From contig DUOI01000039.1 of NCBI GenBank assembly GCA_012838915.1, forward strand, positions 1 to 40,701: DNA of 40,701 nucleotides, written 5' to 3'. This DNA is from Clostridiales bacterium. Its GTDB lineage: Bacteria > Bacillota > Clostridia > Caldicoprobacterales > DTU083. The notes beneath the pieces are model-generated. The model saw only the letters and a list, made by a program, of their open reading frames with translations, was not told the origin of the DNA and did not search any database. Every line of letters starts with the position of its first letter. Position 1 is the first letter of the stretch. Both the position numbers and the translations under genes were made by a program. Below, in pieces: positions 1 to 40,701 of the stretch.

Positions 1-379
1 CCTGCTTGCCATTTTCATGCAGATATTTTATTTGCGGATACAGTGGTGCAGTTCCTACGCCGCCGCCGATACAAAGGACCTTATCCAGCCTGTCCAAATC
101 CGACGGCCTTCCTAAGGGGCCGACAAAGTCACGGATGAAATCTCCTTCCTCCAGCCTGCCCAGATCGCGGGTGGTTTCTCCTACTTCCTGAAACAGAATG
201 GAAACCCATCCCTCTTTACGATTGAAGTCGGCTATAGTCAGAGGAATCCGCTCTCCGCCTTCCATAACCCGCAAAATGATAAACTGACCGGGCATGGCCT
301 TCCTGGCCACTAACGGTGCATCTATCCTCATGAACTTCATTGCCGGTGCCAAGGTTACCTTTTCCAAAATTTTATACAT
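1..379 (-). CDS. NfnA/SudB-like FAD/NAD-binding oxidoreductase subunit (partial, 5' part)
   Basis: This is the N-terminal 126 codons of a ferredoxin-NADP reductase-type flavoprotein, running off the left edge of the window. Seen: start MYKILEKVTLAP, an FAD-binding barrel with the R-I-P-L-T motif that normally holds the flavin, and the start of the nucleotide-binding domain with GGGVGTAPLYP. Known: this layout is that of NfnA/SudB, the small subunit of NADH-dependent ferredoxin:NADP+ oxidoreductase or sulfide dehydrogenase, about 280 residues long, with NfnB/SudA usually encoded next. Inference: the partner gene lies just outside the window. The related PyrK-type subunits share this fold and cannot be fully excluded. 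The start is the first ATG after a GGGGGCG purine run. It lies 51 bp downstream of the P-loop/Gls24 gene on the same strand. Confidence 0.8.
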   Translation of the reverse strand, partial: MYKILEKVTLAPAMKFMRIDAPLVARKAMPGQFIILRVMEGGERIPLTIADFNRKEGWVSILFQEVGETTRDLGRLEEGDFIRDFVGPLGRPSDLDRLDKVLCIGGGVGTAPLYPQIKYLHENGKQ

Positions 380-430
380 TTGCTTCGCCCCCGTTCCAGA
401 ATGAAATTGAAATGTTAAAACCGGTGCTGT

Positions 431-1258
431 CTATTGTGTATTCTTGGGTAAAACCACCCTTTTGGCAGCTGCGTTAACTGTAAGTATGTTCAAGCCGGTA
501 GCATATCCAACATCATCTGCCACCCGTTTCTGTATTTGTTCCAACACAATGTGAATCTGATATCCATATACAACCGTAATATCCAGGTCTATTGAAATTC
601 CGTCTTCCTGGCTGTTTATCTCGCATTTTTGAACCTTATGCACACCAGGTATATCCTGGGCACAATAAACAGCTATCGACTCAATAGCAGAATCGGCAAT
701 GTAAAACCGGCCGAAATAGCTGTAAGTCGGGCGCACCACTGTCTTTTCCAGGGTAACAATCTGCCTGCCCTTGCCCCTCACCCGGAAAATCCGCAGAGGG
801 TCGATAAAGAAACCGGAAAAATCCTTTCTGACTTCAAAGGTAGGTACAGGAATAATATGCTTCCCCTGTTCCCTGCGCTGCCTCAGAGCCAGGCTGATTT
901 CCCTGTGACTTGCTATGTCTTCAATCCGAATGATTTCTTCCACCGATGGCAGTTGAAGCCTCTGTACTATTTTTTCGATCATGGGAATGGATGTGCCCAA
1001 AATCAATATCGATGAGGGATTCTCAGATTGAAGGGCCTCCATTACTTGCGCAGCATGGCCGGGGTCCATGAATAATGCCCTGCGAATGGCAGCCAGTCTT
1101 GTTTTCTCCTTCTTTGCTGAAGTGCCTGCCAGAATTCTGGTTCCCTTAATTAAAAGGCCGTCATCTATTATATAGGAGATTCCCTTATTACTGGCAATTC
1201 CACCGGCCCGATAGCTCTTCCCCGTGCCGCTGGTGCCAACCAGTCCGTATATTTTCAA
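431..1258 (-). CDS. P-loop NTPase with C-terminal Asp23/Gls24-like domain
   Basis: The protein has about 275 residues. Residues 8-15 form a Walker A motif (GTSGTGKS) almost at the N-terminus. The last ~100 residues (from about FYIADSAIESIAVYCAQ) resemble the Asp23/Gls24 (DUF322) fold, with an alternating hydrophobic strand pattern and an IDLDITVVYG stretch. Known: Gls24 proteins are linked to the Gram-positive envelope and alkaline stress. The role of the ATPase fusion is not established to my knowledge. Start choice: I use the TTG at 1258-1256, 9 nt after AGAAGGGAG and 16 bp after the nth stop. It places the P-loop at the usual distance from the N-terminus. An in-frame ATG upstream (to 1354) would overlap nth by 80 bp and add residues with no family meaning. 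Probably cotranscribed with nth. Confidence 0.75.
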   Translation of the reverse strand: MKIYGLVGTSGTGKSYRAGGIASNKGISYIIDDGLLIKGTRILAGTSAKKEKTRLAAIRRALFMDPGHAAQVMEALQSENPSSILILGTSIPMIEKIVQRLQLPSVEEIIRIEDIASHREISLALRQRREQGKHIIPVPTFEVRKDFSGFFIDPLRIFRVRGKGRQIVTLEKTVVRPTYSYFGRFYIADSAIESIAVYCAQDIPGVHKVQKCEINSQEDGISIDLDITVVYGYQIHIVLEQIQKRVADDVGYATGLNILTVNAAAKRVVLPKNTQ

Positions 1259-1274
1259 TAATGGTTTCTCCCTT

Positions 1275-1982
1275 CTATTGCTCAGATTCAGGCCGCCTGG
1301 AAGCCTGTCCCTCATTTCGGTACCTGCATAAATGCTGAAGGAAGCAGTTTTCACAATCGGGTTTTCTGGCCTTGCATATCCTGCGCCCGTGGTAGATCAG
1401 CCAATGGTGCGCTTCCGACCATTTTTCCCTGGGGATATTCTCCATCAATTGTTGCTCGGTTTTCAGTACATCCGCAGCAGCAGCCAGACCAAGGCGGTTG
1501 GAAACCCTGAAAACATGAGTATCAACCGCTATGGCATCCTTACCGAAAGCGTTGCTCAGTACAACATTGGCGGTTTTTCTGCCTACACCGGGCAGGCTTA
1601 TTAGAGATTCCATATCACCGGGAACCTGACCGCCATGCTTGGCCAGCAATAATTTACAGGTTTCAATAATGTTCCTGCTCTTGGTTTTGTAAAACCCACA
1701 GCTATGGATTTCCTTTCCCAGCTCTTCGGGTGTCAGGGCGGCCATCTCAGCCGGACCGGGATATTTACCAAACAAACCCGGGGTAACCTTGTTAACCTGC
1801 CTGTCGGTACATTGGGCTGCCAGGATAGTTGCTATCAGCAGTTCAAAGGGATTTTTGTAGTTAAGCTCAGTAGTTGCATCTGAATAATGCTCTTCCAACA
1901 GCCTTAGTATTTCTTTTATCTTTGCATGTTTATCACTGCGATAATCTATATCATTTCGATGGTATTGTGTTTTATCCATCAT
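1275..1982 (-). CDS. nth: Endonuclease III (DNA glycosylase/AP lyase)
   Basis: The protein has 235 residues, close to the usual 210-220 with a short N-terminal extension. It removes oxidised pyrimidines and cleaves the resulting abasic site in base-excision repair. Seen: helix-hairpin-helix LPGVGRKTANVV containing the catalytic Lys, the downstream catalytic Asp in AVDTHVFR, and a C-terminal 4Fe-4S loop with Cys spacing C-x6-C-x2-C-x5-C (CKARKPDC..C..HLC). All key residues are present, so the enzyme should be active. The gene is followed by the P-loop/Gls24 gene 16 bp away, suggesting one transcript. The start at MMDKTQ follows a gagtaaatg context; the second ATG is also possible. Confidence 0.97.
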   Translation of the reverse strand: MMDKTQYHRNDIDYRSDKHAKIKEILRLLEEHYSDATTELNYKNPFELLIATILAAQCTDRQVNKVTPGLFGKYPGPAEMAALTPEELGKEIHSCGFYKTKSRNIIETCKLLLAKHGGQVPGDMESLISLPGVGRKTANVVLSNAFGKDAIAVDTHVFRVSNRLGLAAAADVLKTEQQLMENIPREKWSEAHHWLIYHGRRICKARKPDCENCFLQHLCRYRNEGQASRRPESEQ

Positions 1983-2146
1983 TTACTCCTGTCACCGGTC
2001 TTTCGTTCCACAGCCCATAAGAAATATTGTCAGGGAAAGCCTGTTCTTACGTTTATTTGATTATTATACTATACGCTTTGATTTAAGTCTAGAAACCATT
2101 TATTACTCTCAATCCTGATAGTAATTTTACGCTAACTCATTACAGT

Positions 2147-2193
2147 AAAAAGACAGTTGCAGAACCCGGCCTGCAGGTGCAAAGCCGGGTTTA
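2147..2193 (-). terminator. Probable terminator hairpin of the glycosyltransferase gene
   Basis: An 8-bp perfect stem, AACCCGGC (2163-2170) with GCCGGGTT (2184-2191), overlaps the stop codon of the glycosyltransferase gene. A five-T tract follows on the minus strand only after 11 nt (2151-2147), so it is either a weak intrinsic terminator or an mRNA 3'-end stabiliser. Confidence 0.5.
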
Positions 2194-3339
2194 CCGCTTA
2201 TCAGGCTCAGGTAGTATATAAGTTTGGGAATAGAAGCTTTCCTTTGTTTTCGGTTGACAGTCGTCTGCAAGTACCTGCTCATAAGCTTCCAATGTATCCC
2301 GGGCTGTTTTCTCCCATGTAAAGCGTTCTCTTATATATGTTTTCAACTCAAAATCCTTGCCTTCCTTTTCGGATTCTGCACTCCTCCTCTCATCCTCGGT
2401 TGACTGTTCATTTTTTCCTTCCACGTTTTTTTCAACAATATTTGTTTGCTGCCTCATTGCAGCCAATATGCCCTCTCTTATGGAATCCAGACTGTCCGGC
2501 TCCACATATACTGCCCTGTCTTCAAAATATTCCCGGGTTCCACCGAGAGAAGTTATCACCACTGGCGTACCCGATGCAGCAGCCTCCAGGCTTGTCAATC
2601 CCACTGTTTCAAACCAGCTGGGCTGGGCATGAACCCTTGCTGCGCAGTATGCCGATGCCAGTTCCCTTTGGTTCATGGGAGGAATATACTTTACACAACC
2701 GTCTGCTGCCTCTGCGCATTCTATGGCATATCTCCTGTCGTTTACAGGTCCGATCAGAACAATAGGTATATTCAAATCCTTAACGGCTCGAATCAGTGAA
2801 AGTTGATTCTTAATGGGAGACAATCTGCCCACACAAAGTATGAAGTTCTCAATCCCAAACTTGCTTACAAACCGGTCCTTGTCCGCATCAAAGAATACCG
2901 GATCCACCCCGTGATATATGATTTTCTCCCTTGTATCAACCATGAGGATATTTTGAATCCATTCCCATTCCTTCTTTGAATTGGGCAGCAGCATATGACT
3001 GCCTTGAAGCATTTCCCTCCGAAAAAGATTCTCCGCCCTCCATGCCGCCAGCCTGGCAGGTTTGTTTTGATAATACCGGTGCATGTCAATAAAAATCGGT
3101 GAAATAACGATTTTCTTTTTTTGATTCATCGCATTCTTATAGAATCCATATGCCTCGGGAAGACGGGTAGTGTTAAAAATATGTATCAGATCAAACTCAT
3201 TCAGGCTTATGTCCTGTCGGGAACTGATACACACATCTACACCCAGTTTTTCCAGGTATGTTTTTGTCATTAACATTTGGACACTGTCACCGGACGGGCT
3301 GTCCCTGTAACCCGGCCTGATCTGAAACAATACCTTCAC
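2191..3339 (-). CDS. Glycosyltransferase family 4 (GT-B fold)
   Basis: The protein has about 382 residues and transfers a sugar from a nucleotide sugar to a glycan or lipid acceptor in the cytosol. Seen: an N-terminal acceptor-binding half beginning KVLFQIRPGY, the hinge sequence ILCVGRLSPIKNQ, and the C-terminal donor site with the E-x7-E motif in WFETVGLTSLEAAASG followed by TPVV. These are GT4 hallmarks. Acceptor and donor cannot be read from sequence. A Glu/Lys/Ser-rich low-complexity insertion (roughly NVEGKNEQSTEDERR) sits near the C-terminus, unusual for the family. Start choice: the GTG at 3339-3337 has GGAGGAG 5 nt upstream, whereas the longer ATG start (3390) has no ribosome site. 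It is divergent from the secreted CAP protein. Confidence 0.88.
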   Translation of the reverse strand: MKVLFQIRPGYRDSPSGDSVQMLMTKTYLEKLGVDVCISSRQDISLNEFDLIHIFNTTRLPEAYGFYKNAMNQKKKIVISPIFIDMHRYYQNKPARLAAWRAENLFRREMLQGSHMLLPNSKKEWEWIQNILMVDTREKIIYHGVDPVFFDADKDRFVSKFGIENFILCVGRLSPIKNQLSLIRAVKDLNIPIVLIGPVNDRRYAIECAEAADGCVKYIPPMNQRELASAYCAARVHAQPSWFETVGLTSLEAAASGTPVVITSLGGTREYFEDRAVYVEPDSLDSIREGILAAMRQQTNIVEKNVEGKNEQSTEDERRSAESEKEGKDFELKTYIRERFTWEKTARDTLEAYEQVLADDCQPKTKESFYSQTYILPEPDKR

Positions 3340-3471
3340 TATTTCTCCTCCATTTCTGGCATAAATTACATTCCCCTGGGTAGTTGACATAATCTATTCC
3401 GCATGTTACGATTTTATTACAAAATTGTTACGCGCAGTTTTACAAACTTTAGAAAGTGAGGTACTATCATA

Positions 3472-4215
3472 ATGAAGAAACTAAGAACAATTGCTATTTT
3501 AGCAGCTGTTATGGCTATCGCATTCATGCCCTTGCAAGGCGCAATGGCAGCAAGTAAATATGTGGAATACAATGGTGTTAAGGTTTACTATGGCAACAAT
3601 GCCTGGCAGCAAACCCAAAACCGTGGAATTAAAATTATATACAATTGGTTTAACAAGTTTGTAAAATGTGACGACAACCAGTCACAGCCTGCTCCTGCAC
3701 CAACGCCGGCGCCTACTCCAAAGCCCACACCTGCTCCTACTCCGGCTCCGACTCCAAAACCTACACCTGCTCCTACCCCGGCTCCGACTCCCAAGCCCAC
3801 TCCTGCTCCCACAGAAGGTTCAGGACAAGCTTCCGGATATCAGTTGAGTGCTTCCGAGCAGAAGATGGTTGACCTGGTAAATCAGGAACGTGCCAAGGCA
3901 GGCGTTGCTCCTTTGAAGGTGGATCCGGAACTGAGCCGTGTTGCACGGATCAAGTCACAGGATATGAGGGACAATAACTACTTCTCCCACACTTCACCTA
4001 CCTACGGCAGTCCATTTGATATGATGAAGAGCTTTGGAATCAGCTACCGTACAGCAGGTGAAAACATAGCAAAGCACAGCAGCGTAGAAAGTGCACATGC
4101 AGGCCTGATGAATTCTGACGGACACAGAAAGAATATCTTAAACCCCAACTTTACACATATCGGGATAGGTATCGTTGACGGAAGATACTACACCCAGATG
4201 TTTATCGGAAGGTAA
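3472..4215 (+). CDS. Secreted CAP-domain (SCP/PR1, YkwD-like) protein with Pro-rich linker
   Basis: The protein has 247 residues. Seen: a signal peptide (KKLR, hydrophobic core, AMA/AS near residue 26), a short domain with [10 protein letters not shown], then a linker of PAPTP/KPTP repeats (about residues 75-114), then a CAP domain from about residue 125. CAP-type motifs present are [21 protein letters not shown] and [16 protein letters not shown]. Known: bacterial CAP proteins of this type (B. subtilis YkwD) are secreted or wall-associated, and many are found in spore-formers. Their biochemical activity is poorly defined. The Pro/Thr linker probably spans the wall or is glycosylated (inference). 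It ends in a clear intrinsic terminator. Confidence 0.9.
3694..3801 (+). repeat. Three 36-nt tandem repeats encoding the Pro/Thr linker
   Basis: Units at 3694-3729, 3730-3765 and 3766-3801 each encode [12 protein letters not shown], followed by a partial fourth unit (CCTGCTCCCACA). Units 2 and 3 differ at only a few, mostly synonymous, bases. Repeat number is likely to vary between strains by slippage (inference). Confidence 0.9.
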
Positions 4216-4225
4216 AGAACTTCAA

Positions 4226-4258
4226 AAGAAAAGCCGGTTTTACCGGCTTTTCTTTTTT
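4226..4258. terminator. Bidirectional intrinsic terminator
   Basis: AAAAGCCGG (4229-4237) pairs with CCGGCTTTT (4243-4251) around a short loop, flanked by A-rich sequence on the left and TTTTTT on the right. It lies between the convergent CAP-protein gene and the cysteine-rich orphan and can serve both. Confidence 0.88.
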
Positions 4259-4259
4259 A

Positions 4260-4895
4260 TTACGGTACCTCCAAATCCTGCATCTGCAGCGGGAAGAAAT
4301 CGGGCAAAGGTCTTCTTTGAAATATGTCGCAGGCATCCTCCGGTGAGAATTCAGTACACTCACGGGGCGGCGGGCAGTACCCAAAGGATTGAACCAGTAA
4401 TTGTACAAATCCGACAACCTTTACAACAACAAAGACGCCGATAGCCAGGATTACCTGGTCACCAACAATTTGTTTATTTAGTGTTTCGCTCCGGGTCTCA
4501 ATTACAATGCGGAAGGAAAACTCGGATGGTGCCTGTGGCAGGAATACCTCAATATCTTTGGGGAATTCAACATAATCACTTATAGTAACCGGTTCCTTTT
4601 TTTCCTTATCATAAACAGTTACCGTAAAAGGCACGCGGAAAACAAAACGAACACGTGCAAAATTTTCCCGCAGCGGGCTGATATCCAGAGTGCCGTCTAC
4701 AATAAAACCTGCTCCATAAACAACATTCACATCGCCCATTATGCTTTTGCAGGGAAGGTCTACTACCTTAGAAGGCTCGCATTCTCTCTGAAAACAGGCG
4801 TCAAAAACTTTATCCGTCAAGATGCACTCGGGACGAAGCTCATACGGTTCTGGTGCGCAATGATGCTTTTCAAACAAATCCCTTTCAAATTCCAT
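4260..4895 (-). CDS. Cysteine-rich conserved hypothetical protein with hydrophobic segment
   Basis: The protein has 211 residues and I cannot assign its function. Seen: eight cysteines at about residues 13, 24, 34, 39, 49, 174, 180 and 189, that is a cluster at each end and none in the middle. The central part is beta-rich (VRFVFRVPFTVTVYD). A hydrophobic stretch at ~146-169 (ILAIGVFVVVKVVGFVQLL) leads into GYCPPPREC. The middle loosely recalls the SPOCS/DUF3794 type of spore-coat-associated strand domain, but I would not assert that. A soluble or spore-surface protein with disulfide- or metal-bound ends is as plausible as a membrane protein. Start: ATG 9 nt after AAGGGGGT. It has no cotranscribed neighbour. 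Confidence 0.75.
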   Translation of the reverse strand: MEFERDLFEKHHCAPEPYELRPECILTDKVFDACFQRECEPSKVVDLPCKSIMGDVNVVYGAGFIVDGTLDISPLRENFARVRFVFRVPFTVTVYDKEKKEPVTISDYVEFPKDIEVFLPQAPSEFSFRIVIETRSETLNKQIVGDQVILAIGVFVVVKVVGFVQLLVQSFGYCPPPRECTEFSPEDACDIFQRRPLPDFFPLQMQDLEVP

Positions 4896-5083
4896 CTATT
4901 TTACCCCCTTTTATCCTCAACAATATGGATTGATCACATATATTCATTTACAATTCCATAATATGAACCAATACCTAAATGGTGCAAAATACCGTCAAAT
5001 TTTAATTGCCCCTGGATACCTCCTTACCAGGATACATATATCCCCCGATTCATTGTTAAGGTTTATCCTAATATACTGATTTT

Positions 5084-5111
5084 TTGTAATATATTGATTT
5101 CCATCTATATA
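5084..5111 (+). promoter_or_regulatory. Possible sigma-A-type promoter
   Basis: TTGTAA (5084-5089), a 16-nt spacer, then TATATA (5106-5111), about 60 nt before the beta-propeller-like gene. The whole region is AT-rich, so chance matches are likely. Confidence 0.3.
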
Positions 5112-5171
5112 TATATTATTTAGATGGCTTGTTTTAATTTGAGCCGTTAACAAAACCAGGTGGTGAGATTT

Positions 5172-6692
5172 ATGGGTATTAGCAACGGCACACATCATGT
5201 AATCAGATTCAGCAGCGGAGAAATATGGTATTTCAGTTTTTCCCCTAACCGGGGTATCATGGTACAGCAACTGGATAGGAACAGCACATGGAAGCAGTCT
5301 TACGAATTGATTTCCAATGCGCAGGAAGACTTTTCAGTCAGCATCGACAATCAGGATCGCCTGCATCTGATTTGCTTCTCCAAAAAGGGTGAACTTCAAT
5401 ATCTACTATATAATGATACCGGCTGGTCCAAACAGGTTCTGTCCGTTTATAAGCCTACCAGGTATACCATACGCTATCCAGTGGTGATCCCCATTAAGAA
5501 TAGAATTCATATCCTGTTTGCCATCGGGAAAGCCTTTAATACGGGTTACTGGTCCTTACAGCATTATTATTGGGATGAGACTTCCTGGCATTCTACAGAA
5601 ATAACAAAAGTAACAGCAGGGTATCGGTTAAGCCCCTTCTATGTGGATATGTCCGATAAACATATTCATCTGGTATACCGGGGCCTGACCACCAACAGGT
5701 ATCAAATATTTTATTCCAGATACCATTTGGATCATGGCATATGGAGCACACCGGAGAATGTTACCTATGATTCAATTGACTGCAACATGCCATCCATATT
5801 AATCCGGGATGATTTATTGCATTTAGCCTGGACTTCCCTGTCCAAAAACGATTTGGTTGTGAAATATAAGAACAGGACAGTTCGCAGCCTGGGCAAAATG
5901 GATTGGAGTCCGGAAATCCAGCTTAATAATCCGGGCAGTACTGCTACCTTACCCCGGCTTATCTGGTTGGAAGAAAAGATATGGTGCATATGGTATCAAA
6001 ACGATACATTGTACTGCAGCAGTTCAGAAGATCGGGGATTAAAATGGAGTACACCTGCGGAACTTCAAACCCGCTATGGTACCAGCTTTCAATATATTCA
6101 CTATTCCACCAACCATCCCAGGGATAAGCGGCTTTTTCAACTTCAATGGATATTGGGAAATGTGGAAGAAACCCTGTCCCTTCCCTTAGTGGAGTCTTAT
6201 ATGGATTTGCCTGAATATATCCCCAATGCTCCTGCAACGGATTGGCACGAAGATATAATCAGGCCATCAATCGATCAGACTGACGACAGTCCAAAAGCAG
6301 AGTCCGTTGACAATCATGTTGACGTCAAAGAAACCTCAGCCATAGAACCCCCTGCTCCTACCGAAAAAAACAGAACCGTCCCCAATGTCCGAGCTGCCCT
6401 CGAAAGCAGAACCATGCCCGGTGTCCCTGGTGCTCATCAGTCCCTGGAGAATATCCTGCTCAATGAATTTGAGCGACAGGAAGAATTCAATTACTCCCTC
6501 ATCACCAAACTGGATGAACATTCCAGAATTGGCAGCTCAGTATTGGAAGACAGCAGACAAATCATAACATTATTAAAGGAAAACAAGGAAATGCTCCAGG
6601 CTTTGAAAAAAGACATGGAGCAGGTTAAGCAGGATACCAGGCAGCTCAAAGCCCGGGGTTTGCTGAGACGTCTGTTCCATAACGGGTACTGA
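5172..6692 (+). CDS. Putative beta-propeller (BNR/sialidase-like) protein with C-terminal coiled coil
   Basis: The protein has about 506 residues. Residues ~1-330 contain repeated blade-like units of about 45-50 residues, each with a D/N-x-x-H-x-x-x pattern (NQDRLHLICF, KNRIHILFA, DKHIHLVYRG, RDDLLHLAWT, EKIWCIWY). This is the look of BNR or sialidase-type propellers. A low-complexity Pro/Glu region follows (~350-415), then a heptad-rich helix (~430-495, LITKLDEHSR through VKQDTRQLK) likely to form a coiled coil. There is no signal peptide, no membrane segment and no recognisable catalytic set, so a cytosolic or spore-associated scaffold is more likely than a secreted sialidase (inference). 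Start: ATG at 5172 after AGGTGGTGA; the in-frame GTG at 5160 lies inside that site. Confidence 0.75.
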   Translation: MGISNGTHHVIRFSSGEIWYFSFSPNRGIMVQQLDRNSTWKQSYELISNAQEDFSVSIDNQDRLHLICFSKKGELQYLLYNDTGWSKQVLSVYKPTRYTIRYPVVIPIKNRIHILFAIGKAFNTGYWSLQHYYWDETSWHSTEITKVTAGYRLSPFYVDMSDKHIHLVYRGLTTNRYQIFYSRYHLDHGIWSTPENVTYDSIDCNMPSILIRDDLLHLAWTSLSKNDLVVKYKNRTVRSLGKMDWSPEIQLNNPGSTATLPRLIWLEEKIWCIWYQNDTLYCSSSEDRGLKWSTPAELQTRYGTSFQYIHYSTNHPRDKRLFQLQWILGNVEETLSLPLVESYMDLPEYIPNAPATDWHEDIIRPSIDQTDDSPKAESVDNHVDVKETSAIEPPAPTEKNRTVPNVRAALESRTMPGVPGAHQSLENILLNEFERQEEFNYSLITKLDEHSRIGSSVLEDSRQIITLLKENKEMLQALKKDMEQVKQDTRQLKARGLLRRLFHNGY

Positions 6693-6730
6693 TGACGCAA
6701 TAACCGAAAATATACAATTTGACAGGCCGG

Positions 6731-7003
6731 TTAAATCGGTATGCGAGTGATCCTGGTTTCAGAACCGGTCCTTTCCAAATGATAACAACCTGTAATAGGG
6801 CTATTGAATTGCTTGTATATCCTTATAACCCTATCTGTCATATATGGGGAAAATCGCAGGGACAGCCCGCAGCCTAACAGGATTTCCTTGGGCGTTGACA
6901 TAATCTGCGAAGCAATACCGTGATCACGTAGAATCTTACTGAAATGAAAAGCATGCTGTCTTGATCGGAAAGAGAGAATATCGAACTTTTCCTGTAAAGG
7001 CAT
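6731..7003 (-). CDS. DUF3343 protein (putative Se/S carrier-like)
   Basis: The protein has 90 residues. Seen: the DUF3343 core with FRSRQHAFHFSKILRDHG, then STPKEILLGCGLSLRF carrying a single Cys at residue 45. Known: DUF3343 proteins are small, occur in Clostridia, and are often encoded beside a class V aminotransferase/cysteine desulfurase or selenium genes. The conserved Cys is thought to carry sulfur or selenium. Here the cysteine desulfurase gene starts divergently 99 bp away, supporting that link. Start choice: ATG at 7003, 9 nt after GGAG. The upstream GTG at 7012 would leave no spacing. Confidence 0.85.
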   Translation of the reverse strand: MPLQEKFDILSFRSRQHAFHFSKILRDHGIASQIMSTPKEILLGCGLSLRFSPYMTDRVIRIYKQFNSPITGCYHLERTGSETRITRIPI

Positions 7004-7102
7004 TTGCCTCACTCCTTTGAATCCCTAGGTGTATATTACCGTATACCTACCAATATATTTTCAAATTAAATGAATTGTTACTTCTACAGCAGGAGGTTCC
7101 AA

Positions 7103-8242
7103 ATGATCTATATGGATAATGCTGCTACCACCTGGCCCAAACCGCCGGAGGTAATACGCGCTGTTACCGGATGCATGGAAAACTACGGAGCAAATCCGGG
7201 CAGATCCGGACATAAAATGGCTGTACAGGCAGGCCAAATCCTACTCTATACCCGGGAAATGCTGTGCCAGCTTTTTCACGTACCTGACCCTTTCCGGATT
7301 ATTTTTACCTACAATTGTACCGACAGCCTAAATCTGGCCATTAAGGGCAGTGTATTACCCGGAGATCATGTGATTACCACCTCAATGGAGCATAATGCTG
7401 CTGCCCGTCCCTTAAAAGAACTGGAGAAACATGGCTTGGAGCTGACAATTGTTCAAGCCGGCCCGGATGGCAGCCTTGACCCGGATGACATTAAAAAGGC
7501 CATTAAAGCAAACACCCGTCTGATTGTCACCACCCATGCCTCCAATGTTACCGGAACCATCCTCCCAATCGAGGATATCGGAAAAATTGCCAGAAGTCAT
7601 GGCATACCATATCTGATAGATGCTGCGCAGACCGCCGGGGTTTTGCCCATTGACCTTTCCGAACTGCCGGTGGATTTGATGGCATTCCCCGGGCATAAAG
7701 GTCTGCTTGGCCCTCAAGGAACGGGGGGACTATACATTCATCCTGAAATAAAGCTGCGCGCTGTTCGTGAGGGAGGTACCGGCAGCCAGTCAGAAAGCGT
7801 ATTCCAGCCTGATATCCTGCCGGACAAATATGAATCAGGCACCATGAACACACCGGGCATTGCAGGCTTAGGAGCAGGTGTCAGACAATTATTAAAGGAA
7901 GGGCAGTCAAAAATTCTTTCCCATGAAAACAGACTGGGAAAGCTCTTTCTTGAGGCCCTTTCCCACATAAAGAAAATCAAGATTTATGGGCCTTCGGATA
8001 TTTCTAAGCGAACCGGTATCATTTCCGTTAATATAGAAAACAAGGACTCTTCGGAGGTTGCCAATTTGCTTGATGAACGATATAACATTGCTGTCAGGGG
8101 AGGTCTGCACTGTGCTCCTCTTGCCCATAATACTATCGGGACCTTCCGCCAGGGCACGGTCCGTTTCAGCTACGGGGTGTTCAATCGTTTGGATGAAGTA
8201 AAAAGCTGTATACGGGCTCTAGAGGAGATCAGCAGGGATTGA
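7103..8242 (+). CDS. Cysteine desulfurase-like class V aminotransferase (PLP)
   Basis: The protein has 379 residues, of the NifS/Csd-like group of fold-type I PLP enzymes. It is expected to take sulfur (or selenium) from cysteine (or selenocysteine) and pass it on as a persulfide/selenide. Seen: N-terminal YMDNAATTWPKP, His97 in MEHNA that stacks on PLP, Asp173 in LIDAAQT, the Schiff-base Lys199 in FPGHKGLLGPQG, and Cys337 in RGGLHCAPLAH. The latter is the typical loop of the CsdB/SufS-like clostridial group (TIGR01977 type). Start: ATG at 7103 directly after AGGAGG. It is divergent from the DUF3343 gene, its likely acceptor partner. Its 3' end overlaps the convergent adenylyltransferase gene by 24 bp. 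Confidence 0.92.
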   Translation: MIYMDNAATTWPKPPEVIRAVTGCMENYGANPGRSGHKMAVQAGQILLYTREMLCQLFHVPDPFRIIFTYNCTDSLNLAIKGSVLPGDHVITTSMEHNAAARPLKELEKHGLELTIVQAGPDGSLDPDDIKKAIKANTRLIVTTHASNVTGTILPIEDIGKIARSHGIPYLIDAAQTAGVLPIDLSELPVDLMAFPGHKGLLGPQGTGGLYIHPEIKLRAVREGGTGSQSESVFQPDILPDKYESGTMNTPGIAGLGAGVRQLLKEGQSKILSHENRLGKLFLEALSHIKKIKIYGPSDISKRTGIISVNIENKDSSEVANLLDERYNIAVRGGLHCAPLAHNTIGTFRQGTVRFSYGVFNRLDEVKSCIRALEEISRD

Positions 8243-8737
8243 CCGGATTTTCCGTATAATTTTGCTAGTGGAGTATGCAGCCAGACTTTCCATCAAAACA
8301 CTGCGTCCTCCATATTCCTCTACCAGTCTGATTTCTGTAAGCTGTTCCGCATTCCAGCCTGTTCCTTTAACATAATAATCCGGCTGCAAAGCCTTCAACA
8401 AAAGATGGGGTGTATCTTCCTCAAAAACTATGACTCTGTCTACCATTTCCAGGCAGCAAAACAGGAAAAGCCTGGCTTCCAATGGCATTACAGGCCTGCC
8501 TCTTCCCTTCAGCCTTCGAATGGAATCATCACTGTTCAAGCCAACCAACAAAAAGTCTCCCAAGGCCTTTGCTTCCTGCAATAACCTCAAGTGCCCCGGG
8601 TGAATCAAGTCAAAGCATCCGTTGACAAATACCAGCTTCTTATTTTCTTGTTTACATTGCTTTCTCCATTCCACTGCTTCCTCAAGGGTAATATGTTTCC
8701 TGCACTGTAACCCTGTATTCTTATTCTCATAGTTCAT
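8219..8737 (-). CDS. rfaE2: D-glycero-beta-D-manno-heptose 1-phosphate adenylyltransferase
   Basis: The protein has 172 residues and matches the C-terminal half of E. coli HldE as a separate protein. Seen: the nucleotidyltransferase signature VNGCFDLIHPGHLRLL (with the H-x-G-H catalytic motif) and the loop STSKIIRKI (the S-S/T-S-x-I/L motif for ATP). Known reaction: heptose-1-phosphate plus ATP gives ADP-heptose (or a related NDP-heptose). The kinase gene is just upstream on the same strand, 46 bp away, so the two halves of HldE form an operon. Oddity: the AAGGAG sequence directly abuts the ATG, so initiation may depend on coupling or on a different site. The tail overlaps the aminotransferase gene. 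Confidence 0.92.
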   Translation of the reverse strand: MNYENKNTGLQCRKHITLEEAVEWRKQCKQENKKLVFVNGCFDLIHPGHLRLLQEAKALGDFLLVGLNSDDSIRRLKGRGRPVMPLEARLFLFCCLEMVDRVIVFEEDTPHLLLKALQPDYYVKGTGWNAEQLTEIRLVEEYGGRSVLMESLAAYSTSKIIRKIRSIPADLL

Positions 8738-8783
8738 CTCCTTATTATCACCCTATCTATATTTCAAAAGTATGAATGATATC

Positions 8784-9755
8784 TTATGTCTTATTATTTC
8801 TTGATAATTTTTCCCAGGTTGCAGCATCGGCTACCATGGTCCCAATTCTTCCCGCTGCAGCAGACGCTGCTTCATTGGCTGCTATACAGGCGGCTTCCAA
8901 CGGCATACCCTGAATGCCGGCCATTGCCAATGCTGCCAGAAATACATCCCCTGCACCTGAAATATAGGCTGTGTTCCATTCTGCCCGGCAGGGATAATGT
9001 ATCCAATCTTCAGCACTTCGAAATAAAATTGCTCCGTAGCATCCCCAGGTAACGATGCATGCCTTGCAGCCTGTTGCAGAAAATACCATGTCGACAGCCT
9101 TCTGCATATCGTCAATATCTCTGATATCCTTCCCATACAGAATCTCCAGGGAGTGGAAATTCGGTTTCACTATATCTGCATCGCTGTATTTGGAAAAATT
9201 CGGCCCCTTAGGGTCTACAAAAATCGGAATATTTCTTGATTTACAAATATCGCTTATTGCAGATATCAGTTTCCTAGTAACTACACCCTTCCCATAATCA
9301 GAGACGGTTACCAATTTGACATCTTCCAATAATACGGCTACCACTTTCAGAATGTCGTGAAAGATTCCCTGGGATATTTCTTCCGCCAGCTCCCTGTCCA
9401 ACCGAACAATCAATTGCTCCCTGGTTCCAATGCGTTTTTTTACAGTAGTGGGTCTGCCGGCATCCACCCCCAGCACAGCAGGAATACCCTTTCGTTTCAA
9501 AATTTTCCGAAGGAATTCACCCTCCTCATCCTTTCCAATCACACCGGCCAGGATAACCTGCCCTCCCATGCTCTTTATGTTTGCCGCTACATTAGCTGCT
9601 CCGCCGGGGTAACACCAGGTTTCTGCACATTCAATGACCGGTACGGGAGCTTCCGGGCACATTTGTCTGACCCTGCCAATTACATACTTATCCAGCATTA
9701 TGTCACCGATAACCAATACCTTTCTGGTGGATTTGCCCTCTTTCTGATAAGCCAC
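8784..9755 (-). CDS. rfaE1: D-glycero-beta-D-manno-heptose-7-phosphate kinase (PfkB family)
   Basis: The protein has 323 residues and matches the N-terminal half of HldE. Seen: VIGDIMLDKYVIG at the N-terminus, PEAPVPVI and the PGGAANVAAN glycine motif typical of RfaE1, and the PfkB signature with catalytic Asp in SGAGDVFLAALA. It phosphorylates heptose-7-phosphate at C1. GmhA, GmhB and epimerase genes are not in the window. Known: Gram-positives with this pair make NDP-heptose for S-layer or other surface glycans. Start: GTG at 9755 after a strong AAGGAGGAGG. It is followed by rfaE2. Confidence 0.93.
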   Translation of the reverse strand: MAYQKEGKSTRKVLVIGDIMLDKYVIGRVRQMCPEAPVPVIECAETWCYPGGAANVAANIKSMGGQVILAGVIGKDEEGEFLRKILKRKGIPAVLGVDAGRPTTVKKRIGTREQLIVRLDRELAEEISQGIFHDILKVVAVLLEDVKLVTVSDYGKGVVTRKLISAISDICKSRNIPIFVDPKGPNFSKYSDADIVKPNFHSLEILYGKDIRDIDDMQKAVDMVFSATGCKACIVTWGCYGAILFRSAEDWIHYPCRAEWNTAYISGAGDVFLAALAMAGIQGMPLEAACIAANEAASAAAGRIGTMVADAATWEKLSRNNKT

Positions 9756-9812
9756 AAATAGCCTCCTCCTTAACAGATGCTACATAACCAATATATTCTG
9801 AAGGTAATGATT

Positions 9813-9856
9813 GGTGAAAACAAAAGCAAATCGGGAGGACTGCTCCCGATTTGCTT
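9813..9856 (-). terminator. Intrinsic terminator of the subtilisin-like protease gene
   Basis: AAGCAAATCGGGAG and its complement CTCCCGATTTGCTT form a 14-bp stem (9824-9837 with 9843-9856) with a 5-nt loop. On the minus strand it is followed by TTTTGTTTT. It includes the last bases of the protease stop codon. Confidence 0.88.
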
Positions 9857-11108
9857 ACTTTAGATTTAAACAATTCCGAATATCCAAAATGCCGCTTCCC
9901 TGGGCAAATTTATTTACGCCGCTCATGGTGAAGGCATTTTTCATCAAAGAATTTTTTAGTTCATCCGGTGTCATTTTCGGGTTTATACTTAAAAGCAGGG
10001 CTGCAGCACCGGAAACAAATGGAGTAGCAACGGAAGTACCGGACATTTTCACGTAGGGCTCCTTCATGGTTTGCGACCGAAAACCACCGACATAGTCCCG
10101 ATCGGTTTTAGCAGCCATTACACTGACACCCGGTGCAACCAAATCCGGCTTTACCTGTCTGCCATAAGCAGGTCCCCGGCTGGAAAAATCAGCAATTACA
10201 TCGTCCTGGTAATCCGGGGTTCGCTTGTCATCCACAGCACCTACCGTCAAAATCACTGGACTGATTCCCGGGGTGGCAATGGTGCTTTGCTTGGGACCGG
10301 AATTGCCCGCTGCTGCAATTACAGCTATGCCTTTCTTCCAAACTGCCTCAACCGCCGCCGCAAGAGGATCAAACCTGGAATCGGAAGGTTTTGCGCCTAA
10401 GGAAAGCGACATTACCCTGACATTATATTCCTGCTGATGATCGACTACCCATTGCATGCCTGCAATTATATCGGATGAGTTGCCAGACCCATCTTTATCC
10501 ATGACTTTGACAACGATCAGGGAGGCCTCCGGAGCCACTCCCCTATATTTTCCGCCGGATAAATATCCGTTTCCGGCAGCAACTCCTGCTACAAAGGTGC
10601 CGTGCCCGTTGTCATCGTAAGGATTCTGCCTGTTATTCACAAAATCGCGGAAGGCTTTAATCCGATTACGCGGTCTTGTAAAATCCTGGTGCGGATAAAT
10701 ACCGGTATCCAGGATGGCGATGCCAATACCCCTTCCTGTATAACCGGTATCATTTGCAATACTTGCTCCAACCTCCTGGGCGGCTACGTTTAAAAGTGAA
10801 GTCATCTTGACATCGTCGGATATATATTCTACCATATCTGACTTTGCTGTATCTTCCAGTTTGCTGCCATCTATTTTGACGGCATAGGCACTGATTAACG
10901 GCAGTTCGTACTTTATTTTTACACCCTTGCTTTCCAGAAACTTTCTGCATAGTTTTCTCTTGCCTTCTTTGGAGAATATAATTGCCGGAAATTCACTTTC
11001 ACCAAGGGTTCTGGTCTTTTTCAACAATCTGCTGTCTATTTTTTCTCTGCCTTTGCCGGCCGTATTGAACAGAAAAGGCAATAGTATTATCCCCGATAGT
11101 ATTTTCAA
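9855..11108 (-). CDS. Subtilisin-like serine protease (S8 family)
   Basis: The protein has 417 residues. Seen: catalytic Asp134 (ILDTGIYPH), His169 (DNGHGTFVAG), oxyanion Asn269 (AAGNSG) and Ser359 (MSGTSVATP), all intact. Residues ~35-105 look like an inhibitor I9-type propeptide (SAYAVKIDG, then a strand leading to the mature start). The first ~18 residues are hydrophobic with little positive charge (MKILSGIILLPFLFNTAG), so they may be a poor signal peptide or anchor. Subtilases of this size are common in spore-formers. Start: TTG at 11108 after AAAGGGGGG. The 74-aa helical gene lies 75 bp upstream on the same strand with a palindrome between them. Confidence 0.93.
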   Translation of the reverse strand: MKILSGIILLPFLFNTAGKGREKIDSRLLKKTRTLGESEFPAIIFSKEGKRKLCRKFLESKGVKIKYELPLISAYAVKIDGSKLEDTAKSDMVEYISDDVKMTSLLNVAAQEVGASIANDTGYTGRGIGIAILDTGIYPHQDFTRPRNRIKAFRDFVNNRQNPYDDNGHGTFVAGVAAGNGYLSGGKYRGVAPEASLIVVKVMDKDGSGNSSDIIAGMQWVVDHQQEYNVRVMSLSLGAKPSDSRFDPLAAAVEAVWKKGIAVIAAAGNSGPKQSTIATPGISPVILTVGAVDDKRTPDYQDDVIADFSSRGPAYGRQVKPDLVAPGVSVMAAKTDRDYVGGFRSQTMKEPYVKMSGTSVATPFVSGAAALLLSINPKMTPDELKNSLMKNAFTMSGVNKFAQGSGILDIRNCLNLK

Positions 11109-11131
11109 GGATATCCCCCCTTTCTATCTCG

Positions 11132-11158
11132 CCTTGTATATCTTATGTATATACAAGG
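11132..11158. repeat. 27-nt inverted repeat between the helical gene and the protease gene
   Basis: CCTTGTATA (11132-11140) is the perfect inverse of TATACAAGG (11150-11158) with a 9-nt centre. There is no T tract on either strand, so it is not a classical terminator. It could be an operator or mRNA-processing hairpin in front of the protease gene. Confidence 0.6.
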
Positions 11159-11182
11159 GAATCTGTTATAGGGGGGAATGAA

Positions 11183-11407
11183 TTAATCCCGAAGTTGCTC
11201 CAGCAGTTTTTCTATTTTTCTTTTCTGCTCATTGTTAAGCATTGGTTTTATCATTTGAAACATCTGCTCTGCCTTTTGCGGGGTCAAGCCGCCCTGGCCG
11301 GTGCGAATCATTTCCGCCAGTTCCCTGATCACCTGCTCCTCCGATTTCCCCTGCATTTTTTGGGAAATCTGAGATATATTCTTCATGTCCTGGGTATTAA
11401 ATTCCAT
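11183..11407 (-). CDS. Small helical protein sharing a repeat module with the divergent gene
   Basis: The protein has 74 residues and is predicted to be mostly alpha-helical (charged, Met/Gln/Lys/Glu-rich, no Cys). I do not recognise a named family. Its C-terminal 25 residues (MIKPMLNNEQKRKIEKLLEQ) match the four repeats of the divergent gene that starts 176 bp away, notably AIKPYIHPEKRRQLDRVLN and VVRPVLSQEQREKADKAMQ. Start: ATG at 11407 after GGGAGGAGGGATGTC. An upstream in-frame start would run into the intergenic region without a ribosome site. Confidence 0.75.
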   Translation of the reverse strand: MEFNTQDMKNISQISQKMQGKSEEQVIRELAEMIRTGQGGLTPQKAEQMFQMIKPMLNNEQKRKIEKLLEQLRD

Positions 11408-11582
11408 GACATCCCTCCTCCCAGTACTCTTCCATATTATCCTATTCGCTTCAAAGGCAATTGACACAATACATTCCTTATTTAGGTGCACATAGTCTGA
11501 AGTGCTGCGTATTATAGATTAGGAAACGGTAGCATACATATATTCAGGATGCCGTTTTCATATCATTGTGAGGAGGAGTACA

Positions 11583-12656
11583 ATGATACAGAAAAAAAGC
11601 AATCCCCGTTGGGAAAGAAAGGAACCCTGGAAGTTTATACCCAGACGGGATCTGTTTCCCGATGCAGAAATACCTACTTACTTGGAGCAGACAAAACCAC
11701 AAATACAAGGTAAGGAGCCTGAGAAAAAACATAACAACCCCGTACAGCGCGCAGGGAATCATGCCAGTGCCCCCACTCCTTTACACAGGGAGAAGGTAAA
11801 GAAGGGTGTAAGGAGAACACCCCTGCCGGAAAATCGTGCCCTGATACCTGTCAAAACCAAGGGAAGGAGCACATCCATCCAGCCTGGATTCTTGATTCTG
11901 CTATTTGCGGGCTTTTTAATTCTGAGTTCAAGGCAAAAGGCATTGGAAATATTGGATCAGCCCCAAAGTGTTCAAATGCTTAAGTCAATCGGCCCGTATC
12001 TCAATGAAAAAGAGCAGAACATAGTATACACAGCCGCTGGTTTAATGGAAGCAATGCAATTGATAAGGGATGTGGCGAATCAAAACTATCATAATCAGAA
12101 TCAAGCAACCTTATTGAATATTCCATCTAATCCTGTAGAGAGAAAAATAGGTGCAATGAAAGCAATCAAACCATATATTCATCCGGAAAAAAGAAGGCAG
12201 CTGGATCGCGTCTTGAATCTCTACGAAAGTGCAGGTAAGGTGCAGCGCAACCTTGTCCTCTATAAGAACAACAGGACCCTGGCAGGGGGTAAAAAGGTAT
12301 CACCGATAGAATCAGCAAGTGACTTTCTGAATGTGGTACGCCCCGTTCTCTCGCAGGAACAAAGAGAAAAAGCGGACAAAGCTATGCAGGTAATGAAAAT
12401 GGTGGAAGCAATGGGAACGGCAGATAAACTATCGCGGAATGAGAAGAAAGTCCAGAAAAAAGGCAGCATTGACCAGAAGGATAAAAGGGATCAGGCAAAT
12501 CAGCTCAGCCAAAAAGATCAGACAAAAGCAATAATGGATTCCTTTGCCTCCTTGTTGAATGACGAACAAAAGGAATCCATGAATATGATTATGAAAATGT
12601 CCCAGCTGCTGTCGCAAGCCAATCAGGAAGACGAAACTGAGCCCGGTGATATGTAA
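11583..12656 (+). CDS. Single-pass membrane protein with four helical repeats
   Basis: The protein has 357 residues and an unknown function. Seen: a basic, Pro-rich N-terminus (~1-95), one transmembrane segment (~101-116, PGFLILLFAGFLILSS), then a helical C-terminal region. Four degenerate units of ~25-30 residues lie at ~134-163, 194-220, 249-278 and 319-345. Each starts with a hydrophobic pair and mostly Pro, then Leu/Ile, an acidic/Asn step, Glu-Gln/Lys, and a long amphipathic helix. A Lys/Gln/Asp-rich linker separates units 3 and 4. By charge the N-terminus should stay in the cytosol, but topology is uncertain. Start: ATG at 11583 after AGGAGGAG. Confidence 0.75.
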   Translation: MIQKKSNPRWERKEPWKFIPRRDLFPDAEIPTYLEQTKPQIQGKEPEKKHNNPVQRAGNHASAPTPLHREKVKKGVRRTPLPENRALIPVKTKGRSTSIQPGFLILLFAGFLILSSRQKALEILDQPQSVQMLKSIGPYLNEKEQNIVYTAAGLMEAMQLIRDVANQNYHNQNQATLLNIPSNPVERKIGAMKAIKPYIHPEKRRQLDRVLNLYESAGKVQRNLVLYKNNRTLAGGKKVSPIESASDFLNVVRPVLSQEQREKADKAMQVMKMVEAMGTADKLSRNEKKVQKKGSIDQKDKRDQANQLSQKDQTKAIMDSFASLLNDEQKESMNMIMKMSQLLSQANQEDETEPGDM

Positions 12657-12680
12657 AAAATATTACCGGCTGACTGCTTA

Positions 12681-13217
12681 TTAAAACTCTTTAACAGCTT
12701 TCTTCAAAACCGGCAGAACAACGGCTGCAATAATACTGCCAATGGATGCCGTGACCAGCTGGGGCCAGCTGAACTGCACCGAAAGGGCTGCCCGAACCTG
12801 TTCAGGCGCATCTGCCGGCAGAAAAAAAGGCAGAACGATCTTTACAACACCCAGATACAGGGCAAGAAACTTGAGAACTGCCCCTGCAGCAAATGCCGGC
12901 AGGGCATTCCTTTTATATAAAAGTGCTATAGTTACTACCAAAACCAGGTTGCCAAGTGCAATAGGAACAACCAGAACCGGTATGGGGGTGACTCCCTGGA
13001 TAAAGGCAATGACAGGTGCAACAACTGCTATCACCATTCCCCCTTTGATACCCACAGTTACTGCCGCCAGAATCAAGCATAAGTTTACCAGGGAACCTAC
13101 CACGTATTGGCTGACATCAGCAGGCATGACCGGTATCAGTACCCTCAAGGACTGAAACAATACAGTAAGGGCTAATAAAATAGCTGTTCTTGTAATCCAT
13201 CTTATTGTTGGACTCAT
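12681..13217 (-). CDS. ECF-type transporter S (substrate-binding) component
   Basis: The protein has 178 residues with five to six hydrophobic helices and short loops, as in ECF S components of ~160-200 residues. Seen: N-terminal RTAILLALTVLFQSLR with the small-residue face typical for docking to EcfT, repeated Gly/Ala-rich helices (LVNLCLILAAVTVGIKGGM), and PIPVLVVPIALGN. Known: S components bind a vitamin or metal precursor and use a shared EcfAA'T motor encoded elsewhere. The substrate is not evident and I saw no riboswitch in the 82 bp upstream. Start: ATG after AAAAGGAG. It converges on the four-repeat protein gene. Confidence 0.82.
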   Translation of the reverse strand: MSPTIRWITRTAILLALTVLFQSLRVLIPVMPADVSQYVVGSLVNLCLILAAVTVGIKGGMVIAVVAPVIAFIQGVTPIPVLVVPIALGNLVLVVTIALLYKRNALPAFAAGAVLKFLALYLGVVKIVLPFFLPADAPEQVRAALSVQFSWPQLVTASIGSIIAAVVLPVLKKAVKEF

Positions 13218-13298
13218 ATTGATTTCTCCTTTTAGTATCTTCTTTTTTGCCCTTTAAAGGACTTTCAATTTTCATTTTTTCAATTAAGTTAACAGAGC

Positions 13299-15002
13299 CT
13301 AATTTCCCCCTATGCTGTTTTCCATATTGGGCTGTTCATCATGAATATTCATTACCAATACGGTAACATCATCTATCATATTTCTTTCACCCAGAATGGT
13401 ATCATATAAATCAAACATATTATCCACCGTTTCATCAGCGGTATTGTTCTTTATGCCGCGAAGATACTCCATCAAATGGGTTTCAGTGAAATATTCCGGA
13501 CGTTTCCTGTCAATTTCGATTAATCCATCAGTATAAAGCAAAAGGCTGTCGCCTGCTTCCAATTGCAGGGTTTGATTCTCATAGGAAGGATTGGTAACTC
13601 CGCCCAGCTTGCAGATGGGCAGCCCCTCTATCGGAATGCACTCTATTGCCCCGTTTTTCTGCAAAACCAATGGCTGGGTGTTCATTCCTGCTGAACAATA
13701 TGTAAATACATGACTTTCCTGATTGTATATGCCATAGAGCATAACCGTGTAGATTTCTTCAGGAAAATTCATCTTGTTATAAACATAGAACAGGTTGGTT
13801 AATACCTGTTTAGGCGTTAATATCCGAATCCGCCCATCGTCATATTCTCTTCGCACATGAATGTGCTGGTTAATGAAAACAGTAATCATAGCGGCAGAAA
13901 CACCATGACCTGCAACATCTCCAATCAAAATGCCGATATTTTCCTCATCCAGGCGGAATATATTATAAAAATCTCCGCCGATTTTTTCACAAGGCAAATA
14001 CCTGGCGGCAAAATCCACTTTATTGAACTTGGGAAGGGTAACAGGCAGCAAAGCGCTTTGAATGTTTCTGGCATAATCCATGTCCTTCATCAGCTTCTCA
14101 TTGGCTGCCGTAATCTCAGCCGTCCGCTTTTGAACCAACTTCTCCAGGTTATTGGCATACTCCGCCAGCTGCCGTTCCGTTTCATGCAAAGCCATGTAAG
14201 GCTTTTGTACATTCAGTACGAACTTTCCCTTGAAAATCAGATAATAAGCGATGATTTTATAGATATGACCCAGTAAATTGTAGGTATCGTATACATTCAA
14301 GTACAGGGTAAATGACAATTCACTGAAAACACTCAGGAGCAGTGAGAGGATAATATATTTGTATTCCTCGGTATCTTCTCCCTTGTAATAAATCTGAAAG
14401 AATAAAAACATGTTGATAATCTGCATAAGGATAATGGTATATTCCAGGTTGACCTTCAAGGGTGTCAAACCCACACCCTCCACAAACAAAGGCGGAAGGT
14501 GTTCCTGTTTATATAGTAAGACATAAGATACAACTATACTGTACACCAGGGAAGCAGCAACAAAAATAAATCGATGCTGTTTGACAGTGTAATTATGCTT
14601 GATGAAGCCTGCAGCCAGCATGCCAATTGCAGCGGTAAGCCTGGCTGCAACCCAGAAGGAGGTAGCCACCGCCACTGATGCCTCAGCAAAAAAGCCCGGC
14701 ATTCCATTGTAGGTCAGGGTATGCAGGGCATCAAGCAAACCAACGGCCAGAAAAGTACAAGTAAATAACACAGTTCTGAGATTTTTGTTTCTGCCAATGG
14801 TGTAATAGGATACGAAAAAAATACAGAAGGACATTGCAATGCTCAGGCCTTCCAGGCCTATATGCCAATTCAAAAAGGCTTCCATGTGAAAGATTCGGTA
14901 AAGATAAGAATCATACCATTGAACTGTATTGTATACAATAATGGATAATAACAGGACGACCAAAAAAACTGCCGCATCTTTTTTTAGATTCTTAACCCCC
15001 AT
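13299..15002 (-). CDS. MASE3 membrane sensor with SpoIIE/PP2C-type phosphatase domain
   Basis: The protein has 567 residues. Seen: about seven hydrophobic helices in residues ~10-260 that fit the MASE3 sensor domain (LDALHTLTYNGMPGFF, TSFWVAARLTAAIGML). A short coiled coil follows (~268-310, ETERQLAEYANNLEKLVQKR). A RsbU/SpoIIE-like phosphatase domain comes next, with CEKIGGDFYNIF, GILIGDVAGHGVSAAM and LLLYTDGLIE carrying the metal-binding Asp residues. Known: such proteins dephosphorylate anti-anti-sigma factors to release an alternative sigma factor. No partner switch genes are adjacent. Start: ATG after GGAGG with 8 nt spacing. Confidence 0.93.
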   Translation of the reverse strand: MGVKNLKKDAAVFLVVLLLSIIVYNTVQWYDSYLYRIFHMEAFLNWHIGLEGLSIAMSFCIFFVSYYTIGRNKNLRTVLFTCTFLAVGLLDALHTLTYNGMPGFFAEASVAVATSFWVAARLTAAIGMLAAGFIKHNYTVKQHRFIFVAASLVYSIVVSYVLLYKQEHLPPLFVEGVGLTPLKVNLEYTIILMQIINMFLFFQIYYKGEDTEEYKYIILSLLLSVFSELSFTLYLNVYDTYNLLGHIYKIIAYYLIFKGKFVLNVQKPYMALHETERQLAEYANNLEKLVQKRTAEITAANEKLMKDMDYARNIQSALLPVTLPKFNKVDFAARYLPCEKIGGDFYNIFRLDEENIGILIGDVAGHGVSAAMITVFINQHIHVRREYDDGRIRILTPKQVLTNLFYVYNKMNFPEEIYTVMLYGIYNQESHVFTYCSAGMNTQPLVLQKNGAIECIPIEGLPICKLGGVTNPSYENQTLQLEAGDSLLLYTDGLIEIDRKRPEYFTETHLMEYLRGIKNNTADETVDNMFDLYDTILGERNMIDDVTVLVMNIHDEQPNMENSIGGN

Positions 15003-15120
15003 GCATTAATCCTCCGGTATGCTGATTGCAACACTCTTATCTTTAATTAATCATAACATAAAATTAGGATATCCAACAATATATCCGGCATATTGAATTT
15101 ATTATGTATTTCTGAATTGT

Positions 15121-15384
15121 CTAAAGGTAGACCGCTTTTCTTGTACTTCCCTCTACCTTTCCCACTCCGTATCCCAGGGAAAAGCTTTGCATCATGCTTC
15201 CTGCAATGATATCGATTAACAGCTGCTTTTCCTCCAGACGCAAGCCGACGTCACCCTTCAAAATAAAGTCCGATGCTTTCTCCTGTGCAATCAGACGAAT
15301 GGCTTCTCTGGTGCCATTGTACTGATCATCCAGCTTTGTATTGGCCTCCAGGGTATATTCTCTGATTAAGTCTCCTATTTTCAT
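15121..15384 (-). CDS. Small hypothetical protein
   Basis: The protein has 87 residues and no family I recognise. Seen: charged N-terminal helix (MKIGDLIREYTLEANTKLDDQ), no cysteine, no membrane segment, and a Gly-rich tail (SFSLGYGVGKVEGS). The ribosome site GCGAGGTGCGGGAATA precedes the ATG. Codon use resembles the neighbours. It lies upstream of the MASE3-SpoIIE gene on the same strand with 118 bp between, so cotranscription is uncertain. Confidence 0.6.
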   Translation of the reverse strand: MKIGDLIREYTLEANTKLDDQYNGTREAIRLIAQEKASDFILKGDVGLRLEEKQLLIDIIAGSMMQSFSLGYGVGKVEGSTRKAVYL

Positions 15385-15482
15385 TATTCCCGCACCTCGC
15401 TTAGGAAAGTTTTACATCATCTTAATCCTTCCCCATTGCCGGTACATTATACCTTCCAAGGCTCAGGTACAGCAGAATTACC

Positions 15483-16325
15483 CTATAAGCCCATGGCATA
15501 TTCCAGCAATATGGATGCCGGGATAATAAAAGTGTTGAATAAGGAATGGCACAGAATAGAATGTTCCAACCCCTTTTTCAGGTTTATCCAGCCAAATACC
15601 ATGCCCACCGGAAGAATTTGCACGATTTTAATCCAGTCCGCAGTTACCACGCCGGCATGTGCTATTGCAAAAATCAATGAGCTTAGCCATATATTCAATA
15701 CAAGAGCAAGCTTGCTGCTTCCGAACCATCTGGCAAATAGGCCCATAGCAAAATGACGATACAGGATTTCCTCAGTAATCGGGGCTAATACTGAAGCAGT
15801 ATAAAAAGTATATATATATACCATCGGACTGTCTCCTTCCGGGGTAGAAGCCAAGGCCAGCTCCGTAGGTTCCGGAGAGGCAAAACCGAACCAGAAAAAG
15901 GTCCAAAGAATAAGAAATGGAATGGGTATTAAAATAAGCTTCCAGTTAAGCCTTCCTGAATTTTCCTTCTGCTCAAGCAGGGTACTGCCCGGCATCCCGA
16001 CGGAATGGGAAAACCTTTGCCCGACTCTCAGGTACAGTATATAAGAAAAAAAAGACAGTACGGCCGCAGCCAAATTTATAATCAGATTATAAACTGAATT
16101 CAGGTCATATCCCCCTATTTTGGGAAACCGCACTGCATAACGCATCATGAGAGCGTTAATGATGCCGGCCGCACACACTAATCCGGAAAACAAAAGGATT
16201 CTTCCTGTACTTGTATGGTTCTCATATTTTGCCTGTGTAAAAAAATAAACCAGAGCTGATATAAAGAGGGATATGGAAATCAAACCGTTAATCAATAGCA
16301 ATATGATAAAATTAAAATCAGACAC
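15483..16325 (-). CDS. CPBP (Abi/CAAX) family intramembrane metalloprotease
   Basis: The protein has 280 residues with about seven to eight membrane helices. Seen: motif 1 EEILYRH (Glu185, Glu186, Arg190), motif 2 with His223 in FAIAHAG, and motif 3 HSLFNTF (His260, Asn264), the expected zinc or catalytic positions. Known: this family includes type II CAAX-prenyl proteases, bacteriocin-immunity proteins and anti-sigma factor proteases. The substrate here is unknown. Start: GTG at 16325, with GGGGGTAC upstream. It lies 31 bp from the broken GNAT gene on the same strand. Confidence 0.88.
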   Translation of the reverse strand: MSDFNFIILLLINGLISISLFISALVYFFTQAKYENHTSTGRILLFSGLVCAAGIINALMMRYAVRFPKIGGYDLNSVYNLIINLAAAVLSFFSYILYLRVGQRFSHSVGMPGSTLLEQKENSGRLNWKLILIPIPFLILWTFFWFGFASPEPTELALASTPEGDSPMVYIYTFYTASVLAPITEEILYRHFAMGLFARWFGSSKLALVLNIWLSSLIFAIAHAGVVTADWIKIVQILPVGMVFGWINLKKGLEHSILCHSLFNTFIIPASILLEYAMGL

Positions 16326-16356
16326 ATATGTACCCCCAGTTGGATTATTATAACTT

Positions 16357-16890
16357 TTATAAAAACCTGGCCATCAATATCTCATCTACCCATTGGTTCA
16401 TGAAATAATATTGCTCCCGCCTTCGCCCTTCTATAACAAACCTCATTTTTTTGTATAATGAAATTGCCCGCAGATTGGTGGAGAATACGCTGAGGCAGAT
16501 TTTATGGTATTTTCTTTCCCCTGCCCAATTGATACCATAACTCATCAGCTTTGAGCCGATCCCTTATGATCTGGCACTCCGGATAATATGAATACCCAAA
16601 TTGCAAAATGTTTGTGCCTTGGGAGACATCCCTCCGACAAAAATACCCATACCGCCTATAATTTTATTGTCCAGTACGGCAACTGCAATCAAATTGCGGG
16701 ACCAGTCCAATAATTGAATAATTCTTTCTTGTTCGGCTACAGTGCGGGAAGCATGCTCATCAAGCAAATAAATACCTTCTTTGGCGACTTCATCCAGGGT
16801 TTCAACAAATGCCGCTGCATCGGAGGGGTATGCCGGCCTGATTATTAACTTCTCCCCTGCTCTTGTAATGGAATGCCAAGTTTTCCACAT
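16357..16890 (-). pseudogene. GNAT acetyltransferase interrupted by one in-frame stop codon
   Basis: Reading through one TAA (16566-16564) gives a single 177-codon GNAT protein of normal length. Before the stop: LIIRPAYPSDAAAF (motif C) and VAVLDNKIIGGMGIFVGG. After it: GIGSKLMSYGINWAG, then SVFSTNLRAISLYKKMRFVIEG, the motif-B Asn/Tyr region. The stop lies inside the acetyl-CoA loop R-x-x-G-x-G, at the second x (RS-stop-GIG), so neither half can bind CoA alone. The frame is otherwise intact, suggesting a recent mutation or a sequencing error. Start: ATG at 16890, 8 nt after AGGAGG. Confidence 0.88.
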
Positions 16891-17018
16891 GCATGCCGCC
16901 TCCTGAAAAATCAACTACATATAGAATATTATAGAAATTATGGTTTCATTCCAAAAAGTAGATTGTATAAGAATGTGGAAAAAGAAAAGAGAATATGAGA
17001 AAAAAAAGAAGATAAAAA

Positions 17019-17288
17019 TTAATCTTCTTCGTAAAAGTTGTTTTCTATTAGCTGGCTTATTCTATGCATGGCTGCAATTTCGTCAGAACCGTCGATACGA
17101 ACGGTAACCTTGGTACCTTTGAATACACCCAATGCCAAAATGGATAGAAGACTTTTCGCATTTCCTGTTTTATTGCCCCGAATAATGTTGATATCCGAAG
17201 AAAAGCTGTTTGCTTCCTTAATCAGCCTTGCAGCTGATCTGGCATGCAGTCCAGCCTCATTTTCAATGATAAATTCCTTTTCTATCAT
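17019..17288 (-). CDS. HPr family phosphocarrier protein
   Basis: The protein has 89 residues, the usual HPr length. Seen: the phosphorylatable His in NEAGLHARSA at the expected position ~15, and the regulatory Ser region around residue 46 (NAKSLLSILALGV). The His shows this is not Crh, in which it is Gln. Role: phosphoryl carrier between Enzyme I and PTS sugar permeases and, when Ser-phosphorylated, a CcpA co-regulator in Bacillota (established). Start: ATG at 17288, 6 nt after AAGGAG; an upstream in-frame start lies across that site. It is monocistronic and divergent from the T-box/glyS unit. Confidence 0.93.
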   Translation of the reverse strand: MIEKEFIIENEAGLHARSAARLIKEANSFSSDINIIRGNKTGNAKSLLSILALGVFKGTKVTVRIDGSDEIAAMHRISQLIENNFYEED

Positions 17289-17442
17289 TTGTTTCTCCTT
17301 CTTCGTCAAAAATGATATTGTCCAGCCTAAATTTATCCCCTGAACCGTCCGGTTTTATGAAAATCAGCCATTCGATTCCGAATTATTAATGAAAATGATT
17401 AGATATATTGTACATGATAATAAGAAAAAGGGCAAGATTTAC

Positions 17443-17471
17443 TTGCAATTCTTAACGCTTTAGGTCATAAT
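17443..17471 (+). promoter_or_regulatory. Promoter of the glyS T-box transcript
   Basis: TTGCAA (17443-17448), a 17-nt spacer, then CATAAT (17466-17471), at the right place in front of the T-box leader. It fits sigma-A consensus well. Confidence 0.65.
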
Positions 17472-17477
17472 AATGGT

Positions 17478-17695
17478 TAATATGACGGTAATGACGGGAA
17501 GGAGTAGTATCCTGCCTCTGCCATCAGCGAACCGGGAATGGTGGGAGCCCGGCGGCATGGGGATACGAAGGGCGTCCCGGAACCAATGATGCAAAAAGAG
17601 AGGATTTCCCGGGTGCGGGAAATCAAAAAGGGTGGAACCGCGGAAGATAAGTCTTTCGTCCCTTTGCCGGGATGAAGGGCTTTTTATTTTTCTTC
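17478..17695 (+). promoter_or_regulatory. Glycine T-box leader with terminator/antiterminator
   Basis: Seen: the T-box sequence AAAGGGTGGAACCGCGG at 17627-17643. Stem III is GATTTCCC/GGGAAATC (about 17603-17624). The terminator pairs AGTCTTTCGTCCC with GGGATGAAGGGCTTT, followed by TTTTTATTTTTC. Stem I begins GACGGGAAGGAGTAGT and closes with ACGAAGGGCGTCCC. The internal loop made by AGGAGTAGT and ACGAAGGGCG carries GGG/GGC, both glycine codons, at about 17570-17573, matching the downstream gene. Known mechanism: uncharged tRNA-Gly pairs with the specifier and the T-box bulge, forming the antiterminator and allowing glyS transcription. Confidence 0.93.
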
Positions 17696-17737
17696 TTTAA
17701 TTTGATATTGAATGATATTTTGAAAGGAGATTCAGAT

Positions 17738-19129
17738 ATGGCAATTGAAAACAAAATGGAAAAAATAGCGGCCTTGTGCAAGGGCAGGGGCTTTATTTTC
17801 CCGGGGTCGGAAATATATGGCGGCCTGGCCAACAGCTGGGATTACGGACCGCTGGGAGTGGAGTTGAAAAACAATATCAAACGGGCATGGTGGAAAAAAT
17901 TCATACAGGAATGCCCTTATAATGTAGGAATGGACGCTGCTATCCTGATGAACCCCAGAACCTGGGAAGCTTCCGGTCATGTAAGCGGCTTCAATGATCC
18001 GTTAATGGACTGCCGTGAATGTAAGGCCAGGTTCAGGGCAGATAAGATTATCGAGGATTATCTGGCTGAGCACAATCAATTAAATGAAGCGGTAGACGGA
18101 TGGTCCAATGCCAAAATGGAGGAATTTGTAAAGGATAAGGCTCTTCCCTGCCCGGAATGCGGTAAATCCAACTTTACTTCCATCCGACAATTCAACCTGA
18201 TGTTCAAAACCTTCCAGGGCGTTACTGAGGATTCCCAGTCTGAGCTGTATCTGCGGCCTGAAACCGCCCAGGGCATCTTTGTCAATTTCAAAAACGTACT
18301 GCGAACATCCAGAAAAAAGCTGCCCTTCGGTATCGGTCAGATCGGAAAATCTTTCCGAAATGAAATTACACCCGGTAACTTCATCTTCCGTACCCGGGAA
18401 TTTGAACAGGCTGAATTGGAATTCTTTTGCAAACCCGGCGAAGATCTGGAATGGTTTGAGTATTGGAGAAGCTTTTGTATAAACTGGCTGCTGGATTTGG
18501 GCATAGATAAAGAGCATATTAAAATGCGTGATCACGATAAAGAAGAGCTTTCCCACTACAGTAAGGCTACCACCGATATTGAATATCTTTTCCCCTTTGG
18601 CTGGGGTGAGTTGTGGGGTATCGCCGACCGAACGGATTTTGATCTGAAGCAGCATGCAGAGCATTCCGGCGAAAACTTCAACTATCTGGATCCTGTAACA
18701 AATGAGCAGTATATTCCTTATTGCGTCGAACCCTCTGTAGGCGTAGACCGGTTGGCCCTTGCCTTTATGTGTGAGGCATATACGGAAGAGGAATTGGAAA
18801 ACGGAGACCAACGTGTGGTTATGAAGCTGCATCCCGCTCTGGCACCTTTCCAGGCTGCCGTCCTTCCTCTCAGCAAGAAGTTGAAAGAGCCTGCCCAGGA
18901 CTTGTATGGTAAGCTGGCAGGTAAATTCAATGCGGACTACGATGAAACCGGCAGCATTGGAAAACGCTACCGCCGGGAAGATGAAATCGGTACACCTTAT
19001 TGTATTACTGTGGATTTTGATACTTTGGAGGACCAATGTGTAACTGTAAGAGACCGGGATACCATGGAACAGATTCGCATACCGATAGATGAATTAATAC
19101 CTTACCTTGAAGAAAAGATATCATTCTGA
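17738..19129 (+). CDS. glyS: Glycyl-tRNA synthetase, single-chain type
   Basis: The protein has 463 residues, the length of the alpha2-type bacterial/archaeal-like GlyRS. Seen: N-terminal [22 protein letters not shown], class II motif 2 with [21 protein letters not shown], motif 3 [10 protein letters not shown], and a C-terminal anticodon-binding domain ([16 protein letters not shown] onward). A Cys-x2-Cys...Cys-x2-Cys pair (CRECKA, CPECGK) near residues 90-145 fits the inserted zinc-like region in this family. Start: ATG at 17738 after GAAAGGAG, downstream of the T-box terminator. Expression should rise when tRNA-Gly is uncharged. Confidence 0.96.
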
Positions 19130-19140
19130 TTAAAAGACAC

Positions 19141-19256
19141 AAAAAGAAAACCGCTGCATGCACTGAAACTGCCCCCTATCAAGCAGACAGCTAAAATAGT
19201 AAAACTGCTAACCATGAGAGGAGCATATCAATGCACTTGCAGCGGCTTTTCTTTTG
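19141..19256 (+). repeat. Long imperfect inverted repeat after glyS
   Basis: The left arm (19141-19165, AAAAAGAAAACCGCTGCATG plus CACTG) is almost exactly complementary to the right arm (19229-19256, ending GCAGCGGCTTTTCTTTTG), with about 63 nt between. The plus-strand right arm ends T-rich, so it could terminate glyS. The spacer also holds AGCAG/CTGCT (about 19172 and 19204). It might instead encode a small structured RNA. Confidence 0.7.
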
Positions 19257-19285
19257 TTAAAGGCTTCTTTGTGGATATTATTTTG

Positions 19286-19474
19286 TCAGACCTGAGCAAT
19301 CGCTTCTGTAGGACAGCTTTCTATGGCATCCTTTACCGCATCCTCCAACTCCTCGGGAACTTCCTCGTCAATAGCTTCAGCCTTATCGTCATCATTCCAG
19401 AAAAACACTTCCTCACAAGTACTGATGCATAATCCGCAGCTGATGCACAAATCCTGATCAACATAAGCCTTCAT
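19286..19474 (-). CDS. Single 4Fe-4S ferredoxin
   Basis: The protein has 62 residues. Seen: C-x2-C-x2-C in CISCGLC, then a fourth Cys in STCEE and a distal ESCPTEAI that together give the usual single-cluster arrangement with a disulfide or spare Cys. It is highly acidic (WNDDDKAEAIDEEVPEELED). It acts as a low-potential electron carrier in the cytosol, of the Clostridia/Thermotoga/Desulfovibrio type. Start: ATG at 19474 after AAGGAGGAATGG. It lies 78 bp downstream of hflX on the same strand. Confidence 0.92.
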   Translation of the reverse strand: MKAYVDQDLCISCGLCISTCEEVFFWNDDDKAEAIDEEVPEELEDAVKDAIESCPTEAIAQV

Positions 19475-19552
19475 AACCATTCCTCCTTGTCTGCTGTATA
19501 TAATTCTGCAGCTTTTTTACATATAACCTATATTACCCCGGGTTGATATTCA

Positions 19553-21322
19553 TTAAACAACCTTCAAAAAACTTTTAATCCTGCCAAATAAAATTTCATC
19601 AACTTCAACTTCCATCTGAATTCCTTCAGATACAAATTCTTCGGATAAAATATTGCCGTCTTCATGGAGCATGGAACGTACATTGCCTTGATCATATGGG
19701 AGTAGAAGGGTTACCCGCTGCATCTTTCTGGGAAGATTCTTCTGAATTAAATTAAGCAAATCCTCCAACCCCTCACCCGTCCTGGCTGAGACAAATGCCT
19801 GGGGCTTTTCAGCGGGTAATAGGGTAGAGTCTTTAACCATATCCATTTTATTATATACGGTTATTATTTTTTGCTTTGCACCAAGCATATTCAATACCCT
19901 GTTTACCACTGATGTCTGTTCTGTCAGGTTTGGTGACCCGGCATCCACCACGTGGAGCAGCAAATCCGCCTCCACCACTTCTTCCAGGGTTGAGTGAAAA
20001 GCCTCTACCAGATTATGGGGCAGTTTGTCGATGAACCCTACAGTATCTATTAATATAATTCTTTGCCCATCAGGCAGGATAATACCTCTGGATACAGGAT
20101 CCAGGGTTGCAAAGAGTTTATCTTCCACCAACACATTACTTCCGGTTAAAGCATTTAATAATGTGCTTTTTCCGGCATTAGTGTATCCGGTGAGTGCACA
20201 AATAGGAATCCTGTTCTTTTCCCGTTTAGTGCGAAGGTTAGTTCTATGTTCCTTCACCTTGGCCAATTCTGCTTCTATTTCACTAATACGGCGGCGTATA
20301 TGCCTGCGATCGGTTTCCAGCTTTTTTTCACCGGGCCCCCTTGTTCCAATGCCGCCTCCCAGCCTGGAGAGTGTATGCCCCATTCCCGTCAGCCTGGGCA
20401 GCCGATACTTCAGCTGAGCCAGCTCAACCTGGAGCTTCCCTTCCCTGGATACTGCATGCCTGGAGAAGATATCCAGAATTAATGTGGTACGGTCTATTAC
20501 CCTTACCCCAAGTATTTCCTCTAAATTTTTGATTTGAACCGCAGTCAGCTCATCGTCGCAGATAACCAGATTGGCATTCAAGGATTGGCAGAGCAAGGTC
20601 AGTTCCGCCGCCTTTCCCCGACCGATATAGGTAGCAGGGTCAGGCATTTTTCTATTTTGGGTGGTTTTATAAAGGGTCCGGGCACCGGCAGTTTTCGCCA
20701 GCTCTTCCAGTTCATTGACGGAGCGGAATCCCTCTCCCTGGTCATCCAGCCCAATTAATATTGCCCTTTCTTCCTCATCTTGCTGTGTTTCCACTGTATG
20801 GGGCAAGGCTATGAGGGGATCCAGCCGGTGTATCTCCCGCTGCAGGTCATCTCCGCACAATTCCTCCATAGTCAGGGGACCATATATTGTGTGAGATTCG
20901 CTTTCATTCGGTGGGTTCAAAAAAGCGGTGTAGGCATCAACAAACCTTCCGTTCTGTACACCGATTGCCGCCATGGCATCAAAACGCAATGTCTTCAGCG
21001 AATTCAGATCCACACCTGATAATTTTCCGCTTCCGCCGGGGTGGGTATGGATACAGCGAATACCGCTCAAACGTACGTTACTCCTCCTCAAGTTCATACC
21101 GGTAAGTGAAACCTGTCCCGCTTCGCCTACCGATACGTCCATTACTTCTCCCCTGCGATTCAGATAAATAGATATTTCCCGATTGGTTACCCCGGTCAGC
21201 TCACATAATAGCAGCACTATTTCCTTGGAGAGAAAACTTTCCCTCTCCACCGGCATATCGTATATACTCTCCAGTGCAAGTAAAATTTGCTTGGACAAAC
21301 CTTCTATATTACCATTTATCAT
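19553..21322 (-). CDS. hflX: GTPase HflX (ribosome-associated)
   Basis: The protein has 589 residues, longer than the common ~400-430. Residues 1-~190 form an N-terminal extension (DUF-like region with GVTNREISIYLN and RCIHTHPGGSGKLSGVDL). The HflX core follows: the substrate-binding glycine-rich domain (YIGRGKAAEL, SRLGGGIGTRGPGEKKLETDRR) and the GTPase with P-loop GYTNAGKS, DTVGF and NKMD. Known: HflX rescues stalled or heat-damaged ribosomes by splitting subunits. The extended N-terminus occurs in a subset of clostridial homologues. It lies 76 bp downstream of polX on the same strand. The ribosome site is weak. Confidence 0.95.
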   Translation of the reverse strand: MINGNIEGLSKQILLALESIYDMPVERESFLSKEIVLLLCELTGVTNREISIYLNRRGEVMDVSVGEAGQVSLTGMNLRRSNVRLSGIRCIHTHPGGSGKLSGVDLNSLKTLRFDAMAAIGVQNGRFVDAYTAFLNPPNESESHTIYGPLTMEELCGDDLQREIHRLDPLIALPHTVETQQDEEERAILIGLDDQGEGFRSVNELEELAKTAGARTLYKTTQNRKMPDPATYIGRGKAAELTLLCQSLNANLVICDDELTAVQIKNLEEILGVRVIDRTTLILDIFSRHAVSREGKLQVELAQLKYRLPRLTGMGHTLSRLGGGIGTRGPGEKKLETDRRHIRRRISEIEAELAKVKEHRTNLRTKREKNRIPICALTGYTNAGKSTLLNALTGSNVLVEDKLFATLDPVSRGIILPDGQRIILIDTVGFIDKLPHNLVEAFHSTLEEVVEADLLLHVVDAGSPNLTEQTSVVNRVLNMLGAKQKIITVYNKMDMVKDSTLLPAEKPQAFVSARTGEGLEDLLNLIQKNLPRKMQRVTLLLPYDQGNVRSMLHEDGNILSEEFVSEGIQMEVEVDEILFGRIKSFLKVV

Positions 21323-21398
21323 GTAGGCTAATCACAACCTTCCCTTTGCAATATCCCAAACAGATTTGTATCTATAATAACAAAACAGATTATATAAG

Positions 21399-23114
21399 TT
21401 AAGCATATAGGAAAGCTTTCATTCCTTCTATATCCAGGCAGTTCAGAATATCCTCTTTTTCACACCAACCCTTACGGGCTGCAGCAACTCCGTATCCCGT
21501 ATGCGAAATTTCATTGACGCTATGGGCATCCGGATTGATCATCAGCCTGATGCCCATTTCCTTTGCCCTTCTCACCCAGCGCCAATCCAGGTCCAGCCTA
21601 TGTGGATTGGCATTAATCTCCAAAGCTGTCCCTCTTTCCGCTGCCTTTTCCAGAATCTGCTCCATATCCACTTCGTACCCATCCCTGGATAACAGAAGCC
21701 TTCCTGTTGCATGTCCCAGTATGGTACCGGCAGGGTGGTCCATAGCTTTTAATATTCTCTTTGTCATGCTTTCACGATTCATTCGAAACTGGGAATGAAT
21801 CGATATAATAACAAAATCAAAGCGCTCAAGAAATTCATCTGAATAATCCAAAGAACCGTCGGACAGTATATCCGACTCAATACCTTTGAAAATATAAAAA
21901 TCATGATATCGCTTGTTTAATTCATCAATTTCCTCATGCTGCCTTATAATATCATCTTCACTCAAGCCCCCGGCATAGTAGGCAGAACGGCTGTGGTCCG
22001 AGATGCCGATATATTGGTAACCCTGCCTGCGCACTTCATCAGCCAGCTCCTTGATGGAATTGCTGCCGTCGCTGTAATGGCTGTGAAAATGAAAGATGCC
22101 TTTCAAATCACTGCTTTCCACAAGCTTTGGCAGCCTGTTTTCCAGGGCTGCTTCAATTTCACCCATATCCTCCCGCAGTTCCGGTGGAATATAGGCCATA
22201 CCCAGGGCTTGAAATAAATCCGCCTCGTTGCTGCATGGAATGTTTGACCCATTCTCTTCCCGGAACAGCCCATATTCATTCATTTTCATGCCCATGGATT
22301 TTGCAATATGCCTCATTCTAGTGTTATGTTCCCTGCTGCCGGTGAAATGATGCAGGGCATATGGATACTGCTCCGGTGAAACTACCCGCAGATCAACAGC
22401 AATGCCACCCCGTAAACGCACACTGGTTTTGGTTGAGCCCTGCCCTGTAATATCCGCTACACCGGGCAGTGACACAAAAAAGTTCATTACGCTTTCAACC
22501 TCATCTGATGCTGCAACAATATCGATATCCTTTATAATTTCCTTACTTCTTCGAAGACTTCCGGCTATGCTCAGGGATTTAACATCGGGACAATCTTTCA
22601 ACTCCTTAAGAATATCCAATGCCATACTGCCGGCTTCATGCAGCAGGTATTTACCGGAAGCAGTGCGTATATGGGATATGCCTTTCAGAATATTCTCCTG
22701 AGTTTTCTTCCCGAATCCGGGCAAATCAATCAAGCGGTTCTCCTTGCATGCATATTCCAGCTCCCCAATGGTTTCGATACCCAAAGTATCGTATAAAACC
22801 CGGACCTTTCTAGCACCCAGACCCGGAATACTGAACAGGTCAAATAAGCCGGGCGGAAATTCAGCCTTCAAATTCTGATAATATTCAAGGTTTCCCGTCA
22901 TGACCAATTCACTTATCTTCTGTTCCAGGGCTTTGCCAATTCCCTTTATGGTACCCAGTCGGTTTTCCCTGATTAAGGTTTCCAAATCCTCTTCCAAAGC
23001 CTGGACAATTCTTGCGCCGTTTTCATAGGCACGAATCTTAAAGGGATTCTCCCCTTTCAACTCCAGATACAATGCAATTTCATTGAGGATACCGGCTACT
23101 CTTTGTTTGTCCAT
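21399..23114 (-). CDS. polX: DNA polymerase/3'-5' exonuclease PolX
   Basis: The protein has 571 residues, full length for bacterial PolX. Seen: N-terminal helix-hairpin-helix regions (GIGKALEQKI, IPGLGARKVRVLYD, LPGFGKKTQENIL), and the polymerase beta-like palm with GSLRRSKEIIKDIDIV and VDLRVV giving the metal-binding Asp residues. A C-terminal PHP exonuclease domain follows with FHFHSHYSDGSN, GISDHS and INPDAHS. It acts in gap-filling DNA repair. It is upstream of hflX and likely cotranscribed. The start ATG has no strong ribosome site; GGGGCGAGCTGT precedes it. Confidence 0.96.
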   Translation of the reverse strand: MDKQRVAGILNEIALYLELKGENPFKIRAYENGARIVQALEEDLETLIRENRLGTIKGIGKALEQKISELVMTGNLEYYQNLKAEFPPGLFDLFSIPGLGARKVRVLYDTLGIETIGELEYACKENRLIDLPGFGKKTQENILKGISHIRTASGKYLLHEAGSMALDILKELKDCPDVKSLSIAGSLRRSKEIIKDIDIVAASDEVESVMNFFVSLPGVADITGQGSTKTSVRLRGGIAVDLRVVSPEQYPYALHHFTGSREHNTRMRHIAKSMGMKMNEYGLFREENGSNIPCSNEADLFQALGMAYIPPELREDMGEIEAALENRLPKLVESSDLKGIFHFHSHYSDGSNSIKELADEVRRQGYQYIGISDHSRSAYYAGGLSEDDIIRQHEEIDELNKRYHDFYIFKGIESDILSDGSLDYSDEFLERFDFVIISIHSQFRMNRESMTKRILKAMDHPAGTILGHATGRLLLSRDGYEVDMEQILEKAAERGTALEINANPHRLDLDWRWVRRAKEMGIRLMINPDAHSVNEISHTGYGVAAARKGWCEKEDILNCLDIEGMKAFLYA

Positions 23115-23290
23115 ACAGCTCGCCCCACTTCACAAACTACCAATATTATAAACTAAAAAGGCTGCCTTAACTCAACAGGGAGAGGCTGCTCGAATAAAGC
23201 ATCTCTATAACTGATAGTATATCAGATTTCTAATAAATCCATATTATTGTGAGAAGATAATATTATTATTTCAACTCGGAGGAACAGCCT

Positions 23291-23860
23291 GTGTCAAAAA
23301 GTGAGAAAGAGAAAATGTTGTCAGGAGAATATTATTTTGCCGATGATCAAGTGTTAACCGCTGAAAGGGATCATGCAAGGAACTTGACCTTTGAATTCAA
23401 TAATACAAAACCCGGTGAAAAAGGGAAACGATGGGAGATTCTAAAGCGGTTGATTAATGCAAAAGGTTCATTTGTTATTGAACCGCCTTTTTATTGTGAT
23501 TATGGCTATAACATAACAGTTGGTGAAAATTTCTACGCAAACTACGGCTGTATTATCCTGGATGTTAATAAGGTTATAATCGGAGATAATGTGCTGTTAG
23601 GACCTAATGTACAGATTTATACTGCCATGCACCCCACTGATCCCATAGAACGGCTTACCGGTAAGGAAAATTCAGAACCGGTTACTGTCGGCAATAATGT
23701 CTGGATTGGCGGCGGAGCGATAATATGCCCGGGAGTGAGAGTTGGAGATAATGTAACCATAGGAGCAGGAAGTGTTGTAACTAAGGATTTACCCGGCAAT
23801 GTTATTGCCGCAGGTAATCCATGCAGGGTTATTAAGAGCATTCAAAACATGCGTCATTGA
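23291..23860 (+). CDS. Sugar O-acetyltransferase (maltose/galactoside acetyltransferase-like)
   Basis: The protein has 189 residues and forms a left-handed beta-helix with hexapeptide repeats. Seen: N-terminal MLSGEYYFADDQVL, typical of Maa/LacA enzymes, FYANYGCIILD, catalytic His in YTAMHPTDPIER, and GGGAIICPGVRVGDNVTIGAGSVV. It transfers acetyl from acetyl-CoA to a sugar hydroxyl. Start: GTG at 23291 after CGGAGGAACAGCCT. Its 3' end overlaps the convergent uvsE by 29 bp. Confidence 0.93.
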   Translation: MSKSEKEKMLSGEYYFADDQVLTAERDHARNLTFEFNNTKPGEKGKRWEILKRLINAKGSFVIEPPFYCDYGYNITVGENFYANYGCIILDVNKVIIGDNVLLGPNVQIYTAMHPTDPIERLTGKENSEPVTVGNNVWIGGGAIICPGVRVGDNVTIGAGSVVTKDLPGNVIAAGNPCRVIKSIQNMRH

Positions 23861-24797
23861 GAAAATGAATATCCTGATACCGTTGTAAATCTTCAACCAA
23901 CTGAAAGAGGGCTTTATCTTTACTCTTTGCCTCCAGCATTACATCAAAATCCCTGTTTGGTTTTTTTGCCTGCATTAAGAATTCATAGAAGGCGGAGCTG
24001 TCTATATAATCTGCATGGCTTTTCAACTGTGAAGGTGATTTAGGACTGGAAAAATGAACCTTGGGAATCAGCTTTTGTCCTCTCCATGTATTAAAAACGT
24101 GACACAACAAGTCTTCAACGGATAAGCCATCAGGATTGCATAGATGATGGTGCACATCAAAAACCATGGGAATTTGCAGCATCTGACAAAGCAAAAGGGT
24201 ATCTGAGGCTGTATAGGATTTATCATCATTCTCCAGAATTATCCGCTTTTTTAGGTTTTGTGGCAGAGCTGAGAAATTAGATACAAAGGTATCTATGGCT
24301 TTGTTTTTGTCCTTATAGGTACCGCCTACATGAAGCACTAATTTACCTCTGTCAGGCTCTAAACCCATCCCTGTTAAAACAGCATCATGATATACCAGAT
24401 CCCGTATGGATGCATCCAGTATTTCTTTTCTCTTACTGGTTAGAAGGGTAAAATGATCGGGATGAGCGCTGATTCGCATATCTGTTTTTTGTAGAAATTC
24501 CTTAATCTTCTGAAACTCTGCTTTCATTTCCGATATAAAGTCCCAATCAATAACCTGCTCATGGGTAGCCAAGGGTACCAGCTTTGATGTGATCCGATAC
24601 AACTGTACATCGGAAGCCTTGGCGTGCCTCATAATTCGCAAAGTATTGGTCAAATTTTCACGTGTTAGTTTTTTCAAACGATGAATTCTGGATTCATCAT
24701 CGGGTATGTTTTGATAGGTTTTGTAGGTCATAGTCCTGGACGGAGATGCATTCTTCAGCGTCATAGACATAGCAACAAAACCAAGTCGTATTTTCAT
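23832..24797 (-). CDS. uvsE: UV DNA damage endonuclease UvsE
   Basis: The protein has 321 residues, normal for the family, with a TIM barrel. It nicks DNA 5' of UV photoproducts independently of UvrABC. Seen: N-terminal RLGFVAMSM, LYRITSKLVPLATHE, ISAHPDHFTLL, VLHVGGTYKDK, ILENDDKSYT, FDVHHH and MLEAKSKDKAL, carrying the conserved His, Glu and Asp metal ligands. Known mostly from spore-formers and Deinococcus. Start: ATG at 24797. It overlaps the acetyltransferase gene tail to tail. Confidence 0.95.
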   Translation of the reverse strand: MKIRLGFVAMSMTLKNASPSRTMTYKTYQNIPDDESRIHRLKKLTRENLTNTLRIMRHAKASDVQLYRITSKLVPLATHEQVIDWDFISEMKAEFQKIKEFLQKTDMRISAHPDHFTLLTSKRKEILDASIRDLVYHDAVLTGMGLEPDRGKLVLHVGGTYKDKNKAIDTFVSNFSALPQNLKKRIILENDDKSYTASDTLLLCQMLQIPMVFDVHHHLCNPDGLSVEDLLCHVFNTWRGQKLIPKVHFSSPKSPSQLKSHADYIDSSAFYEFLMQAKKPNRDFDVMLEAKSKDKALFQLVEDLQRYQDIHFLNDACFECS

Positions 24798-24954
24798 GCT
24801 GTCAAAATCCTCTCATATAGCTGCTATTTTTAATATTCATATAGTCTTCCAATAATGCAAAAGGAAATTACATGACTGATTATTTCATTGTTTTTGTAGG
24901 TTTTATTGCTATTGTCTACATAAATTATAATCTTCAAAATATTTTTAATATATA

Positions 24955-24983
24955 TTGTAATATATTTGAAACTATGCTATAAA
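24955..24983 (+). promoter_or_regulatory. Probable promoter of the transketolase operon
   Basis: TTGTAA (24955-24960), 17 nt, then TATAAA (24978-24983). The predicted start site lies within the palindrome described next. The region from 24798 to 24954 is AT-rich and I see no other feature in it. Confidence 0.5.
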
Positions 24984-25007
24984 GTAGGTAGTGACACTTC
25001 CTACTTT
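24981..25007. promoter_or_regulatory. 27-bp palindrome, candidate operator of the transketolase operon
   Basis: AAAGTAGG-T-AGTG-A-CACT-T-CCTACTTT: both 8-bp outer arms and both 4-bp inner arms pair perfectly around a central A, with a single T/T mismatch between the outer and inner arms. It overlaps the -10/start region. The operon encodes a MerR-type regulator, which binds dyad sites, so this is a good candidate for its operator (inference). An RNA hairpin in the 5' leader is the alternative. Confidence 0.7.
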
Positions 25008-25057
25008 CAATACATCATCTTACATTTTATTAATAATAGAATAAAGGAGGAGATTGT

Positions 25058-25888
25058 ATGCCCTGCACCCCGGAAGAAAAGCAAAGGCTGCAGAAAATTG
25101 CCCGGGATCTGCGTCTCACAATTATTGATGTGATGGCCTGGTCGGGCGGAGCCCATGTAGGCGGCTCCTTAAGTATTGTTGAGTTGTTGACCGCGCTTTA
25201 CTTCAAGTACCTCAACGTCGATCCGGAACAGCCCTGGTGGGAGGACCGGGACCGCTTTGTGCTGTCTAAAGGCCATGGAGCTGCCGGTTTCATTCCTGTG
25301 CTGGCCAAACGCGGATTCATCCCTGAAGAAGAGCTTAAGACCTTTAACCACTTTGGTTCTCCATTTGCCATGCATCCTGACAGCAACAAAATTGTAGGCT
25401 GCGACGCTTCCACCGGCAGTCTTGGCCATGGGTTGTCCATGGCAGTAGGCATGGGCCTGGGTGCCCGCTATCTGAAGAAGGAGTTTAAAACAGTATGTCT
25501 TTTGGGTGACGGCGAGTGCTGTGAAGGCAGTGTATGGGAAGCAGCTATGGCACTGTCAAACTTCAAGCTTACCAATGTCATTACAATAGTAGACCGCAAC
25601 CGCCTGATGATTGACGGATTCACGGAAGATGTGATGGCTCTGGAGCCCTTCGCAGACAAATGGCGCTCCTTCGGATTGGAGCTTATTGAGATTGACGGCC
25701 ATGATTTTGACCAAATCTGCGAAGCGCTGGATAAGGCATGGAATGCAAAGGAAAAACCCGTAATCATCCTCGCCAACACCGTAAAAGGCAAAGGCGTCGA
25801 TTTTATGGAAAACAATGTGGTATGGCATTATGCCTCAGCCGACTCCGAGCTGTGTGAGAAGGCAAAGGCATCCATACTGAATTCATAG
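25058..25888 (+). CDS. Transketolase, N-terminal (TPP-binding) subunit
   Basis: The protein has 276 residues, the usual size of a split transketolase N subunit. Seen: SKGHGAAGF, STGSLGHGLS with the conserved catalytic His, and the TPP/Mg motif beginning GDGECCEGSVWEAA and ending at an Asn in VDRN. The site carries Arg-Asn where Asn-Asn is commoner. Start: ATG after AAAGGAGGAG. It is the first gene of a six-gene operon, 17 bp before the C-terminal subunit. Split transketolases serve pentose phosphate metabolism, but several work on modified sugars (apulose-4-P, sulfofructose), so the in vivo substrate is open here. Confidence 0.93.
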   Translation: MPCTPEEKQRLQKIARDLRLTIIDVMAWSGGAHVGGSLSIVELLTALYFKYLNVDPEQPWWEDRDRFVLSKGHGAAGFIPVLAKRGFIPEEELKTFNHFGSPFAMHPDSNKIVGCDASTGSLGHGLSMAVGMGLGARYLKKEFKTVCLLGDGECCEGSVWEAAMALSNFKLTNVITIVDRNRLMIDGFTEDVMALEPFADKWRSFGLELIEIDGHDFDQICEALDKAWNAKEKPVIILANTVKGKGVDFMENNVVWHYASADSELCEKAKASILNS

Positions 25889-25905
25889 GGGAGGGAGGAA
25901 AGATT

Positions 25906-26919
25906 ATGTCTACAGTAACCGGAACAACATGGAATTGTTATGATTCAGCTACAATGACCCCGCGGGAGATATACGGACGTACATTGGCAGAAATGGCAAA
26001 AACCAACGATAAGATTGTGGGTTTAACCGCTGACCTTGCAAAAACCACCGCTATCGTACACTTTGCTGACGCTTTCCCTGACAGGTTCTTTAATGTGGGT
26101 ATTGCAGAGCAAAATTTGTTTGGAGTTGCTGCCGGCCTGGCCAAGGTTGGACTGATACCCTTTGCCTCTACAATGGCAGTATTTGCAAGTATGCGCGCCT
26201 GCGAACAAGTACGGACTGACATTGCATACCAAAACCTCCCTGTTAAGATTATCGGTACCCATGCGGGCATTTCATTCGGCCATGCAGGCACAACCCATCA
26301 TTGTACGGAAGACCTTGCCATTATGCGTTCCATTGCCAATATGACCGTCATATGCCCGGCAGACGGCACCGAAACTTCCCTTGCAGTACGCGCCTGTCTG
26401 GATATACCTGGCCCCGTATATATTCGTATCGGCCGCGGGTTCGAGCCTCCATGCTATCCCGACGAAAACTATGGCTTCACCATCGGCAAAGCTATTGAGA
26501 TGGTACCAGGCACCGACATTACGATTATCTGCTGCGGCATTGCAGTGCTGCAGTCGATTCAGGCTGCCAAGACACTGCTAGAGCAGGACGGTATCAGTGT
26601 TCGTGTTATCAATATGCATACCATCAAACCCATTGATAAGGAAGCAATCCTCAAAGCGGTTAAGGAAACCCGCCGCATTTTAACCATAGAAGAGCACAAT
26701 GTGGAAGGCGGACTTGGGGATGCGGTAGCCGGTGTCATTGCTGAAAGCGGTATGGGCTGCGTATTCAAGAAACACGGCTTAAATGATGAATTTGCCACCA
26801 TCGGTTACGCGGAAGATCTCTACACCCATTATGGATTGGACGCAGACGGTATCGTTGATCAGGTACGCAGTTTGATGGGCAGAGAATACGAGGCAGACGA
26901 GGACTGGGAAGACGAATAA
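25906..26919 (+). CDS. Transketolase, C-terminal subunit
   Basis: The protein has 337 residues. Seen: pyrimidine-binding domain with catalytic Glu in VGIAEQNLFG, MAVFASMRACEQ, THAGISFGHAGTTHH, and the C-terminal transketolase fold (TIICCGIAVLQSIQAA, INMHTIKPIDKEAI, EEHNVEGGLGDAVAG). It has a slightly longer N-terminal and acidic C-terminal tail (EADEDWEDE) than typical. It pairs with the preceding gene to form the alpha2beta2-type enzyme. Start: ATG after GGGGAGGGAGG. Confidence 0.93.
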   Translation: MSTVTGTTWNCYDSATMTPREIYGRTLAEMAKTNDKIVGLTADLAKTTAIVHFADAFPDRFFNVGIAEQNLFGVAAGLAKVGLIPFASTMAVFASMRACEQVRTDIAYQNLPVKIIGTHAGISFGHAGTTHHCTEDLAIMRSIANMTVICPADGTETSLAVRACLDIPGPVYIRIGRGFEPPCYPDENYGFTIGKAIEMVPGTDITIICCGIAVLQSIQAAKTLLEQDGISVRVINMHTIKPIDKEAILKAVKETRRILTIEEHNVEGGLGDAVAGVIAESGMGCVFKKHGLNDEFATIGYAEDLYTHYGLDADGIVDQVRSLMGREYEADEDWEDE

Positions 26920-26958
26920 ATTAAAAGACCTCATTCCAATTTGAAAGGAGTGTTGAAA

Positions 26959-27741
26959 TTGTCTGCTACCACCCAAGACTTAATGATTGCCAGGCTTTTC
27001 TTCAATGCGGCTTTTCCTGTCATGCAGGTGTTATTAGATGACGATCCAAAGCTGCATAAAGCATTTGCAAACTTCACAGCTACCGTGCAATTCGGAGCCA
27101 GAAATGATGATAAGCTGGTGGCTTGTACATTGAAATTCGACAATGGGCAAGTTGAGGTAATACAGGCTCCTGCGGAAAGCTATGATCTGGCCCTGACCTT
27201 CCCTTCAGTCAGCAAAATGAATGCCCTGCTGCGCGGTGGTCTTGCCCTGCCCGGCATTAAGGGCAACATATTGCTGCTGCCCAAGATACTTAAACTGCTG
27301 ATGGGGCTTATGATCATGTCTCCCAAAAAGAAACCCAGGGACTATGATAAACAAAAGCTTAAGGTAAAGTGCAGTCTTTACATGATAACACGGGCACTGT
27401 CAACATATAACAAGCTTGGAGATCCGGACATGCACGAGTGGTGCCTGCGCCAACCCGATCGCATATACCAATTCTCAGTGGAACCCTATCCTGAAACAGG
27501 CATTGCATGCTATTTGCGGGTTAAAGCCGGCAAATCCAAATCCGGCCACGGCGTGTACACACGTCGCAGCCCTTTTGTTCACTTCCACTTTTTAAGTGTG
27601 GAGGGAGCTATAAAGGTACTGCAAAAAGAGGTGCCATTCGTGCGGGCAGCCGAGCTGGGCTATATTGAAACCATAGGCAGCCCGGAGTATGCAGTGCAGC
27701 TAAACGACTTCATGGCAATCCTGCAGTCCATGCTGACATAG
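26959..27741 (+). CDS. SCP2-like hydrophobic-ligand domain protein (unassigned)
   Basis: The protein has about 260 residues. Seen: the N-terminal half has the SCP2 pattern, a helix (ARLFFNAAFPVMQVLLDDDPKL), strands with FNG-like turn (LKFDNGQVEV), a short DLALTFPSVS strand, and an inserted hydrophobic helix-rich piece (GGLALPGIKGNILLLPKILKLL). The C-terminal half is a separate beta-rich region (YQFSVEPYPETGIACYLRV). SCP2-like folds bind lipids or acyl chains, which would suggest a hydrophobic substrate for this operon, but the match is by pattern only. Start: TTG at 26959, 8 nt after AAAGGAG; the longer TTG start (26941) overlaps the ribosome site. Confidence 0.65.
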   Translation: MSATTQDLMIARLFFNAAFPVMQVLLDDDPKLHKAFANFTATVQFGARNDDKLVACTLKFDNGQVEVIQAPAESYDLALTFPSVSKMNALLRGGLALPGIKGNILLLPKILKLLMGLMIMSPKKKPRDYDKQKLKVKCSLYMITRALSTYNKLGDPDMHEWCLRQPDRIYQFSVEPYPETGIACYLRVKAGKSKSGHGVYTRRSPFVHFHFLSVEGAIKVLQKEVPFVRAAELGYIETIGSPEYAVQLNDFMAILQSMLT

Positions 27742-27756
27742 GAAAGGAGGGCTTAT

Positions 27757-28968
27757 ATGAAGAGTGTATATTTTGAAAAGGATATCCCGCGTATCCTGAT
27801 CACCAAATTTGCAGCCAAGTGCTTCAAACCACTATTATATACCGGACTGAACGCAGTTAAATACAATAAAAATCTGCCTGATCCTCCCCTGCCTGCAGAT
27901 GATTGGCTGAGGGTGCGCAACATCGTCTCCGGCCTGTGTGGTACGGATGTAAGCTTTTTCTTAGCCACAACCAGCACCAACTCTGCCCTGGAGCCCATCC
28001 CGGTGTCCAATCGCACCTACCTGGGACACGAAAACGTGGGGGTTGTGGTTGAAACAGGCAAGGCAGTGACAAAATTCAAAGTGGGTGACAGGGTTACCAT
28101 ACGGGAGTATATGTCAGGCTGCGGCAACAAGGGCATAAAACCTCGCTGCAGATACTGTGAGGAGGGTAACTATAATTTATGCCTGAATTACGGGGAACCC
28201 AGCCCTTATGAACTGCCTGATACCGGCGCCGGCTGGAGTGATACCTTTATAGCGCCGGAACAGCAGCTGACAAAAATATTTGATGAATTGACTGATGACC
28301 AGGCAGTAATGGTGGAACCCGCCTGTGTCTCCATACATTCGGTGCTTATGGATCCTCCGGCTTCAGGCGAGAAGATAATGGTCCTGGGTTGCGGTACCAT
28401 TGGGCTGGGCATTGTGCAAGCTCTTAAAATCATACAGCCCGATTGCCAGGTATGGGTAATGGAGCGCATGAAGCCAAAGCAGGAATTTGCATTAAAACTC
28501 GGTGCGGATCATGTACTGACAGGCGATCCTTATGAAGCCGCATCCAAAGCTACAGGCGGCAGCCGTGTATACACGGGTATGGGCGGCAACAAAATGTTCT
28601 TTGGCGGCTTCGACCGCATATATGATTGCGTTGGCGGCAACTGGTCCAATCACACCTGCCTGAGACTGCTTGCACCCCGAGGCACCCTGATTAAGGTAGG
28701 TCACCATATGCGTGGTGTGAAGTTTGATGAGACGCCTGTCTGGTGGCAGGAATTGAAGCTTATAGGTATTGATGCCCACGGAATGGAGGAATGGCAGGGG
28801 CGAAGGCTGTATACATTCGATCTCGCACAGGAGTGGATTCGCGACGGCTTGTATACAACAGAAGGCTTTATAACCCACCGCTTTCCCCTGGACGACTATA
28901 AGAAGGCCTTCAGGCTTGCATTGCAAAACCCGCCGGACCTTATAAAAATCGTATTGGACTGTAATTAA
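27757..28968 (+). CDS. Zinc-dependent medium-chain dehydrogenase
   Basis: The protein has 403 residues. Seen: catalytic zinc-site residues in GLCGTD and YLGHENVG, four cysteines of the structural zinc site in GCGNKGIKPRCRYCEEGNYNLC spaced through residues ~122-143, NAD-binding VLGCGTIGLGIVQALK, and a Zn-alcohol dehydrogenase C-terminal half. It oxidises or reduces an alcohol/carbonyl pair. The substrate is unknown. The threonine/sorbitol-dehydrogenase side of the family is the nearest in style. Start: ATG after AAAGGAGGG. It ends only 2 nt before the regulator's ATG. Confidence 0.92.
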   Translation: MKSVYFEKDIPRILITKFAAKCFKPLLYTGLNAVKYNKNLPDPPLPADDWLRVRNIVSGLCGTDVSFFLATTSTNSALEPIPVSNRTYLGHENVGVVVETGKAVTKFKVGDRVTIREYMSGCGNKGIKPRCRYCEEGNYNLCLNYGEPSPYELPDTGAGWSDTFIAPEQQLTKIFDELTDDQAVMVEPACVSIHSVLMDPPASGEKIMVLGCGTIGLGIVQALKIIQPDCQVWVMERMKPKQEFALKLGADHVLTGDPYEAASKATGGSRVYTGMGGNKMFFGGFDRIYDCVGGNWSNHTCLRLLAPRGTLIKVGHHMRGVKFDETPVWWQELKLIGIDAHGMEEWQGRRLYTFDLAQEWIRDGLYTTEGFITHRFPLDDYKKAFRLALQNPPDLIKIVLDCN

Positions 28969-28970
28969 CC

Positions 28971-30122
28971 ATGACCGGTAAAAGTGAAACAAGGGGACTT
29001 TTAAAGATCAGTGAACTGGCCAGAGCCTCAGACGTAAGCGTTTCCACATTGAAGTTTTATGTCAAGGAGGGTCTTATTCCTATTGCTAAAAAGACAAAGC
29101 GAAACATGGCTTATTACCATCCGGACTGTATAAAAAGTGTGAGGCTTATCAAATATCTTCAAAAAAATCGCTATTATCCTCTGGCTGTTATAAAACGCCT
29201 GCTGGAGCAAGGCAAACCGGATTTGGCGGAGCTTGAGCTGTACGATGCCATCTACAAGGTAGAGCATACGGCAGCTCACCCTCCCCTAACCATTACAGCT
29301 GCCATTCGGCAATCCGGATTAAGCCGGGAGCAAATAAAACAACTGGAAAAGGCCGGCGTTATCTCATCCTTTAAAATGAATGGGAAACTCATGTTCCGGG
29401 ATTTCGATTGCCGAATCATGCAGCTTGTCAAGCGCAGGCAGGAAGCCGGTTTTACATTCGAACAAACCCTGCATGCCTTTACAGCTTATGAAAGAGCATT
29501 GAATGAAGCAGTAAAGGCAGATATTGATTCGGTAATTTCTGACGTTCTCATGCCCAAGTGCCCGAATACGGAGGAAATAGTGCATATGATCCGCGTCTCC
29601 GATGAAACCCTTGATGATTTCGTATCACTGCGCCGCTATTACCTCAACAGCAAATACGGCTCACATCATATTGAAAATGTTTCAAAGTTTTCAGCTGGAT
29701 TGAAAAGCTTTTTGTTATCAGTGCATAGTTTTATTTCAAGCACGAAGCATCACGCCCTTTGTACCAATACCCTGAAAGGAATACCTCTTGAAGGGGACGG
29801 TTATGCAATTAAGGCATTACGGTCATATTCATCGGTCATCCATCTTTCTGAAAAAGGACTGGCTGAATGTATATCGGTATGCAGTCAAGCTCATCACTTC
29901 TTTGTCTCCCTTTATGCTTCAGCAATACCCAAAACAGAGCTGGCTTTGCTTCTTGCATTGCGTCTTGGATGGCTGACGCTGGTCCCGGAAGTGCTGCTTA
30001 GCCAGCCTCTTACACAGAAAGCCAAACGGAGAGCTGTAACAGAATTAAAACAACTGGCTGAAACCGGGGTGTGTGATTCCACCTTCCCTAATCTCGTTGA
30101 ACAAGCATTGAAAGGAGTATGA
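28971..30122 (+). CDS. Regulator with two tandem MerR-type helix-turn-helix domains
   Basis: The protein has 383 residues, about twice the usual MerR size. Seen: the first MerR domain at ~10-80 (LLKISELARASDVSVSTLKFYVKEGLI, then KSVRLIKYLQKNRYYPLAVIKRLL). A second MerR-like unit lies at ~106-170 (ITAAIRQSGLSREQIKQLEKAGVI, then RDFDCRIMQLVKRRQEAGFTFEQTL). A helical ~200-residue C-terminal effector region follows with no recognised ligand motif. It sits inside the operon with the dehydrogenase stop 2 nt upstream and no clear ribosome site, so translational coupling is likely. Candidate target: the 27-bp palindrome before the operon. Confidence 0.85.
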   Translation: MTGKSETRGLLKISELARASDVSVSTLKFYVKEGLIPIAKKTKRNMAYYHPDCIKSVRLIKYLQKNRYYPLAVIKRLLEQGKPDLAELELYDAIYKVEHTAAHPPLTITAAIRQSGLSREQIKQLEKAGVISSFKMNGKLMFRDFDCRIMQLVKRRQEAGFTFEQTLHAFTAYERALNEAVKADIDSVISDVLMPKCPNTEEIVHMIRVSDETLDDFVSLRRYYLNSKYGSHHIENVSKFSAGLKSFLLSVHSFISSTKHHALCTNTLKGIPLEGDGYAIKALRSYSSVIHLSEKGLAECISVCSQAHHFFVSLYASAIPKTELALLLALRLGWLTLVPEVLLSQPLTQKAKRRAVTELKQLAETGVCDSTFPNLVEQALKGV

Positions 30123-30123
30123 T

Positions 30124-31488
30124 ATGAGTATTGAGAGTATCGTTGCAAATCAGCGGGCTTACTTCTCTTCAGACGCAACCAAACCAATAGCATTTCGCCT
30201 GGATGCACTGAAACGCCTGAAAAGAGCGCTTCAACAAAATGAGCACAAACTCTGCAGGGCACTGAAAGCAGACCTTAATAAGGATGAAATGGAAGCCTAT
30301 ATGACGGAAATTGGAATAGTGCTGGAAGAATTGAGCTTTCACATCAAACATATAAGAAGATGGGCTCGTCCCAAAACAGTGCCCACACCATTGGCACAAT
30401 TCCATGGAAAGAGTTTCATACTGCCTGAACCATATGGAGTAGTGCTGATAATTGCTCCCTGGAATTATCCCGTTCAACTATGTCTTACGCCTCTGATAGG
30501 TGCAATTTCAGCAGGAAATTGTGCGATAATCAAGCCTTCCGCATATGCCCCTGCTGCCAGCCGTGCCATAGCAGAACTTATTGAATCCGTTTTCCTTCCG
30601 GAATACATTGCGGTGGTGGAAGGCGGACGGAAAGAAAACAGTGACCTTTTGAAGCAAAAATTTGACTATATTTTCTTCACGGGCAGCCCCGGGGTAGGCC
30701 GTGTAGTAATGGAAGCCGCATCAAAGCACCTTACACCTGTAACGTTGGAGCTGGGCGGCAAGAGTCCGGTCATTGTAGACAAAACAGTGGATCTGAAGCT
30801 TGCTGCCCGCCGCATTGCCTTTGGCAAGGTAATCAACGCAGGCCAAACCTGTGTGGCACCTGATTATATTCTCATCCACAGGGATATACGGGATGAATTT
30901 ATTGAGTATTTTCGTGAAGCGCTGGAAGCCTTCTTCCCGGAGGGCGATATGAGGAATATGCCGGTTATTGTTAACGAAAAGCACTTTAAGCGGGTTTCCG
31001 ACTTGATCAACAGCGGTAAAGTGGTCATCGGCGGGAGTGTAGATGAATCACGCCGATTCATTGAGCCTACCGTACTGGTGGATGTTTCTCCGGATTCCCC
31101 GGTTATGAATGAGGAGATTTTCGGACCTGTTTTACCGGTGCTTACCTACCAACAGCTTGAAGAGGCGATAGACTTTATCAATTCCCGGCCGAAGCCCCTG
31201 GCACTATATATATTTACAAAGGATAAACACACAGCCAATACCGTGCTGACGCGTACGTCCAGCGGCGGTGCATGCTGGAATGATACTATTATACACCTGG
31301 CTACCACCAGGATGGGCTTCGGCGGCGTTGGAGAAAGCGGCATGGGAAGCTACCATGGCAAGCATTCATTTGATACATTCACTCATTATAAAAGCATCGT
31401 GAAAAAATCCATCTTCATCGACCTGCCTATGCGCTATCATCCCTATACAGAGAAGAAGCTGGGGCTCATACGCAAATTCATGAAATAG
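30124..31488 (+). CDS. Aldehyde dehydrogenase, ALDH3 (fatty aldehyde)-like
   Basis: The protein has 454 residues. Seen: NAD-binding Asn114 (APWNYP), general-base Glu209 (TLELGGKSPV), catalytic Cys243 (NAGQTCVAPDY), GEEIFGP-like NEEIFGPVLPVL and the C-terminal MGSYHGKHSFDTFTHYK. The short N-terminus and basic, hydrophobic C-terminus (KKLGLIRKFMK) fit the ALDH3/YwdH group, which oxidises medium- and long-chain or aromatic aldehydes with NAD(P). It starts 1 nt after the regulator's stop, after AAAGGAG. It is the last gene of the operon, followed by a strong terminator. Confidence 0.93.
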   Translation: MSIESIVANQRAYFSSDATKPIAFRLDALKRLKRALQQNEHKLCRALKADLNKDEMEAYMTEIGIVLEELSFHIKHIRRWARPKTVPTPLAQFHGKSFILPEPYGVVLIIAPWNYPVQLCLTPLIGAISAGNCAIIKPSAYAPAASRAIAELIESVFLPEYIAVVEGGRKENSDLLKQKFDYIFFTGSPGVGRVVMEAASKHLTPVTLELGGKSPVIVDKTVDLKLAARRIAFGKVINAGQTCVAPDYILIHRDIRDEFIEYFREALEAFFPEGDMRNMPVIVNEKHFKRVSDLINSGKVVIGGSVDESRRFIEPTVLVDVSPDSPVMNEEIFGPVLPVLTYQQLEEAIDFINSRPKPLALYIFTKDKHTANTVLTRTSSGGACWNDTIIHLATTRMGFGGVGESGMGSYHGKHSFDTFTHYKSIVKKSIFIDLPMRYHPYTEKKLGLIRKFMK

Positions 31489-31497
31489 AGTTTTACA

Positions 31498-31560
31498 TGA
31501 CGGCAACCTCTGTCAGCGCATAGGATATATATGCGGCTGCCTGGTTGCCGTCCTTTTTTT
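31498..31560 (+). terminator. Intrinsic terminator of the transketolase operon
   Basis: ACGGCAACC (31500-31508) pairs with GGTTGCCGT (31543-31551), with an inner GCGCAT/ATGCGGC-type arm, followed by eight T. A strong hairpin right after the aldehyde dehydrogenase stop. Confidence 0.92.
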
Positions 31561-31749
31561 GCTGTACTATAAGTATTGAATTTTCGATAATCAGCTATCA
31601 TTGCTTTTTATCAATTTTGATGATATTGTTTTTTCAAGTAATAAAGTTTACCATACCAGACACTTAAATTGATTTTATAATCCTACATAAAAGTGTTCTC
31701 ATAATATATTTATCATATCGACTTACACAAATAAGCGGGGCAAAAAGAT

Positions 31750-32595
31750 ATGAGTGCTGGAACAATATTTGATATAAATGAGTTTGCCATATATGACGGC
31801 CCAGGCATCAGGCAGACCGTCTTTCTTAAAGGCTGTCCCCTGAGGTGCAGCTGGTGTCATAATCCCGAAGGTCAGAATCCAAGTCCGGAATTGATGATAA
31901 ACAAGGCATCATGTATATCATGCGGGCATTGTAAAAAGGTATGCAACAATGAAAGCTGTATTGCATGCGGCAAATGTGTTTCATACTGTCCCTTGAATCT
32001 TCGCAAGATATGCGGTGAGTTGTTAACAGCAAAAGAGCTTGCTGAGTATATAAGAGATAAAAGCGATTATTATGCCAACTACGGAGGCGGGGTAACTTTC
32101 ACCGGCGGTGAACCTTTAATGCAGCCGCAATTTTTAGCTGAAACGCTCTCATTGCTGCCCGATATCCATACAGCAATTGAAACTTCCGGTTATGCAGACA
32201 ATAAAATTTTCAATTCCATTATACAACTAATTGATTATGTAATAATGGATATAAAGTTGGTTGATAGCAGCCTTCATCTAAAGTATACAGGTGCAGAAAA
32301 TAAAATAATACTTGAAAACCTGGCATCATTATGCAGTAGTAACAAGAAGTTTGTGGTACGTATCCCTGTCATTCCCGGGGTAAATGACAACAAAACGGAA
32401 TACAGCGCTGTTGCAGAACTGGTAAAAGATGCACCATTGCTTGAAAGAGTAGAACTTCTGCCATACCATAAAACTGCAGGAGCAAAGTACGAAATGATCA
32501 ATAGAAAATATACTCCTATGTTTGATGTTAATCGCCCGGTTTTTATAGATCAGGAGGTTTTCTCACAATACGGAATAAGGAGTGTAGTTTTATGA
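31750..32595 (+). CDS. Glycyl radical enzyme activating enzyme (radical SAM)
   Basis: The protein has 281 residues. Seen: GRE-activase start TIFDINEFAIYDGPGIRQTVF, radical SAM Cys29-x3-Cys33-x2-Cys36 (CPLRCSWC), an inserted two-cluster ferredoxin domain with Cys55/58/61/65 and Cys70/73/76/80 (CISCGHCKKVC and CIACGKCVSYC), GGEP in TFTGGEPLMQ, and the C-terminal VVRIPVIPGVND. It uses SAM and an electron to abstract hydrogen from the Gly of its partner. It overlaps the start of the partner gene by 4 bp (ATGA), so they are coupled. The ferredoxin domain is somewhat short. The ribosome site is weak (GCGGGG). Confidence 0.96.
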   Translation: MSAGTIFDINEFAIYDGPGIRQTVFLKGCPLRCSWCHNPEGQNPSPELMINKASCISCGHCKKVCNNESCIACGKCVSYCPLNLRKICGELLTAKELAEYIRDKSDYYANYGGGVTFTGGEPLMQPQFLAETLSLLPDIHTAIETSGYADNKIFNSIIQLIDYVIMDIKLVDSSLHLKYTGAENKIILENLASLCSSNKKFVVRIPVIPGVNDNKTEYSAVAELVKDAPLLERVELLPYHKTAGAKYEMINRKYTPMFDVNRPVFIDQEVFSQYGIRSVVL

Positions 32596-34667
32596 GAAAA
32601 CGGATAAAAGATTTACGAAAGTTTTTTGTTTACGATAAAGCTCACCATTCCTGCAGGCAAAAGCCATGTGATCCCATGCTGCTGGCATCAGAATTCCAGC
32701 GAAATAATACTTCAGACACAGATAGGGCAGTTGTACGACTGAAATATACGCTGGATAATGAGAAACCAGTTGTGTTTAGAAATGAAAAAATAGCCTTGAT
32801 GCGTACTATACCTAATCCCCCGGAACTTTTCACAGAAGAGGAAATGGAGGCAATAAAGACATCACATCGAATTCATGAACGAGGTGAAGTCTGTAACATA
32901 AATGTTGATTACTCAATGCTGCTTGATATGGGGTTTAATGCAAAGCGCAGGGAAATATCAGAGTCCATTAAAAAATTCCAAGGATGTAATGACGCTGCCT
33001 CTGTTCATTACCTTGAGCAGCTGATCTCTATCCTGGACTCGGTTGAAACCCTTGCGAAAAGATACAGGATAGAGGCTGAAAAAGTTGGCAACATGGTTGT
33101 TGCTGAAAACTTTGCCCATATTCCGGAAAATCCCCCGGCCACTTTTCTGCAGGCTTTACAGATGCTTCGTCTGCTGCATTTCACCATGTGGTGCGGAAAC
33201 AACTATCATAACACCCTCGGACGCTTTGACCAATATATGTATAAATATCTAAAAAATGATATGGATAAAGGATTGCTGGATTATGATGATGCACTTGAGC
33301 TTGTGGAAGAATTCTTTCTATCCCTGAATCGGGACAGTGACCTGTATCCCGGCATGCAGCAGGGTGATAACGGGCAGAGTCTGGTTTTGGGCGGTTTGAA
33401 TGAAGACGGCTCTGACAGTTATAATGTGCTCTCGGAAATCTGCCTTAAAGCCAGCCTTGAGTTAAAGTTAATAGATCCAAAAATAAATTTACGAGTAAGC
33501 AAAAATACACCAATTGAGCGTTATATACTGGGCTCGCAGCTTACTAAGCAAGGGCTGGGTTTCCCCCAGTATTCAAATGATGATGTAGTAATTGATGGGT
33601 TAATCAGGCTTGGATATGATAAGAAAGACGCTTATAATTATGTTGTTGCAGCCTGCTGGGAATTTATAATTCCCGGACGGGGAATGGACATTCCGAACAT
33701 AGACGCCCTGTCATTTGTAAAAGCAGTTCAAGATGCAACTTTTGAGAAGCTCGGGCATAGCAGAAATTTTGAGGAATTCTTAAGCTTTGTAAAGGAGAAT
33801 ATCAGAAAACAGGCTGATGAAATCTGCGAAAATACAAAAAATCTTTATATATTCCCTTCCCCCTTCATTTCCCTCATGATGGAAGGCTGTGTGGAAAATG
33901 CAAAGGACATTTCTATTGGCAATCGATATAATAACTATGGAATACATGGAACTGGCATTTCAACTGCAGTTGATTCGCTGGCCTCAATAAAAAAGTATGT
34001 TTTTGAAACCGGTGAAATCAGTGCTGAAACAATTATTAAAGCCTTAAAAAATAATTTCAATGATTATGAGCAGATTCGAAACAAACTCAGGTATGAGGCC
34101 CCGAAGTTTGGAAATGACGATGATTATGTAGACAGCATAGCTGTTTCACTTTTAGACTCCTTTGCAGAATCATTGCATAATAGGAAGAATGAACGCAATG
34201 GTATTTTCCGTCCGGGGACCGGGTCTGCAATGTATTATATCTGGCACTCAAAGAAAACTCCCGCTACCCCGGACGGAAGGGACAGCGGCGAGGAATTTGC
34301 AGCGAACTACTCACCAAGCATGTTTGCCCGATTAAAAGGGCCGATTTCCATTATAAAATCATTTACCAAACCTGATTTAAAAAAGGTAATCAATGGAGGG
34401 CCCCTCACTCTTGAACTGCATGATACTGTCTTTCGTACCCCCGAGGCTGTTTCAAAGGTTGCAATGCTGGTAAAATCCTTTATAGACCTTGGCGGCCATC
34501 AATTACAGCTGAACTCTGTAAACCGTGATACCTTGCTTGACGCTCAGAAAAACCCTGAGAAATATCGAAACCTGATTGTCAGAGTTTGGGGTTGGAGCGG
34601 ATATTTCGTAGAATTGAGTAAGGAATACCAGGATCATATAATTAAGCGTGCGGAATTGAGCATATGA
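32592..34667 (+). CDS. Glycyl radical enzyme, unassigned substrate
   Basis: The protein has 691 residues, shorter than most dehydratase or lyase members (about 780-850). Seen: conserved body motifs GQSLVLGGLNEDGSD and LRVSKNTP, a catalytic loop with Cys355 followed by Trp356 and Glu357 (VAACWEFIIPG), the ATPDGR motif (~558-563), GGHQLQLN, and the C-terminal glycyl loop RVWGWSGYF with Gly667. Known: eliminase-type GREs (glycerol, propanediol, hydroxyproline dehydratases, choline lyase, sulfite lyases) carry Cys-x-Glu, while pyruvate formate-lyase carries Cys-Cys. The Cys-x-Glu here suggests an elimination or C-X cleaving reaction. The short N-terminal half suggests a different substrate pocket. 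I cannot name the substrate. Confidence 0.95.
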   Translation: MRKRIKDLRKFFVYDKAHHSCRQKPCDPMLLASEFQRNNTSDTDRAVVRLKYTLDNEKPVVFRNEKIALMRTIPNPPELFTEEEMEAIKTSHRIHERGEVCNINVDYSMLLDMGFNAKRREISESIKKFQGCNDAASVHYLEQLISILDSVETLAKRYRIEAEKVGNMVVAENFAHIPENPPATFLQALQMLRLLHFTMWCGNNYHNTLGRFDQYMYKYLKNDMDKGLLDYDDALELVEEFFLSLNRDSDLYPGMQQGDNGQSLVLGGLNEDGSDSYNVLSEICLKASLELKLIDPKINLRVSKNTPIERYILGSQLTKQGLGFPQYSNDDVVIDGLIRLGYDKKDAYNYVVAACWEFIIPGRGMDIPNIDALSFVKAVQDATFEKLGHSRNFEEFLSFVKENIRKQADEICENTKNLYIFPSPFISLMMEGCVENAKDISIGNRYNNYGIHGTGISTAVDSLASIKKYVFETGEISAETIIKALKNNFNDYEQIRNKLRYEAPKFGNDDDYVDSIAVSLLDSFAESLHNRKNERNGIFRPGTGSAMYYIWHSKKTPATPDGRDSGEEFAANYSPSMFARLKGPISIIKSFTKPDLKKVINGGPLTLELHDTVFRTPEAVSKVAMLVKSFIDLGGHQLQLNSVNRDTLLDAQKNPEKYRNLIVRVWGWSGYFVELSKEYQDHIIKRAELSI

Positions 34668-34725
34668 TCCGGCTGTTCCAATATACAAAAGTTTATGTGT
34701 AAAATTATTAGTGGGTTTGAAGTGT

Positions 34726-34753
34726 TTGGAATTAACAGGCATTATGCTATAAT
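34726..34753 (+). promoter_or_regulatory. Promoter of the methyltransferase gene
   Basis: TTGGAA (34726-34731), 16 nt, then a perfect TATAAT (34748-34753), about 70 nt before the ATG. It suggests the methyltransferase is transcribed apart from the glycyl radical enzyme. Confidence 0.65.
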
Positions 34754-34821
34754 TAACACGGTTTAGACGTATCAGTGAAAGTGCAAAACAAAGGCTAAAA
34801 TTTATCAAGCAGAGGTGTAAA

Positions 34822-35589
34822 ATGGCAGATTGGAATTCAGCACAATACTTAAAGTATGAGAAAGAACGTACACAGCCAGCAATAGATTTAGCCAATCGGA
34901 TTTCTTTGGACAACCCGAAGAGAATTATTGATGTTGGCTGTGGACCAGGAAACAGTACGAGGGTTTTGGCAAGTAAGTTTTCAGATGCGTATATACTTGG
35001 CGTCGACAAATCTGAAAATATGATTTCCTCGGCAAAGATGAATTACCCAAACCTTGATTTTAAGTTGTGTGACATTAGCAGCGAAATCTCTTCGTTAGAC
35101 AGAGACTTTGACATAGTATTCTCAAATGCATGTATCCAGTGGGTGCCAAATCACAAAATACTTTTAAAAGAACTAGTTGGTTTGTTGAGTAAAGGCGGTA
35201 TCCTGGCTATCCAGATTCCCATGAACTACAATGAACCTATACATAGAATTATTAAGGAAGTAAGCGCATCACAAAAGTGGAAAGAACATTTTTCAAACCC
35301 GAGAATTTTTTACACCCTGTCCCCAGGTGAATATTTTGATATATTATCCGAGATCTCTGATTATATTAATATTTGGGAAACTGTGTATTACCATACCATG
35401 GGAAGTCATAATGACATCATGGAATGGTACCGCGGCACAGGATTGAGACCTTATCTTGATGTTTTAGAAGATGAGAAAAAAGCAGAGTTCGAAAATGAGA
35501 TTATGGAGCGTATAATTGAAAGCTATCCTAAACAGAAAAATGGACAAATAATCTTCAGATTTCCAAGGTTATTTTTTACTGCATATTGA
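34822..35589 (+). CDS. SAM-dependent methyltransferase, Tam (trans-aconitate methyltransferase)-like
   Basis: The protein has 255 residues and is a class I methyltransferase. Seen: motif I RIIDVGCGPGNSTRVLA, acidic end of strand 2 ILGVDKSENMI, DFDIVFSNACIQWVPNH (the post-motif typical of Tam, W in IQW), and GGILAIQIPMN. The N-terminal WNSAQYLKYEKERTQPAIDL also fits Tam. Known: Tam methylates trans-aconitate, an inhibitor of aconitase, but many homologues methylate other small acids. Start: ATG after AGAGGTG. It has its own promoter. Confidence 0.9.
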   Translation: MADWNSAQYLKYEKERTQPAIDLANRISLDNPKRIIDVGCGPGNSTRVLASKFSDAYILGVDKSENMISSAKMNYPNLDFKLCDISSEISSLDRDFDIVFSNACIQWVPNHKILLKELVGLLSKGGILAIQIPMNYNEPIHRIIKEVSASQKWKEHFSNPRIFYTLSPGEYFDILSEISDYINIWETVYYHTMGSHNDIMEWYRGTGLRPYLDVLEDEKKAEFENEIMERIIESYPKQKNGQIIFRFPRLFFTAY

Positions 35590-35643
35590 AGGTAGCACCC
35601 TTTTAAGGGTTATTGTGCACTTGATAAAATGGAGAGGATAATA

Positions 35644-35706
35644 ATGGCGTTTTCCAAAAGATTAATATTGCTTGTAACAACCTTTACAACTTTTTCCTTT
35701 GCTTAA
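35644..35706 (+). pseudogene. Vestigial secreted-protein start (signal peptide only)
   Basis: A 20-codon ORF (MAFSKRLILLVTTFTTFSFA, then TAA) preceded by GGAGAGGATAATA. It is basic at the start and hydrophobic after, like the beginning of a signal peptide or lipoprotein, and it ends before any mature part. I infer a decayed gene; a real 20-aa peptide is possible but less likely. Confidence 0.4.
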
Positions 35707-35829
35707 CTGAGATGCAAGCAGAGTAACTCCGAAATCACAGTACCTATTAATTAAAGAATGCTAATATAGCAGGAAAAGTATTTCAGTTGGAAATAACATG
35801 AGATCTAATAATTAAGTCAGTTCGCAAAC

Positions 35830-35857
35830 TTGTTATCTTACCTTTTTGTGGTAAAAT
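35830..35857 (+). promoter_or_regulatory. Possible promoter of the lipoprotein gene
   Basis: TTGTTA (35830-35835), 16 nt, then TAAAAT (35852-35857), about 35 nt before the lipoprotein ATG. Confidence 0.5.
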
Positions 35858-35892
35858 TTTATATATAGAAAAGTTATTTATGGAATGGAAGT

Positions 35893-36321
35893 ATGAATAT
35901 GAAAAAGATATCTATAATAATTTTAATAGCCAGTCTTGTTTTTGTCCTTAGTGCTTGTAGATCCTATGAAATAAAACAAGAAGAAAAATATACAATGAAT
36001 GCTTTTTATTCTTATGGTGGAGATTCAGCAAGAACAGAGATCTCTTATGAAGTCATAATAGGTGGGGCGGAAAAGGATATTGCAAACATTGATACATGTG
36101 AAGTTTTAATTAATATGGATTATTTGGATTTACTGTTGAAAAACGGGCCGCATAACAGTCAAAAAGAGCTTGGAGAAAATCCCTATGCCATGATAACAGG
36201 TAAGTTTGTTTTTAATACAAGTGGAAAAAGCAAAGAAGAAATAGATGATATGAAATTACTTGACGCTGTAAGAGTCGTTGATAAGGATAAAAATGATGTG
36301 ATTATAAAGCTTAACAAATGA
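35893..36321 (+). CDS. Small lipoprotein, function unknown
   Basis: The protein has 142 residues (140 if the second ATG at 35899 is used, which has better spacing to GGAAG). Seen: signal peptide with lipobox VLSAC, Cys22 the likely lipidated residue, then an acidic/beta-rich mature domain (TEISYEVIIGG, DTCEVLINMDYLDLLL, DAVRVVDKDKNDVIIKL). I do not recognise a family. It would be attached to the outer face of the membrane. It is convergent with the cotJC remnant. Confidence 0.75.
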   Translation: MNMKKISIIILIASLVFVLSACRSYEIKQEEKYTMNAFYSYGGDSARTEISYEVIIGGAEKDIANIDTCEVLINMDYLDLLLKNGPHNSQKELGENPYAMITGKFVFNTSGKSKEEIDDMKLLDAVRVVDKDKNDVIIKLNK

Positions 36322-36354
36322 GGGTATTACCAGCAGGATATTCGGATAATGAAA

Positions 36355-36371
36355 GACCCGCTAAGCGGGTC
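36355..36371. terminator. Short GC-rich hairpin between lipoprotein gene and cotJC remnant
   Basis: GACCCG and CGGGTC flank CTAAG. Neither strand has a good T tract (TCTTTCATT on the minus strand, ATGTTTTACC on the plus strand). It is possibly the old terminator of the decayed cotJC copy, or of the lipoprotein gene. Confidence 0.4.
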
Positions 36372-36376
36372 ATGTT

Positions 36377-36490
36377 TTACCTAAAAGCTTCTTTACTATC
36401 CTTCCACTCATAAAGCTTATTCAGAATTTCACCGATGCGCTGGAAGTGGACAACTTCCCTTTCTCTCACCCAGCGCAGCGGATCAATTAC
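36377..36490 (-). pseudogene. C-terminal fragment of a CotJC-type manganese catalase
   Basis: A 37-codon frame ends VIDPLRWVREREVVHFQRIG plus EILNKLYEWKDSKEAFR and a stop. It matches the end of the larger fragment at 38934 almost residue for residue, at roughly 85% of the bases by eye over ~100 nt. No start or earlier part of the gene precedes it; the homology stops at about 36490. It is not functional as a catalase, since the metal-binding Glu/His set is missing. Confidence 0.82.
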
Positions 36491-36578
36491 AGCCGAAACA
36501 CTTTTTTCGTGTTGTACTTTGGTTGTACAAACCGGAAAGAGAGTTCGAATTAGAAAAAATCCACTAAAATGGCAGCAT

Positions 36579-38381
36579 TCAATCTCCTATCCAGAAGTAC
36601 AAGAGCCCCTTCTCTCCATCCGGCAGTTCAACATAAAAGCAGTTTAGAGTCCGGTCATCCGGGCTTATATGAATATCCAGCAGCTTTACCTTCGTTTCTT
36701 TAAATTCTCTCAAAGTCTCTGAGTCCCACACCATATATTCAAAATAGTCTTCGGGATTAATATCTAAGGGTACAAAAAAGCCGGTTCCGTCAACTTCATA
36801 AGTTTTACCTTTGTATTGTTCCACATCATGGTTCGTTATGACATATTCATTGTTCTTAAATTCTCCCAATGCGGAAAAGAATTGCGGTTTGAAGATATCA
36901 GTCATGTGAAACCATGATATGAATTTTCCCTGCCCATCCATTAGTGCATATCGATCTATTGTACCTACGGTATACAGCTTTGTACCATCATAGCGGATAA
37001 ATGTAAAAGCAGGATCTCCACTTGCCCCATCGTCAAAAATTGCAACTTCGGTATAAGCATCCCTGCTGTCCAAATCAATAATTTTCGCTGCACCTGTTGG
37101 GTTGTAGAAATTTAATTCCACTTTCATACCATTAACCTCAATATAGGAACCATCCTTATTATCCGCTATTAATACAGCATTTATGCTGTCTGCTTCGCCA
37201 TCCCCATTTAAGTCATATGTGCCATTAATACTATAAACCCGATGATTCCATTCCAAATCTCCGTCATATGATACATCAAAAGTATAATCTTTAATATACT
37301 CATCTATTTCCGAAAAACTTTCAATTATATTCCCCATATCATTAGCAACCCTTACCCTTAACTCCTGGCTGCCGGCTTGAGTCATTGCTAACGGAATGCT
37401 TCCCCCAGGTCCATTGTCACTGTTAATGATCTCAATGAAATCTTTGTCCCCTGGATTTGTCAGTAGTCCTATTCCTATTACAAGGGCAAATAATACGGAG
37501 ACCAAGGTAACCCAAAAAGCAGGCTTTTTATAGTTCAACACATTTTTAATTCTCCATTCTATATTACCCTCGCTAAAGGCAATTGGACTTCCGTTTAGAA
37601 TATGACTTCCAGCAGCAAGGGATAACAATGAGCTAGCATAAGGTTTTTTAATTTCTTCATCCATTTCTTTTAGTACTCTTTCATCACAGGAAAGCTCCAT
37701 ATCTATACTCATTACTATATATGCAATCCATACAAGGGGATTAAACCAGTGGATAGACAATACTAAGAAAGCTAACATCTTAATGATATGGTCTTTTCGA
37801 TTAATATGGGTCTGTTCATGCAGCAATATATAGTCTCTTTCATCAACGTTAAGACCAACCGGTAAGTATATCTTTGGTCTTATTAATCCAAACACAAATG
37901 GTGTTTTCAGATTCCTGGCTTCGAAAATGTTCTTTTCTATTAATTGTGCGCCTTTAAGCTGCCTTTTTAAAATCAAGATGGATACAAAGCTGTAAATAAG
38001 CAGTGCTATTATGCCTAATATCCAGATATATGCCCCTGTTTCTATAAAAACCTGCAATGGATTTACACTGGCACCAGTGGTTGGAGTAAGAAGTGATTCA
38101 CTTGTGACAGCATCGAGTACTCTTATTCCACTATTAATCTGTGGACTTTGCTGATAGGTGATCCCACTGGGGATTGGAACCGTACTCGTTTTACGTGGCA
38201 AAAGACTATAAACACTATTAAATGAGAATGGAATCAGCAGGCGAAAAGCAACCACACTCCATAAGGCATAGGAGATAACCTTTGGAGCCCTTTTAAGCAT
38301 CAGTCGGATAAGGACTACAATAAGGATTACATAGCTGGCCGTAATGCTCATATTCAAAACGGAAAGAAATAGCTTACCCAT
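36579..38381 (-). CDS. M56-family BlaR1-like membrane protease with atypical sensor domain
   Basis: The protein has 600 residues. Seen: membrane helices at about 5-27, 37-55, 116-137, 203-222 and 289-307, and a zinc-protease motif His188-Glu189-x-x-His192 (HEQTH). The downstream Glu229 lies in MELSCDE, the standard BlaR1/MecR1 arrangement. The extracellular C-terminus (~310-600) does not show the penicillin-binding Ser-x-x-Lys domain of BlaR1. It has instead a beta-rich region with a calcium-loop-like DLNGDGEADS. Known: such proteins sense a signal outside and cleave BlaI. The inducer is unknown here. It lies 2 nt after blaI-like stop, after AAGGAGG. Confidence 0.9.
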   Translation of the reverse strand: MGKLFLSVLNMSITASYVILIVVLIRLMLKRAPKVISYALWSVVAFRLLIPFSFNSVYSLLPRKTSTVPIPSGITYQQSPQINSGIRVLDAVTSESLLTPTTGASVNPLQVFIETGAYIWILGIIALLIYSFVSILILKRQLKGAQLIEKNIFEARNLKTPFVFGLIRPKIYLPVGLNVDERDYILLHEQTHINRKDHIIKMLAFLVLSIHWFNPLVWIAYIVMSIDMELSCDERVLKEMDEEIKKPYASSLLSLAAGSHILNGSPIAFSEGNIEWRIKNVLNYKKPAFWVTLVSVLFALVIGIGLLTNPGDKDFIEIINSDNGPGGSIPLAMTQAGSQELRVRVANDMGNIIESFSEIDEYIKDYTFDVSYDGDLEWNHRVYSINGTYDLNGDGEADSINAVLIADNKDGSYIEVNGMKVELNFYNPTGAAKIIDLDSRDAYTEVAIFDDGASGDPAFTFIRYDGTKLYTVGTIDRYALMDGQGKFISWFHMTDIFKPQFFSALGEFKNNEYVITNHDVEQYKGKTYEVDGTGFFVPLDINPEDYFEYMVWDSETLREFKETKVKLLDIHISPDDRTLNCFYVELPDGEKGLLYFWIGD

Positions 38382-38383
38382 TA

Positions 38384-38746
38384 CTACACCTCCTTGTGCT
38401 CATCAATCAGTCTTTTCAACTCTTCTGCTTGTTTTTTACTTAATTTTTTTTCTCTCATAAATGCTGTTAAAAATCTAGGTAAAGACCCTCCAAAAGTATC
38501 CTCAACGAAACGGATGCTTTGCTTTGCATGGTATTCATTCTTAGTGATTAAAGATGAAACTACAGCATTTTCATTTCTGAATATCCCTTTTTCACACAGT
38601 TTTTTCAGCACAGTATAGGTAGTGGATTTCTTCCAGTTCATTTCCTTTTCGGACAGCTTTACCAGATCACCAGAAGCAATAGGTTCGTTCTGCCAAATAA
38701 TATTTGCGAACTTCTCTTCACTTTCTGTAAGTTTATATTCTTTCAT
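38384..38746 (-). CDS. BlaI/MecI/CopY family repressor
   Basis: The protein has 120 residues. Seen: the winged helix with LTESEEKFANIIWQ, WKKSTTYTVLKKLCEKGIFRNE (the recognition helix and wing), then the dimerisation/cleavage part (SIRFVEDTFGGSLPRFLTAF). It represses its own operon until the partner protease cleaves it (known for BlaI). Start: ATG at 38746, 7 nt after AAGGAGG; upstream in-frame codons lie across the promoter. No beta-lactamase or copper gene is adjacent, so the regulated target is not visible. Confidence 0.94.
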   Translation of the reverse strand: MKEYKLTESEEKFANIIWQNEPIASGDLVKLSEKEMNWKKSTTYTVLKKLCEKGIFRNENAVVSSLITKNEYHAKQSIRFVEDTFGGSLPRFLTAFMREKKLSKKQAEELKRLIDEHKEV

Positions 38747-38760
38747 GATAAACCTCCTTG

Positions 38761-38815
38761 GTCTATAATTGGTCGACCTTACTGTTAGTCTATGTGTTAT
38801 AGACCTATTTGTCAA
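38761..38815 (-). promoter_or_regulatory. Promoter and dyad operator of the BlaI/BlaR1-like operon
   Basis: On the minus strand: TTGACA (38815-38810), 17 nt, TAGACT (38792-38787). Between and over the -10 lies the perfect dyad GTCTAT-5 nt-ATAGAC (38788-38804). A further GTCTAT half-site is at 38761-38766, next to the ribosome site. The layout suits autorepression by the BlaI-like protein; it differs from the TACA/TGTA core of bla/mec operators. Confidence 0.75.
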
Positions 38816-38900
38816 TACCAATTCTATTAAAAATTTATTAAATGTGAAAGAAATTTTTTTATGCGTTTTTTTACTATTGCACTGGGCTGGTTAATGGTAT

Positions 38901-38925
38901 GAAAAAGGCCCGCATCTGCAGGCCT
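38901..38925 (-). terminator. Intrinsic terminator of the cotJC fragment
   Basis: AGGCC and GGCCT (minus strand, 38925-38906) flank a ~10-nt loop region with inner GC pairing, followed by TTTTTC. It lies just after the cotJC stop. Confidence 0.65.
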
Positions 38926-38933
38926 GTAGCTAA

Positions 38934-39334
38934 CTAGTAATATTTCTTTGAGTCCTTCCACTCATAAATCTTATTCAGAATCTCACCAAAGCGCTGGAAG
39001 TGAACTACTTCTCTTTCCCTCAGCCATCGCAGCGGGTCGATTACATCCGGGTCATCCGCCAGGTCGATCAAGTGCTCATAGGTAGCTCTGGCCTTTTCCT
39101 CAGCAGCCATATCTTCCACTAAGTCTGCAATAGGATCACCCTTGGACATAATATATGCTGCAGTAAACGGCACACCGGTGCCGATACCCGGCCAGGTAGC
39201 CTTGTCATGATCCGTATACCAGGATTCTGCCCCGGCTGCCTTGATTTCTTCTATGGTTGCCCCCTTCATCAACTGGTGTACCATGGCGCCAACCATTTCG
39301 AAATGAGCAAGCTCATGGGTACCATGATGATATC
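38934..39334 (-). pseudogene. CotJC-type manganese catalase, 5'-truncated with frameshift
   Basis: The frame includes GTHELAHFEMVGAMVHQL, GVPFTAAYIMSKGDPIADL, EDMAAEEKARATYEHLID and WLREREVVHFQRFG, the C-terminal two thirds of a CotJC/Mn-catalase (normal ~190 residues). An in-frame ATG gives only 120 residues. Upstream, GAT-ATC (D-I) and GGT-ACC (G-T) are separated by an extra ATCAT (39324-39328), so the usual DIGTEELAH sequence is out of frame. The N-terminal ~70 residues are not found. It is likely a pseudogene of a spore-coat-associated catalase; a sequencing error could explain the frameshift but not the missing start. Confidence 0.8.
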
Positions 39335-39463
39335 GTTGATAACTGCAGGGCTTAGTCCACTGTAAACTAATTCGCTTGAAAGTTTTCTAGAGGCATACTC
39401 TCCTCGTTTGATGTATATCTAATGTTGCCTTGATTGTCGATCATCTCCATCGGAGGCTTGTTC
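39335..39463. other. Junction region upstream of the cotJC fragment
   Basis: About 130 bp with no intact gene. On the minus strand one frame reads KRGEYASRKLSSELVYSGLS and runs into the cotJC sequence; it does not look like the CotJC N-terminus. It may be the scar of a rearrangement. Confidence 0.5.
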
Positions 39464-40648
39464 TTACCAGCTGTTATATTGATCTGGTGATTCACCTTTT
39501 ATCTCGATTATTTCAGGTATCGGGGGTATTATTGTGTCTTTACTGATATTTGTGAGAAGAATTTCAAATTCCCACATATCGCCAAAATCAAAAAGATAAT
39601 AAAGTTTTTGACCTTTGTATAGCCTTAGGTCATCTATATGTGTTTCTTCAGTTGTTTTTCTTTCATCTTGGACGTCCATACAATATATAGGCTGTCCAGT
39701 ACGGCGATTTCCATTTATATAAAAAGCATAAAGATGATCATCGTCAAAATCAAATGCTTTTTGGATTGCACGGTGGAATTGGCTAAGCGTATGTTCATGA
39801 GAAACATTTATTTTTCTCCAGCAACCCTTTGTAAGGCTTACTTTAAATGTATAAACGCCGCTCCTATCATAATCGTTTTTCGAAATGACAGTATTGATCA
39901 CGCTATCATCGTCGAATATGGTTTTAAAAAAGTCAAATGGATCTTTGGTATTAAACTCTACTTCATCCTTCGTGAGAAGAAACCGGATATCCTTATGACC
40001 CCATAAATGAAGTACCGTGAGTAAAAAAGAACATGTCTGAATTCCGAATTCATTCGGTATGAAGGCTTTAACCGAATCTTCATATTTTCCTTTTGCTCCT
40101 TCGATTTCTTCTAATTCACCAAATCCAAAGAACCTAATGTGGTGTAAAAAAGCAGCACTTGAGGAAAACATGTTCCAATTCAAACCTAGCTCATCCTTTG
40201 TAATTCTTTGCCCTTTTTCCGCATTTGCTATAGAGATAAGCATGTTATGAAAAGATTTAATACTAGAAAAACTATCGACCTTCCCTTTAAAATCATATTT
40301 TGTCCAGTATGTCTGCAGAAGAAAAGTATACTTTTCTCTAGTAGTCAATTTTTCAAAACTATGCATGGCATCGGTCCGTTTCAATGACGGAATACCTTTT
40401 TCATTGCTAGCTTTAACATAAAGTTCGCCGGCCAGTGCCAGCGAAAACATCAAGTCTATTGTATGATATTGATCCTGATTATAATTAGGGGCATTGCATT
40501 TCTTTTTATAGCGGAGCTGCATATTCAACTTATAAGAATCTTTTTTACCTAATACTCCAAGCTTTGCTGATATTTTAGGTTGTTCGTTGTGAATAAAGTA
40601 AGTGAATTTCTCAAACTCTTGTATTGTTATTTGTATAATATGTTCCAT
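39464..40648 (-). CDS. Plasmid pRiA4b ORF-3-like protein
   Basis: The protein has 394 residues. The C-terminal ~125 residues match the pRiA4b ORF-3 (IS1096 TnpR-like) fold: YTFKVSLTKGCWRKINVS, LSQFHRAIQKAFDFDDDHLYAF and LYYLFDFGDMWEFEILL. The N-terminal ~260 residues are a helical region of unknown role found only in the longer members. Known: this domain occurs in mobile-element cargo and in free-standing genes, with no proven biochemical function. Start: ATG after CAGGAGGGG. No inverted repeats or transposase are visible near it, so I do not call an insertion sequence. Confidence 0.82.
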   Translation of the reverse strand: MEHIIQITIQEFEKFTYFIHNEQPKISAKLGVLGKKDSYKLNMQLRYKKKCNAPNYNQDQYHTIDLMFSLALAGELYVKASNEKGIPSLKRTDAMHSFEKLTTREKYTFLLQTYWTKYDFKGKVDSFSSIKSFHNMLISIANAEKGQRITKDELGLNWNMFSSSAAFLHHIRFFGFGELEEIEGAKGKYEDSVKAFIPNEFGIQTCSFLLTVLHLWGHKDIRFLLTKDEVEFNTKDPFDFFKTIFDDDSVINTVISKNDYDRSGVYTFKVSLTKGCWRKINVSHEHTLSQFHRAIQKAFDFDDDHLYAFYINGNRRTGQPIYCMDVQDERKTTEETHIDDLRLYKGQKLYYLFDFGDMWEFEILLTNISKDTIIPPIPEIIEIKGESPDQYNSW

Positions 40649-40701
40649 CTACTAAACCCCTCCTGCGTTAATAAACGGTAAATCGATAGAATAAAGGATC
40701 C

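Follow-up and report, generated by a model that had tools for sequence, protein, structure and literature searches.

A short, uncharacterized subfamily of glycyl radical enzymes recurrently associated with sugar utilization genes

A glycyl radical enzyme (GRE), one of an oxygen-sensitive type of radical enzyme, and its activating enzyme are encoded side by side in the 40,701-nucleotide stretch of Clostridiales DNA analyzed here (the window; assembly GCA_012838915.1, contig DUOI01000039.1). An earlier note on this DNA suggested that the GRE catalyzes an elimination and may belong to an uncharacterized subfamily, and our results support sharpening that suggestion to a sugar-associated eliminase subfamily. 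We propose that the pair forms a two-gene C-O eliminase system that acts on a free aldose, with aldopentoses such as L-arabinose as the most likely candidates, a reading to which we give an even chance. Its parts differ in strength: elimination chemistry is well supported by the sequences of the family, a sugar substrate is moderately supported by the gene neighborhoods of homologues, and the exact sugar and product go beyond what these data support, both of the products proposed below coming from chemical reasoning.

The activase gene comes first (positions 31,750 to 32,595, plus strand; 281 amino acids) and overlaps by 4 bp the GRE gene on the same strand (32,592 to 34,667; 691 amino acids). 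The activase carries Pfam Radical_SAM and Fer4 domains and scores 288.8 bits against TIGR02494 (cut-off, 174). Its translation contains a CxxxCxxC motif and two ferredoxin-type (4Fe-4S) C-x2-C-x2-C-x3-C motifs, corresponding to the two extra clusters described previously; two such motifs are ordinary in activases other than those of pyruvate formate-lyase. The GRE, assigned from Pfam matches, alignments, a tree, and an AlphaFold2 model, has all the marks of the superfamily, namely, PFL-like (PF02901; E = 1e-99) and Gly_radical (PF01228; E = 7e-20) domains, both above their cut-offs, Cys355, Gly667, and a match to the GRE fold. The predicted catalytic loop is Cys355-Trp356-Glu357 (33,654 to 33,662), in which, by homology with the class, Cys355 would carry the thiyl radical and Glu357 would act as the acid/base. 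An ATPDGR motif can be read at residues 558 to 563 (34,263 to 34,280), and Gly667 (codon at 34,590 to 34,592), the predicted glycyl radical site, lies within R-V-W-G-W-S, all on the plus strand. These marks of an active GRE were thus found where the earlier note had placed them, and they are conserved across the family.

A search of 61 related genomes recovered a group of proteins sharing 47 to 87% identity with the window GRE, and the long matches to other GREs did not exceed 36%. In the genome collection, loci matching two peptides with almost no variation within the family yielded at least 530 relatives; we studied the 80 nearest to the query protein together with up to 10 kb of flanking DNA on either side. 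The family is widespread in gut, rumen, and digester bacteria, with hundreds of loci, and includes members of the Bacillota, Bacteroidota, Spirochaetota, and Verrucomicrobiota, among them isolates of Hungatella, Eisenbergiella, Robinsoniella, and Parabacteroides. In a quick maximum-likelihood tree, 81 family sequences formed one clade on a long branch with 100% support, apart from YbiW, PflD, and PflB of Escherichia coli and from HypD. Most members are 686 to 694 amino acids long, and in 73 loci the GRE gene has an activase gene next to it, without exception in the same orientation.

Signatures of the clade are A-C-W-E-x-I and R-[VI]-W-G-W-S. The Cys, Trp, and Glu of the catalytic loop are identical in 81 of 81 aligned members, WGWS with its glycine is present in 80 of the 80 that reach this position, and A558, G562, and R563 of ATPDGR are invariant. 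Conservation of Cys355-Trp-Glu357 and Gly667 across the family excludes chance and decay as explanations of these motifs. Reference enzymes have Cys-Val/Ile-Glu (eliminases) or Cys-Cys-Val-Ser (PflB) in the catalytic loop and (A/S)-G-Y-(S/A) in the glycyl loop, versus WGWS in this family. Because the short length and both motifs are traits of the clade, the combination of a 691-residue enzyme with Cys-Trp-Glu, singled out in the earlier note, is not a quirk of the window protein, and the tryptophan is, as judged from the alignment, a family signature. The suggestion that Cys-x-Glu points to an elimination likewise gains support, since the motif is kept in every aligned member.

NCBIfam cut-offs, identities to PDB entries, and the tree all ruled out isofunctional identity with a known GRE. 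No NCBIfam equivalog came near its cut-off, and identity to solved GREs was 20 to 29% in structural alignment, with none at an isofunctional level. According to a recent paper, the identity threshold that divides most GREs of different function lies above 40 to 50% (PMC11528403), and we therefore see no ground for assigning a known function to the window GRE. Clustering with a characterized family was looked for against the references at hand and was not found; the subfamily is a monophyletic clade whose nearest characterized or solved relatives share ~20 to 36% identity with it. A review points out that no function is known for many abundant GREs (PMC11574389). Literature drawn mostly from outside the subscription journals, searched for links of GREs to arabinose and pentose use, gave no paper on this family; an earlier report may exist elsewhere.

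Individual candidates were rejected on specific grounds. Pyruvate formate-lyase does not fit, as the Cys-Cys pair is missing (Ala354-Cys355) and the TIGR01255 score is 95.4 bits (cut-off, 994). HypD shares Cys-x-Glu, eliminase chemistry, and a homologous activase (275.7 bits), but the window GRE reaches only 322.8 of the 1,100 bits required by NF043068, has other pocket residues, and falls in a separate clade. CutC (choline TMA-lyase) and HpsG/HpfG (sulfopropanediol enzymes) are GRE eliminases of the same fold, but the window GRE scores 262 to 275 bits against cut-offs of 1,000 to 1,050 (266.3 bits for CutC model TIGR04394; cut-off, 1,050), and no CutC reference over the cut-off was found among the relatives. 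The aminoacyl radical enzymes, functionally unassigned GRE-like proteins that lie closest to the eliminases, have Ala, Ser, or Thr in place of the glycine (PMC11528403); they were ruled out by the glycine kept in every family member that reaches the position.

An AlphaFold2 model built with 53 family sequences had a pLDDT of 93 and a pTM of 0.92. Its nearest folds (VIA-align) were tied at Z scores of 39.7 to 40.1 and comprised E. coli PflD, an Archaeoglobus GRE, glycerol dehydratase, and a streptococcal PflD with 1,5-anhydromannitol-6-phosphate (this ligand is bound in structure 8id0, and the titles of 8id0 and 8id7 add to the precedent for GREs acting on cyclic polyols). The best PDB sequence match was the B12-independent glycerol dehydratase of Clostridium butyricum (1r8w/1r9d). 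Its Cys433/Glu435, His281, Ser282, and Asp447 align with Cys355/Glu357, His206, Asn207, and Asp366 of the window GRE, and His281, Ser282, and Asp447 reportedly bind the diol in the 1r9d work. The two proteins differ in length (787 versus 691 residues), share 25 to 29% identity, and differ at Tyr640 (Gly544 in the window GRE) and His164 (Asn102); this low identity and these two replacements set the window GRE apart from the B12-independent glycerol and 1,2-propanediol dehydratases. Residues invariant in this family only include D259, Q262, D295, K297, N369, N448, H452, T606, and E608, and hardly any variation across the four phyla is seen in the catalytic loop or at the probable pocket positions. 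With seven of these polar residues (D259, Q262, N369, N448, H452, T606, and E608) and with Gly544 at the Tyr640 position, a larger polyhydroxylated substrate would fit, and from the alignment we read the site as a putative diol-type eliminase pocket with space for a larger, hydroxyl-rich substrate.

The gene neighborhoods of homologues point to sugars. We clustered the open reading frames of 86 loci, 84 of which contain a family GRE, and annotated cluster representatives; some labels (LacI, RbsC, ABC permease, and GntR) come from reading the sequences rather than from family searches. A sugar transporter was present in 54 of the 86 loci and an arabinofuranosidase-family gene in 23 (GH51 in 14 and GH127 in 14). 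The 15 GH127-family genes compare with ~0.9 expected, a rough figure based on how dense such genes are in six family genomes; the loci are not independent. The share of sugar-related genes was 37% within 4.5 kb of the GRE and 18% beyond that distance, neighboring genes being statistically non-independent as well. Directly adjoining the GRE were RbsA/RbsC monosaccharide ABC transporters, XylE-type porters (found in 17 loci and immediately downstream in 14 of these), LacI/GntR regulators, GalM (present in 11 loci), GH51 (alpha-L-) and GH127 (beta-L-arabinofuranosidase) families, FucI-like isomerases, xylulokinase, class II aldolase, and aldo/keto reductase. In many gut and digester bacteria, the neighbors of the family serve the import and release of plant sugars such as arabinose.

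Most of these neighbors would supply L-arabinose, and D-xylose comes next. One locus (L097) holds L-ribulose-5-phosphate 4-epimerase and an AraA over the NCBIfam cut-off, another (L106) has the same genes by similarity, and a third (L070) has XylA and XylB over their cut-offs. Elsewhere, the contexts include GH78 and GH106 rhamnosidases, GH88/105, GH4, and GH36-like genes, which point to plant-wall sugars rather than to one sugar and suggest that substrates may differ between subclades. In Bacteroidales units, only a porter, a mutarotase, and glycosidases lie beside the GRE. In several loci, small DUF4867 or ureidoglycolate-lyase-like (PF04115) proteins adjoin the GRE pair (L056:12078-12719, L086:12073-12690, L071:8628-9119, L076:8561-9058, and, by sequence start only, L057:8647-9135), and these could act on the GRE product. 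One locus encodes a second GRE of 793 amino acids in tandem behind the family GRE (L089:3501-5882), whose C-terminal loop (VRIHGTFVNF) is unusual; XylB and PfkB genes come after it.

The absence of a neighbor that would give away the substrate, as the earlier note had it, holds within the window only. Its further statement that no dehydrogenase lies beside the GRE was incorrect: an aldehyde dehydrogenase gene (30,124 to 31,488, plus strand) ends 261 bp upstream of the activase gene, and Zn-alcohol dehydrogenase and MerR regulator genes precede it on the same strand. The aldehyde dehydrogenase gene is separated from the GRE pair by a terminator-like hairpin with a T tract (31,499 to 31,560, plus strand), with a 10-bp perfect stem, a minimum free energy of -29.6 kcal/mol, a z score of -3.8, and equal stability in none of 200 shuffles; the sequence 3' of the stem is CTTTTTTT. 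Because of this strong hairpin and T tract, the GRE pair is probably a separate operon in the window genome. In a sister genome (L037; same genus, 86% identity), the same aldehyde dehydrogenase gene lies ~70 bp before the activase gene, and inspection of that gap revealed no obvious terminator hairpin.

The tight plus-strand run that ends in the window's hairpin (25,058 to 31,488) consists of a transketolase split over two genes, a 266-amino-acid open reading frame without a Pfam or NCBIfam match, and the Zn-alcohol dehydrogenase, MerR, and aldehyde dehydrogenase genes. Downstream of the pair are a methyltransferase near trans-aconitate 2-methyltransferase (34,822 to 35,589; 285.6 bits versus a cut-off of 297) and a BlaR1-type M56 peptidase sensor (36,579 to 38,821), followed by a short open reading frame that may encode a BlaI-type partner. 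We dropped the window's own neighbors as a guide to the substrate, as the terminator-like hairpin separates the upstream operon from the pair and neither the methyltransferase gene nor the BlaR1-like gene downstream seems related to it. The window genome (2.18 Mb, 97% complete) encodes 15 RbsA-type monosaccharide ABC ATPases and five GREs; GH51, GH127, and AraA were not found in it, and no sugar gene adjoins the GRE pair. The pentose assignment of the window protein is therefore borrowed from its relatives.

By homology with the class, the activase would use S-adenosylmethionine to generate a radical on Gly667, which would pass to Cys355, and the resulting thiyl radical would take a hydrogen from a hydroxyl-bearing carbon. 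Glu357 and the His206/Asn207/Asp366 set would handle protons while the neighboring C-O bond breaks, and Cys355 would then give the hydrogen back. From the homologue neighborhoods, the substrate would be an unphosphorylated aldose freed from plant cell wall glycans; that it is free is suggested by GalM, the sugar porters, and the minimal Bacteroidales units. In this reading, the enzyme probably uses radical chemistry to take an oxygen atom off a plain sugar, which no other GRE is known to us to do. Most speculatively, a cyclic aldose would undergo 1,2-elimination at C1/C2 to a 2-deoxy-aldonolactone, the main alternative being a ring-opening cut like that of PflD/YbiW. An SMP-30/gluconolactonase-like gene adjoining the GRE in three loci (L059, L076, and L083) is compatible with such a lactone and lends it thin support. 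It is possible, with the chances against it, that the family dehydrates free cyclic aldopentoses (L-arabinose and its kin) in this way, providing four phyla with a radical entry to anaerobic sugar catabolism that needs neither isomerase nor kinase.

Several observations count against the aldose reading: the arabinose genes missing from the window genome, the lack of any sugar gene adjoining the pair there, the varied glycosidase contexts of the relatives, the Asn102 at the position of His164, and the AraA/AraD or XylA/XylB route held by some loci, since the GRE would be redundant there for that sugar. An improbable alternative is that the GRE acts later in a pentose pathway on a small 1,2-diol or hydroxyaldehyde (e.g., ethylene glycol from glycolaldehyde), as diol dehydratases do. 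The glycerol-dehydratase-like diol residues would suit such a role, as would the FucI-like isomerase, xylulokinase, and class II aldolase genes adjoining the GRE in L074 and L095, the isomerase and aldolase in L065 and L081, and the aldehyde dehydrogenase gene that precedes the pair in both the window and L037. Yet the Bacteroidales units have a porter, GalM, and glycosidases but no aldolase, no microcompartment genes were recognized in the locus maps, and Gly544 suggests a larger pocket.

We give comparably little credence to a C-O lyase that would open the ring of anhydro-sugars or pyranoses, working as YbiW/PflD do but on unphosphorylated substrates. These E. coli and Streptococcus enzymes cleave anhydrohexitol phosphates, a precedent for GRE action on a cyclic sugar-like polyol (PMC12441222). 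They share with the window GRE the fold (PflD Z score, 40.1), Cys-x-Glu, with a following IPGR common to the window GRE and PflD, and a cyclic polyol substrate, known for them and only proposed for this family. However, identity is 26 to 28% in structural alignment, their motif is Cys-Ile/Val-Glu rather than Cys-Trp-Glu, they are ~75 to 120 residues longer, and their substrate is phosphorylated. In addition, the window GRE lies outside their clades in its own fully supported clade, the alignment shows neither His206 nor Asp366 in PflD, and no phosphotransferase system (PTS) genes were recognized beside the GRE in the locus maps. It is also conceivable, though unlikely, that the family is heterogeneous, acting on sugars or sugar acids that vary by subclade, the window member's substrate not being a pentose. 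The varied glycosidase contexts (GH78, GH88, GH4, and GH36-like) and the lack of arabinose genes in the window genome favor this, but the near-invariance of catalytic-loop and probable pocket residues across four phyla speaks against it.

GREs carry out consequential reactions in the anaerobic gut, acting on choline, hydroxyproline, and isethionate. The coherence of the present family, its recurrent carbohydrate setting, and its unusually uniform active site make its substrate a directly testable question. If the free-aldose reading is true, radical chemistry on a sugar that carries no phosphate would open a new way into the fermentation of plant fiber.
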